Assembly (NCBI RefSeq): GCF_030457605.1
Contig: NZ_JAKDUR010000002.1
Span: forward strand, 1-64,000
DNA from: Halomonas sp.
GTDB taxonomy: Bacteria > Pseudomonadota > Gammaproteobacteria > Pseudomonadales > Halomonadaceae
Reading direction: 5' to 3'
Length of the DNA: 64,000 nucleotides
Part shown: in pieces, positions 1 to 64,000 of the stretch
How positions within the stretch are numbered: the stretch's first letter is position 1
How the letters are laid out: the number at the start of each line of letters is the position of its first letter
The notes under the pieces: model-generated
What the model was told of the DNA's origin: nothing
The model's database searches: none
What the model saw: only the letters and a program-made list of their open reading frames with translations
Program-made: the position numbers and the translations under genes

Positions 1-1
1 A

Positions 2-445
2 GCATCTGCGGCCTCGGCCCAAGGCACCATTCCAACGGTTGACCCACGGGATGGATGGGCCGTTCACAACAGCGACAAGCCCTATCAGGAGCTGGTTGAT
101 GATGTGAAGGCAGCCGCCGGTAGCCGCCAGCTCGGCGTCGTCACGGAAGCCGGCCCGACCGGGGCAGCGGCAGATCGTGGTATCGATATACCCGGCAACC
201 GGGTCCTGGGCCTGTTCAACAACGATTATGCCGTTCGAATCCTCAGGGCATCCACTGCTGCAATGATCGAAGCTCCGATTCGCATGTACGTCACCGAGGC
301 ACCAGACGGCACCGCAACCCTGTCGTACAAACTGCCCACCTACGTCTATGAGCCCTATATGGAAGAAGGTGGCGAAGACCTGGCCACCGCTGCCGAAGCA
401 CTCGAAACCGACTTTGCCGCAGTGGCAGCGGCCGCGCTTAAGTAA
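2..445 (+). CDS. DUF302-domain protein, 5'-truncated by window edge
   Basis: Frame is open from base 2 (ASAASAQGTIPTVDPRDGWAVHNSDKPYQELVDDVKAAAGSRQLGVVTEAG...) to the stop at 445. 'NNDYAVRIL', 'EAPIRMYVTE' and 'YKLPTYVYEPY' resemble DUF302 proteins; the start of the visible part looks like the end of a signal peptide. Confidence 0.7.
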   Translation, partial: ASAASAQGTIPTVDPRDGWAVHNSDKPYQELVDDVKAAAGSRQLGVVTEAGPTGAAADRGIDIPGNRVLGLFNNDYAVRILRASTAAMIEAPIRMYVTEAPDGTATLSYKLPTYVYEPYMEEGGEDLATAAEALETDFAAVAAAALK

Positions 446-536
446 GTCGTCACGTATTCGTTCATCATGCCGGCAAACACCACGAAAAAAGCCGCCTGAC
501 AGGCCAACGTTCATCAAGCGAGAGGTTGCGCTGCAC

Positions 537-1112
537 ATGCGCGATCTTGCCAAACGCGCCATCGTCCCTATGTTTGCGGCCTTGTTGCTGCTGGCCGGTT
601 TGATTTTTCTGCCCTGGGGCTGGCCGCTCGGTCTGCTTATGCTGGTGACACGCGCGATTATCCGGCCAGGGGTTCACGACTGGTTCCAAACGCGCTGGAC
701 AATCGCCCGCAATTATCCGGTGGCCGGATAGATGCGCTGGCTCTTCTACGTCCTGCGGCCCTATCTACGGGCCTATATCGTGGAAGATGATTTGGAAGGC
801 ACGCCCTACAACTACGAGGCCCGCTCGCTGATCCACGCCCGGCCACGGTGGGTTCTTCCGGCCGCCAAGGTGACCGAGGAAATCACCCAGACCCGCCAGA
901 TTCCCGCTCATCAGGACTGCCTGTCGCCGCGTGGCCATTCGGCATTCTCAACGCCCATCGAAATGCTCGAATTCGCCGCCAAAATGCGCGAACTGTCGGG
1001 CGGCAAGCCCATCGGGCTCAAGCTTTGTGTCGGCCCGCCGCACGAGGTTTTCGCCATCATGAAGACCGGTATTTATCCGGCTTTTATCGTCGTCGATGGC
1101 GTCGGGTGTTAA
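537..1112 (+). pseudogene. Decayed FMN-binding glutamate synthase-family protein (in-frame TAG, internal deletions, C-terminal truncation)
   Basis: ORFs 537-731 and 732-1112 are in the same frame, separated only by TAG at 729-731. '...HDWFQTRWTIARNYPVAG*MRWLFYVLRPYLRAYIVEDDLEGTPYNYEARSLIHARP' followed by 'VLPAAKVTEEI...HSAFSTPIEMLEFAAKMRELSGGKPIGLKLC...TGIYPAFIVVDG' matches family motifs in order, with the segment between SLIHAR and VLPAAKV missing. Confidence 0.8.
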
Positions 1113-1861
1113 CCTCCGCCCGGGTTGTTCTCCAGTATTTTCTGAAGAAAGTCACGGGTGCGTGGGTCCTTGGGATTCTGAAATATTTGCTTCGGCGGCC
1201 CCTGCTCCACAATACGCCCGCCATCAATAAAGATCACTCGATCGGCCACATCACGGGCGAAGGTCATTTCATGGGTAACAACCAGCATGGTCTGACGCTC
1301 GGCGGCGAGCTGCTTCATCAGCCCCAGCACCTCATCTACCCATTCCGGATCGAGTGACGAAGTGGGCTCATCGAACAGAATCACGTCTGCACCAGTCGCC
1401 ATGGCACGGCCAATACCCACCCGCTGTTGCTGGCCGCCAGACATCGAGGCCGGATAGGCGTGTGCCTGGTCTTTCAGGCCAATCCGCTCAAGAATTTCCA
1501 TAGCTTTACGGTGAGCTTTTTCTTTCGGCCAGCCATCGACGATCTGCCAGCGCTCGGCAATATTTTGCAAAGCCGTTTTGTTCGAGAACAGGGCATAATT
1601 CTGAAATACGAACGCAGTGCGCCGCCGCAAAGCAAGAATGTCGTCCTTCGAGGCGCGGGTTACGTCTACGGACAGATCGCCCACGGCAATATGACCAGAG
1701 GTCGGTTGTTCAAGGAAATTGATACAACGTAGCAGGGTCGATTTACCCGTTCCGGAGGGCCCGATAATTACCACTATTTCGCCCTGTTCAATGGCTAGAT
1801 CCATACCATTCAGAACCACTGTGGAACCGTACTGCTTACGTAACGAATCGAGTTTAATCAT
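1109..1861 (-). CDS. Polar amino-acid ABC transporter, ATP-binding protein
   Basis: Walker [10 protein letters not shown], signature [15 protein letters not shown], Walker [15 protein letters not shown]; operonic with permease and SBP. Confidence 0.95.
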
Positions 1862-2532
1862 CGGTTATAAGCCCTGTTTAGGCGTGCTTCAAGGTGATGC
1901 TGCAGCCAGGACAATAGCTCAACTACAATCCAGTACATAATGGCAGCCACCAAAAATGCCTCGAAATACAGAAAACTGCCAGCGGCCTCCTTTTGTGTCG
2001 CTCCCATCAATTCCGTGACCCCAAGCGTGAAGGCAAGTGAGGTCGCCTTGATCATATCAATGAAATAATTCATCAACGTAGGCAGTGCCACCCGGGTGGC
2101 CTGGGGCAGCACGATACGCCGCATTAGCTGGCTATTGGTCATGCCAATGGACAGCGCCGCTTCCGTCTGGCTGCGGTCTACGCCAACAATGGCCGCCCGT
2201 ATGGATTCAGCCATGTACGCCGAGAAGTGCAGAGTCAAACCCATAATGGTGGCAGTTATGCCGTTAATGGCGGTAAGAGCACTGAACAGTTGGGGCAGAC
2301 CGTAATAGAATAGAAAAAGCTGTACCAGTAATGGCGTGCCCCGGAAAAACGAAACAAACACGATGGCGAACTGATTCAATACCGGTGTTTTCAGCACCCG
2401 GATAACCGCAAGCAGGCACGCCAGTATCAGTGCCAGAACCATACCGGCCGCCGCCATTTCGAGAGTCAGGGGCAGGTATTTCAGTAAAACAGGCACCAGT
2501 CCCAGCATGTAGTCGACGTTCAGTGTGGTCAT
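1858..2532 (-). CDS. Polar amino-acid ABC transporter, permease (HisM/GlnP type)
   Basis: Hydrophobic; '[21 protein letters not shown]' and '[35 protein letters not shown]' EAA-loop motif; 4-bp overlap with the ATPase gene. Confidence 0.95.
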
Positions 2533-2556
2533 AGCAATGAATCCGGTTTAAATCCC

Positions 2557-3312
2557 TCAGGGAGCAGTAATATCGCTGCCAAACCATTGTTCGGAAATGG
2601 CCTTCAGCCGACCTTTGTCGCGCAGGGTGTCCATGGCTTTATTCACCTTGTCACGCAGCGCACGGCCAGCGTCGGTATCCTGAAAGGCGTAGGCATTGGT
2701 GAGTGTGGAAAAAGTGGGGCCGGCCAGTTTCAGCGGCAAAGGTTTATCCTGGATAATCTGGCTGGCGCTGACCCGGTCCATCACAAAAGCATCAACCCGG
2801 CCTAGTGCCGTGTCCCGCTCTATATTGCTCTCGTAAGTTTTGATGTTGATCTGGTCAGCATAGGGAAGTTCACGAAGCAGGGATTCGAAATTCGAGCCCA
2901 GGTTTACAGCCACAGTTTTCCCTTTCAGATCTTCAACACCCTTAATCGTGTCGTTATCTTTTCTCGTCACTACCTGAGCACCATCGTAAACATAAGGCTC
3001 GCTGAATACGTAAACGGCTTTGCGTTCATCGGTAATGGTGATCTGATTTGCCACCGTATCAATACGACCAGAACCCAGCAGGCCGAACAGGCCGGAAAAA
3101 TTGGCGGTTACATACTCGACACTTACTCCCATTTCCTGGGCGATGGCGTTCATTATGTCAACTTCAAAGCCTTTTAGAGCGTCCTGCTCAACAAAGGTAA
3201 AGGGGAAGTACTGGCCAGACATGCCGACTTTCAGCGGTTTTTCCTGCGCCATGAGCGGGGCGCTTACCAACAGGGCAACCGCTAAAAACATATACGAGAG
3301 AAAAAATTTCAT
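2557..3312 (-). CDS. Amino-acid ABC transporter, periplasmic substrate-binding protein (SBP family 3)
   Basis: Signal peptide MKFFLSYMFLAVALLVSAPLMAQ; 'GFEVDIMNAIAQEMGVSVEYV', 'LKGKTVAVNLGSNFE', family-3 SBP pattern. Confidence 0.95.
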   Translation of the reverse strand: MKFFLSYMFLAVALLVSAPLMAQEKPLKVGMSGQYFPFTFVEQDALKGFEVDIMNAIAQEMGVSVEYVTANFSGLFGLLGSGRIDTVANQITITDERKAVYVFSEPYVYDGAQVVTRKDNDTIKGVEDLKGKTVAVNLGSNFESLLRELPYADQINIKTYESNIERDTALGRVDAFVMDRVSASQIIQDKPLPLKLAGPTFSTLTNAYAFQDTDAGRALRDKVNKAMDTLRDKGRLKAISEQWFGSDITAP

Positions 3313-3621
3313 GGTGTCTTCCTCTGGGTGATTGTCAGGTAGGATGCTTCGTATGTCGATGGAGGAGCTGATAATGCTCGTTATCAGGAATGGGCTTCTA
3401 TGATACGGAAATAAGACGAGTCATCCAAATTCCGTTTTGTTATAAATTCCTGACCGCAGAAACTGAGTGCACGCCTAAAAATTTAGCTAAAGAGCCACGT
3501 GAATATCAATGACATCATGCTGCACCTGGAACCTGCATGCGCCGGGGGTACGTGCGAAACGAAGGGCCAAAATAACGAAGAATCTGAAAAGAAGGGGCAA
3601 AACGGAGAGGGCTGAAATGGA

Positions 3622-3731
3622 GGCGGCCCCAAAAGCCACATCCCGGCACACGCATCCACCACTACCGTTGCTCCCTTCCGGGCCTGGCGGGGTTCGCAGT
3701 TTAGCGTTGCGGGAGGACCTAAGGGGCCACC
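3622..3731 (-). ncRNA. ffs: 4.5S SRP RNA (small bacterial type)
   Basis: Reverse complement contains CCTCCCGCAACGCTAAACTGCGAACCCCGCCAGGCCCGGAAGGGAGCAACGGTAGTGGTGGATGCGTGTGCCGGGATG. The apical SRP motif is present, and the ends (GGTGGCCCC / GGGGCCGCC) pair. Confidence 0.93.
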
Positions 3732-3779
3732 ATCGCGGCAAGCGTATATTGCTGCTTGCGAGTCTTGCATTGTGTGCTG

Positions 3780-3856
3780 TGGTGGCTACGCCCTGATTCG
3801 AACAGGGGACCCCATCATTATGAGTGATGTGCTCTAACCAGCTGAGCTACGTAGCC
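3780..3856 (-). tRNA. tRNA-Met (anticodon CAT), CCA encoded
   Basis: Reverse complement GGCTACGTAGCTCAGCTGGTTAGAGCACATCACTCATAATGATGGGGTCCCCTGTTCGAATCAGGGCGTAGCCACCA; anticodon loop CTCATAA; very close to E. coli elongator tRNA-Met. Confidence 0.97.
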
Positions 3857-3958
3857 TTTTCGCCATCAGCGGAGCAGAATTATGCCTGCATTCGAGGGTA
3901 AAGGCAAGCCCCTGGCCTGCCTTTACCTGAATCGCTTGAATCGGTGTCGCAGTCTGAT

Positions 3959-4903
3959 TTAGTTCAGCGCGGCACGTACCGCCGGTGCGCCCGGCTCGCC
4001 GTCACGGGTGGTCACGCCGTCAAGCCATTCGTCCAAAATGCCGTCGTGCGCCTGAAGATAGGCACGAGCGGCGTCCCGAGGCTTCTCGCCGTCATCCATG
4101 ATGTCGGCCATCAGCTCGTTTTCCATTTCCAGGGTAAACGACAGGTTGTTCAGCAGCTGACCCACGTTGGGGCACTCTTCAACGTAGCCGCCGCGAGTAT
4201 TGGTATATACCGTGGCGCCGCCCAGATTCGGGCCGAAGTATTCATCGGCACCTGACAGATAGGCCATATCGAAGTGGCTGTTCATCGGGTGCGGTTCCCA
4301 GCCGAGAAACACCATCCATTTCTCATTGGGTGTGCGTGCTTTCAGCTCGGAGAGCATGCCCGCTTCGCTGGAATCCACCAGATTCCAGCCATCAAGGCCG
4401 TAGGCACCGTCATCGATCATGCCCTGAATCATCTGGTTGCCGTCGTTACCGGCTTCGATGCCATGAATGTTGGACTCGAACTTTTCCGCATGCTCGGCCA
4501 GATCGGTCACCGACGTCACGCCGGCGTCGTACACGTACTGCGGCACGGCCAGTGTGTACTTGGCGCCTTCAAGGTTGGCGTTCAGGCGATCTACCCCGCC
4601 GCCTTCAACGTACTTGTCGCTGATGGAGGCCATGGTCGGCATCCAGTTGCCCAGAAACACGTCAAAATCGTTGTTCTTCATGCCCGAATAGGCAATCGGC
4701 ACGGAAACGGTATCTACCCGGGTCTCATAACCAAGGCCTTCCAGCACTTCGGTGGTAAGCGCGGTTGTCGCGGTAATATCGGTCCAGCCCACTTCGGCAA
4801 AATGCACGGTATCGCATTGCTGAGCCATTGCGGTGGCAGGCACGCCGGCAGCAAGCATGACAGCAGCAAGCCAGCGCGAATGTGACGGGGTCGACAAGCT
4901 CAT
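3959..4903 (-). CDS. choX: Choline/betaine ABC transporter substrate-binding protein, ChoX/OpuAC type
   Basis: Signal peptide then QQCDTVHFAEVGWTDITATTALTTEVLEGLGYET...DVFLGNWMP...WVVFLGWEPHPMN-type motif (here WMVFLGWEPHPMN); divergent from betI. Confidence 0.85.
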   Translation of the reverse strand: MSLSTPSHSRWLAAVMLAAGVPATAMAQQCDTVHFAEVGWTDITATTALTTEVLEGLGYETRVDTVSVPIAYSGMKNNDFDVFLGNWMPTMASISDKYVEGGGVDRLNANLEGAKYTLAVPQYVYDAGVTSVTDLAEHAEKFESNIHGIEAGNDGNQMIQGMIDDGAYGLDGWNLVDSSEAGMLSELKARTPNEKWMVFLGWEPHPMNSHFDMAYLSGADEYFGPNLGGATVYTNTRGGYVEECPNVGQLLNNLSFTLEMENELMADIMDDGEKPRDAARAYLQAHDGILDEWLDGVTTRDGEPGAPAVRAALN

Positions 4904-4987
4904 GGCGGAATCCTCTTGTGGTTTTTAAAACGTCATCGTGAAGAGTAGCAGGCCAAACGATACCGGCTTTTCTTGCCACTTTTATTG

Positions 4988-5001
4988 ATTGAACGTTCAA
5001 T
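4988..5001. promoter_or_regulatory. Candidate BetI operator (palindrome ATTGAACGTTCAAT)
   Basis: Perfect 14-bp inverted repeat in the choX/betI intergenic region; TetR-type dyad similar to described bet-region operators. Confidence 0.7.
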
Positions 5002-5078
5002 AAAAAAATATTACGATGCACAGGTAATCACGCTTGAACGCTGGTTTCAAGAGAAACCGCCACACAAAGGGGAACGTT

Positions 5079-5684
5079 GTGCCAAAAGTCGGAATGGAGC
5101 CAATACGTCGCCAGCAGCTGATCAACGCCACCATGAATGCGATTGACGAAGCCGGGCTGGCCGACGCAACGATCGCGCGCATTGCACGCCGGGCCGGCGT
5201 TTCCGCAGGCATTATCAGCCATTATTTTGGCGGCAAGGACGGCCTGCTGGAAGCCACGATGCGCCAGATTCTGACCGACCTTGGCAACGCCGTGGGCTCG
5301 CGCCGGCAAACGCTTGACGACGACTCGCCCCGGGCTTTTATCGGCGCGGTGATTGAAGGCAACTTTGATCGCACCCAGGTCACCGGCCCCGCCGCCAAGA
5401 CCTGGCTGGCCTTCTGGACGAGCAGCATGCACAAACCCGCGCTGGCACGGCTGCAAAACGTCAACGACCGCCGCCTGTACGACAACTTGTGCTACCACTT
5501 CTCCCGCGTGATGCCCCGTGCCGAGGCGCGTAATGCCGCGCGCGGCCTGGCCGCGATGATCGACGGCCTGTGGCTGCGCGGCGCCCTGACGCCAGACGGT
5601 CTGGACGCCGACGGCGCCCGGCGCCTGGCCTTTGCCTATCTTGACCAGCTGCTGGCCCACCACTGCGGCACCCCCACTCCCTGA
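5079..5684 (+). CDS. betI: TetR-family choline-responsive repressor BetI (GTG start preferred over ATG at 5034)
   Basis: [69 protein letters not shown] upstream of GTG; immediately upstream of betB. Confidence 0.92.
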
Positions 5685-5706
5685 TCAGCCGCCGAAGGAG
5701 ATCCTC

Positions 5707-7176
5707 ATGGCTAACGACATTCAACCACTTTATCTTGACGGCCACACGGTTCCCGCTACTTCGGGTGAAACCTTCAGCGTCACCAACCCGTTTGATGCCA
5801 GCCTGCTGGCCACCATCGGTCAGGCAAGCAAGGCCGACGTGGATACGGCCGTTGCCAGTGCCGCACGCGGCCAGAAAATCTGGGCGGCAATGACGGGCAT
5901 GGAGCGCGCGCGAATACTGCACCGCGCTGTCGCGCTGCTGCGCGAACAAAACGACACCCTGGCCGAGCTGGAAACCCGCAACACCGGCAAGCCACTGAGC
6001 GAAACCACCGCGGTGGATATTCAAACCGGCGCCGACGTCCTTGAGTATTACGCTGGCCTGGCGCCTGCCCTTGAAGGCAGCCAGATTCCGCTGCGCGAAA
6101 GCTCGTTTGTTTACACTCGCCGCGAGCCGCTGGGCGTGATTGGCGCCATTGGCGCGTGGAATTACCCGCTGCAAATCGCCTGCTGGAAAGCCGCGCCGGC
6201 GCTCGCCGCAGGCAACGCCGTGGTGTTCAAGCCAAGCGAAGTCACTCCGCTTACGGTCATGAAGCTGGCCGAGATTTTCACCCGGGCCGGCCTGCCCGAC
6301 GGCGTATTCAACGTGGTACACGGCGACGGCCGCGTGGGCGAAATGCTCACGCAGCATCCGGATATCGCCAAGATTTCCTTTACCGGCGAAGTGGGCACCG
6401 GCAAGAAAGTCATGGCCGCCGCTGCCAGCACCACCTTGAAAGACGCCACCATGGAACTGGGCGGCAAGTCGCCCATGCTGGTGTTTGCCGATGCCGACCT
6501 GGACCGCGCCGCCGACGCGGCGATGATGGCCAACTTCTACTCCAGCGGGCAGGTGTGTACCAACGGCACCCGCGTGTTTGTCGAGCGCTCGATCAAAGAC
6601 GCCTTTGAAGCCAAACTGCTTGAGCGCGTGGCGCGCATTCATCCCGGCGACCCGCTCGACCCCGCCGTCAACTTCGGCCCGCTGGTGAGCTTTGAGCACC
6701 AGCAAAAAGTGCTGGGCTACATCGCGCTGGGCCGCGAAGAAGGCGCCCGAGTGCTGGCCTGCGACGATGCGGCTTTTACCCGGGGCATATTTGCCAACGG
6801 TGCCTGGGCAGCGCCCACCATCTTCACCGACTGCCACGACAACATGCGCATCGTGCACGAAGAAATCTTCGGCCCGGTGATGTCGCTGCTCGCGTTTGAC
6901 GACGAAGACGAAGCGATCCGCCGCGCCAACGCCACCGAGTACGGCCTGGCCGCCGGCGTGTTCAGCGAAAGCCTCAGCCGCGCGCACCGCGTGATTCACC
7001 AGCTGGAAGCCGGCATCTGCTGGATCAACACCTGGGGCGACTCCCCCGCCGAAATGCCGGTAGGCGGCTACAAGCAGTCGGGCATCGGACGCGAAAACGG
7101 CGTTGAAACCCTTGGCCACTACACCCAGACCAAATCGGTACAGGTGGAAATGGGCCCGTTCGAGTCGGCGTTTTAA
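5707..7176 (+). CDS. betB: Betaine aldehyde dehydrogenase
   Basis: ALDH motifs [64 protein letters not shown]; in the bet cluster. Confidence 0.96.
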
Positions 7177-7196
7177 GACGCTTCAAGGAGACTGCC

Positions 7197-8846
7197 ATGT
7201 CCCAACCTCGCGAATTTGACTATGTGATTATCGGCGCCGGCTCGGCGGGTAACGTGCTCGCCACGCGCCTGAGCGAAGACAGTGACGTTAGCGTACTGCT
7301 GCTGGAAGCCGGCGGCCCCGACTACCGCCTGGATTTTCGCACCCAGATGCCCGCCGCGCTGGCCTACCCACTGCAGGGCACGCGCAACAACTGGGCCTTT
7401 GAAACCGACCCCGAGCCGCACATGGGCGGCCGGCGCATGGAGTGCGGGCGGGGCAAGGGGCTGGGCGGCTCCTCATTGATCAACGGCATGTGCTACATCC
7501 GCGGCAACGCGCTGGACTACGACGGCTGGGCCAAACGCCCGGGGCTTGAAGACTGGGATTACCTGAGCTGTTTGCCCTACTTCAAGAAAGCCGAACGCCG
7601 CGACATCGGCGCCAACGACTACCACGGCGGCGACGGCCCGATTGACGTGGCCACGCCCAGCCCCGACAACAACCCGCTGTATCGCACCTTTATCGATGCC
7701 GGCGTGCAGGCCGGCTACGCCGAAACCGACGACGTCAACGGCTACCGTCAGGAAGGCTTCGGCCCCATGGACCGCTTTGTTACGCCAAAAGGCCGCCGCG
7801 CCTCTACCGCCCGTGGCTATCTGGATACTGCGAAAAAACGCGCCAACGTCACCATCGAAACCCACGCCCTGACCGACGTGATCGAGTTTGACGGCAAGCG
7901 CGCCACCGGTGTGCGTTATTCGCGCAAGGGCCAGCCGGTGCAGGCCCATGCCCGCCGCGAGGTACTGCTGTGCGCCGGCGCGATTGCCTCGCCGCAGATA
8001 CTCCAGCGCTCGGGTATCGGCGCAGCATCGCTGCTGGAAGCGCTGGATATCACGCCGGTGCATGCGCTGCCCGGCGTGGGCGAAAACCTGCAGGATCACC
8101 TGGAAATGTACCTGCAGTACGAGTGCAAGGAGCCGATTTCGCTCTACCCCGCGCTCAAGTGGTACAACCAGCCCAAAATCGGCGCGCAGTGGCTGTTTGC
8201 CGGCACCGGCATTGGCGCCAGCAATCAGTTTGAAGCCTGCGCCTTTATCCGCAGCGATGAAGCCGAAGCCTGGCCCAACCTGCAGTATCACTTTTTGCCC
8301 ATCGCCATCAGCTACAACGGCAAAAGCGCGGTGCAGGCCCACGGCTTTCAGGCCCACGTCGGCTCAATGCGCTCGGCAAGCCGTGGCCGTGTGCACCTGA
8401 CTTCGAAAGACCCCGGCGCTGCGCCCAGCATTCTGTTCAACTATATGGAGACAGAGAAAGACTGGCAGGAGTTTCGCGACGGTATCCGCCTGACCCGTGA
8501 AATCATCGGCCAGCCGGCGTTTGACGCCTACCGCGGGCGCGAAATTGCCCCAGGCGACGCCGCACAGACCGACGCCGAACTGGACGCCTTCATCCAGCAA
8601 AAGGCCGAAACCGCCTACCACCCGTGCGGCACCTGCCGCATGGGCGACGACGAAATGGCGGTCACCGACGGCCAGGGCCGGGTTCGCGGCGTCGAAAGTC
8701 TGCGCGTGGTGGATGCGTCGCTGTTCCCGCTGATTCCTACCGGCAACCTCAACGCGCCGACCATCATGCTGGCGGAAAAAATTGCCGACCGGATTCGCGG
8801 TCGCGAACCGCTGCCCCGCCGCGACGTGCCGTACTATGTGAGGTAA
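7197..8846 (+). CDS. betA: Choline dehydrogenase (GMC oxidoreductase)
   Basis: FAD-binding [75 protein letters not shown]. Confidence 0.96.
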
Positions 8847-8878
8847 GGCAGTCAAACTCGGAGGCCAGCAGTCAGCGT

Positions 8879-8909
8879 AAAGCGCCGTGATTATCCACGG
8901 CGCTTTTTT
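8879..8909 (+). terminator. Rho-independent terminator after betA
   Basis: AAAGCGCCGTG-ATTATC-CACGGCGCTTTTTT stem-loop with T-run. Confidence 0.85.
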
Positions 8910-9051
8910 GTGCTTTACGGCATTAGCCGATAGTTTTACAGGTAGAACGTAATAGAACGCTTGCGCGGCAAGGCAGGAGTCTGCCACTATTCAAACGAGT
9001 GTTCGAATACCCGTCTGACGCTATCGTCCTGACGTTACCTGGAGGAAGTCT

Positions 9052-11544
9052 ATGCTCACCTTACTCTTGATCGTGCTGGCTGTGGCTGGCCTGCTGGTGG
9101 TGATGCGGCGCGAAGCCGGCGCCGGCGCCGCGCTGCTGGTGCTCGGCGTACTGGGCCTTGTCGGCCTTGGGCTGGGCGCGCCGGTGATTGGCGTTTTGTT
9201 GTTGATCGGCGCGGTGGTTACCGCCGTTGCCGGCCTGCCGGCGCTGCGTCGGATGTGGCTGACCCCGCGGCTGTTTGCCATGTTCAAAAAAGTGGCGCCC
9301 AAGGTGTCCGACACCGAGCGCACCGCGCTTGAAGCCGGCACCGTTTCCTGGGACGGCGAGCTTTTCTCCGGCAAACCCCAATGGAACACGCTGCTCGACT
9401 ATGCCGACAGCGGACTGACCGACGACGAACAGGCGTTTATTGACGTGCAGTGCGCCAAAGCGGCGGGGATGTGCAACGCCTGGGACATTGCCCGGGAGCG
9501 CGCCGACCTGCCCCAGGAGCTTTGGGACTATCTGAAAAAAGAAGGTTTTTTCGGGATGATCATCCCGAAAGAATACGGCGGGCTGGGCTTTTCCGCCAAG
9601 GCACAGTCGATGGTGCTGCAAAAGCTGGCCGCCAACGAGACCCTGATGGTCACGGTCGGCGTGCCCAACTCGTTGGGCCCGGGCGAACTGCTGCTGAAAT
9701 ACGGCACCGAAGAACAGAAAAACCACTACCTGCCGCGCCTCTCCGATGGCCGCGAAATCCCCTGCTTTGGCCTGACCGGCCCGCGCGCGGGGTCTGACGC
9801 CACGTCGCTGCCGGATACCGGCGTTGTCTGCAAGCAAATGGTAGACGGCGAAGAAGTGTTGGGCGTGCGCCTGAACTTTGAAAAACGCTGGATTACGTTG
9901 GCGCCCATTGCCACGGTCGTCGGCCTGGCCTTCCGTCTGTTTGACCCCGACAACCTGCTCGGCGAGGAAGAAGACCGCGGCATTACCCTGGCGCTGATCC
10001 CCCGGGATACTGACGGCATGGAAATCGGCCGGCGCCACGCACCCATCGGCAGTCCGTTTTTGAACGGCCCGATCAAGGGCAAGGATATGTTCGTGCCGCT
10101 TTCCACCATTATCGGCGGCGAGCCGATGATCGGCGAAGGCTGGCGCATGCTGGTCGAGTGTCTGTCTATCGGGCGCTGCATCACCCTGCCCTCCGGCGCG
10201 ACCGGTACCGCGCGCTACGCGCTGGGCTGGAGCGGCGGCTTCACCCGCATTCGTCGCCAGTTCAACGTGCCGGTGGCTGAAATGGAAGGCGTGCAGGAAC
10301 CGCTGGCGCGCATGGCATCGCTGGCCTACATCACCCAGGCCACCGTGTACCAAACGGCGAATCTGATCGACCACGGCGAAAAACCCGCCGTGCCTTCGGC
10401 GATCCTGAAAAGCCAGCTGACCGAGTTCCAGCGCGTGCTGCTGAGCGACGCCATGGACGTTCACGGCGGCAAGGCCGTTACGCTTGGCCCGCGCAACTAC
10501 CTCGGCATCGGCTATAGCGCCAACCCGGTGGCCATCACCGTGGAAGGCGCCAACATCATGACCCGTAACCTGATGATCTTCGGTCAGGGCGCGATCCGCT
10601 GCCATCCTTACGTGCTGGACGAGCTGGCGGCAAAAGATGAAAACGATGCCAAAGCGTTCGACAAGGCGTTCTTCGGTCATATCGGGCTGATTTTCGGCAA
10701 CGCCGCCCGCGCCTTTACCCTCGGATTCGGGCTGGGCAAGCCTGCCGTACCGTTCAGTGCGCCGGCCGACGTTTACGCCCAGGATATCGCGCGACTTTCC
10801 GCAGGTTTTGGCCTGTGCGCTGACGCCGCCATGGCAAGCCTTGGCTCGGCGCTGAAAAAGCGCGAGATGCTCTCTGCCCGTTTGGGCGACGTGCTTTCCA
10901 ACCTGTATCTGGCCTCGATGGTGCTCAAGCAGTGGGAAGCCGGCGACAAGGTAGAAGGCGAAGCAACGCTGCTGCACTTCAGTTGCCGCTTCTTGCTCCA
11001 GCGCGTTGAACAGGCGTTTGTCGAAATCTTCGATAACCTTCCCAACCGCGCACTGGGCAAAACCCTGAAGCTGATCGTGATGCCCACAGGGCGGCGCTGG
11101 AACAAACCCCACGACGACCTGGCACGCGATATCGCCAAGCGCGTTTCCACCCACTCGGCGTTGCGCACCCACCTGCTGGCCAACACCTGGGATCAGGACG
11201 ATGGTGCCCAGCCCAATCCGCTGGCCACGTATAACGCCCTGCTGGCCGAGTACGACCGCGCCGAGGCGCTCTACCGCACGCTCAACAAGGCCTACGCCAA
11301 GGGTGAACTGCCCAAAACGGCGTTGCATCCCGAGCAGCGGGTAGCGGCCGGCCTTGAGAAAGGCCTGATCAGCGAAGAAGATGCCGGATTCATGCGCGAC
11401 TTCGAAGCCCGAGTGTTGGAACTGCTCACCGTGGATGACTTCGCCTACGATGAGCTGGCAAGCGATAAAGACAAGGTGATTTATCACAACGCCCCGCTAG
11501 CCGGCCACAAGGCACCGGCGGATCAGGAGCAGGCCACCCACTAG
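9052..11544 (+). CDS. fadE: Acyl-CoA dehydrogenase FadE
   Basis: 830 aa; N-terminal hydrophobic segment followed by acyl-CoA dehydrogenase domain (FFGMIIPKEYGGLGFSAKAQSMVLQKL, CFGLTGPRAGSDATSLPDTG, YLGIGYSANPVAITVEGANIMTRNLMIFGQGAIRCHP). Confidence 0.93.
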   Translation: MLTLLLIVLAVAGLLVVMRREAGAGAALLVLGVLGLVGLGLGAPVIGVLLLIGAVVTAVAGLPALRRMWLTPRLFAMFKKVAPKVSDTERTALEAGTVSWDGELFSGKPQWNTLLDYADSGLTDDEQAFIDVQCAKAAGMCNAWDIARERADLPQELWDYLKKEGFFGMIIPKEYGGLGFSAKAQSMVLQKLAANETLMVTVGVPNSLGPGELLLKYGTEEQKNHYLPRLSDGREIPCFGLTGPRAGSDATSLPDTGVVCKQMVDGEEVLGVRLNFEKRWITLAPIATVVGLAFRLFDPDNLLGEEEDRGITLALIPRDTDGMEIGRRHAPIGSPFLNGPIKGKDMFVPLSTIIGGEPMIGEGWRMLVECLSIGRCITLPSGATGTARYALGWSGGFTRIRRQFNVPVAEMEGVQEPLARMASLAYITQATVYQTANLIDHGEKPAVPSAILKSQLTEFQRVLLSDAMDVHGGKAVTLGPRNYLGIGYSANPVAITVEGANIMTRNLMIFGQGAIRCHPYVLDELAAKDENDAKAFDKAFFGHIGLIFGNAARAFTLGFGLGKPAVPFSAPADVYAQDIARLSAGFGLCADAAMASLGSALKKREMLSARLGDVLSNLYLASMVLKQWEAGDKVEGEATLLHFSCRFLLQRVEQAFVEIFDNLPNRALGKTLKLIVMPTGRRWNKPHDDLARDIAKRVSTHSALRTHLLANTWDQDDGAQPNPLATYNALLAEYDRAEALYRTLNKAYAKGELPKTALHPEQRVAAGLEKGLISEEDAGFMRDFEARVLELLTVDDFAYDELASDKDKVIYHNAPLAGHKAPADQEQATH

Positions 11545-11593
11545 ACCACGTATCATTAACATCGCTGGCATGACGTCATGCCAGCCTACCTTG

Positions 11594-11619
11594 ACCCCGG
11601 CCTTGCGCCGGGGTTTTCT
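11594..11619 (+). terminator. Rho-independent terminator after fadE
   Basis: CCCCGG-CCTTGCG-CCGGGG-TTTTCTT stem-loop. Confidence 0.75.
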
Positions 11620-11868
11620 TTGCCCACGCCGCTGCCAATCGCTCCTCGCTATTGCTATTGCCATCACCCGTATTGCACTCGTCCCGGCATGGCAACTCAC
11701 AAAAAATGTTCGTTTTCGAAAAATTTATACTGCTTTGTTTGCCTTAACGAAAATCAGGGGCTAGCCTTTTGCTGTACGCGTTAACATCATGCACCGCCGC
11801 CATCACTCGCCACCGTGACCACTCGTCGCTATACACCGCATTACGCCACATACAGGAAGCGCTCTGCC

Positions 11869-13557
11869 ATGCTCAACGCCAGCACACTTCGCCAGCGCAA
11901 CCGCGACCGGCTCGAACAGGAATCGTTTGATGTTCTGATCATTGGCGGGGGTATCAACGGCGCAGCGGCGGCCGCCGCGCTGGCGGGCAAAGGGGCAAAA
12001 GTGGCGCTGATCGACCGCGGCGACTTTGCCGGCAGTACCAGCATGCATTCCTCCAACCTGGTGTGGGGCGGCATCAAATACCTGGAAAGCAACGACTTTT
12101 CACTGGTGCGCAAGCTGTGCAAAAGCCGCAACCACCTGATCAAAAGTTATCCGTCAACGGTGGAGGAAATCCGCTTTCTGACCACCATCGGCAAGCGTTT
12201 TCGCTACCGGCCGAGCTATCTTTATGCCGGTACCTGGCTTTACTGGTTGATGGGCAACGGTTTTACCCGCCTGCCGCAGCTTTTTTCGTCGCGCAAAATA
12301 AAGCGACTGGAGCCGATCATCAACGTCGAGGGGGCGGCCGGCGGCTTCGAGTATTCCGACGCCTACCTGCACGATAACGATGCCCGCTTTGTGTTCGGCT
12401 TTATCCGCTGCGCGCTGGATCACGGCGCGGCGGTGGCCAATTACATAACATCGGAAGGTGCTGAATATACAAGACAAGGCTGGGTCACACGGGCGCGCGA
12501 TATAACTGATGACACCACGTTCAGCCTGCGCGCCAGAGTGATGATCAACGCCGCCGGCCCCTGGGTTGACCAGCACAATACCCTGACCAGCCAGCAAACC
12601 GATTACCATCATCTGTATTCCAAGGGCATTCACCTGATCGTGCCACAGCTGACCGCTGCCCGGCGCGTACTGGCTTTCTTCGCCGACGATGGCCGGCTGT
12701 TTTTCGTGATTCCCATGGGCAATCGCACCTGTATCGGCACCACCGATACCCACACGCCGGCCCCCGAGGTCGGGATCACCGGCGACGATGTCGACTTTGT
12801 GCTGGACAATATTAACAAACGCCTGAGTCTTGCCGCTCCGCTAACCCGCGCCGATATCATCTCGACCCGCTGTGGCGTCAGGCCGCTGGCCGTCAAGGCG
12901 GAACAAGGCGAGCAGCGCGATTTTCTACAGCTGTCGCGCAAGCACGTAGTGGAAACCAACGCGGAACAGGCACACCTGAGCATTTTTGGCGGCAAACTGA
13001 CCGACTGCCTCAACGTGGGCGAAGAAGTCACCCGGGAAGTACAGGCGCTGGGCGTGACCCTGCCCAATGCCACAGCTCGCTGGTATGGCGAACCCGCCAA
13101 CGTGGTAAAACAGACGTTCATGCGCAAGGCCAAACGCATGGGGCTGGATGCCATGACGCCCGCCGGCTTTACCGAGCCGTTATCCCAACGCCTGTGGCGG
13201 CGTTATGCCGGTCAGGCGCTGGCACTGCTGGCCCGCATTGAACAGGATCCGCGTGAAGCCGAAGCGCTGATTGACGGCGCCGAATACATCCGTGGCGAAC
13301 TGGACTTTGCCTGCCGGGATGAAATGATTACCCGGCTGGAAGATTTTCTACGCCGGCGCACCAAAATTTCACTGGTGGTGCCCCACGCTACGCTGCGCCA
13401 TTCACCGGGACTATGGGAGGCCTGCCAGCAGCTCTTCGGCGAACGGGCACAGGTACGCTTTGACGAATATTTTGCTCACCCGCCGGAGGCAACGGCCGGC
13501 ACCTTGAGCATTGATCAGTACGAGCGTACCCGCCCCACGGCGTCCAGCCAGCCCTGA
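11869..13557 (+). CDS. glpD: Aerobic glycerol-3-phosphate dehydrogenase
   Basis: [54 protein letters not shown]; start moved from 11815 to the internal Met at 11869 by family resemblance. Confidence 0.93.
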
Positions 13558-14996
13558 TAGAGCGCTTCCCGCTGGGTGTCGGGCATGGTCGGCTTGAAGC
13601 TGGTTTCGCAGCGCCAGAGGTCAGATACGTCCTCCAGGCTCGCGTACCAGCCAAGCCGCAGGCCGGCCAGAAACGCCGCGCCCAGCGCGGTGGTTTCGAG
13701 AATTTCCGGGCGATCTACCTGAACGCCGAGCATGTCGGCCAGGAATTGCATGACCCAGCTGTTCCTGACCATGCCGCCATCAACTCGCAGCTTGCCGGGC
13801 GGCGCCTGCATGTCATCGTGCATGCAGCGCTGCAAATCCCGGGTCTGGTAGCACACCGCCTGAAGCCCGGCGGCGACGATTTCCGCGATGCCGGTATCCC
13901 GGGTCAGGCCGAAAATCGCACCGCGCGCCCTGGGGTCCCAGTATGGCGCGCCCAGCCCGGTAAACGCCGGGACCAGATACACGCTGTGGCCGCTACGGGT
14001 CTTGCGCGCCAGCGCTTCGCTTTCAGCGGCACTTTCAAACAGCTTGAGCCCGTCGCGCAGCCACTGCATGGTGGCACCGGCAACAAAAATGCTGCCTTCC
14101 ATGGCATAGGTGGGCTTGCCGTTCAGCCGGTAGGCCACGGTGGTCAGCAAGCGGTTGTGCGAGCGCGCCGGCTCCTCGCCGGTATTTACCACCATGAAGC
14201 AGCCGGTACCGTAGGTGCTTTTGGCCATGCCCGGGGTAAAGCAGGCCTGCCCCACCAGCGCGGCCTGCTGGTCGCCGGCTACACCGGCAATCGGCAGCTC
14301 CTCGCCCAGCCAGCCGGCCTCCACGCAGCCAAAATCGTCGCTTGAGTCTTTTACCTCGGGCAGCAAGTCTGGGGGAATATCAAACAGCGCCAGCAGGTCA
14401 TCGTCCCATTGCTGGGAATGAATGTTGAACAGCGCAGTACGCGAGGCGTTGGTGGCATCGGTGACGTGGCGCTTTCCGCCGGTCAGCCGCCAGATCAGGA
14501 AGGTATCCACGGTGCCAAAAGCGAGTTCGCCGCGTTCGGCACGCTCCCGGGCACCGTCCACGTGTTCCAGCAGCCAGGCAAGCTTGGTCGCGGCAAAATA
14601 TGGGTCAATCAGCAGCCCGGTGCGTTCCTGCACCATTTCGCCATGTCCGTCGTCTCGCAGCCGCTGGCAGTGTTCGGCGGTGCGCCGATCCTGCCACACA
14701 ATGGCGTTGTACAGCGGCTCGCCGGTGACGCGATCCCACAGCAGCGTGGTCTCGCGCTGGTTGGTGATCCCAAGCCCCAGCGCGGCGTCACCTTGCGGCA
14801 TGCCGGCAAGCACTTCACGGCAGGTCGCCAGCACACTTTGCCAAAGTTCTTCCGGGTCGTGCTCAACCCAGCCATCATTGGGGTAATGCTGAGTAAACTC
14901 CTGCTGGGCGCTACCGGCCACTTGGCCATGGCGGTCAAACAGCATGGCCCGTGAGCTGGTAGTCCCTTGATCAACGGCGAGAATATACGACGACAT
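13515..14996 (-). CDS. glpK: Glycerol kinase
   Basis: [80 protein letters not shown]. Confidence 0.97.
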
Positions 14997-15071
14997 GGCG
15001 GCTTCGCTTTATTCAGTTGGCTTATTCCCAGAGGCTACGCCAGCGCTCTCCATGGCTCAAGATGCAGCCCG

Positions 15072-15836
15072 CTAGGCGATATGCAGCGCCACGTCATGGC
15101 GGCTTAATAACTCACACACGGCCTCGGGCGGCAACTGATCGGTAAACAGCGCATCCAGCTGGGCAAGATTGCCCTGGCGCACCACCGGATTGCGGTGAAA
15201 CTTGGACGCATCGGCGGCCAGATATACCCGCCGCGAGTTGGCGATAATCGCCTGCGCCACGCGCACTTCCTGATAGTCGAACTCCAGCAGCGAGCCGTCT
15301 TCATCGATGCCGCTGATGCCGATAATGCCGTAATCCACCTTGAACTGGTTAATAAAATCGATAGTGGCTTCGCCGATCAGCCCGCCGTCCCGCGGGCGTA
15401 CCTGCCCGCCCGCGACGATCACGGTAAAATCTTCCTTGTGCTGCAAAATGGCGGCGACGTTAAGGTTATTGGTAATCACCTCAAGCCCGTGATGGTGCAA
15501 CAGCGCCTGGGCGATCACCTCGTTGCTGGTGCCGATATTGATAAACAGCGAAGCGTGATCGGGAATCTGCCCGGCCAGGCAACGGGCAATGCGCGCCTTT
15601 TCGTCCCGGTACAGCGTTTTGCGCGTGCTGTAGGCGGTGTTGACGGTGCTCGACTCAAGCCCGGCACCGCCGTGTACCCGGCGCACCTGCCCGCCGCGCG
15701 CCAGCCGGTTGAGATCACGCCGCACGGTTTGCGGCGTCACGGCAAAATGTTCGGTCAGCTGCTCGATGCTCATGTAACCGTGCTCGCGCACCAGTTCGGT
15801 AATGGCCTCTTGGCGGTCGCTTTGTTTCATGGGCAC
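15072..15836 (-). CDS. glpR: DeoR-family transcriptional regulator, GlpR-like
   Basis: DeoR HTH 'GYMSIEQLTEHFAVTPQTVRRDLNRLARGGQVRRVHGGA' and sugar-phosphate sensor 'FINIGTSNEVIAQALL...VITNNLNVA'; next to glpK. Confidence 0.9.
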   Translation of the reverse strand: MPMKQSDRQEAITELVREHGYMSIEQLTEHFAVTPQTVRRDLNRLARGGQVRRVHGGAGLESSTVNTAYSTRKTLYRDEKARIARCLAGQIPDHASLFINIGTSNEVIAQALLHHHGLEVITNNLNVAAILQHKEDFTVIVAGGQVRPRDGGLIGEATIDFINQFKVDYGIIGISGIDEDGSLLEFDYQEVRVAQAIIANSRRVYLAADASKFHRNPVVRQGNLAQLDALFTDQLPPEAVCELLSRHDVALHIA

Positions 15837-15894
15837 CTGCCTGATGTGCGATGTGTTGAGGTAGCACGTCGTTTAGAGAAATATATTCAAAGGA

Positions 15895-17808
15895 TTATAA
15901 CGGCCAGCGCCACAAGATCATGGGGATTGCCACGGCCATGACCGTCAGCGAAAGCGGCAGGCCAAGTTTCCAGTAATCGCCAAACCGATAGCCGCCCGGC
16001 CCCAGCACCAGCGTGTTGGACTGATGCCCGATGGGCGTGAGAAACGCGCAGGATGCACTGACCGCAATCACCATCAGAAACGGGTCCAGCGACACGCCAA
16101 ACCCCTGCGCCAGACTGGCACCGATGGGGGCCATCAAAAGCGCCGCAGCGGCATTGTTGACCACGTTGGACAGTACCATCGAGAGCACGAAAAGCCCGCT
16201 CAGCGTCACTACCACCGGCCACTGGCTGCCGGCCTGCATCATGGCGTCGGCAATCAGCTGTGCGCCGCCGCTGGTTTCCAGCGCCTTGCCCACCGGCAAC
16301 ATGGCGCCCAGCAGCACAATCACCGGCCCGTCGATGGCCTGATAGCCATCACGCAGCGGCAATACGCCAATCAGCAGCGTGATCACAGCGGCTCCGGTCA
16401 GCGCCACGGCGGCCGGCAACAGATCAAACAGCATGCTGACAATGGCCAGCGCAAAAATACCCAGCGCGAACGCCATTTTACGCGGCTGCCCGAACGTCAG
16501 CTCGCGATTGGCCAGCGGCAGGCAGCCAAGGGTTGCCAGGCTTTCGTGCATCTCTTTTTCGCTGCCCTGCAACAACAGCACATCGCCGGCCTGAAAGCGG
16601 ATATCACGCAGTCGCTGTTTAAGCCTTGACCCGTCCCGCGCCACAGCCACCAGATGCAGACCGAACTGGTGGTGCAACCGCAGCTGACGAACGCTGCGAT
16701 TGGTCATCATGGAGTCCGTCCGCACGACCGCTTCCACCAGCTGCAACCCTTCGGTATCCACATTGTGAGCCGCCTTCTTTTCACCCGCGTGCTCGCCAGC
16801 GTCACCACCCGTCATGACGTTTTCCCGTGCCTGGCTTGCCCCCTGCTCTTCTTCGGCGTCTTCGTGCTCACCCACCAGACTCAGGCCGGCCTTGTCTTCC
16901 AGCAGCTTGAGCTCCTCGGGGTCGGCTTCCAGCAGCAGGATATCGCCGGCCTTCAGCGTATTGTAAAACGCATAGCCGGCACGGCGTTTATCGTCACGAA
17001 CCACGGCCAGCACGGGAATCGCGTCATCGATTTCTTCGCGCAGCTGCTGCAAGGTCAGGCCATTGGCCCGGGCGTCTTCACCCACCTTGAGTTCAACCAG
17101 ATAGCTTGCCGTATCAAACATGTCCGCACTGGCCGCCTGCCCCGTGCGCCGGGGAGTCAAACGCCAGCCTACCAGCACGATAAACGCCAGGCCGGCCAAC
17201 GCCACGCTGGCTCCCACCGGAAAGAAGCTGAACAGGCTGAAATTTTCGCCGGTAATATTGCCCCGGTAGCTGGAAATGATGATATTCGGCGGGGTGCCAA
17301 TCAGCGTCGTCAACCCGCCCAGCAGCGAGCCAAATGCCAGCGGCATCAATAATAGCGACGGTGAGGTATTGTGTTCACGCGCCAGACGCAAGGCCACCGG
17401 CAATAACAGCGCCAGCGCGCCGACGTTGTTCATCACCCCGGACAGCACGACCACTGTGCCCACCAGTACCATCAGCTGTAACAGCAATCGGTCGCCGGCC
17501 TTCAACACCTGTTCGGCGATCAAATCCACCACGCCGGCACGTTCAAAACCGCGGCTCAGCACCAGCACCGCCGCCACGGTAATCACCGCCGGGTGACCAA
17601 ATCCTGAAAACGCCTCGTCGGCCGGCACCAGCCCCAGCACCACGGACACCAAAAGCGCACACAGCGCTACCAAATCATAGCGAAAGCGCCCCCACATGAA
17701 GGCGACAAGTGTGGCTCCCAGCACCAGAAAAACCAGCGTGCTGGGGGCAACCCCGGACGCGATACTGTCGATCATCCTCAACTCCCTGGAATAATGACGA
17801 GCAAGCAT
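15895..17808 (-). CDS. SLC13-family permease with two TrkA-C-like cytosolic domains (possible start at 17775)
   Basis: N- and C-terminal hydrophobic transporter halves ('GFGHPAVITVAAVLVLSRGFERAGVVDLIA', 'GSLLGGLTTLIGTPPNIIISSYR') flanking RCK/TrkA-C-like repeats ('LVELKVGEDARANGLTLQQLREEID...', 'LVEAVVRTDSMMTNRSVRQLRLHHQFGLHLVAVARDG'). Confidence 0.88.
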   Translation of the reverse strand: MLARHYSRELRMIDSIASGVAPSTLVFLVLGATLVAFMWGRFRYDLVALCALLVSVVLGLVPADEAFSGFGHPAVITVAAVLVLSRGFERAGVVDLIAEQVLKAGDRLLLQLMVLVGTVVVLSGVMNNVGALALLLPVALRLAREHNTSPSLLLMPLAFGSLLGGLTTLIGTPPNIIISSYRGNITGENFSLFSFFPVGASVALAGLAFIVLVGWRLTPRRTGQAASADMFDTASYLVELKVGEDARANGLTLQQLREEIDDAIPVLAVVRDDKRRAGYAFYNTLKAGDILLLEADPEELKLLEDKAGLSLVGEHEDAEEEQGASQARENVMTGGDAGEHAGEKKAAHNVDTEGLQLVEAVVRTDSMMTNRSVRQLRLHHQFGLHLVAVARDGSRLKQRLRDIRFQAGDVLLLQGSEKEMHESLATLGCLPLANRELTFGQPRKMAFALGIFALAIVSMLFDLLPAAVALTGAAVITLLIGVLPLRDGYQAIDGPVIVLLGAMLPVGKALETSGGAQLIADAMMQAGSQWPVVVTLSGLFVLSMVLSNVVNNAAAALLMAPIGASLAQGFGVSLDPFLMVIAVSASCAFLTPIGHQSNTLVLGPGGYRFGDYWKLGLPLSLTVMAVAIPMILWRWPL

Positions 17809-17838
17809 GAAAGCAGCTCATGACGCCTGCCAGCAACA

Positions 17839-17875
17839 AAAAGCGGGTATCTGTATTTAACAGATACCCGCTTTC
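17839..17875 (-). terminator. Rho-independent terminator downstream of the coiled-coil gene
   Basis: AAAGCGGGTATCTGT-TAAA-ACAGATACCCGCTTT(TT): long perfect stem between 17908-19275(-) and 15895-17808(-). Confidence 0.85.
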
Positions 17876-17907
17876 ATCAGTGTTTAACGCATGATGGCAA
17901 CGCTATC

Positions 17908-19275
17908 TCAGGCGTTTTTATCCTGCGCATCATCAGCAGGCCCGGCAGCATCGTTGTCGGATGTCTGGCTATCGCTCTGCTCATCTTTTTTCTGCTGGCC
18001 GGCTTTAGCCTCGCCGGATGCATCCTGATCTGAGGTGTCGGCATTGCCGCTGGCTTCAAACTGGACACTTTTGGCCTGGTTGTCCTGCTCTTGCTTGCCT
18101 GACGCTTGCGAGTCCTGTGTGCCAGAGTTGTCCTGTTCATCGCCAGATGCGGCTTGCTCGCTGCCCTTGTCGGTCAGGCGGCTTTCCAGCGAGCCAAGCT
18201 CGCTGCGCCACTGATCAAGCTGCGTCTGGAGGTTTTCAAGCTGACTCTGGCGCTGGCCAATGCCGCTATTGACCTTGTCCAGCTCGTCGCGCCCGGAGCC
18301 CAGCATCGAGGTAAGCTCATCCAGTTTGGTGCCTGCCTGGTCAAGCTCCTGCGCCCGGGCTTCGCGCTTTTCATTCAGCGCGTCCACTTTCGCCTGTAAC
18401 GCGTCCCGTTCGGCCTGCACATCATCGCGTGCCTGCATCAGTGTGTCGCGCTTTTGCTCGACGCTGGTCACTTTTTCCTGAGCTGATTGCAGGCGTTTCT
18501 CGGCGCTGTCGATATCCTGCTCAAGCGTCTTCAGCCTGTCTTCTGCCTGCTGACGTTCCTTGACCGCCTGCTGGCGCTGATTTTCGGCTTTCTGGCGATC
18601 AGCTTCGGCCTTCTGCCGCGCTTTCTCGGCGCTCTGACGCGCATCTTCGGCTTCCTGACGCGCGGCAACAGCTTCTTTTTGAGCGGTCTCGAGCTGCTCT
18701 TCATTATCGCGCAGGGTGGTCAGCTGCTGCTCGGTCTCGTCTACTTTCTGGTTAAGCTCATCAAGCTGTTGCTGTTGTGCTTCGCGTTCGCTTTGGCGTT
18801 GTTGCAGGGCCGCTTCCGCATTTTTGATCTCGCCCTGGGTCTCCTCCAGCGTGCTCTCGGCGTTTTTCTGCTGCTCTTTCAACGAGGCAATACGGTTTTG
18901 CAGCTCGGCAATGTTTTTCTCCGCATCCTGCTGCTCGGAAAGCTCGGCGTTGAGTTTCTGGCTTTGCTGCTGGGCATCAGCCAGCTGGCCTTCGAGATTC
19001 TCTACCCGCTCTGCCCGCGAGCCGGCGCTTGACTGGGCAATGATGGCCCATACCACGGCGATGGCGGCAATACCGGCAATCGCCTTGACGCGGTTATCCT
19101 TGAGCAAGGTGCCCATCGGCGGCTTGTTGGCCGTATCGCCCTCTGCCTGCCCATGTGCGTTGTGATGACGGGATGCATGGTGGCCGGTTTCCGGCGCGTT
19201 GTCGTTGTCCTGACCGTTGTCCGGCGTGTGGTTGTCGCCCGGTTTCTGGTCTTCTGGACGATTATCGTCTGCCAT
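17908..19275 (-). CDS. Membrane-anchored coiled-coil protein of unknown function
   Basis: 455 aa; acidic/His/Asn-rich N-terminus, one TM (VKAIAGIAAIAVVWAIIAQSS), then ~250 residues of Q/E/A/K/R-rich coiled coil, then a low-complexity acidic tail. Confidence 0.8.
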   Translation of the reverse strand: MADDNRPEDQKPGDNHTPDNGQDNDNAPETGHHASRHHNAHGQAEGDTANKPPMGTLLKDNRVKAIAGIAAIAVVWAIIAQSSAGSRAERVENLEGQLADAQQQSQKLNAELSEQQDAEKNIAELQNRIASLKEQQKNAESTLEETQGEIKNAEAALQQRQSEREAQQQQLDELNQKVDETEQQLTTLRDNEEQLETAQKEAVAARQEAEDARQSAEKARQKAEADRQKAENQRQQAVKERQQAEDRLKTLEQDIDSAEKRLQSAQEKVTSVEQKRDTLMQARDDVQAERDALQAKVDALNEKREARAQELDQAGTKLDELTSMLGSGRDELDKVNSGIGQRQSQLENLQTQLDQWRSELGSLESRLTDKGSEQAASGDEQDNSGTQDSQASGKQEQDNQAKSVQFEASGNADTSDQDASGEAKAGQQKKDEQSDSQTSDNDAAGPADDAQDKNA

Positions 19276-19383
19276 GGGTGAAGCCCTCTCGCGTTGAGTA
19301 CCGAAAACAGTGACACCTTAACAGCATACACGGCGATTCGCGTCTGACCACCCGGAGGTTTCGTCATGGCGTTGATCACCTGT

Positions 19384-20286
19384 TCATGACGACTGTACGC
19401 AGCGTAACGGCGTTGGATGACCCCCCTCGATAAAGCCGCCGGCAAGCCCGGCGGGCGCGTCAAACCAGGCAAGCGTTTGGTGTAACGCCACCACCTCGCC
19501 AATGATCAAAAGCGTTGGCGGCTTGATCCCGCCGTTGATAAACCCGGCCGGCAGCGCCTCAAGCCGGCCAGTGTGTACGGCCTGCTTCCGGGTGGTGCCC
19601 TGGGCAACCAGCGCCAGCGGCGTTTCCGGTGCCAGGCCGTGCTCGATCAGTGCGCTACAGATCAGTTCCAGGCTGCCAAGCCCCATGTAAAACACCAGCG
19701 TTTGCCCCGGGCGAGCGAGAGAGGCCCAGTCCAGCTCGCAGCGGCCACTTTTCAGGTGACCGGTCACCAGCCGCACCGACTGGGCGTAGTCGCGGTGGGT
19801 CAGCGGAATGCCGGCGTAGCTCGCGCACCCCGAGGCTGCCGTAATACCGGGAATCACCTCCACCGGAATCTGCTGTGCCACCAGCGTTTCCAGCTCTTCT
19901 CCGCCGCGTCCGAAAATAAACGGATCACCGCCTTTCAGGCGTACTACGGCGTGGCCGGCCAGCGCCCAGTCGGCCAGCGCCTGATTGATACCGTCCTGGG
20001 GAACGCTATGATTGGAACGCGCCTTGCCCACATATAGCCGGCGCGCGTCGGGGGGAATAATGTCCAGCACTTCCTGGCTCACCAGGCGATCGTACAGCAC
20101 GATATCGGCATGCAGCAGGCGCTTGTATGCCTTCAGCGTCAGCAGTTCAGGGTCGCCGGGGCCGGCGCCGACCAGACTGACGCTGCCCGGCGGTTGCAGG
20201 GAAATACGGTCTAACAAAGCCACGCGGCACCTCGGTAAAAATACAGCTAACGGATCAAGCACATCACAAGCGCTTTTGCGCAACAT
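19384..20286 (-). CDS. cobA: Uroporphyrinogen-III C-methyltransferase (SUMT)
   Basis: VSLVGAGPGDPELLTLKAYKRLLHADIVLYDRLVS, VVRLKGGDPFIFGRGGEE, VIPGITAASGCASYAGIPLTHRDYAQSVRLVTGH. Confidence 0.95.
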   Translation of the reverse strand: MLRKSACDVLDPLAVFLPRCRVALLDRISLQPPGSVSLVGAGPGDPELLTLKAYKRLLHADIVLYDRLVSQEVLDIIPPDARRLYVGKARSNHSVPQDGINQALADWALAGHAVVRLKGGDPFIFGRGGEELETLVAQQIPVEVIPGITAASGCASYAGIPLTHRDYAQSVRLVTGHLKSGRCELDWASLARPGQTLVFYMGLGSLELICSALIEHGLAPETPLALVAQGTTRKQAVHTGRLEALPAGFINGGIKPPTLLIIGEVVALHQTLAWFDAPAGLAGGFIEGGHPTPLRCVQSS

Positions 20287-20606
20287 AACGGACTTTTAAC
20301 AGCATAAAAAGTAATAAATAATAAGAATATAATTCCAAAAAAGAATATAAAAGCCAATTAGCTTCTTCTCGCCTACCACCGCCCGGCCTGCCGGCGGGGA
20401 GGCCCGGCGCCAAGATCACCACAAAAACCGCACAGGCCAGCCTGATAGAGGCAGTGGCAGATGTCGCCTTGCAATGGCATGATGAGGGGACACGAGGTTT
20501 GCGTTTTGGCGTAACCGGCAACGCACTGACGTTTCATCCACGAGCGTTTCGTCTACGCCAAAGCCACTTCATATCCATACCGCCAGACAACAAGGTAGCC
20601 TAATCA

Positions 20607-21809
20607 ATGTTCGAGCGTATTGAGCGAGTTCCCGGAGATGCCATTCTCGGGCTGATCGAAGCTTTCAAAAAGGACACCAACCCGCAAAAAGTCGACCTGG
20701 GTGTGGGTGTATACCGCGATGATAAAGGCAACACGCCGGTCATGCGGGCAGTAAAGGAAGCCGAAGCTCGCCTGCTCAAGAATGAAACCACCAAGACCTA
20801 CATCGGCTCTCACGGTGCGCCTTCCTACGGCGACGCCGTGCTGCCGCTGGTGTTGGGTGCCAACTCCCCGGTACTTGAAGCCGACCGCGCAAGCGCCACC
20901 CAATCGCCTGGCGGCACCGGCGCACTACGCCTGGCAGCGGACTTCATCGCCAAACAGCTGCCCGGCAAGGGTATCTGGGTAAGCGACCCGACCTGGCCCA
21001 ACCACCACGGTATCTTCACGGCGGCGGGCATCGAGCTGCACAAATATCCCTACGTTGACGCCGACAACCGGCTGGATTTTGATGGCATGCTGGCCGCCAT
21101 CAAGAAAATCCCCGACGGTGATGTCGTCGTACTGCACGCCTGCTGCCACAACCCCACCGGTTTTGACCTGTCGGCCGACCAGTGGCAAACCGTGCTTGAG
21201 GTGGTTCGCGAGCGCAACCTGCTGCCGCTGATCGACTTTGCCTATCAGGGTTTTGGCCAGGGCCTCAACGAAGACGCCTACGGCGTGCGCCTGTTTGCCG
21301 AACAGCTGGACGAAGTCATCATCACCAGCTCCTGCTCGAAAAACTTCGGCATCTACTGCGAACGTACCGGCTGTTTGATTGCGGTGGCCAGGGACGCCGA
21401 GCAAAAAGACAACATCCGCTCGCAGTTTGCCATCGTCGCCCGGGAAAACTATTCCAACCCGCCGGCTCACGGCAGCGCGATTGTCAGCGAGATTCTGCAC
21501 GACGCCGAGCTTTCCGCCATGTGGCGCGACGAGCTAACCGAAATGCGCGACCGCGTGAACACCCTGCGCCGCGAATTCGTCGAAGCGCTCAAGCCCTACG
21601 GCCTGGCAGACAAGTACGCCTGCGTCGGCGAGCAGCGCGGCATGTTCTCCTACACCGGCCTCACCCCGGATCAGGTTGACCGCCTGCGCGAAGAGTTCGG
21701 CATTTACATGGTGCGCTCCGGCCGCGCCAACGTCGCCGGGTTCTCCCAGCAGAACCTGCCCTACCTGGCGCGTGCCATCGCCGTGGTCAACGACGTCAAG
21801 GTTGATTGA
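20607..21809 (+). CDS. Aromatic/aspartate amino acid aminotransferase (class I)
   Basis: VDLGVGVYRDDKGNTPVMRAVKEAE, HACCHNPTGFDLS, SSCSKNFGIYCERTG (PLP Lys), MFSYTGLTPDQVDRLREEFGIYMVRSGRANVAG. Confidence 0.95.
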   Translation: MFERIERVPGDAILGLIEAFKKDTNPQKVDLGVGVYRDDKGNTPVMRAVKEAEARLLKNETTKTYIGSHGAPSYGDAVLPLVLGANSPVLEADRASATQSPGGTGALRLAADFIAKQLPGKGIWVSDPTWPNHHGIFTAAGIELHKYPYVDADNRLDFDGMLAAIKKIPDGDVVVLHACCHNPTGFDLSADQWQTVLEVVRERNLLPLIDFAYQGFGQGLNEDAYGVRLFAEQLDEVIITSSCSKNFGIYCERTGCLIAVARDAEQKDNIRSQFAIVARENYSNPPAHGSAIVSEILHDAELSAMWRDELTEMRDRVNTLRREFVEALKPYGLADKYACVGEQRGMFSYTGLTPDQVDRLREEFGIYMVRSGRANVAGFSQQNLPYLARAIAVVNDVKVD

Positions 21810-21841
21810 TACCGCTTGCTGCGTCCTCGGGCGCCGCTGAG

Positions 21842-21876
21842 AACGCCCGGTCGTGCCCTGCACGGCCGGGCGTTTT
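21842..21876 (+). terminator. Rho-independent terminator after the aminotransferase gene
   Basis: AACGCCCGG-TCGTGCCCTGCACGG-CCGGGCGTTTT. Confidence 0.8.
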
Positions 21877-21920
21877 GCTGCGATGGTCAACATACTACAA
21901 CAACAGTAGGTGGATATAAC

Positions 21921-22046
21921 GGGGGGGGTTGTAGGAGGCCGGCTCTGCCGGGCGAAGCAGGCCAGGGGCCTGCCGAGGTTGGTAGGGATGCCATCGCCCG
22001 ATGCCGGCAGCAGGAAACCCAAGGCGCCTGACGGCGCCGTCGCGCA
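21921..22046. repeat. Cluster of short imperfect/perfect hairpins including a REP-like segment
   Basis: CCGGC-TCT-GCCGG (21939-21951), GCAGGCC-AGG-GGCCTGC (21957-21973), CATCGCCCGATG, GGCGCC-TGAC-GGCGCC (22023-22038); 'TTGTAGGAGGCCGGCTCTGCCGGGCGAAGCAGG' resembles REP-type palindromes. Confidence 0.5.
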
Positions 22047-22087
22047 CTGAAGTGCCCTCCTGCACGGCTCCTGCAGCGGCTTTAAGA

Positions 22088-23416
22088 CTATGCTCTCAGC
22101 ATACGCCCAAGCAGCCGCCATGCAGCCAGGCCGGCCAGCACGTTACCCACGGCCGCGCCCAGCGCCAGCCCCATCCAGCCGCCCAGCTGCATCCCTGCCC
22201 ACAGGCAGGGTAAATAGCAGACAAACAGCCGTACCCCGGACAGCACCATCGCCCACAGCGGAAAACCCAGCGCGTTGCCCGCTGATACCACCAACATGCA
22301 TACCCCCAGCGCGGCGTAGCTTGGCAGCAGAAAGCGGATCAGCAGCGCAAGTTCTTCCTGCACCGCCGGTTGGCCGGCCAGTGCCAGCGCTATCCAGTGG
22401 GCAGCCAACGCCATCACCAATCCCAGAGCCAGCTGCCACAGCAGCGCTACCTTGAGTGCCAGCCGCATCAGGCATTTGATTTGCGCCCAATCTCCCGCCC
22501 CATAACAACGCCCCAGCCACGGCGGCAGCGACATGGTCATCGCCAGAATAGCCATCAGTGACAGCGTTTCAAGCCGGCTGGCAAGCCCCCAGGCCGCCAC
22601 GTGCGTTTCACCAATGGCGGCCACCACCGCAATGGCCAACATCGCTGATAGCGGCGGCATCAGCTGGCTGACCATGGCTGGGCCGGCAATACCCATAAAC
22701 GGCCGCAGCGAACAGCGAGCTTCCTCACCCAGCCCACGGTGGGTCAGCCAGCGTTGGCGCCAAAGCCGGGCACCGGTCACCCACAGCCCCGTACCAAAGG
22801 CGATCACGCTGGCCCAGGCAGCGCCCGGTAGCCCCAACCCTTCCCAGGGGCCGAAACCGAAAATCAGCAGCGGGTCCAGTGCCAGGTTGATCAGACTCGT
22901 CAGCAGCATCATGTTGCCGGGCAGTTTCGTATTGCCGTGGGCACGGAAAACGCTGTAAGAAAAATACGCCAGCGCGCCAAACCAGCCTGCCAGCAGCTGC
23001 ACCGGCCAGTAGCCACGGATGTAGCCCAGTGCTGCCTCGTCAGCGCCCAGCGCGGTAAAAATCGGCCGCTGCCCCAGCCACAGCCCCACGGCCAGCACAC
23101 CAATCAACATGCTGCCGACCATCAGCACCAGCGCGCTTAAGCGCCGAGCGCGCTGGGACTCACCACCGCCCAGTGCCCGGGAGATCAGCGCGGCAATGGC
23201 AATACCGATGCCTACCTGAATCCCGATAATCAGAAACGACAGCGGGAAGGTAAACGCCTGTGCCGCCAGCGGTGCGGTACCCAGCCGGGCAATAAAGGCG
23301 CTGTCGACCAGCTGAAAGCCCAGCAGTGCAAACACACCGATGGCCATCGGCCAGGTTTGCTGCCATAGCTGCTTACCCAGAGGGCTCGCGGATGTTGCCT
23401 GCTGCGCGTGTGCCAC
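22088..23416 (-). CDS. MATE-family efflux transporter (DinF-like)
   Basis: 12-TM-like protein; 'QTWPMAIGVFALLGFQLVDSAFIARLGTAPLAAQAFTFPLSFLI', 'ALARNTKLPGN'-type MATE motif region (FRAHGNTKLPGNMMLLTSLINLALDPLLIFG). Confidence 0.92.
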   Translation of the reverse strand: MAHAQQATSASPLGKQLWQQTWPMAIGVFALLGFQLVDSAFIARLGTAPLAAQAFTFPLSFLIIGIQVGIGIAIAALISRALGGGESQRARRLSALVLMVGSMLIGVLAVGLWLGQRPIFTALGADEAALGYIRGYWPVQLLAGWFGALAYFSYSVFRAHGNTKLPGNMMLLTSLINLALDPLLIFGFGPWEGLGLPGAAWASVIAFGTGLWVTGARLWRQRWLTHRGLGEEARCSLRPFMGIAGPAMVSQLMPPLSAMLAIAVVAAIGETHVAAWGLASRLETLSLMAILAMTMSLPPWLGRCYGAGDWAQIKCLMRLALKVALLWQLALGLVMALAAHWIALALAGQPAVQEELALLIRFLLPSYAALGVCMLVVSAGNALGFPLWAMVLSGVRLFVCYLPCLWAGMQLGGWMGLALGAAVGNVLAGLAAWRLLGRMLRA

Positions 23417-23496
23417 GGATCAATCACTCCTCATGCTTACCAATATGTGGAGATAAAAAAGAAGGCCAGAATGCGAAAAAAAGCATTCCAAACGTA

Positions 23497-23532
23497 AAGC
23501 GCCACCGCCTCGGACAAGACGGTGGCGCTTTT
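23497..23532 (-). terminator. Terminator downstream of yceI-like gene (bidirectional stem)
   Basis: AAAGCGCCACCG ... CGGTGGCGCTTTT, 12-bp stem. Confidence 0.75.
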
Positions 23533-23547
23533 GCTGCCGGCTCGCTG

Positions 23548-24144
23548 TTACTGGCGAATGCCTTCCAGCGTCACGTAAAGCTCAAGCTCGCGCATGGACT
23601 CGGGGAATTTCTGCATGTCGATGCCAAACTCGGAGAGTACCAGCGTGGTGCTGCCTTCAAAGCCGGCGCGGTAGCCGCCCCAGGGGTCATCGCCCTCGCC
23701 CAGCAGCGTTACCGGCATTTCGATGGTCTGTGTTTCACCGTGCAGCGTCAGCTCGCCGGTCACGATACCTTCGTCGTCGCCGGTGGATTCAAAGCCGGTG
23801 GATTCAAAGGTTGCCGTGGGAAATTCATCGGCGTTCAGAAAATCGTCGCTGAGGATATGCCGGTCACGCTCGGCATGGTTGGAGTCAAGGCTCGCTACCT
23901 GGACGTCGAAGTCGACTGACGCCTCGTCGAGGTTGTCGGGATCGTAGGTAAACTCGCCGCTGAAATCATCGAAGCGGCCGAGAATATACGAAAAACCCAA
24001 GTGGCTGATCTTGAACTGCACAAACGCGTGCTGGCCCTCGGTATCCACCTTGTAGGTATCCGCCTGTGCCTGGCTGAACGGCAGCATTACTGCGGTGATG
24101 GCCGCTGCGGCGGCGGTCTTCTTGAGCGTATTTGCTGTCAACAT
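23548..24144 (-). CDS. YceI-family periplasmic lipid-binding-like protein
   Basis: Signal peptide; 'YKVDTEGQHAFVQFKISHLGFSYILGRFDDFSGEFTYDPDN', 'ASLDSNHAERDRHILSDDFLNADEFPTATFEST', 'GELTLHGETQTIEMPVTLLGEGDDPWGGYRAGFEG'. Confidence 0.95.
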   Translation of the reverse strand: MLTANTLKKTAAAAAITAVMLPFSQAQADTYKVDTEGQHAFVQFKISHLGFSYILGRFDDFSGEFTYDPDNLDEASVDFDVQVASLDSNHAERDRHILSDDFLNADEFPTATFESTGFESTGDDEGIVTGELTLHGETQTIEMPVTLLGEGDDPWGGYRAGFEGSTTLVLSEFGIDMQKFPESMRELELYVTLEGIRQ

Positions 24145-24172
24145 CCTGTTTCTCCTTGCAGGGGTTTCGCCG

Positions 24173-24730
24173 TCATGGATTACGCCGGGCGTACCGTGCG
24201 CTAAGCATGCGTAAAAGCGTCAGTCGCTTGTCAAACCAGTGGTGCTTGAACGACACCAGCGCATGCCCCGCCGCCAGCACCAGTAACGTAAGAGCGCTAT
24301 ACCAGTGAACAGTTCCCGCCATGTCGGCCTGATTGGCAAAGCCGTAGACGGTTGCCGGAAGCTCAAACCAGCCAAACACGCTGATATCGCCGCCTTTGGC
24401 CGTTGAGATAAGGTAGCCACTGACCAGCACCACCAGCAATAGCGCGTAAAGAGCCAGATGCCCCAGGTGCGCCGCTAAGGCTTCCAGCCGACTGCCCTCG
24501 GCGTGGGGCGTGGGCTGAAAAAGCCGCCAGACCAGCCGGCCGACGGTTGCCAACAGCAGCAGCACGCCTACCGAACGGTGAATCCACGGCCCCTGATTAT
24601 ACCAGCCGCTATAGTAGTCAAGCCCGGTCATCCACCAGCCCAGCGCAAACAGGCCGATGATGGCAAGCGCGCTTAGCCAGTGAAGCACGATGCTTATCCA
24701 CCCCCAGCCGCTATGCGTATTTCGCCACAT
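24173..24730 (-). CDS. Cytochrome b561-family protein
   Basis: 4-TM protein, 'WISIVLHWLSALAIIGLFALGWWM', 'WIHRSVGVLLLLATVGRLVWR', 'AGHALVSFKHHWFDKRLTLLRML'; adjacent to YceI. Confidence 0.92.
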   Translation of the reverse strand: MWRNTHSGWGWISIVLHWLSALAIIGLFALGWWMTGLDYYSGWYNQGPWIHRSVGVLLLLATVGRLVWRLFQPTPHAEGSRLEALAAHLGHLALYALLLVVLVSGYLISTAKGGDISVFGWFELPATVYGFANQADMAGTVHWYSALTLLVLAAGHALVSFKHHWFDKRLTLLRMLSARYARRNP

Positions 24731-24858
24731 GGTTCCCTTCCCTTTGTCGGCCTTTGCGATAATGACGCTATCATAGTGAAGACCGTGCGTCCCTTCTGTT
24801 GAAAAAAGCCCAACGCCACGTTGGAAAAAAACGTTTTGAACCGCTGTGACCGGCTGAT

Positions 24859-26052
24859 TCAGATCAGGGCATCAAGCCCCCGTGCCAGGTCGCGACGGAT
24901 ATCGTCAAGGCTTTCAAGGCCGACCGACACACGCAGCAGCCCCGGCGTAATGCCCGCTGCCTGCTTTTGCTCATCCGACAGCCGCCCGTGGGTGGTGCTC
25001 GATGGATGGGTAATGGTGGACTTCACATCGCCCAGATTGCCGGTAATCGAGATCAGCCGTGTGGCATCAATGACCTGCCACGCTCCGCTTTGGCCGCCTT
25101 TGATCTCAAAGCCCAGTACCGCACCGAACCCCGTCTGCTGACGCGATGCCAGCGCATGCTGCGGATGGCTTTCAAGACCGCTGTAATGCACCTGCTCTAC
25201 CGCCGGATGCTGTTCCAGCCACTGCGCCAGCTGCAGAGCATTCTCGCAGTGAGCGCGCATGCGCAAACCAAGAGTCTCAAGCCCCTTGGTGAAGATCCAG
25301 GCGTTGAACGGGCTCATGCAGGGGCCTGCCGTACGCACCGCACCAAACACGCCCTCAAGCAGGTCATGGCCACCGACGACCGCACCGCCAATTGCCCGCC
25401 CCTGGCCATCAAGATACTTGGTGGCCGAGTGGATAATCAGGTCAGCACCCAGCGCCAGCGGACGCTGCAATGCCGGCGTCAGAAAACAGTTGTCGATAGC
25501 CAGCAGCGCCTCATGGCGGTGGGCAATTTCGGCCAGAGCACTAATATCGCCCACTTCCGACAGCGGATTCGACGGCGTTTCGGCAAACAGAAGCTTTGTG
25601 GCCGGCGTTATCGCCGCTTCCCAGGCGTTCAGGTCGGAAAGCTCGACATAGCGGGTCACGATGCCAAATTTGCCCAGATATTTATCCAGCAGGCTGACCG
25701 TGGAGCCGAACAACGAACGCGAAGCGACAATTTCATCACCGGCGGACAACAGCGCAAGCGCCGTACACAGGATAGCCGACATGCCCGAACTGGTGGCAAC
25801 ACAGCGCTCGCCGCCTTCCATCGCCGCCAGGCGCTTTTCAAAGGTATGCACCGTGGGATTGGTAAAACGCGAATAGATATTGCCCGGCTCTTCGCCCTTG
25901 AACTTGCGTGCCGCCTCGGCCGCGCTTTCATAAACAAAGCTCGAGGTCGGAAAAATCGGCTCGGCGTGCTCCTGCTCGGCGGTGCGGTTGTGGCCGGCGC
26001 GAATGGCCAGCGTTTCCAGCGACCACGGTACGTCTTGCGAATCATCGTGCAT
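24859..26052 (-). CDS. metZ: O-succinylhomoserine sulfhydrylase
   Basis: Cys/Met PLP family: TLAIRAGHNRTAEQEHAEPIFPTSSFVY, SATKYLDGQGRAIGGAVVG, GDVKSTITHPSSTTHGRLSDEQKQAAGITPGLLRVSVGLE; downstream of purF as in pseudomonads. Confidence 0.93.
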   Translation of the reverse strand: MHDDSQDVPWSLETLAIRAGHNRTAEQEHAEPIFPTSSFVYESAAEAARKFKGEEPGNIYSRFTNPTVHTFEKRLAAMEGGERCVATSSGMSAILCTALALLSAGDEIVASRSLFGSTVSLLDKYLGKFGIVTRYVELSDLNAWEAAITPATKLLFAETPSNPLSEVGDISALAEIAHRHEALLAIDNCFLTPALQRPLALGADLIIHSATKYLDGQGRAIGGAVVGGHDLLEGVFGAVRTAGPCMSPFNAWIFTKGLETLGLRMRAHCENALQLAQWLEQHPAVEQVHYSGLESHPQHALASRQQTGFGAVLGFEIKGGQSGAWQVIDATRLISITGNLGDVKSTITHPSSTTHGRLSDEQKQAAGITPGLLRVSVGLESLDDIRRDLARGLDALI

Positions 26053-26075
26053 ATCGGGTTCCCGGTGGTGTTCGG

Positions 26076-27596
26076 TTAATCGTCCAGATCGTCATCGTGG
26101 TTATGCATGCCCACCAGCGCGTGATCGCCGGCGCTTTCGTCCCTGGCGGCGTCATTGCGGCTGGCTTCAAGCTCGGCCAGATACGCCGCGTCGATATCGC
26201 CGGTGACGTAGTTGCCGTCAAACACCGAGCAGTCGAAGCCCTCGAACGCAGGATTGACTTCGCAACAGGCGGCTTTCAGGTCGTCCAGATCCTGATAGAA
26301 GATCCGGTCAGCGCCGATCAGCTCGCCCACTTCGGCTTCGGTACGCCCGTGAGCAATAAGTTCGTCAGCGGCGGGCATGTCAATGCCATACACGTTGGGG
26401 TAGCGCACCGGCGGCGCGGCCGAGGCAAAATACACGTTACGCGCGCCGGCATCCCGGGCCATCTGGATGATCTGCTGGCAGGTGGTGCCGCGCACGATGG
26501 AGTCATCCACCAGCAGCACGTTTTTATCCTTGAACTCGATATCGATGGCGTTGAGCTTCTGGCGCACGGATTTCTTGCGCTGAGTCTGGCCCGGCATGAT
26601 GAAGGTGCGGCCGATATAGCGGTTTTTCATGAAGCCTTCGCGGTACGTCACGTTCAGGTGCTGGGCCATTTCCAGCGCTGACGTACGCGAGGTGTCGGGA
26701 ATCGGGATGACCACGTCGATGTCGTGATCGGGCCACTCATTGAGCACCCGGTCGCCGAGCTTGCGCCCCATGTGCATGCGCGTGCCGTAAACATAAGCGC
26801 CGTCCAGAATCGAATCCGGGCGTGCCAGGTACACATGCTCAAAAATGCACGAACGCAGCTGCGGGCGATCGGCGCATACCTGGGTATGCACGCGCCCCTG
26901 CATATCCACGAAAATTGCCTCGCCCGGCGACAGGTCGCGCTCCAGCTCGAAACCGCCGACGTCCAGCGCCACGGATTCCGAGGCCACCATGACTTCCTGC
27001 TGGCCGTCGACCGTGCGCGTACCGAAGACCACCGGACGAATGCCGTGGGGGTCACGAAACGCCACCATGCCCACGCCGTTGATCACCGACACCGCAGCGT
27101 AACCGCCCTTGCAGCGGCGATGCACGCGGCGCACGGCATCAAACACGTCTTCCGGCTCAAGGTGCAGCCCCTGCTTGCCCAGTTCATGGGCGAACACGTT
27201 GAGCAACACTTCCGAATCCGAGCTGGTGTTGATGTGACGCAGGTCGCTTGAGAACAGCTCCTGCTTGATCCGGTCCGAGTTGGTCAGGTTGCCGTTATGC
27301 GCCAGCGCAATGCCGTAGGGCGAGTTGACGTAGAACGGCTGGGATTCCGCCTCGCTTGACGACCCCGCCGTTGGATAACGCACGTGGCCGATGCCCAGAT
27401 TGCCCTTCAGTCGCGCCATATGGCGAGTGTGAAACACGTCGCGCACAAGGCCGTTGCTCTTGCGCAGAAAAAAGCGTCCTTCGCTCCAGGTCATCATCCC
27501 GGCCGCGTCCTGGCCCCGATGCTGAAGAACGGTCAAGGCGTCGTAAATGGCCTGATTAACCGCCTGCGTGGCCATAAGGCCGACGATACCGCACAT
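26076..27596 (-). CDS. purF: Amidophosphoribosyltransferase
   Basis: N-terminal nucleophile [38 protein letters not shown] motif [27 protein letters not shown]. Confidence 0.97.
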
Positions 27597-27711
27597 GCTG
27601 TTTACCTCGCTTTTTCGCGACTTACCGGGGCGTAAGCCAATAATTCATGAACGCACCCTGACACGCGCGCAACTGCCCGGGCATCAGTCCGGGGTCGCGC
27701 CGCCGTACGGT

Positions 27712-28260
27712 TCAGGACGCGTCACGCAGGTTAAAGTCCGGCAACCGGATTTCTTTCAGCGATTCCGGCGCCGTCGGGAAATCGTGTTCCCATTGATCAA
27801 GCCGGTTAAGCGCCCAGCCGCGCAGCTGTTCAAAGGTCGGCCGCAACGACGCCTGCTGCCAGGCCTGGAGCTCTTCCAGCGGCGTCAGCGTCAGCAGCAC
27901 CGTGGCCACCAGCAGAATGGCGGTGCCACGCGCCAGTCCGAAGGCGGCGCCGGCCAGGCGGTTCAAAAACCCCATACCGACCCACACAACGGCGGCGTGC
28001 ACCGCGCGGATGATGATGCCGCAGAGCAGAATCACGGCAAAGATTACCAGCACAAACGCCAATACCAGCCGCGCATCAAAGCTTGAAATCCAGTTTTCCA
28101 GCAGTTCGGCCACGGGCTCGGCCAGTACCCGCGCCACCATCAGCGCCACAATCCAGGCCGCGAGGCCCAGCGCTTCACGCACCAGCCCGCGCATAAAACC
28201 CGCCAGCATGGACAGCGCCAACACCGCCAGAAACAGCGTATCAATCCAGGTCAGTGCCAT
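27712..28260 (-). CDS. cvpA: CvpA-family membrane protein
   Basis: MALTWIDTLFLAVLALSMLAGFMRGLVREALGLAAWIVALMVARVLA; upstream of purF. Confidence 0.93.
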   Translation of the reverse strand: MALTWIDTLFLAVLALSMLAGFMRGLVREALGLAAWIVALMVARVLAEPVAELLENWISSFDARLVLAFVLVIFAVILLCGIIIRAVHAAVVWVGMGFLNRLAGAAFGLARGTAILLVATVLLTLTPLEELQAWQQASLRPTFEQLRGWALNRLDQWEHDFPTAPESLKEIRLPDFNLRDAS

Positions 28261-28287
28261 GATCTTGTCCTTGGCATGTCACACGCT

Positions 28288-28932
28288 TCAGTTCTTGACA
28301 CGAATCAGCAGCCCCTGCTGATTGGCACGCTCCTTGACCAGAGAACGCGCGCGCTCACCGTCTTCAGAGCTGGCGAAAGGCCCTACCAGCACGGTGGTCA
28401 GGTCATTATCCCGGGCGCGGGTATACACGCGAAAACCTTTGCTTTCGAGCTCTTTTTGCAGCCGTTTGGCGTTATCCGCCTGGCCGAAACTGCCGACCTG
28501 AACGGCCCACTCGCCATCGGGCGCTGCCTTGGGCGCACTGCCGCCCTGCTGCATCATCTCGGCAATCGGGTCACTTTTTTTCTCGGCCGCGTCGTCTTCT
28601 GACGGCTGGGCCGCTGATGATTCTGACGTTGATTCGGACGCCTGCATCTCGTCATCCGCCGCCTCCGGCGAATCCAGGGCTCTTTCCATAGGCGGCGTAT
28701 CAATCATGACCGCATCGTCATTATCCGGCGACGCACTCTGGCCGATCGTGTCCGGCTTTTCCGGTGCCGGCACCTCGTGACGCGGTACGTCAATGGGTTG
28801 CTCGATAGTAAACGAGGGCTGGGGCTCTTCTTCGCGCGGTGCCGGGTCGCTCATCAGCCACGGCACCAGAATGGCGGCCAGTGCCAGCAGAATGACAATG
28901 CCGCTGATGCGCTCTGTTTTGCCGTATTTCAT
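28288..28932 (-). CDS. SPOR-domain protein, DedD-like
   Basis: N-terminal TM and C-terminal SPOR repeat 'EWAVQVGSFGQADNAKRLQKELESKGFRVYTRARDNDLTTVLVGPFASSEDGERARSLVKE'. Confidence 0.9.
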   Translation of the reverse strand: MKYGKTERISGIVILLALAAILVPWLMSDPAPREEEPQPSFTIEQPIDVPRHEVPAPEKPDTIGQSASPDNDDAVMIDTPPMERALDSPEAADDEMQASESTSESSAAQPSEDDAAEKKSDPIAEMMQQGGSAPKAAPDGEWAVQVGSFGQADNAKRLQKELESKGFRVYTRARDNDLTTVLVGPFASSEDGERARSLVKERANQQGLLIRVKN

Positions 28933-28976
28933 ATGTCTGTCCTCTACCCGGTCAGCCTCTTACCGGAGTCCGGTAT

Positions 28977-30284
28977 CTATGCACCGCTGGCGAAGCGGGG
29001 AGTCGCCAACAGCGCACCCACGGTGAAAAACGAGCCGGCCACCAATACGATATCGTCGTTGTTCAGCTGGCTACCCAGCCACTCGGCACCGGCCTCCGGT
29101 GAGGCCGCGCAGTGATGAACCCACCCGCCCTGCGCCACCACGTCTTGCGCCAGCGCGTCGGCGCAGCGCGCCCGCGGACCATCAAGGCTCACGCACACCC
29201 AGTCACTGATGACCGGCCTGAGCGCGGCAATCACGCCGGCGGCGTCTTTATCATCCAGCATGCCCAGCAAACACCAGCGCCGCCCACCTTCCGGCAGCCC
29301 CTTGAAGCGCTCGGCCACATACGCGGCCGCATGGGGATTATGCCCGACATCCAGGCACCACTGGCCGTGCCACTGCATGCGCCCGGGCAGGCTCACCTGT
29401 TCCAGTGCAGCCACAACGGCCTGAGGTTTTAGCTCAACACCGGCCAGCACCAATGCCTGGAGCGCGGTGGCGGCGTTATCCAGCGGCAAACCGGGGTCAG
29501 GTAGTGCGGTTAGCGCAGGCGCTGACTCACACTGAAACGCCCACTTGCCACGTTCAGCCGGCGTGCGGGAAAACGCCTCGTCCAATGCATACACCGGTGC
29601 CTGCACGGCCTTTGCGGTCTCGGCAACGCTTGACGGCAGCGCCTGGCTGCCCAGCACGGCCGGGCGCTCGGCACGGAAGATACCCGCTTTTTCACGCCCG
29701 ATTTGTGCAATATCGTTGCCCAGAAAACCGGCGTGATCCTGGGCGATGGTGGTCACGATCGCTACATCGGCGTCGATGATATTGACCGCATCCAGACGTC
29801 CGCCCAGCCCCACTTCCAGCACGACCACGTCAAGCGCAGACTGTGCCAGACACCACAGCGCACAAAGCGTGCCGGCTTCAAAGTAGGTCAGGCTGATGTC
29901 GGGCGCAGCACGGCGTGCCTTTTCCACCCGGGCGAAGCCGGCTACCAGAAGCGCGTCGCTTGCCGGCTCACCGTCAATGGTGACCCGCTCGTTATAGCGC
30001 ACCAGATGCGGCGAGGTATAACAGCCCACACGCTTGCCGTGGGCACGCGCCAGGCTTGCCAGCAGTGCCACGGTCGAGCCTTTGCCGTTGGTGCCCGCCA
30101 CGGTGATGACCTGCGGCGGTGAATGCGCTCCCTGTAGGCCACCTTCATGCACCAGCTCCATGCGCTCGGCCACCGCGCGAACGCGCTCAAGCCCCATATC
30201 AATGCCTACCGGATGCAGCCGCTCCCAGTAATCAAGCCAGGCGGACAGCGTATCCGGCAGATGATCGGCAGTCACTTCAGGCAT
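28977..30284 (-). CDS. folC: Folylpolyglutamate/dihydrofolate synthase
   Basis: [49 protein letters not shown]; start set to the internal Met ([35 protein letters not shown]), ORF extends to 30482. Confidence 0.93.
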
Positions 30285-31395
30285 CGCGGGGCTTTTCGTC
30301 ACGTTGCGTACGGTTCGACGCTTCCTCGTCAGTGGCCTGCTCATCCGGCAGTGCCTCATCGGCATCATGACGCGGTGCAGGCGCTTCCTCGTTGTGGCTG
30401 TCTGCCGTCTCGGCGTCCGGCGCGCTTTCAGAAGCAGCCGTATCGGTCGGCTGTTTCGAGGTGGCCTGACGCTCTTCGGCACCGTTTTCGGCCGGGAGAA
30501 CGGCGTCCGGTTCGACCTCTTCTGCGGCCTCTTCTACCGGCCGCTGATGGGTGAGCTTGCGCAGCACGCCGCCCAGACGCGCGCGCATGTCATGGCGGTG
30601 CACAATCATGTCGACTGCACCGTGTTCCAGTAGGAACTCGCTGCGCTGGAAGCCTTCAGGCAGGGTTTCACGCACGGTCTGCTCGATCACCCGCGGGCCG
30701 GCAAAGCCGATCAGCGCGTTGGGCTCAGCCACGTTCAGGTCGCCCAGCATGGCAAGAGAGGCCGACACACCGCCAAAGACCGGATCAGTCAGCACTGAAA
30801 CGTACGGCACGCCGGCTTCCTTCAGGCGTTCAAGGGCGGCCGAGGTCTTGGCCATTTGCATCAGTGAGAACAGCGCCTCCTGCATCCGCGCCCCGCCTGA
30901 GGCCGCAAAGCAGATCAGCGGCAGCCCCTCTTCCCGGGCAAGCGTGGCTGCACGCACAAACTTCTCGCCGACAACCGCCCCCATGGAGCCGCCCATGAAG
31001 GTGAACTCGAACGCCACTGTGACCACCGGCAGGCCGTCGAGCTGGCCGCGCATGGCAATCAGCGCGTCTTTTTCGCCGGTGCTTTTTTGTGCTGCCACCA
31101 GGCGATCCTTGTACTTTTTGGAGTCGCGGAACTTCAACCGGTCAACGGGCTCCACTTCGGCCGCGATTTCTTCGCGTCCGTCCTTGTCCAGAAACCATTC
31201 CAGCCGCTTGCGTGCGGCCAACCGCAGGTGATGGTCGCACTTGGGGCAGACGCTGTTCAGCTTTTCAAGCTCGGGCAGGTACAGCACGGCCTCGCATTTG
31301 GGACATTTGCGCCAAAGACCGTCGGGCACGCTGGCACGGCGGTCCTTACGCTGGATTCGCCCCATGGAGGGCACAATTTTATCTAGCCAGCTCAT
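30277..31395 (-). CDS. accD: Acetyl-CoA carboxylase carboxyltransferase beta subunit with long acidic C-terminal extension
   Basis: Zn ribbon [88 protein letters not shown]. Confidence 0.96.
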
Positions 31396-31514
31396 ATCAC
31401 AAAGCTTCCGTTATCAAAGACTTCCGTTATACATTAACGCCCGGCGGTACCGGGCCCGGATGAGTATGGGGCAGCGCGTCCACTCTGCCGTTTGTGGCGA
31501 CAAACCTGCGTCGC

Positions 31515-32330
31515 TCAGTTTCCGGCGTCGGCATCCATGGCGCGACGCATGTCGCCCAGCACCTGCTTGAGTTCACCAGGAATCGCATCGGGCGTTGCCG
31601 TGTTGTCGGCAATACGATTGACCAGCGCACTGCCCACAATCACGCCGTCCGCGACTTTGGCCACTTCTGCAGCGGTCGCGCCGTCGCGTATGCCGAAGCC
31701 GACGCACAGCGGCAGATCGGTCAACTCGCGTAGCGGGGCCAGATGCTCGGCCACGTCGTCGGCGTTAAGCGTGGCCGAGCCAGTCACGCCCTTGATGGAA
31801 ACGTAGTACAGGTAGCCTTCGCCGTGGGCACAAATCGTCGCGGCACGCTCTTTTGATGTCGTCGGCGCCACCAGAAAAATGGCCGCAATGCCGTGTGTCT
31901 TCAGCAGCGGCGCCAGCTCGTCGGCTTCTTCCGGCGGCATGTCCACCATCAGCACGCCGTCCACGCCGGCGCTGGCAGCCTGCTCGGCAAAAGCGGCATA
32001 GCCGATACGTTCCACCGGGTTGAGATAGCCCATCAACACCACCGGCGTCTGGCTATCGGTCTGGCGAAATTCGGCCACCATATCGAACAGGTCGATCAGC
32101 CGCGTGCCTTCTTTCAGCGCCCGCTCGCAGGCCTTCTGGATCACCGGGCCGTCGGCCATCGGGTCAGAGAACGGCACGCCCAGCTCGAGCACATCAGCGC
32201 CGGCTTGTACCAGCGCATGCATGAAGCCCACGGTGTAGCGCGGCGCCGGATCACCCGCGGTAATGAAAGGGATCAGCGCGCGGCGCCCCTGCTGCTTGAG
32301 TTCGCTAAATCGTTGGTCAATGCGGTTCAT
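31515..32330 (-). CDS. trpA: Tryptophan synthase alpha subunit
   Basis: [55 protein letters not shown]. Confidence 0.97.
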
Positions 32331-32356
32331 GGTGTTCTCTTAAAAAACGGGCTCTT

Positions 32357-32426
32357 TAACTATCTCTAAATAACTGTCTCTGAATAACTATCTATAAATA
32401 ACTATCTCTGGATAACCATCTCTGAA
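32357..32426. repeat. Five tandem 14-bp units (consensus TAACTATCTCTRAA) between trpB and trpA
   Basis: TAACTATCTCTAAA / TAACTGTCTCTGAA / TAACTATCTATAAA / TAACTATCTCTGGA / TAACCATCTCTGAA, contiguous, no spacers. Confidence 0.95.
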
Positions 32427-32436
32427 AAACCGGCCG

Positions 32437-33708
32437 TTAAAATTCTATGCCGTCGAGTTTGGCCACCGTCATGATGTCTTTGTCGCCACGCCCGGAGAGG
32501 TTGACCACGATATGCTGATCGGGCCGCATGGTGGGTGCCAGCACCTTGGCATGGGCCAGAGCATGGGCAGATTCAAGCGCCGGCATGATGCCTTCCATGT
32601 GGGTCAGCTCGCGAAAGGCCTCAAGCACCGCATCATCGTTGGCAGCGACGTAGTTAACGCGCCCCACGTCTTTCCACAGCGCGTGCTCTGGCCCCACGCC
32701 CGGGTAGTCGAGCCCAGCGGAAATCGAGTGGGTATCGGCCACCTGACCGGCTTCGTCGGACATCAGATAAGTGCGGTTGCCGTGGAGTACGCCACGGGGT
32801 GCGCCAGACGACAGCGGTGCTGCGTGGCGGCCGGTTTCCACGCCGTCGCCGCCGGCTTCCACGCCGTACATGGCGACCTGTTCATCTTCCACAAACGGAT
32901 AAAACAGGCCCAGCGCGTTGGAGCCGCCGCCCACGCAGGCAATCAGCGCATCCGGCAGCCGCCCGATCTGTTCAAGCGATTGCACCCGTGCTTCGCGTCC
33001 AACAACCGAGTTGAAGTCGCGCACCAGCAGCGGATACGGATGCGGGCCAGCTACGGTGCCGATAATGTAGAAGGTGTTATCAACGTTGGTCACCCAGTCG
33101 CGCAGCGCCTCGTTCATGGCGTCTTTCAGCGTTTTGGTGCCGGACTCTACCGGAATCACCCGCGCGCCCAGCAAACGCATACGATAGACGTTGAGTTTCT
33201 GGCGCTCGACGTCGGTCGCCCCCATGTATACGTCGCATTCAAGCCCCAGACGCGCAGCAACCGTGGCGGTAGCAACGCCGTGCTGGCCGGCACCGGTTTC
33301 AGCAATGACCCGGGGCTTGCCGGTCTTTTTCGCCAGCAGCGCCTGGCCGATGGTGTTATTCACCTTGTGCGCGCCGGTGTGATTGAGGTCTTCGCGCTTG
33401 AGCCAGATCTGGGCGCCGCCCAGCGCCTCGGACCAGCGTTCGGCATGATAAAGCGGCGACGGGCGACCGACGTAATGTGCGAGGTCGCGATCAAACTCCG
33501 CCTGGAAGGCCGGGTCGTTACGCAGGCTGGCGTAGGTCTTTTCCAGGTCTTCCAGGGCAAAGCTCAAGGTTTCCGAGACAAAGCGGCCACCGTAAGGGCC
33601 GAAATGGCCGCGGGCATCCGGCATTCGGGTCAGCTCGCTGTACCGGGCCGTGCCGGGCTGAGTGGTGCTGGGTTGGGTCATACTGGACTCGGTATCAGAG
33701 ACGGTCAC
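32437..33708 (-). CDS. trpB: Tryptophan synthase beta subunit
   Basis: [63 protein letters not shown]. Confidence 0.97.
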
Positions 33709-33824
33709 GGGAATACCTCACAAAAACGCCGGGAATTAAGCAGCAAACAAGCAGTATGGGGCTACCCCACCAGCGTTTACGGCGATGCCATACCGCGCGG
33801 GCGCTTTATATGGGGCAGTTTTTC

Positions 33825-34460
33825 TCATGATCGGTTCGCCGCGGCGACCTGTTGCACAAACGCCGCCATTTTTGCGACGTCCTTGCCGCCGGGAAATGCC
33901 TCTACGCCGCCGGAAACATCCACGGCATGAGGCGCCACCTGATTGACCGCATGGCCAACATTATCAGGCGTCAAGCCACCGGCGAGGATAACAGGTTTTG
34001 TAAGCGAAGCGGGAATTCTTGACCAGTCAAAGGTTTCGCCTGTCCCTCCCGGCACGCCAGGGCGATAGGCATCCAGCAGCAGTGCCGAAGCACCCCGGTA
34101 GCGCTCGGCTTCGTGGTGCAGATCAACGCCGTCACGCATGCGCAGCGCCTTGATCCAGGCCGTGCCATGGCGTGCGCAGTCCGCCGGCGCTTCATTGCCG
34201 TGAAACTGCAGCAGGTCCAGATACGGAGCACACTGTTCGATCAACGCCGGATCGGCGTCAACAAAAAGCCCCACCCGGGTAACAAACGCCGGCACCTCGG
34301 CGGCAAGTGTCGCCAGCGCCTCCACGCTGATCGCGCGCTTGCTTGACGGCCACATGACAAAACCCAGCGCATCAACACCCAGCGCTACGGCGTGGGCTAT
34401 ATCGGCTCGGCGGGTCAGGCCACAAAACTTGATCCGTGTACGGTGAGGCCAGGAAGTCAT
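33825..34460 (-). CDS. trpF: Phosphoribosylanthranilate isomerase
   Basis: TRIKFCGLTRRADIAHAVALGVDALGFVMWPSSKR, DVSGGVEAFPGGKDVAKMAAFV; ATG overlaps truA stop (ATGA, 34457-34460). Confidence 0.95.
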   Translation of the reverse strand: MTSWPHRTRIKFCGLTRRADIAHAVALGVDALGFVMWPSSKRAISVEALATLAAEVPAFVTRVGLFVDADPALIEQCAPYLDLLQFHGNEAPADCARHGTAWIKALRMRDGVDLHHEAERYRGASALLLDAYRPGVPGGTGETFDWSRIPASLTKPVILAGGLTPDNVGHAVNQVAPHAVDVSGGVEAFPGGKDVAKMAAFVQQVAAANRS

Positions 34461-35383
34461 GAAACATCCTCCTGCGCCGCCCGACGCGGGCGGCCCCGGC
34501 GCAGGCGTACCATGCGCGAGTCGGGGATGGATCGCTCGCCGGTCCACTCGCCGGTGGACAACAAAAGCCCCGGGCCCAGCGGTTCTTCGGGCAGCGCAAA
34601 CGCTTCATCGTAGCGCGAATCCACAAAATGCAGACCACAGGCGGGTGCAGTGACATCGCCCTGCTTGCGATCCTGCAGCGCCAGCAGCCGCTCGACCCAG
34701 GCTTCATCTCGCGTGCCACGGCCTACGCTGACCAGTGCCCCGACAATATTGCGAATCATGTGATGCAAAAATGCGTTGCCCTGAATATCCACCACCACCA
34801 GCGACCCGTGGCGCTTCACTTCGAGAAAGTGCATATGGCGAAACGGCGATTTCGAGCGGCAGCCAGCGGCACGGAAGCTGGAAAAGTCGTGCTCGCCCAC
34901 CAGCGCCTGAGCTGCCCGGTGCATGGCATCGGCATCCAGCGGATCGCGACACCAGGTGACGTTGGCACGCTCAAGCACCGGGCGGTTGAGCTGGTTGATC
35001 AACAGGTAACGGTAGCGCCGCGCCAGCGCGCTCAGGCGCGAATGGAAATCGTCGGGCACCGGCTTGACCCAGCGCACCGCGATATCCCTGGGCAAATGCG
35101 TATTAGCACCAAAAATCCAGCTTTTCTCGCTGCGCGGGACGGGGGCGTCAAAGTGGATGACCTGGCGGGTGGCGTGAACACCGGAGTCGGTGCGGCCGCT
35201 GGCGTGAATACGCACTGGCGTGTTGGCCACCCGCGCCAGGGCTTTTTCCAGCGCGCCCTGCACCGAAGCGGCGTGGCTCAGGCGTTGAAATCCGCAGTAG
35301 TGGGTACCGTCGTATTCGATACCCATGGCCAGCCGGCCGGTCAGCGGCGTTTTCTCATCAAAGCGGTCGAACAGCGTCATCAA
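34457..35383 (-). CDS. truA: tRNA pseudouridine(38-40) synthase
   Basis: RLAMGIEYDGTHYCGFQRL, IHASGRTDSGVHATRQVIHFDAP, GNAFLHHMIRNIVGALVSVGRG. Confidence 0.96.
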   Translation of the reverse strand: MMTLFDRFDEKTPLTGRLAMGIEYDGTHYCGFQRLSHAASVQGALEKALARVANTPVRIHASGRTDSGVHATRQVIHFDAPVPRSEKSWIFGANTHLPRDIAVRWVKPVPDDFHSRLSALARRYRYLLINQLNRPVLERANVTWCRDPLDADAMHRAAQALVGEHDFSSFRAAGCRSKSPFRHMHFLEVKRHGSLVVVDIQGNAFLHHMIRNIVGALVSVGRGTRDEAWVERLLALQDRKQGDVTAPACGLHFVDSRYDEAFALPEEPLGPGLLLSTGEWTGERSIPDSRMVRLRRGRPRRAAQEDVS

Positions 35384-35393
35384 CTTACGTCAA

Positions 35394-36845
35394 TCAGAAG
35401 GAGGAGCGCGTATTATCCTGACTCGATGGCCTGAATGCCACCTCTGCGGTGCCCGAGGCGCTTTCTGACGGCGCGTCTTGCTGCTCTCCACCCTGGGCAG
35501 AAGCCAGTCCTGCTGCCTGGCTTCTGCCCAGCATGGCGTCGTCATCGTCATCCGGCGTGTCGTTCAAGGCAGGTGACGACCGGCGCCGATAACGTCCCAG
35601 AATCCACACTGCCAGCAACACCAGCGTCGCGCCGCCCAGCAGCCAGCGGTACTCACTCACGATCGCTACCATTCCGCGGCGCGCAATCGCCAGCTCGCTT
35701 GCAGGTGGCGGCACGGCAGCATTTTCTACCGGGGCCTCCGGCGCGGCGCCCCCCCCTTCTGCCGGCGACTCGGGCGTCGTGCTGCGTACTTCCTGACGTG
35801 CCAGCTCCACTTCCTGCAGCGCCAGTTCGTCGGTGAGCTGTGACATCTCTGCCTTGAGCCGGGAAACCTCTTCACGCAGCCGGTCGCGCTGCAGGGTAAT
35901 ACGCTCAAGTCTCGCTTCGGCCTGCTCAAGCTCGCTTGCCCCAACACTCTGGCCCAGCGCTCTGGCCGCCTCAAGGGCATCGCTATTCAGCGCCGGCGAC
36001 GCTACGCCTGGCTCAGCCTGCGTGTCGTCTGGAGCGCTTTCTTCCGCTTCAGCCCGGGCGGCGCCAGATGGCCCCAGCGGCACGTGAACCGGCCCGTTGG
36101 GGCCACGGATACGCCACGCGGTGTTCATGTAGTCAATGGTTTGGGCTGCCTGCGCCTTACTGCGCAACAGCATTTGCGCGGTGGTGGGTACCTTGAGCTC
36201 GGCGCCGGCGTTCATGCCGTTGATATTGCCGCTGGGAAACGCGCCGGGATTAACCGCCACCAGTGCAAGCATCACCTGCTCGATACTTGCCGAGGCGGGT
36301 TGTAAGCGTTCGGCCACATTCCACAGGGTATCTCCGCTTTTCACATAGGCCGCCTGGCTTTCAGCGACCGTTTGGGTTTCACCCTGGTCCTCCACGCCTG
36401 ACGCCGATTCATCCGGAGACGCGCCTCCTCCCCGACCGGCCGCTTTATACACATAGCCCGGGGGATCAAACAGCAACGTCACATCCCGGGTGACATCGCC
36501 ATCAGGCGAACTCAGCGTCAACAGCAGGTCAAGCCAGGGGGTATTGGCCGGTGCGGTAGAGGTCAGGCGCACTTCCGGCGCGTCGCTACCGGCATGAATT
36601 TCCGCCCGGACGCTGCCCACAAGCGCATTCCAGTCAAGCCCCACAGCCTGAAAGGCAGAGCGCTCAGCGACGCTGACACGCAACTTGTCGGGCTCGTACT
36701 GGCCGGCATCAATGAGCGGGATAGAAACATTAAGCGGCGCATGAAGATACGAGTGAACCGCGGGCTGTCCAAGCCCTAGTGCGTAAGCGATGGGGCTGGC
36801 TAACGTCAACGTGACTAGCGTTGCCAGCGCAAGTGATTGTTTCAT
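35394..36845 (-). CDS. FimV-like LysM-domain membrane protein (short form)
   Basis: MKQSLALATLVTLTLASPIAYALGLGQPAVHSYLHAPLNVSIPL, LysM 'YVKSGDTLWNVAERLQPASASIEQVMLALVAVNPGAFPSGNINGMNAGAELKVP', coiled coil, single TM; located between asd and truA. Confidence 0.85.
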   Translation of the reverse strand: MKQSLALATLVTLTLASPIAYALGLGQPAVHSYLHAPLNVSIPLIDAGQYEPDKLRVSVAERSAFQAVGLDWNALVGSVRAEIHAGSDAPEVRLTSTAPANTPWLDLLLTLSSPDGDVTRDVTLLFDPPGYVYKAAGRGGGASPDESASGVEDQGETQTVAESQAAYVKSGDTLWNVAERLQPASASIEQVMLALVAVNPGAFPSGNINGMNAGAELKVPTTAQMLLRSKAQAAQTIDYMNTAWRIRGPNGPVHVPLGPSGAARAEAEESAPDDTQAEPGVASPALNSDALEAARALGQSVGASELEQAEARLERITLQRDRLREEVSRLKAEMSQLTDELALQEVELARQEVRSTTPESPAEGGGAAPEAPVENAAVPPPASELAIARRGMVAIVSEYRWLLGGATLVLLAVWILGRYRRRSSPALNDTPDDDDDAMLGRSQAAGLASAQGGEQQDAPSESASGTAEVAFRPSSQDNTRSSF

Positions 36846-37022
36846 GAACGTCTCTAATTCCCTGGACCTGGCGCGATGAGGCGTCCAAAACCGCTGACAA
36901 CTCAACCGCATCACCACTGTTTATCATGAGCCCGTTATTATGTCTTATAACAACGCCGCACAAAATGCGGGATACAAAAATGCGACATAAATCATCGGTC
37001 AGCACAGATGATAGCAACGCAC

Positions 37023-37058
37023 AAAAAGCGGGCGCTTGAATCAGCGCCCGCTTTTTGT
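37023..37058 (-). terminator. Bidirectional terminator downstream of asd
   Basis: AAAAAGCGGGCGC-TTGAATCA-GCGCCCGCTTTTT. Confidence 0.85.
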
Positions 37059-37077
37059 GTTCCCCACTCGTGTGAGG

Positions 37078-38190
37078 TTATTGCTCGCGCAAAATCCTGA
37101 GCATGCGCTTGAGCGGTTCCGCCGCGCCCCAGAGAAGCTGGTCGCCGACGCTGAACGCCGAGAGGTATTCACCGCCCATGGCGAGCTTGCGCAGCCGGCC
37201 TACCGGCACCTGAAGCGTACCGGTGATGGCCGACGGTGTAAGCTGTTCGATGGTGGCGTCTTTTTCGTTGGGGACAACGCTTACCCACTCGTTGTGCTTC
37301 GCCAGACGGTCTTCAATTTCATCCAGCGGCACGTCTTTCCTGAGCTTGATGGTAAACGCCTGGCTGTGGGAGCGCATGGCGCCGATACGCACGCACAAGC
37401 CGTCGATGGGCACGGGGTTGTCCTCGAGACCCAGGATCTTGTTGGTCTCGGCGCTACCCTTCCACTCTTCGCGGCTCTGGCCGTTCTCAAGCTTGCTGTC
37501 GATCCACGGCAGCAGGCTGCCGGCCAGCGGCGCGCCGAAGTTGTCCGTGGGGAAGTTGCCGCTACGCATGGCCGCAGTGACCTTGCGGTCAATATCCAGA
37601 ATCGCGCTGGACGTATCCTTCAGCTCTTCGCCGACGCTGTCGCGCAACCCGCCCATCTGATTGAGCAGCTCGCGCATGTGCTTGGCACCGGAGCCGGACG
37701 CCGCCTGATACGTCATCGACGTCATCCACTCGATCATGTCGGCTTCAAACAGGCCACCCAGCCCCATCAGCATCAGGCTGACGGTGCAGTTACCACCGAC
37801 GAACGTTTTGGCACCGCTGGCCAGCTGAGCATCAATGACGCTGCGGTTGACCGGGTCGAGCACGATGGTGGCGTCGTCGGCCATGCGCAGGCTGCTGGCG
37901 GCGTCGATCCAGTAGCCTTTCCAGCCGCCGTTGCGCAGGTCAGCGTACACGGCCCTGGTGTAGTCACCGCCCTGGCAGGTGATGATCACGTCGAGCGCTT
38001 TCAGGTCTTCAAGTGCGAAGGCGTCCTTGAGTGCCGGGACATCCACGCCGATATCGGGGCCGGGCTGGCCGACCTGCGAAGTAGTGAAAAACACCGGTTC
38101 AATACCGTTGAAATCACCATCTTCGAGCATCCGCTGCATCAGCACGGAGCCCACCATACCGCGCCATCCGACAAAACCGACTTTCAACAT
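37078..38190 (-). CDS. asd: Aspartate-semialdehyde dehydrogenase
   Basis: [39 protein letters not shown] (active-site Cys), [15 protein letters not shown]; start moved to internal Met. Confidence 0.96.
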
Positions 38191-38262
38191 GAAAAAGTCC
38201 TCCTGAAAAATGTGCCGGCCATTATACACGATTTGACCGGCACGTTTTTTTATCCGGCACGT

Positions 38263-39342
38263 TTACACGGCGGCAAACGCCTCGAGCACGGCGTCGCCCA
38301 TGGCGCGGGTGCCGATGGCGCGGTCGCCGTGGTCGGCCAGATCGGCGGTACGCAGGCCGTCGTCCAGCACACTGCCCACGGCACGCTCAATGCGTTCTGC
38401 CATGGCGTTTTCGTCCAGCGAGTAGCGCAGCATCATGGCAACCGAGAGCATCATCGCCAGCGGGTTGGCCAGGTTCTTTCCGGCGATATCCGGCGCGCTA
38501 CCGTGGCAAGGCTCGTACATGCCCTGTCCGGACGCGTTGAGCGAAGCCGACGGCAGCATGCCAATGGAGCCGGTGAGCATGGCAGCGGCGTCCGAGAGAA
38601 TATCGCCGAACATGTTGCCGGTCACCACCACGTCGAACTGCTTGGGCGCACGCACCAGCTGCATGGCGGCGTTATCCACGTACATGTGGGAAAGCTCGAC
38701 GTCGGGGTATTCCGGCGACAATCGCTCCATCACTTCGCGCCACAGAATGGTGACTTCGAGCACGTTGGCTTTATCCACCGAGCACAGCTTTTTGCCGCGC
38801 TTTTGCGCCATTTCAAAGGCCACACGACCGATGCGCTCGATTTCCGACTCGCTGTAAACGTAGGTGTTGTAACCCACACGCTCGCCGCCTCGCTCTTCAA
38901 TGCCCCGGGGCTGGCCAAAGTAAATGCCACCGGTGAGCTCGCGCACGATCATGATATCGAGCCCCGAGACCAGCTCGGGCTTGAGACTTGAGGCGTCCGC
39001 CAGCTGCGGGTACAAAAGCGCCGGGCGCAGGTTGCCGAACAGGCCGAGATTCTTGCGCAGGCCCAAAAGCCCCTTCTCAGGACGTTTGGACAAGTCTTCG
39101 ATGGCGTCCCACCTGGGCCCGCCAACCGCGCCCAACAGTATCGCATCGGCCGCCTTGGCTTTTTCGAGCGTGGCGATCGGTAGCGGCTCGCCGTGGGCGT
39201 CATAGGCCGACCCGCCCACCAGCGCTTCTTCCACCTCGATATCCAGCCCGGCCTTTTGGCAGGCTTCCAGCAGACGCGCCGCCTGGGCGGCAATTTCCGG
39301 GCCAATGCCGTCACCCGGGAGTAAAAGTACCTTGCGTGTCAT
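38263..39342 (-). CDS. leuB: 3-isopropylmalate dehydrogenase
   Basis: [64 protein letters not shown]. Confidence 0.97.
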
Positions 39343-39386
39343 GCGAATTCCTTGTGTCGTCTTGGGTTGTTCCAGAACGCCGGGTA

Positions 39387-40034
39387 TCAAGCACTATCCC
39401 GGAACAGCCATGGGCGCCTGACGCGATGGCCGGCCTCGAACTCGCGGATGGCCGCTTCATCGGTCAGGGTAATGCCGATGTCGTCCAGCCCTTCGAGCAG
39501 GCAATGTTTGCGAAACGCATCAACGTCAAAGCTGAGCTGCTCGCCATTGGGCGTGGTGATCTGCTGGTTTGCCAAATCCACATCCAGCGCGTAGCCCTCT
39601 TTGACCTCAACGGCCTTGAACAGGCGGTCCACTGTATCTTCGTCAAGCTGGATCAACAGCAGGCCGTTCTTGAACGCGTTGTTGTAGAAAATATCGGCAA
39701 AGCTCGGCGCGATCACCACGCGAAAGCCGAAGTCTTCAAGCGCCCAGGGCGCGTGCTCGCGCGAGCTACCGCAACCGAAGTTGCGCCGCGCGAGCAGCAC
39801 TTCAGCATTTTGGTAGCGCGGCTTGTTGAGCACGAAATCCGGATTGATCGGACGATGGGTGCAGTCCTGACCAGGCTGGCCTTCATCCAGGTAACGCAGC
39901 TCGTCAAACAGGTTGACGCCAAAGCCGGTGCGCTTGATCGACTTCAAGAACTGCTTGGGGATAATCAGATCGGTATCGACGTTGGCTCGGTCAAGCGGCG
40001 CGACCGCGCCTTCAAAACGGGTAAACTTTTTCAT
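39387..40034 (-). CDS. leuD: 3-isopropylmalate dehydratase small subunit
   Basis: [68 protein letters not shown]. Confidence 0.97.
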
Positions 40035-40037
40035 GGC

Positions 40038-41489
40038 TCAGGCCTTTTTCGCGTGGCTTGCATCGTTGGCGGGCAGGCGGCGCACATCAACAAAGTGGCC
40101 GGCAATCGCGGCGGCGGCAGCCATGGCCGGGCTGACCAGATGGGTGCGGCCACCATAGCCCTGACGCCCCTCGAAGTTGCGGTTGGAGGTGGACGCGCAG
40201 TGCTCGCCGGCGCCGAGCTTGTCGGCGTTCATCGCCAGACACATCGAGCAGCCCGGCTCGCGCCATTCAAAGCCCGCGTCGATGAAGATTTTATCCAGCC
40301 CTTCTTCTTCGGCCTGGCGCTTCACCAGCCCCGAGCCCGGCACCACCATGGCAAGCATGATCGTATCAGCGACCTTTTGGCCCTTGGCCACGGCGGCAGC
40401 TTCGCGCAGGTCTTCAATGCGCGAGTTGGTGCACGAACCGATGAATACCTTATCCAGGCGGATATCGGTGATTTTCTGGTTGGCGGAAAGCCCCATGTAC
40501 TCAAGCGCGCGGGTGTGGCTGGTGGCGATGGTATCGTCCGCTGCGGCTTTGGGATCAGGCACCTGGCCGGAAATGCCGGTGACCATCTCGGGGCTGGTGC
40601 CCCAGCTGACCTGCGGCTCGATGTCGGTGGCGTCAAGGGTGACAACCTTGTCAAACGCCGCACCGGCGTCAGAGACCAGCTTGCGCCAGTCAGCCACGGC
40701 GGCATCCCACTGCTCGCCGGTGGGCGAGTACGGACGGTTGCCGATGTAGTCGATGGTGGTGTCGTCAACGGCGATCATGCCTACCCGGGCGCCCGCTTCG
40801 ATGGCCATGTTGCACACCGTCATGCGCCCTTCCATGGAAAGCCCTTCAATCGCACTGCCGGCAAACTCGATGGCATGGCCGGTGCCGCCGGCCGTGCCGA
40901 TCTTGCCGATAATCGCCAGCACTACGTCCTTGGCGGTAACACCCAGGCCCAACTCGCCTTCCACGCGCACCTGCATGTTCTTCATCTTTTGCGTGAGCAG
41001 GCACTGGGTAGCCAGCACATGCTCCACTTCCGAGGTGCCGATGCCGTGGGCCAGCGCGCCAAACGCACCGTGGGTGGCTGTGTGGGAGTCGCCGCAAACC
41101 ACCGTCATGCCGGGAAGCGTTGCGCCCTGCTCGGGGCCTACCACGTGAACGATGCCCTGGCGCGGATCATTGATACCGAATTCGACGATGTCGTATTCGC
41201 GGCAGTTGTCGTCCAGCGTCTCGACCTGAATCAATGACACCGGGTCCTTGATGCCCTTGTTGCCCTGGGCGCGCTCGACGGTGGTCGTGGGCACGTTATG
41301 GTCGGCGGTGGCAAGGTTGGCATCCAACCGCCACGGTTTGCGCCCAGCCAGGCGAAGACCTTCAAAAGCCTGGGGTGAAGTGACTTCATGGAGCATGTGG
41401 CGGTCGATATAAATCAGCGCGGTGCCGTCGTCGCGCTGCTTGACCAGATGCTGCTCCCAGAGTTTGTCGTAAAGCGTTTGAGCTGCCAT
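40038..41489 (-). CDS. leuC: 3-isopropylmalate dehydratase large subunit
   Basis: [96 protein letters not shown]. Confidence 0.97.
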
Positions 41490-41670
41490 GTTCTCTCCCG
41501 GGCGGATGCCCTGTGCCAATCGTTGGGCGCTAACACCCAAGGATTAAAATACGATCTTTTGCCGCTATTATTGTGCGTTACCGTTGCAGCATATGGCTGC
41601 TAGTGTTGCTCGCCGTGCAGATAAATGCAATTCATGTTATTTATGTATCGCATTCCCAAAAGGAATAGAA

Positions 41671-42591
41671 ATGGATACCCAGAGCCTGCAGGCTTTTCTG
41701 GCCGTGGCCGACTGCCAGAGCTTCTCTCGGGCAGCGGAGCAACTGCACCTGACCCAGCCGGCCATCAGCAAGCGCATTGCGGTGCTGGAAAGCCAGGTCA
41801 ACACCCGGCTGTTCGACCGCATTGGGCGGCGTATTTCGCTCACCGAGGCCGGGCAGCTGTTAATGCCTCAGGCCCGGCGTATCCTCATGGCAGTAGACGA
41901 TAGCCGCCGGGCGCTGGCCAACTTATCCGGCCAGGTGGGTGGGCAGCTGAGCCTTGCCACCAGTCACCATATCGGCCTGCACCGTTTGCCGCCGCTGCTG
42001 AAGCGCTATACCCAGAACCATCCTGATGTACACATGGCGCTGCGTTTTCTGGATTCCGAACAGGCCTATCAGGGCGTGCTCGACGGCACGCTGGAAATCG
42101 CCATTGTCACACTCGCGCCCGAACCCCACGATCAGCTTGAGGTAGTGCCAATCTGGGTAGACCGCATGCGCTTTGTCTGTGCGGCGGATCATCCGCTGCG
42201 CCATGCATCTGCGTTGACGCTTGCAAAACTGTGCCAACACGACTGCGTGCTGCCCGGCGCCCAGACGTTCACCCGTGCGCTGCTGCGCCGGCGGCTGGAG
42301 CGCTGCGGGCTTGAACTTGAGGCCAGCATGTCGACCAACTATCTGGAAACCTTGAAAATGATGTGTAGCGTAGGACTCGGGTGGAGCCTTTTACCCGAGC
42401 GCATGATCGACCACGAGCTGGTAGCGCTTGAGGTTGACACCCCGCCGCTTTATCGCCCGCTGGGCTATCTGGTGCATAAAAACCGCACGCTATCCAACGC
42501 CGCCCGCCGCCTGATCGAAGAGCTTGAACAGGCACAGGAAAGCGGCGCCAGACACTGGACTACATTTACCGGTCAGGAAACCACACCATGA
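41671..42591 (+). CDS. LysR-family transcriptional regulator divergent from leuCDB
   Basis: MDTQSLQAFLAVADCQSFSRAAEQLHLTQPAISKRIAVLESQVNTRLFDRIGRRISLTEAG; LysR HTH and effector domain. Confidence 0.95.
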   Translation: MDTQSLQAFLAVADCQSFSRAAEQLHLTQPAISKRIAVLESQVNTRLFDRIGRRISLTEAGQLLMPQARRILMAVDDSRRALANLSGQVGGQLSLATSHHIGLHRLPPLLKRYTQNHPDVHMALRFLDSEQAYQGVLDGTLEIAIVTLAPEPHDQLEVVPIWVDRMRFVCAADHPLRHASALTLAKLCQHDCVLPGAQTFTRALLRRRLERCGLELEASMSTNYLETLKMMCSVGLGWSLLPERMIDHELVALEVDTPPLYRPLGYLVHKNRTLSNAARRLIEELEQAQESGARHWTTFTGQETTP

Positions 42592-43853
42592 CGTTATGGA
42601 TGCAGAGATCATGGAAAACCTATCGCGATACGCCGCTGGTGCTGAAAATGGCGGTCGGGTTTTTATTGGGCATTGCCGTTGCGCTGATTTTTCGTGAGCA
42701 GGCCGCCCTGCTCAAACCCTTGGGCACCCTGCTGATTCACCTGCTGAGTCTAATTGCCATTCCGGTGATTTTTCTTACCGTGGTGCTGGCCGTCAGCCAG
42801 ATGAACCTCTCCCAGCTGGGCAAAGTGGGCGGCAAGCTGCTGCTTTACTATCTGACCAGCACGGCCCTTGCGGTGCTGATTGGCGTGTCGCTGGCACTGC
42901 TCTTCAGCCCCGGCGAAGGCATCACGCTGCCTGGCGCCTCGGTCGATAAGCCGGATATCCCGCATTTTTCCGATATTCTGCTGCACATCGTCCCGCGCAA
43001 TATCTTCGCCGCGTTTACCGCCGGTAACCTGATGGCCATCCTGTTCGTCGCGATTATCATCGGCATGGCGGTGTCTACCATGCTGTTTTCCAGCGATGAC
43101 ACAATGCGCGACCACGGCGCGACACTCGACCGCTTCTTTACCGCGATGAACGAAATGTTCTACCGCCTGCTGAACGGTATCTTGCTGTATGCGCCTATCG
43201 GCGTCTTCGCCATCAGCGCTTCCACGTTTGGCAGCCAGGGCTGGGCGACGCTGAAATCATTGCTGTATTTTACCGGGGTGTTCTACCTGGGGCTGATCAT
43301 TCTCTGGGGCGTGGTTTATACCGCCTTTATCAGTGTGTCCCGGCACTCGGTGGGCGCGTTTTACAAAAACATTCGTGAAGCCTTCACCACGGCATTTTTT
43401 ACCTCCAGCAGCATTGCGACCCTGCCCATTGCGATAAAAGCGGCAAAAAAAGCCGGCGTGTCGGAAAAAACCGCGAATTTCTCCCTGCCCCTCGGCGCCA
43501 TCTTCAACTCCGACGGCGGCGCCCTGCGCATGGGTGTATCGCTGGTGTTTGCCGCCAACATTACCGGGCTGGACCTGTCGTTCAGCGGCTTTGTGATTAT
43601 CGTGGTGATCGGCACGCTGCTCTCGGTGGGCACCGCCGGCGTACCCGCGGCGGGGCTGGTCACGCTGTCCGCCGTGCTCAGCATGTTCGGACTGCCGCTT
43701 GAAGTGGTCGCGCTGATCGCCGGCGTCGATGCGCTGATCGGCATGGGCGGCACCGCGCTCAACGTCACCGGCGATATCGTCGGCGCCGCCGTGGTCGACG
43801 ACGAGAAGCCGGCGACGCATGAAAAGAACGTGCCGGAACCGCTGACGGACTAA
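42588..43853 (+). CDS. Dicarboxylate/amino acid:cation symporter (DAACS family)
   Basis: 'FFTSSSIATLPIAIKAAKKAGVSEKTANFSLPLGAIFNSDGGALRMGVSLVFAANITGLDLS' and 'GTAGVPAAGLVTLSAVLSMFGLPLEVVALIAGVDALIGMGGTALNVTGD'; ATGA overlap with LysR gene. Confidence 0.95.
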   Translation: MTLWMQRSWKTYRDTPLVLKMAVGFLLGIAVALIFREQAALLKPLGTLLIHLLSLIAIPVIFLTVVLAVSQMNLSQLGKVGGKLLLYYLTSTALAVLIGVSLALLFSPGEGITLPGASVDKPDIPHFSDILLHIVPRNIFAAFTAGNLMAILFVAIIIGMAVSTMLFSSDDTMRDHGATLDRFFTAMNEMFYRLLNGILLYAPIGVFAISASTFGSQGWATLKSLLYFTGVFYLGLIILWGVVYTAFISVSRHSVGAFYKNIREAFTTAFFTSSSIATLPIAIKAAKKAGVSEKTANFSLPLGAIFNSDGGALRMGVSLVFAANITGLDLSFSGFVIIVVIGTLLSVGTAGVPAAGLVTLSAVLSMFGLPLEVVALIAGVDALIGMGGTALNVTGDIVGAAVVDDEKPATHEKNVPEPLTD

Positions 43854-43972
43854 CGGCTACTTGCCCTGGTCCCTGCCTGCAAGAGGCCTGACCGGCGACG
43901 CGGGACATCACGCGCTGGCTTTTGTTCCGCGTTGCCGTTAGCCTGCCGATGGTTTTTCTCAGGAAGGCGGCC

Positions 43973-45292
43973 ATGCACGAAAGCACTCCTCGGCAGCGCA
44001 TCGCGGGCGGTTTGATTCTGCTCGCGCTGCTCTTGCAAATTGCCGGATTCAGCGGCGTTATCAGCACGACCTACGCGGTGAGTTACGGCCTGTGGCTTGC
44101 CGTGGCACTGCTGTGGCGCGACATTCCGCTACGCTCGCGCCGCCAGGCTGGCGTGCTCATTGCGCTGGGCATTGGCATGCTGCTCATCGCGCGATTCGGC
44201 TACGGCGCCCGGGTCAACTGGCCAGGCATGTTCACCCACAACGCCTTTGTGGTGGCGATGCTGGTGGGGGTGAGCTTTATCGCGCTGATTGGCACCCGAG
44301 GCAATCGCCAAACCGAAGGGCATCGCCTGGCCGGCACCGGCGGCGTGCTGCGCACCTGGCTGGGGGTGCATTTTCTCGGCACGATTCTGAATCTTTCCGC
44401 GGTGTTCATGGTGGGCGATCGGCTTTCCCGAGACACGCCGCTTTCCACACCGCAGCTGCTGGCACTCAATCGCGGGCTTTCAAGCGCGGCGCTGTGGTCG
44501 CCTTTTTTCGCCTCCATGGGCGTGGTGATCGCGCTGGTGCCCGACATGCAGTATGGCTACGTGGCGCTGGCCGGGTTTCCGCTGGCCATGTGCGCAGGGC
44601 TATTCACGACCCTTGAGCTTCGCCGGCGCTTCGACCTGACCGAGGTTGAAGGCTTTTCACTGGCGCCTCAAAGCCTGCTGATGCCGCTGTGCATGGCCGC
44701 GCTGGTCATGCTGTTTCACTTCTGGCTGACGCCAGAGCTTTCCATTGTCAGCATCATCACGTTTTTGCTGCCCTCGGTGGCGCTTGCTTTCAACCTGCCC
44801 CACGGCCCCGTTTATGCGCTGCGCCGGGTGCACCAGCACAGCATGACTCGGCTACCGGCCATGCGCGGGGAAATTTCGCTGTTTCTCGCCGCCGGGCTTT
44901 TCACCCTGGGGCTTTCCACACTGGTAGATGCCGTGACGCAGGAGCAATGGACGCTGTTTGCCCGGTTCGGCACGCTCGAAGCCATGGCCAGTTTTGTGGT
45001 GATCGTGCTGAGCGCCATACTCGGGTTGCATCCGATTATCGGTGTGTCAACGCTGGCGTCGATTCTTGCCCTTGAAGGCAGTGCGCAAACGCTGTTTGCT
45101 TTTGTCGCATTGGCGGCCTGGGCGGTGGGCACCGCCGTAGGGCCACTTTCGGGGATCAATCTGTCGTTGCAGGGGCGCTACGGCATCAGCGGGTATTACC
45201 TGATGAAACACAACCTCGGTTATGCCGGAGTCATGGGCGCATTGGCGTTGATTGCCATTGCCGTGCTGGCCGCATTACTCGGCCAGCACTGA
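43973..45292 (+). CDS. Polytopic membrane protein of unknown function
   Basis: ~440 aa with about 10-12 hydrophobic segments; ends 'GTAVGPLSGINLSLQGRYGISGYYLMKHNLGYAGVMGALALIAIAVLAALLGQH'. No specific family recognised; could be distantly ion-transporter-like. Confidence 0.75.
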   Translation: MHESTPRQRIAGGLILLALLLQIAGFSGVISTTYAVSYGLWLAVALLWRDIPLRSRRQAGVLIALGIGMLLIARFGYGARVNWPGMFTHNAFVVAMLVGVSFIALIGTRGNRQTEGHRLAGTGGVLRTWLGVHFLGTILNLSAVFMVGDRLSRDTPLSTPQLLALNRGLSSAALWSPFFASMGVVIALVPDMQYGYVALAGFPLAMCAGLFTTLELRRRFDLTEVEGFSLAPQSLLMPLCMAALVMLFHFWLTPELSIVSIITFLLPSVALAFNLPHGPVYALRRVHQHSMTRLPAMRGEISLFLAAGLFTLGLSTLVDAVTQEQWTLFARFGTLEAMASFVVIVLSAILGLHPIIGVSTLASILALEGSAQTLFAFVALAAWAVGTAVGPLSGINLSLQGRYGISGYYLMKHNLGYAGVMGALALIAIAVLAALLGQH

Positions 45293-45308
45293 GTCACCGG
45301 ATCAGGGA

Positions 45309-45824
45309 CTAGCCCAGCCGTGTGGCAGTCAAGCGCGCAAAGTAGCGGTGGCCGCACTGATGGCAGGGTTCCAGCAGCTGCACCCGGTCCAGAGTGACCT
45401 CGGCATCGCAATGCACACAGGCCATCTTGCCGGGCGCGGCCATTTCCCCTTCGCAGTAGTCGGCGCGAGCGGCTTCGAGGTCTTCGTTGAACTGTTCGCG
45501 CTCGACCACGCTGCGATCGGCGATGGACAGCAGCGACTCGCTCACCCGACGCGATAAATGCTCCAGGTCAATACCCAGCCATTCGGCCACCTGCCGGCCG
45601 GTGCCGCCAAGATAGCCGCGCATATCGCGCAAATCGCGCTCAACCCAGGCGCGCAGCAGCGCGAGCTCGTCTCGGGTGTATTCGGCAAGCTCGCTTTCAA
45701 ACTCGACCGCATCATCCAGATCTTTCTGCAGGTTATCCCAGGTCAGCTCGTTGGCGCCGCTTTTCAAACGCTCCAGCAGACGCTCGTAGCCTTCGCGCAG
45801 ACGGCTTTCGTTATGCTTTTCCAT
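45309..45824 (-). CDS. Zinc-ribbon protein, YbeL/DUF1451 type
   Basis: MEKHNESRLREGYERLLERLKSGANELTWDNLQKDLDDAVEFESELAEYTRDELALLRAWVERDL...CVHCDAEVTL...CHQCGHRYF. Confidence 0.85.
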   Translation of the reverse strand: MEKHNESRLREGYERLLERLKSGANELTWDNLQKDLDDAVEFESELAEYTRDELALLRAWVERDLRDMRGYLGGTGRQVAEWLGIDLEHLSRRVSESLLSIADRSVVEREQFNEDLEAARADYCEGEMAAPGKMACVHCDAEVTLDRVQLLEPCHQCGHRYFARLTATRLG

Positions 45825-46021
45825 GACACTCTCCTTTTCCGCATGTACGGGTACGATGCTATCTTCGGCTCGTCTTCGCATTCCAGACGCTGGCGCGGAT
45901 AAACCCCGCTTACCGTTCAAGGTTACACCTTCATAGGATACAATCGAGTCAACGCTCTGACATTCGACTTTTATCATTCACTCTCTGCCCGGTTATATCG
46001 GGCGAGCAGCCCAAGGCATGA

Positions 46022-49130
<3,109 letters not shown>

Positions 49131-49134
<4 letters not shown>

Positions 49135-50189
49135 AGGTATTTGCCGACCAGCTGCCCGGCGCGCTCGCCAAGCGGTTGCCCCAGGCAGTCATCGTCGCAG
49201 GCGACGAGCCGCTGCAGCACCGCGACGCCTGCGATGCGGTGCGCGCAGCCGCGCGTCAGGCCGGCGTTGAAGAACGCGAAGTCATCGACGTGGAACCCAA
49301 CTTTGCCTGGGGCAAATTGTTGGAAGTGGCAGGCAATCTTTCGCTGTTCGCCACGCGCAAGCTGGTTGAAGTGCGCCTGGGACGCCAGAAGCTGGGGCAG
49401 GACGGCGCGAAGGTGCTGGCGCAGTACGCCGAGCAGCTGTCCCACGGCGATGATGTTTTGCTTATCAGCATGGGCAAGCTCGATGCCAAACAGCAAAAAA
49501 GCGCCTGGTTCAAGGCGTTGGATAAACACGGCCTGTTTGTGCCGGTGTGGCCGGTGGACGCCTCGCGGCTGGGCTTCTGGCTACGCGATCGCGCCCAGCG
49601 CCACGACCTGCAGCTAAATCTGGACGCCGCCCGCCTGCTGGGTGAGCGCACCGAAGGCAATCTGCTGGCCGCCGACCAGGAACTGCAAAAGCTGGCGCTG
49701 ACGTTGCCGGCCAATGCCCGTGTCGGCGTGGATAACATTGCCCAGGGCGTGGAAGACAGCACGCGCTTTGACGTCTTCAATCTGGCAGACGCCTGCCTGA
49801 AAGGAGAAACCATCCGCGCTTCACGCATTGTCTACGGGCTCAAAAGTGAAGGCGTGGAAGCACCGATCGTGCTCTGGGCGCTCGGGCGGGAAATGCGCAC
49901 GCTGCTTTCCCTCCACCAGCACCTGGAGCAGGGGCAAAGCTTCGAACATGCCTGCAAGGCGCAAAAGCCCATGATTTTTGACCGCCGCCGTCCAGCGTAT
50001 CAAAGCGCCGTCAAGCGTTTGCCCATGCGCCGACTGCACAAACTGCTGCTTATGGCGCAGCGGCTGGACCTGTCCGTCAAGGGCGCGTCCCCGGTGCCTC
50101 TATGGCCCGGCCTGCACGATCTGGCGCTTACCCTTGCTGGCGGGCGCGGGCTGCTGGCCGAATCTGCATGGACGTATCGGCTGCATTAA
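49131..50189 (+). CDS. holA: DNA polymerase III subunit delta
   Basis: MKVFADQLPGALAKRLPQAVIVAGDEPLQHRDACDAVRAAARQAG, ERTEGNLLAADQELQKLALTLP; leuS-lptE-holA order. Confidence 0.95.
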
Positions 50190-50450
50190 AAGCTCCCGCC
50201 GCCAATTACGCGGGGATACAAACATGGCGCTTTAATGCACACAATGGTCTTAAATACGCTGCCGTTTCTTCCTATACTAAAGCCGGCTGATCGCAACCTG
50301 CGTGTACTGCAGTTTTGCGCAGGCACAGGGCGATAACGTCCTGGGCTCCCCATCACCCCAACGCTTTCAATAATGCTTTATAAACCGCGTTGAGGGTAAG
50401 TACCGTTTCAAGAACCCCCGCGGAAACCTGACCAACAAGGGAAAATAACC

Positions 50451-50837
50451 ATGCCTTATCTTCGTCGTTACGTTGCCATGCTGCTGATTGCCGTGCTGAT
50501 GATCAGCAGCCTGCCCGTGGCCGCCGCACAGACGGCCGGTCTTGTTACAACGCAGTCCGCGTTACAGGCCGATACGGCCAGCAGCGACCGCGAACGCATC
50601 AACGATGTTCTGGCCCGTGCCGATGTACAGGACCAGCTGCTGGCTCAGGGCGTAAGCGTTGATCAGGTACAGGAACGTGTAGCCGCGCTCAGCGATGCCG
50701 AAGCCAAGCAGATGGCCGATCGGCTCGACGCAATGCCCGCCGGTGCTGGCGTTGTGGGCGCCCTGTTTGCCGTTTTCGTGATCCTGCTGGTCACCGACAT
50801 TCTGGGTCTGACCAATGTTTTTCCGTTTACCCGCTAA
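50451..50837 (+). CDS. PA2779-like small membrane protein
   Basis: MPYLRRYVAMLLIAVLMISSLPVAAAQT signal, 'VQERVAALSDAEAKQMADRLDAMPAGAGVVGALFAVFVILLVTDILGLTNVFPFTR' C-terminal TM; paired with PA2778-like peptidase. Confidence 0.82.
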   Translation: MPYLRRYVAMLLIAVLMISSLPVAAAQTAGLVTTQSALQADTASSDRERINDVLARADVQDQLLAQGVSVDQVQERVAALSDAEAKQMADRLDAMPAGAGVVGALFAVFVILLVTDILGLTNVFPFTR

Positions 50838-51849
50838 ACGTCGGTGGCATAAGTCCATTCAGCAAAACGCCCGCCCTGCGGGCGTTTTGCTGTGCTGCGC
50901 ACTCCTTGCCGTACTGCTGAGCGGCTGTGCCACAAGCCCTGCCCTGCAACAGAGCACCTATCAGCTGCCCGAGCACGTCGAGCTTGAAAACGTGCCCTTC
51001 TATCCGCAGGAAAAATATCAGTGCGGCCCGGCAGCGCTGGCAACGGTGCTTAATTATTCACCGGCTACGATACCTGGCTCCTCTAGCGCATGGACAGCCA
51101 CTCAGGCTCAGGGCAGTGAAAGAAACACCACCATCACCGCCACAAACCTGGTACCTCAGGTATTCATCCCCGGCCGGGACGGCAGCGTACAGCCGGAAAT
51201 GCTTGCCACGGCGCGCCGTCATCAACGCATTGCCTATCCCATCCGCCCCACGTTTGATGCACTGCTTGAACACGTCGCCGAAGGTTACCCGGTGGTTGTC
51301 ATGCAAAACCTCTCACTGCCGGCCTGGCCCATGTGGCACTACGCGGTGGTAATCGGCTATGACCTGCCCGACGAAACACTGGTGCTGCGTAGCGGCGAGA
51401 CCCGCCGGCAGGCATCGTCGTTCGCCCGCTTTGATTCGACCTGGGCACGTAGCCAGCGCTGGGGCTTCGTGTTGGCAAAGCCGGGGCGTATTCCGGCAGG
51501 CATTACGCCCAAACGCGCGGTGGATGCCATCAGTGACTACGAGTCAGTGCATGGAATTCGCGCCACGCTTTCCAGCTGGCAGGCGCTTGTCGCCAAACAG
51601 CCGCAAAACGCCATGGCCTACTTCGCGCTGGGGAACGCCTACTACGCACTTGACCGGCCGGAAAAAGCCGAGCAGGCGTTCAAGCTCGCCACAGCGGCCG
51701 ACAGCACGCTGGGCGTTGCCTGGTTGAATCTGGGGCTTTTGTATCAGGCGCAGGGCAATACCCCAAAGGCGCGACAGGCTCTTGAAAAGGCTGCCGAGCT
51801 ACCCGGCCAGTGGCAACAAAAGGCACGTACCGCGCTGGATAAACGCTAA
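50815..51849 (+). CDS. PA2778-like lipoprotein: C39-type cysteine peptidase plus TPR
   Basis: Lipobox LLSGCATSP; YPQEKYQCGPAALATVLNY (Cys nucleophile) and MWHYAVVIGYD (His); TPR 'AYFALGNAYYALDRPEKAEQAFKLATAADSTLGVAWLNLGLLYQAQGNTPKARQALEKA'. Confidence 0.85.
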   Translation: MFFRLPAKRRWHKSIQQNARPAGVLLCCALLAVLLSGCATSPALQQSTYQLPEHVELENVPFYPQEKYQCGPAALATVLNYSPATIPGSSSAWTATQAQGSERNTTITATNLVPQVFIPGRDGSVQPEMLATARRHQRIAYPIRPTFDALLEHVAEGYPVVVMQNLSLPAWPMWHYAVVIGYDLPDETLVLRSGETRRQASSFARFDSTWARSQRWGFVLAKPGRIPAGITPKRAVDAISDYESVHGIRATLSSWQALVAKQPQNAMAYFALGNAYYALDRPEKAEQAFKLATAADSTLGVAWLNLGLLYQAQGNTPKARQALEKAAELPGQWQQKARTALDKR

Positions 51850-51890
51850 CGCTTTTGCTGCAAGGCCAGACGCTCCGACATGGCCGCATG

Positions 51891-51928
51891 AAAAAGCCCG
51901 CACCGTTTATCGACGGTGCGGGCTTTTC
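51891..51928. terminator. Bidirectional terminator between PA2778-like gene and nqrM
   Basis: AAAAAGCCCGCACCG-TTTATCGA-CGGTGCGGGCTTTT between convergent genes. Confidence 0.9.
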
Positions 51929-51946
51929 TTGCATGCAGCTCAAGGG

Positions 51947-52207
51947 TCAGTGACGAGCGATGTTGTACCCCAGATCCGCTCCGCGGCTTGCATCGCTTTG
52001 CCGGCGGGCACTGATACCCTGACGTTTGCGATTTTCTTCTTCGCAAACGTCATCCTTGCCACCGCAAATATCGCAGCCTTCCTTCAGCCCCAGCTGATTC
52101 AGTCCACCACAGGAGCCGGCGATGGGCTTGCGCCCCATCAACACGCCGACCGCCATCGCAGTCATCACCAACAGCATGAAGCCCAATGCCAGTAACCAGA
52201 TTGTCAT
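51947..52207 (-). CDS. nqrM: Na+-NQR maturation protein NqrM (DUF539)
   Basis: MTIWLLALGFMLLVMTAMAVGVLMGRKPIAGSCGGLNQLGLKEGCDICGGKDDVCEEEN; downstream of nqrF. Confidence 0.93.
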   Translation of the reverse strand: MTIWLLALGFMLLVMTAMAVGVLMGRKPIAGSCGGLNQLGLKEGCDICGGKDDVCEEENRKRQGISARRQSDASRGADLGYNIARH

Positions 52208-52326
52208 TGCCAATACCTCCCGGACGCGGATGTAAATGCGCATAGCACAGGCCGTCCATTTCAATGGACAACGGCTCCATCCGTAAGTGCCATTATCGTA
52301 AAATCGCGTGTGAAAAACAAACGGGC

Positions 52327-52359
52327 AAAAAACGGGGCTGACCGTTCAGGCCAGCCCCG
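52327..52359 (-). terminator. Terminator downstream of nqrF
   Basis: Minus strand CGGGGCTGGCCTGAACGGTCAGCCCCGTTTTTT. Confidence 0.8.
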
Positions 52360-52391
52360 CAAGCATTTACACGCGTCAATTGACGCCTGCG

Positions 52392-53624
52392 TTAGCCGCC
52401 GAAATCATCCAGCATGATATTTTCCGGCTCAACCCCGAGGTCAAGCAGCAGTTTGACGACCGAGGCGTTCATCATGGGCGGACCGCACATGTAGAACTCA
52501 CAGTCTTCCGGTGCCGGATGGTCCTTCAGATAGTTTTCGTACAGCACGTTATGAATGAAGCCGGTGGGGCCTTCCCAGTTGTCTTCATCCTGCGGATCGG
52601 ACAGTGCCAGGTGCCATTCAAAGTTGTCGTGATCCTCGGCCAGCTTATCGTACTCTTCGTTATAGAAGGTCTCGCGCCAGGAACGCGCGCCGTACCAGAA
52701 ACTGATCTTGCGTTTGGTATCAAGACGCTTGAGCTGATCGAAAATATGGCTACGCATCGGTGCCATGCCCGCACCGCCGCCGATGAAGATCATTTCGGCA
52801 TTGGTGTCCTTGGCAAAGAACTCGCCGAACGGCCCCATCACCGTCACCTTGTCGCCGGGCTTCATGTTGAAGACGTAAGTTGACATCAGGCCGGGCGGAT
52901 GGCCGGTTCCCGGCGGCGGCGTGGCCACACGGATGTTGAACTTGAGGATGCCCTTCTCTTCCGGATAGTTGGCCATGGAGTAGGCGCGAATAACTTCCTC
53001 GTTGTTCTTGTGGGAAACGTCGAAGAGATTAAACTTCTTCCAGTCGCCGAGGTAGTCTTCGTCAATATCAAAGTCCGAGAACTTGATATCGTAAGGCGGT
53101 GCCACCAGCTGCACGTAGCCGCCGGCGCGGAAGGCCACGTCTTCGCCTTCGGGCAGCTTCAGGTTGAGTTCCTTGATGAAGGTGGCAACGTTGGGGTTTT
53201 CAATTACCTCACATTCCCATTTCTTCACCCCGAAGACTTCTTCGGGCACTTCGATCTTCATGTCCTGCTTCACCGGCACCTGGCAGGAAAGGCGCCAGCC
53301 CTGCTTTTTCTCGCGCATGGTGAAGTGGGATTCTTCCGTGGGCAGAATCGAGCCGCCGCCCTCTTCCACGCGGCATTTGCACTGGGCGCAGGAACCGCCG
53401 CCACCGCAGGCAGACGACAGAAAAATGCCGTTTGCCGCCAGGGTGTTCAATAGCTTGCCGCCGGCCTGGGTGCTCAGCTGGTGCTCGGGATCGCCGTTGA
53501 CCTCAATGGTCACGTCCCCGCTGCTCACGAGTCTGCTTCGGGCTGCCAGAATGATCGCCGTCAGGCTGATGACGATGATCGTGAACATGACAACACCGAG
53601 CAAGATGACAGATGTATCAACCAT
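52392..53624 (-). CDS. nqrF: Na+-translocating NADH:quinone reductase subunit F
   Basis: 2Fe-2[26 protein letters not shown] domain [32 protein letters not shown]. Confidence 0.98.
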
Positions 53625-53698
53625 GTCGGTTTCCTATTGCTGAAGGTTGTTCTGATACCGGCGGCGAAGCATGCCGCGCCGCCGGCAAAACCGTTATG

Positions 53699-54316
53699 TC
53701 AGAGCTGGATACCCGAGAAGGACATGAAACCAAGCGACATCAACCCGACCGTCAGGAAGGTAATGCCCAGCCCCTGAAGACCGGCCGGCACATCGCTGTA
53801 TTTCAGCTTCTCGCGAATGCCGGCAAGCGCAGCAATCGCCAGCGCCCAACCGACACCTGCACCAAAGCCATACACCACGGACTCACCGAAGTTGTACTGG
53901 CGTTCAACCATGAACAGCACACCGCCCAAAATCGCGCAGTTAACGGTAATCAGCGGCAGGAACACGCCCAGCGCGTTGTAAAGTGCGGGCACGTACTTGT
54001 CCAGGAACATTTCCATGATCTGAACAAGTGCGGCAATCACGCCGATATAGCTCAGCAAACCCAGAAACGAGAGATCGATATTCTCTGCCCCGGAAATGCC
54101 CGTCCATGTCAGCGCGCCTTCCTGCAGCAGGTAGGTATACACCAGGTTATTGACCGGCACCGTAATGGACAGCACCACAATCACGGCAACGCCCAGACCC
54201 AGTGCCGACGACACCTTTTTCGACACGGCGAGAAACGTACACATGCCAAGGAAGAACGCCAGTGCCATGTTCTCGACGAAAATCGATTTCGCCAAAAGGC
54301 TCAGATAATGTTCCAT
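53699..54316 (-). CDS. nqrE: Na+-NQR subunit E
   Basis: [42 protein letters not shown]; nqr operon order. Confidence 0.97.
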
Positions 54317-54317
54317 G

Positions 54318-54989
54318 TTACACGGCCTCCTTCGGCTGAGTGTTTTCCTTCATCTGGAATTCGTTTTCTTCAACCTGCTCAGGGTTGAGCGAACGCATCA
54401 CCCAGATCAAAAGGCCGATCACAAAGAACGCCGACGGCGGCAGCAGCAGCAGGCCGTTACCAACGTACCAGCCGCCGTCCTGCACGGTTTGCAATACGGT
54501 AAACCCGAATACGCTGCCCGAGCCCAGCAGTTCGCGAACAAAGCCCACGACCATCAGTACAAAGCCGTAACCCAAGCCGTTACCCACGCCGTCGAGGAAG
54601 GAAAGCCCCGGCGAGTTGGACATCGCAAAGCCTTCGGCACGCCCCATCACGATGCAGTTGGTGATGATCAGGCCGACAAACACCGACAGCTGCTTGGACA
54701 TCTCGTAGGCATAAGCCTTGAGAATCTGATCCACCACGATAACCAGCGACGCGATGATGGTCATCTGCACGATGATCCGGATCGACGACGGAATGTGGTT
54801 ACGAATCAGCGATACAAAGAAATTGGATAGCGAGGTCACGAAGATAACGGCAAAGGCCATTACCATCGATACCCCAAGGCTGGTGGTTACCGCCAGCGCA
54901 GAACAGATCCCCAGAATTTGCAGCGCAATGGGGTTGTTTTGAAAGATCGGCGTCGTAAGAACGCTCTTGGGAGTGACGTCCGCCATCAT
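54318..54989 (-). CDS. nqrD: Na+-NQR subunit D
   Basis: [61 protein letters not shown]. Confidence 0.97.
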
Positions 54990-55798
54990 TAGGCTCCTTC
55001 GGATTCAAGTTCGACGTCGGCCTGCTGGGCCTCGGCCTGGCTTACGCCGTCGCGGAACCTGGCCAGGTATTCGGCAAACCCTTCAGTGCTCAACCAGAAC
55101 TTGAGCATGTTGGTCACGCCGTTACTGGTCAGCGTAGCGCCCGAGAGTGCATCGACTTCGTGCTCGCCGCTGGCACTCTTGGACAGGTGAATTTCCGGCG
55201 TCAGATCGCCTGACTCGGCGTAGATTTCCTTGCCTTCCCAGAGCGACTGCCAGCGCGGATTGTTGACCTCGGCCCCCAGCCCCGGCGTTTCGCTCAGCTC
55301 GTAGTAGGTAATACTGATGATGGTGTTGCCGTCACCCTTGACCGACAGGAAGCCGCTCATCAGCCCCCACAAGCCCTGGCCGCGAATCGGCAGTACAATC
55401 TGCTCGGGGCTGTCGGGATCGCCCACCAGGTAGACCGTGGCGTAGTTTTCCGCGCGGGAGATACCAGCAAGATCCTCAGGGCCGGAAAGCGTACGGCCGG
55501 TGGCCGGATCGCTTGCCGCCTCGAACTGATTGAAGGTCTCCGGATCGAATTGTTCGGCGTATTCACCGGTTTTCAGATCCACCACGCGCGCGGTGATCTC
55601 GTCACCGAACACCTCTTCAACGTCCATGCCCTCTTCGTAGAGCTTGGCCACGTTGAGGATATTGGTCTTGCGGTCCAGCTCCTGGTTGAGCTGCTGCTGA
55701 GGACGCAGCGCTACCGCCGCCGTGGAAACAATCACGGAGCAGACGATACATAGCGCAAACGCCACAATCAGCGTCTTTTTGATCGAGTTATTACCCAT
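54989..55798 (-). CDS. nqrC: Na+-NQR subunit C
   Basis: [55 protein letters not shown] (SGAT flavinylation motif). Confidence 0.97.
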
Positions 55799-57024
55799 CA
55801 GGCAGTCTCCTCGGCCGGCACGCCCACGCGCTTGGCGCGACGTTTGATGTTGGCCTGGACAAAGAAATGGTCAATCAGCGGCGCAAAGAGGTTGGCAAAC
55901 AGGATCGCCAACATGATGCCTTCGGGGAACGCCGGGTTGACCACGCGGATCAGCACGGTCATGAAGCCGATGAGCGCGCCGAAAATCCAGCGACCCTGAT
56001 TGGTCATCGAGGCCGACACCGGGTCGGTCGCCATGAACACCATACCAAAGGCAAAACCACCCACGACAAAGTGCCAATACCAGGGCATGGCAAACATGGG
56101 GTTGGTATCGGAACCGATCAGGTTGAACAACGTACTCGTTGCAATCATGCCCAGACACACACCCAGCATGATGCGCCAGGAGGCAATCTTCGTCCATAGC
56201 AGAACGATGGCACCCAGCAGAATCGCAAAGGTGGAAACCTCACCCACTGAACCGGGAATAAAGCCCCAGAATGCATCCCACCAGCTAAACGCGGAAGACA
56301 GCTGGTTCATGCCGCTTTGATAGGCCATGGAAAGTGCGGTAGCACCGGTATAGCCGTCAGCGGCCACCCAGATGGAATCACCGGAAATCTGTGCGGGGTA
56401 GGCAAAATACAGAAAGGCACGGCCGGTAAGCGCCGGGTTGAGGAAGTTCTTGCCGGTACCGCCAAACACTTCCTTGCCGATCACCACGCCGAAGGTAATG
56501 CCCAATGCCACCTGCCAGAGCGGAATCGTTGCCGGCAGAATCAGTGCGTAAAGCACCGAGGTGACAAAGAAGCCTTCATTGACCTCATGGCCACGCTTGA
56601 CGGCAAACAGTACTTCCCAGAAACCGCCCACGACAAAGGTCACAAGATAGATCGGCAGGAAGTAGGTAGCACCAAGTACCAGGTTGGCCCACAGGCTGTC
56701 GGCATTATGCCCCGATGCCAGTACCATCATCAGTGCTTCACGCCAGCCGTTCATGGAGGCATAACCGGCTTCAATGGCGGTGTTGGTCTGAAAACCCGCG
56801 TTCCACATGCCGAAGAACATGGCCGGGAAGGTACACAGCCAGACGGTGATCATCATGCGCTTGAGATCAATACCGTCGCGCACGTGCGCGGTGGTCTTGG
56901 TCACGCTTGGCGGCGTGTAGAAAATCGTGTCTACCGCTTCAAACAGCGGGTAGAACTTTTCGTACTTTCCGCCCTTGTGAAAGTGCGGCTCGATATTTTC
57001 GAGCGTTTGTCTAATACCCATCAT
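55798..57024 (-). CDS. nqrB: Na+-NQR subunit B
   Basis: '[15 protein letters not shown]' ([10 protein letters not shown] flavinylation site), '[27 protein letters not shown]'. Confidence 0.97.
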
Positions 57025-58373
57025 CAGGCCTCTTTCTCGATCATGGTGAGATTGTCACGCAGGATGGGGCCGTACTCGTACTTGCCGGGACAAGCGTACG
57101 TGCACAGTGCCAGATCCTCTTCATCCAGCTCCAGACATCCAAGCTGCATGGCAACCTCAATGTCACCCACGATCAGCGAACGCAGCAGCTGAGTCGGCAT
57201 GATATCCAGCGGCATTACCTTTTCGTAAGCGCCCACCGGCACCATGGCGCGCTCCGACCCGTTGGTCGACGTCGTTGGCGCGTAGTTGCTCAGCCCTTTA
57301 ATCTTCGACAGGTAAATACCCAGCACCGAGTGGCGATCACCCCCCGGCGACATCCAACCCATGAAGGTGCGCTTGTTGCCCTCTTCAAGCAGACTGAACT
57401 GGTTATGAAAGCGGCCGGCATAGCTCAGGTTACCTTCAGCAGCAAAGCCGGAGAATACCGAGCCGGAAATCACGCGTGTGTCATCGGGTTTGACGACCTC
57501 ACCGGCAAGGAGTTCATCCGTGCTGGCGCCTATGCGAGTACGCACCAGGCGCGGATTTTCGGCCCGCGGGCCGGCCACGGCCATGACCCGCGTGACATCA
57601 AGCTTGCCCTCGGCAAACAGCTTGCCCACGGCAATCACGTCCTGATAACCGATGTGCCAAACGTGCTTGTGCAGGGCGACAGGCGACAGAAAATGAATGT
57701 GCGTTCCCACCAGCCCGGCCGGATGCGGCCCGGCAAAGGCTTCGCTGGTCACGCCATTCACCTCACCGCCCGGGATCGAAGCGTCCTTGCCGGTACACAG
57801 GTACACCTTGCCTTCGGTCAGCCGGGAAAGCACCTTGAGGCCGTCTTCAAACGCCTCGGGCGCTTCATTAATGATCACGGCGGGATCCGGGCTCAGCGGA
57901 TGAGTATCCACGGCGGTCACGAAAATATCGGCGGGTTTGCTGTCGAGTGCCGGCGTACGCGAGAACGGCCGCGTGCGCAGTGCTGTCCAGAGACCGGCAT
58001 CCACCAGCTGGTCCACGACCGTCTGGCGTTCCAGACTCTCGATGGCACTGCGCCCGTGCGCCGTGAAGGACACGGCCTCCTCGTTCTCATCGACCTTGAT
58101 CACAACAGACAGCAAACGACGCTTTTCGCCACGGTTAATAGCGGCAACCTCACCAGCCGCGGGTGCCGTGAAACGAACCCCCGCAATTTTCTTGTCGGTG
58201 AAGAGCAATTGGCCCAGTTTGACCTTATCCCCAACCTGTACTTCCATGGTCGGCTTCATGCCGACATAGTCAGTGCCCAGAATGGCCACGTGGCGCACTG
58301 GCTGCGCATCAGCAATGCGCAGCTCTGGCGCCCCCGCGATGGGGAGATCCAGGCCTTTTTTGACTTCGATCAT
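57024..58373 (-). CDS. nqrA: Na+-NQR subunit A (start moved from 58574 to internal Met)
   Basis: [85 protein letters not shown]. Confidence 0.97.
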
Positions 58374-58602
58374 AGTCTCGCCCAGTTGATGGATCGGATA
58401 TACGAAGATAAGGGGTTCGAAAGGATTCGAATTCTTATTTTCCGCTTTGATTGTTACCAGTCGGGCCCGAGGCGAGCTCGAACCACCCCAAAAATCCACC
58501 ATATTATAAAGATAACCGCGGCCAATGACCACATGCATCCTGCTTCCCACAGGTGGTATATACCCACACCGCATGGCGCAGAATGGAACAGTCTCCCACG
58601 CA

Positions 58603-58626
58603 AAACGCCACCCGAAGGTGGCGTTT
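58603..58626 (-). terminator. Rho-independent terminator downstream of GAPDH gene
   Basis: AAACGCCACC-CGAA-GGTGGCGTTT stem-loop. Confidence 0.8.
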
Positions 58627-58672
58627 AAAGCACGTCAAAACCGCGCAACGGTGCCGCTTTGCCGGCTTTCCC

Positions 58673-60136
58673 TTAGGCTTTTTCGTGGGGCAGCTTGAGG
58701 AAGTTAACGTGGGAAATATGCTGCAGCAGACGAATCACCTGGCAGCTGTAGCCGAATTCGTTGTCGTACCAAAGATATACCACCGCATGATTATCGCTGG
58801 CGATAGTCGCCTTGGCATCCACAATACCCGCCTTGCGGTTGCCGACGAAGTCCGATGACACCACCTCGGCGGAATCGACGAAATCGATCTGTTTCTGGTA
58901 GGCCGAGTGAATCGACATGTTACGCAGATAATCGTTGAGCGATTCGGCATCGGTGCTTTTCTCAAGGGTCAGGTTGAGAATCGCCATGGAGACGTTAGGC
59001 GTGGGCACCCGGATGGCGTTCCCCGTCAGCTTGCCTTCAAGCTCCGGCAGCGCCTTGGCCACGGCCTTGGCCGCACCGGTTTCGGTCAGCACCATGTTGA
59101 GTGCGGCGCTGCGCCCGCGACGATCGCCCTTGTGGTAGTTGTCGATCAGGTTCTGATCGTTGGTATAGGCATGCACGGTTTCCACATGCCCGGTGGCCAC
59201 GCCGTACTCGTCGTTGATCACCTTGAGTACCGGCACGATGGCGTTGGTGGTGCACGACGCCGCCGAGAGAATGCGGTCTTGCTCACCGATATCACCGTGG
59301 TTGACACCGTAGACGATGTTCTTGATGTCGCCCTTGCCCGGCGCGGTCAGCAGTGCTCTGGCTGCGCCCTTGCACTCGAGGTGCTGGCCAAGGCCGGCCT
59401 CATCACGCCAGATACCGGTGTTATCCACAATGACGGCATTATCGATACCGTAGTCGGTGTAGTCGATATCACTCGGCGAGTCAGCGTAGATCACCTGAAT
59501 GACGTTGCCGTTGACCGTCAGCGTACGCGCCTCGGCATCAACGTCGATGGTACCCTCGAACGGGCCGTGCACGGAGTCACGACGCAGCAGGCTGGCGCGT
59601 TTTTCCAGATCCTTCGCCACATCGCCACGACCACGTACCACAATCGCCCTCAGGCGCAGCAGATTACCGCCGCCGGCCTTTTCGATCATTACCCGTGCCA
59701 ACAGCCGGCCGATGCGACCAAACCCGTACAGCACCACGTCCTGAGGCTCGCCGGTGCTGGCCCCGGGCTGGTAGGCATCAACAATTTCGTGCAGCTCCTT
59801 ACGCAAAAACGTCTCTACGTCACCGCTACCCTGACGCTTGAACAACACCGCCAGTTTGCCTACGTCCACGTGAGCCGATCCCAGGTTGAGCTCGGCCATG
59901 ACCTTGACGATAGGAAACGTGTCTTCCACGGTCAGCTCGGTGCCCTCAATCTTGCGCACGAAGCGGAGGTCTTTCAGGATCCGGATCACCGACTGCTTGA
60001 TCAGCGAACGACCGAACATGGTGGCCACAACGTTGTTTTGACGGTACAACCGCCCTACCAGCGGAATCATCTGCTCGGCCAGGGCTTCATTGCTCTGCCA
60101 TTCCTGGAAAACATTATCAAGCGTGGGCTGACTCAC
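58673..60136 (-). CDS. Long-form glyceraldehyde-3-phosphate dehydrogenase (GTG start)
   Basis: ~120-aa N-terminal extension then VVLYGFGRIGRLLARVMIEK, SAASCTTNAIVPVLKVI active site, WYDNEFGYSCQVIRL; GTG at 60136 with AAAGAGG upstream; divergent from mfd. Confidence 0.93.
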   Translation of the reverse strand: MSQPTLDNVFQEWQSNEALAEQMIPLVGRLYRQNNVVATMFGRSLIKQSVIRILKDLRFVRKIEGTELTVEDTFPIVKVMAELNLGSAHVDVGKLAVLFKRQGSGDVETFLRKELHEIVDAYQPGASTGEPQDVVLYGFGRIGRLLARVMIEKAGGGNLLRLRAIVVRGRGDVAKDLEKRASLLRRDSVHGPFEGTIDVDAEARTLTVNGNVIQVIYADSPSDIDYTDYGIDNAVIVDNTGIWRDEAGLGQHLECKGAARALLTAPGKGDIKNIVYGVNHGDIGEQDRILSAASCTTNAIVPVLKVINDEYGVATGHVETVHAYTNDQNLIDNYHKGDRRGRSAALNMVLTETGAAKAVAKALPELEGKLTGNAIRVPTPNVSMAILNLTLEKSTDAESLNDYLRNMSIHSAYQKQIDFVDSAEVVSSDFVGNRKAGIVDAKATIASDNHAVVYLWYDNEFGYSCQVIRLLQHISHVNFLKLPHEKA

Positions 60137-60381
60137 GTGCGACCTCTTTGGGTAATGAAGAAGGAAGTTGGTGCGCCGCATTATCCTGACCTGATGCCTG
60201 CATCGCAATCACTGGATGGTCGCAGCCGCTGTAGGCGGATTACAGCAGGCCCGATTTGACTACAAGCGGAAAAATCGATAGGCCACGAAGGATCTGCCTG
60301 CACAATGCTTGAACAGTCAATGGTGTATGATCAAAACTTTCGCTTCTTCTCCACCCAGCCCAGCGCAAACCGATATCGACG

Positions 60382-63300
60382 ATGCCATCGACTATGCCGA
60401 CTTTTTCACTGCTTGAACCACCCACGCCTCAAGGCACTCGCGAGACACTTTTCTGGACCTCGCCGCCGGGCAGTGCCGACGCGCTGGCACTGGCTCGCGC
60501 CGCCCGGCATGCCCCACTACTGGTGATTACACCCAGCACCGCAAGTGCCCAGCGCCTTGAGCAAACGCTGGCCTTTTACAGCGATGTTCCGGTACTGCCG
60601 TTCCCCGACTGGGAAACACTGCCCTACGACAGCTTTTCTCCGCACCAGGATATTGTCTCGGCCCGGCTGCGCACTTTGCGCAAGCTCCAGGGCGGCGTGC
60701 ACGGCATTGTGCTTGTCCCCATCAATACGCTGATGCAGCGCTTGCCGCCGGTAGACTACATCGCCGGGCGCGTTCTCACCCTTGCTGCCGGCGACACCCT
60801 GGATCGCGAATCCCTGCGTGAATCACTGACCCGTGCCGGCTATCGTGCGGTGGAGACCGTCTTCGAGCCCGGTGAATACGCCATGCGCGGTGCGCTGATT
60901 GATCTGTATGCCATGGGCATGGAGCAGCCCATCCGCATTGATTTGTTCGACGATGAAATCGACACCCTGCGTTACTTTGATCCCGGCTCTCAGCGCTCCA
61001 GCGAGAAGGTCGACCGCGTGGAGCTGCTGCCCGCCCACGAGTACTCATTGTCGCGCAGCGCCATCGCCTGCTTTCGCGAACAGTTCGAGACGCTGTTTGA
61101 CGTCGATCCGCGCCAGTGCCCGCTGTATAACGACGCGCTCAAGGCCATCCCCTCGCCCGGGCTTGAGCAATATCTGCCGCTGTTTTTTGAACACACCGCC
61201 TCGCTTTTCGAACACCTGACCGACGCCACACACGTCGCCCTGCTGCCCGGCGTGTTCAGCGCCGCCGAGCAGCACTGGAGCGCCATCGAAGGGCGTTACG
61301 CCAACCTCGGCGTTGACCCCACACGCCCGCTACTGCCGCCCCACCGCGCCTTCTGGCCGGTCAGCGACATCTTTGCCGCCATCAAACAGCGCCCGCGCAT
61401 CGAGCTCACCGACGACGCCGACCATCGCCACGCCCAGGTGCCGGACGCCGTGACGCCGCCGGATGTGGCCATCAACGCCCGCAGCCACACGCCGCTGGCC
61501 GCGCTTGAGCACTTCATCAACCAGCAGCCGAATACCCGCCTCCTGTTTGTTGCCGAATCCCGTGGGCGGCGCGAAGCGCTGGAAGATTTGCTTGCCCCGC
61601 TGTCGCTCAAGCTTGCCCACGTTGAGCGGTTTACCGACTTTATCGGTGGCAGCGAGCGCTTTGCACTGACCGAAGGCCAGGTCGACGCCGGCCTCTGGCT
61701 GGAGACGCAAAACGTCGTCGTCATTACTGAAACCGAATTGTTCGGCAATGTGGTACGCCAAAGCCGGCGGCGCGAAAAAGCCACCGACGACAACGAATTT
61801 GCCGTGCGACACCTGTCCGAACTCAAGCCCGGCGCACCGGTAGTGCATCAGGCCCACGGCGTGGGCCGCTACCTGGGGCTTGAAGCGCTGGAAGCCGGCG
61901 GCCAGGCCAGCGAGTTTCTGGCGCTGGAGTACGCCAACGGCGCCAGGCTCTATGTGCCGGTGGATAGCCTGCACCTGATTTCGCGTTATAGCGGTGCCGA
62001 TGATGAACACGCACCGCTGCACAAGCTGGGGTCGGACCAGTGGGAAAAAGCACGCAAGAAAGCCGCCGAAAAAATTCGCGACACCGCCGCCGAGCTGCTC
62101 GACATTTACGCCCGCCGCGAAGCCCAACAAGGCGTGGTGTACGACACGCCGGGTGACGACTACCAGCGCTTCTCGGCCAGCTTCCCGTTCGAGGAAACCC
62201 CCGACCAGGAAGCCGCCATCCACGCCGTGGTCAACGACCTGACCGCGCCTCAGCCGATGGATCGCGTGATTTGCGGCGACGTCGGCTTCGGCAAGACCGA
62301 AGTCGCCATGCGCGCGGCGTTTCTCGCCGTCCAGTCCGGGCGTCAGGTAGTAGTATTGGTACCGACCACCCTGCTCGCCCGCCAGCACTTTGAAAACTTT
62401 CGCGACCGTTTTGCCGACACCGCGGTCAATGTCGGCCTGCTGTCTCGCTTTACCGGCGGCAAGGGCGCCAATGATGCACTGGAAAAAATCAAGAACGGGC
62501 ACACCGACATCGTGATCGGCACTCACAAACTGCTGTCCAAAAGCGTCGAGCTGCCCAGAATGGGGCTCCTGATCATCGATGAAGAACACCGCTTTGGCGT
62601 CGCGCAGAAAGAAAAGCTCAAGACCCTGCGCGCCGAGATCGACATTCTCACGCTGACTGCCACGCCGATCCCGCGGACGCTCAACATGGCCATGAGCGGC
62701 ATCCGCGACCTGTCGATCATCGCCACACCGCCGGCCCGCCGCCTATCGGTCAAGACCTTTGTCCAGCAGCGCAACGACGGCGTGATCAAGGAAGCCCTGC
62801 TGCGCGAAATCCTGCGCGGCGGCCAGGTGTATTTCCTGCACAATGAAGTCAAGACCATCGAAAATACCGCGGAAAAAATCCGCGAACTGGTACCCGATGC
62901 CCGCGTGGCCGTGGCCCATGGCCAGCTGCCCGAGCGCAGCCTGGAGCGGGTGATGTCGGACTTCTACCACCGCCGCTTCAACGTACTGGTGTGCTCAACG
63001 ATTATCGAGACCGGCATTGACGTGCCCAGCGCCAACACCATTCTGATCGAGCGCGCCGACAAGTTCGGGCTCGCCCAGCTGCATCAGCTACGCGGGCGCG
63101 TGGGCCGCAGCCACCATCAGGCCTACGCCTACCTGCTGACGCCGCCGCCCAAGGCCATGACCCGGGATGCCGTCAAGCGTCTGGAAGCCATCAGCGCCTC
63201 GGATGACCTGGGCGCGGGCTTTACGCTTGCCAGCCACGACATGGAAATCCGCGGCGCCGGCGAACTTCTGGGCGATGAACAGAGCGGGCAGATGGAAACC

Positions 63301-63843
63301 ATCGGCTACACGCTGTACATGGAAATGCTCGACCGCGCAGTGAAAGCCATCCGCGCCGGCAAAACGCCCAACATCGACGCCCCCTTCTCCAGCGGTGTGG
63401 AAATCAGCTTGAACCTGCCGGCGCTGATTCCCGACGACTACATTCACGACGTACAGCAGCGGCTGGTGATGTACAAACGGATTGCCAATACCGCTGACGA
63501 AAGCGAGCTCAAGGAACTGCAGGTAGAACTGATCGATCGTTTCGGGCTGCTGCCAGTACCGCTCAAGCATCTGATTCGCCAGACCCGGCTGCGCCAGCGC
63601 GCCGAACAGCTGGGTATCAAGCGTCTGGAAGCCGGTGCCGAGCGCGGTCGAATCATCTTTGATGCCAAAACCCGGGTTGACCCCATGACGCTTGTCGGCC
63701 TGATTCAGGGCGCACCGGCCGAATACCGCCTGGACGGCTCCGACACCCTGCGCTTTACGCTACCCATGGAAAACGTTGACGCACGCTTTGAGCAGGTTGA
63801 AGCGCTACTCCATACTCTCAACCAGAAAACTGCTGCTGCCTGA
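60382..63843 (+). CDS. mfd: Transcription-repair coupling factor
   Basis: 1153 aa; UvrB-like N-terminus (FPDWETLPYDSFSPHQDIVSARLRTL), CarD-like domain, helicase GDVGFGKTEVAMRAAF, DEEHRFGV, TATPIPRTLNMAMSGIRDLSII. Confidence 0.98.
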   Translation: MPSTMPTFSLLEPPTPQGTRETLFWTSPPGSADALALARAARHAPLLVITPSTASAQRLEQTLAFYSDVPVLPFPDWETLPYDSFSPHQDIVSARLRTLRKLQGGVHGIVLVPINTLMQRLPPVDYIAGRVLTLAAGDTLDRESLRESLTRAGYRAVETVFEPGEYAMRGALIDLYAMGMEQPIRIDLFDDEIDTLRYFDPGSQRSSEKVDRVELLPAHEYSLSRSAIACFREQFETLFDVDPRQCPLYNDALKAIPSPGLEQYLPLFFEHTASLFEHLTDATHVALLPGVFSAAEQHWSAIEGRYANLGVDPTRPLLPPHRAFWPVSDIFAAIKQRPRIELTDDADHRHAQVPDAVTPPDVAINARSHTPLAALEHFINQQPNTRLLFVAESRGRREALEDLLAPLSLKLAHVERFTDFIGGSERFALTEGQVDAGLWLETQNVVVITETELFGNVVRQSRRREKATDDNEFAVRHLSELKPGAPVVHQAHGVGRYLGLEALEAGGQASEFLALEYANGARLYVPVDSLHLISRYSGADDEHAPLHKLGSDQWEKARKKAAEKIRDTAAELLDIYARREAQQGVVYDTPGDDYQRFSASFPFEETPDQEAAIHAVVNDLTAPQPMDRVICGDVGFGKTEVAMRAAFLAVQSGRQVVVLVPTTLLARQHFENFRDRFADTAVNVGLLSRFTGGKGANDALEKIKNGHTDIVIGTHKLLSKSVELPRMGLLIIDEEHRFGVAQKEKLKTLRAEIDILTLTATPIPRTLNMAMSGIRDLSIIATPPARRLSVKTFVQQRNDGVIKEALLREILRGGQVYFLHNEVKTIENTAEKIRELVPDARVAVAHGQLPERSLERVMSDFYHRRFNVLVCSTIIETGIDVPSANTILIERADKFGLAQLHQLRGRVGRSHHQAYAYLLTPPPKAMTRDAVKRLEAISASDDLGAGFTLASHDMEIRGAGELLGDEQSGQMETIGYTLYMEMLDRAVKAIRAGKTPNIDAPFSSGVEISLNLPALIPDDYIHDVQQRLVMYKRIANTADESELKELQVELIDRFGLLPVPLKHLIRQTRLRQRAEQLGIKRLEAGAERGRIIFDAKTRVDPMTLVGLIQGAPAEYRLDGSDTLRFTLPMENVDARFEQVEALLHTLNQKTAAA

Positions 63844-63861
63844 TACCGCCAAGGAACCGCC

Positions 63862-64000
63862 ATGATGTCAAAGACAACTGATCACCGCCTGCGCAAGGCA
63901 CCCGCCGTCACGCTGCTGGCCGCCGCTATCGGTGCGGTTTGGCTCACCCTGCCGGCCGCCGCCAGCGCGGTATCGCTTAAAGACGCAACTGCCACCCATG
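63862..64000 (+). CDS. N-terminus of secreted protein (truncated by window end)
   Basis: MMSKTTDHRLRKAPAVTLLAAAIGAVWLTLPAAASAVSLKDATATH..., signal peptide; RBS-like AAGGAA upstream. Position downstream of mfd suggests a CsiV-like protein (synteny inference only). Confidence 0.6.
   Translation, partial: MMSKTTDHRLRKAPAVTLLAAAIGAVWLTLPAAASAVSLKDATATH

Follow-up and report, generated by a model that had tools for sequence, protein, structure and literature searches.

The PA2779/PA2778 gene pair of Halomonas as a candidate envelope proteolysis module

Two overlapping genes in a Halomonas sp. genome raise the question of whether a lipid-anchored, C39-like peptidase is encoded together with its own membrane-tethered substrate. 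The genes lie in the window, by which we mean the whole 64,000-nucleotide stretch of DNA analysed (contig NZ_JAKDUR010000002.1, positions 1 to 64,000). They belong to the PA2779 and PA2778 families, whose names derive from Pseudomonas aeruginosa genes. The first-pass annotation had described the pair as lacking a defined function and, although both families are named, we found no function for either in the literature searched. The literature located on the pair is limited to papers that report a transposon adjoining PA2779 (PMC3985676), an altered start codon of PA2778 in a single clone (PMC3697988), and a screen for strong constitutive promoters in P. stutzeri whose list of genes includes a PA2779-family member (PMC10155442). 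The nearest studied parallel is FapD, from the Fap amyloid system of Pseudomonas, a periplasmic C39 peptidase that is needed for amyloid secretion, requires its active-site Cys, and has an unproven target (PMC5557850).

Two overlapping genes and their distribution

The features of the locus, with the evidence for each, are as follows.

50451..50837, plus strand: PA2779-family gene (NF033919 / DUF6627), 128 aa; open reading frame and profile matches
50451..50528, plus strand: PA2779 signal peptide, about residues 1-26; sequence, with helix 3-18 in the AlphaFold2 model
50553..50732, plus strand: PA2779 four-helix domain, residues 35-94; conservation and AlphaFold2 model
50736..50750, plus strand: PAGAG, residues 96-100, proposed cleavage region (after Gly98 or Ala99); motif conserved, cleavage inferred
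50745..50801, plus strand: PA2779 hydrophobic (TM) helix, residues 99-117; AlphaFold2 model
50793..50828, plus strand: PA2779 conserved tail TDILGLTNVFPF, residues 115-126; alignment, missing from several family members
50815..51849, plus strand: PA2778-family gene (NF033920), 344 aa; open reading frame, profiles and AlphaFold2 model
50860..50892, plus strand: 15-bp perfect hairpin and TTTT run, terminator-like, within peptidase codons 16-26; z -4.4 and family-wide enrichment
50926..50928, plus strand: lipobox Cys38; 262/263 pairs
51022..51024, plus strand: catalytic Cys70; 263/263 pairs
51052..51147, plus strand: 32-residue loop, residues 80-111; alignment, low pLDDT
51337..51339, plus strand: catalytic His175; 263/263 pairs
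51391..51393, plus strand: Ser193, about at the place of the C39 catalytic Asp; alignment
51580..51801, plus strand: TPR domain, about residues 256-329; profile matches

The two reading frames overlap by 23 nt in different frames. The small protein is composed, in order, of a signal peptide, a helical domain, the PAG motif, a C-terminal hydrophobic helix and the conserved tail, and matches NF033919 (PA2779_fam) with 140.8 bits (cut-off 40; profile positions 2-123 of 123) and Pfam DUF6627 with 99.2 (cut-off 27). Its neighbour has a lipoprotein signal peptide, a C39-like peptidase and a C-terminal TPR domain, the last also matched in Pfam, and scores 301.4 bits against NF033920 (C39_PA2778_fam; cut-off 150) and 43.6 against PF13529 (Peptidase_C39_2; cut-off 24). 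Both genes are full members of these families, in the usual order and spacing. The proposal of a PA2779/PA2778-like pair was thus borne out, as were the finer details on which it had been built, namely a small protein with a signal peptide and PAGAG ahead of a hydrophobic helix, and a TPR-containing lipoprotein with the lipobox Cys and the C39-like segments QCGPAALATVL (Cys70) and WHYAVVIGYD (His175). Elsewhere in the window, a small SRP RNA adjoins a tRNA (3627-3856, minus strand), an ordinary feature.

Among 369 genomes of the class, PA2779 occurs above the cut-off in 89 and PA2778 in 86, with both in 85, PA2779 only in 4, PA2778 only in 1 and neither in 279 (Fisher p about 1e-77, a value that ignores kinship). 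The expectation that the genes would rarely be found apart held under this check, and three of the five genomes with one gene alone have it at a contig end. These are the sole PA2778-only genome (G380) and two PA2779-only genomes (G048 and G247); the others are G222, with a broken peptidase next door, and G399, a true exception. The G222 locus (L145) has PA2778 split into several reading frames beside an intact PA2779 whose motif is now PAAS, and could be a natural loss of the peptidase. PA2779 was found in 94 of 295 genomes in the order survey and 46 of 398 in the phylum survey; of the loci fetched in these surveys, just two have PA2779 without the peptidase, the first lying at a contig end and the other being a second copy. 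Few additional sequences came from order-level surveys centred on other genomes. The pairing occurs in many Proteobacteria, and contigs labelled Desulfobacterales, Denitrovibrio and Nitrospiraceae carry pairs as well. A contig labelled Agromyces (L111) bears a Marinobacter-like pair and probably belongs to a contaminated metagenome-assembled genome.

The copy numbers of the two genes differ. Thirteen genomes in the class survey have two or three PA2779 genes above the cut-off, and only two have two PA2778 genes. The extra PA2779 copies lie in tandem with the pair or elsewhere, some of them far from it, and nearly all retain the small-residue motif and the hydrophobic helix, although several lack the conserved tail and stop just past the helix. 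Such a surplus fits a substrate better than a 1:1 subunit. At two further loci (L300 in G579 and L303 in G486), the PA2779 match crosses an in-frame TGA near the C-terminus, and the tail may have been lost through the stop codon. Mean-field DCA of 263 pairs (Meff about 200) gave T115-L168 and N122-Q199 as the best couplings between PA2779 and PA2778; these are only slightly above shuffled pairings and follow subfamilies.

The small protein and the lipoprotein peptidase

The AlphaFold2 model of PA2779 (pLDDT 79, moderate) has helices at residues 35-54, 57-65, 70-79 and 82-94, then a break at 95-98, the PAG motif, and finally the hydrophobic helix. Within the four-helix domain, Arg76 and Gly67 are invariant and Glu84 is nearly so. 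The first-pass annotation had made its cleavage site depend on a conserved small-residue motif ahead of the TM helix, and the motif passed this check: weighting over 127 diverse PA2779 proteins (effective number 91) gives P96, A97 and G98 a frequency of 0.97 each, and residue 99 is G (0.47), A (0.28) or S (0.19), together 94%. The conservation of PAG roughly equals that of Gly67, Arg76 and Glu84 in the core, and the motif is among the most conserved parts of the protein. The raw set of 263 pairs, in which Marinobacter and relatives are heavily represented, has E or Q as residue 99 in 47 cases and keeps G98 in 261. The motif of Marinobacter and relatives reads P[ATV]G[EQ][GD], so what is constant across the family is PxG, and not every member has a strict GG/GA/GS site.

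A fold search with PA2779 returned no significant PDB match. A relation to Nif11 or nitrile-hydratase leaders, suggested by eye, gained no support: the 25 NCBIfam families that most of the 127 members match include no such model. A profile of the helix-PAG-TM segment identified no other protein family with this signature in 40 genomes, its one marginal match being the C-terminus of a cytochrome c-like protein; the signature is therefore confined to the PA2779 family in these genomes and is not a general sorting signal.

The PA2778 model is of high confidence (pLDDT 91). Gln65, ahead of the catalytic Cys, is present in 261 of 263 pairs. Profile matches of the peptidase domain include the C39-like structure 3erv, LahT (8.5e-6) and ComA (1.3e-5), with a weaker match to the endoisopeptidase PeiR, and the domains of three of four relatives tested pass the cut-off of PF03412 (Peptidase_C39). 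The Asp that serves as the third catalytic residue in Peptidase C39 is not conserved in the family, which has Ser (225/263) or Thr (36/263) at this place, as located by alignment to ComA without a superposed structure. In PCAT1, the groove that receives the leader includes A55 and I59 (PMC6959990). Counted along the ComA and LahT alignments rather than by superposition, the corresponding PA2778 residues are Gln126 and Leu130; the first of these positions is Ala in PCAT1, LahT and ComA and a conserved Gln in PA2778. These substitutions suggest, from aligned sequences, that the PA2778 family may bind its partner differently from PCAT1, LahT and ComA. Compared with the rest of its family, the window peptidase has a longer loop after the catalytic Cys helix, with 32 residues against 11-12 in 255 of 261 members and 46-87 in the three nearest relatives (L002, L081, L082). 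The long loop is of low complexity and in L081 is partly a tandem repeat of ADSPG units.

A hairpin at the start of the peptidase gene

The peptidase gene carries a terminator-like hairpin within its first codons. Counting over unique pairs, and taking as a hairpin any structure that reaches -10 kcal/mol or better and precedes a T-rich stretch, we found one at the PA2779/PA2778 junction in 53% of 142 unique pairs and in 45% of 238. The controls gave 3.5% within PA2778, 10% 3' of the PA2778 stop, 13% in dinucleotide shuffles, and 1 of 18 other lipoprotein starts. The hairpin typically starts 21-36 nt downstream of the PA2779 stop. It takes 91 distinct sequences and is present in the majority of members in 52 of 122 clusters (55% protein identity), and is thus not one inherited sequence. 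A position ahead of the true peptidase start was ruled out, because an in-frame start lies upstream of the hairpin in 101 of 106 cases, which places it within the PA2778 coding region.

The simplest reading of this enrichment is that many transcripts would stop after PA2779, with the peptidase made by read-through, so that the partner would be in excess of the enzyme. The hairpin thus suggests that PA2779 exceeds PA2778. A terminator-like hairpin in the signal-peptide codons of a downstream gene may be a general means by which overlapping genes are expressed unequally.

Candidate cleavage at the PAG junction

We propose that PA2779 and PA2778 form a self-contained two-gene proteolysis module of the envelope, and give a probability of about 0.55 to its central claim, that PA2779 is cleaved by PA2778 at the PAG junction, which sets free the helical domain of about 70 residues. 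Sec would export PA2779, whose C-terminal helix would hold it in the inner membrane and leave the helical domain in the periplasm. PA2778, a predicted lipid-anchored cysteine peptidase of the C39 double-glycine type, would dock on the last helix of this domain and, if active, cut PA2779 at PAG[GAS], immediately outside the membrane, so that the helical domain would be released as the functional product and the TM peptide would stay behind. PA2779 would be produced in excess of PA2778, since many loci have the terminator-like hairpin between the two products.

Several observations stand against cleavage: the E or Q at PA2779 residue 99 in some lineages, the replacement of the C39 Asp by Ser or Thr, and Gln126 in the groove of PA2778. 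An Ala after the lipobox Cys, as in PA2778, predicts the outer membrane, whereas the TM helix of PA2779 predicts the inner membrane for the partner. The claim of an exact cleavage site is weaker than that of pairing, because Marinobacter and relatives have P[ATV]G[EQ][GD], PAG may be a helix hinge, and the C39 Asp is not conserved. In favour of the module are the near-perfect co-occurrence of the genes, the conserved PAG with G, A or S after it in most members, the invariant Cys70 and His175, the nearly invariant Gln65, the LahT and ComA matches, the surplus PA2779 copies, including shortened ones that keep the motif and TM helix, a helix spacing that resembles C39 leaders, and the precedent of FapD (PMC5557850). 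The first-pass reading of the locus as an envelope proteolysis module therefore stands as regards pairing, PAG conservation and the match to solved double-glycine peptidases; its strict GG/GA cut does not hold family-wide.

Comparison with known systems shows where the proposal is conventional and where it departs. Double-glycine leaders end in Gly-Gly, Gly-Ala or Gly-Ser, usually with Ala at -3 and hydrophobics at -4, -7 and -12 (PMC6363468, PMC6959990). PA2779 comes close, with Gly-[Gly/Ala/Ser] after an amphipathic helix, Ala at -3, and hydrophobics at residues 85, 88, 92 and 95 (-15, -12, -8 and -5 from a cut after residue 99), although the inner spacing is shifted by one. PA2778 has detectable sequence homology to the C39 domains of the ABC exporters LahT, ComA and PCAT1 and shares their Gln/Cys/His active site. 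It differs in being a lipid-anchored envelope protein with a TPR domain in place of the ABC transporter domain and with Ser/Thr for the catalytic Asp, and its putative cleaved partner would be a Sec-exported, TM-tethered protein. FapD, as described in the literature, likewise works in the periplasm as a C39-like cysteine peptidase and has a partner locus as well as candidate GG/GA sites, but it serves amyloid secretion with several partner genes, whereas PA2778 is lipid-anchored, contains a TPR domain and has a single partner (PMC5557850). Like the GlyGly-CTERM/rhombosortase system, the pair combines a glycine-containing motif directly before a C-terminal TM helix with near-perfect co-distribution of enzyme and signal, and targets outnumber enzymes in some genomes. 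Rhombosortase, however, is an intramembrane serine protease, whereas PA2778 is predicted to be a lipid-anchored soluble cysteine peptidase. Sorting of the GlyGly-CTERM type, which places motif, TM helix and basic cluster on several unrelated proteins, was not supported: despite the motif and TM helix, only PA2779-family proteins bear the signal in 40 genomes, and most of them lack a basic C-terminus.

The main and serious rival, which we consider possible if doubtful, is that PA2779 is an uncut membrane partner that positions the peptidase or keeps it in check, be it as docking platform, chaperone or inhibitor, with the real substrate elsewhere and PAG acting as a hinge to the TM helix. Nearly 1:1 genomic pairing, a modelled helix break exactly at PAG, a tolerant residue 99 that suits a hinge, and a signature carried by no other protein in 40 genomes all accord with such a partner, whereas extra PA2779 copies without extra peptidases, some distant from the pair, do not, and G-[GAS] with the upstream helix pattern is more like a C39 site than a generic hinge needs to be. 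A fate for the released domain other than simple hydrolysis would arise if PA2778 were a transpeptidase that cuts at PAG and joins the new C-terminus to an envelope amine, as a papain-fold counterpart of sortase. This we regard as distinctly unlikely: a small-residue motif followed by a C-terminal TM helix is indeed the layout of LPXTG, PEP-CTERM and GlyGly-CTERM signals (PMC3237569), and targets can outnumber enzymes, but most PA2779 members lack the basic C-terminal cluster, one target family only was found in 40 genomes, no acceptor was identified, and C39 relatives are hydrolases.

The roles of the two fragments could also be reversed, the C-terminal TM peptide with its tail being the product and the helical domain a leader-like part, as the N-terminal part is in C39 systems (PMC6363468, PMC6959990). 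The tail (consensus TDxLGxTDxFPF) is conserved in most members, yet it is gone in several that keep the motif; the N-terminal part carries a signal peptide of its own as well as conserved residues in its core, Arg76 among them, and no gene neighbour of the pair recurs beyond the lineage level, which makes this reading very improbable. A broader idea, speculative and rather unlikely, is that a lipid-anchored C39-type cysteine peptidase could be devoted to processing or sorting a membrane-tethered protein at its C-terminus, as the papain-fold equivalent of sortase, exosortase and rhombosortase, with the substrate:enzyme ratio set by a terminator in the enzyme's signal-peptide codons.

About one in four of the gammaproteobacterial genomes sampled (in the GTDB sense, beta included) carries PA2779. 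The buried hairpin is of separate interest as a route to unequal amounts of two overlapping gene products. If PA2778 does cut PA2779 at PAG, the pair would be a new envelope proteolysis module with a dedicated substrate, and double-glycine-type cleavage would extend beyond ABC exporters, to the periplasmic side of the Gram-negative cell, where FapD is the one precedent found.
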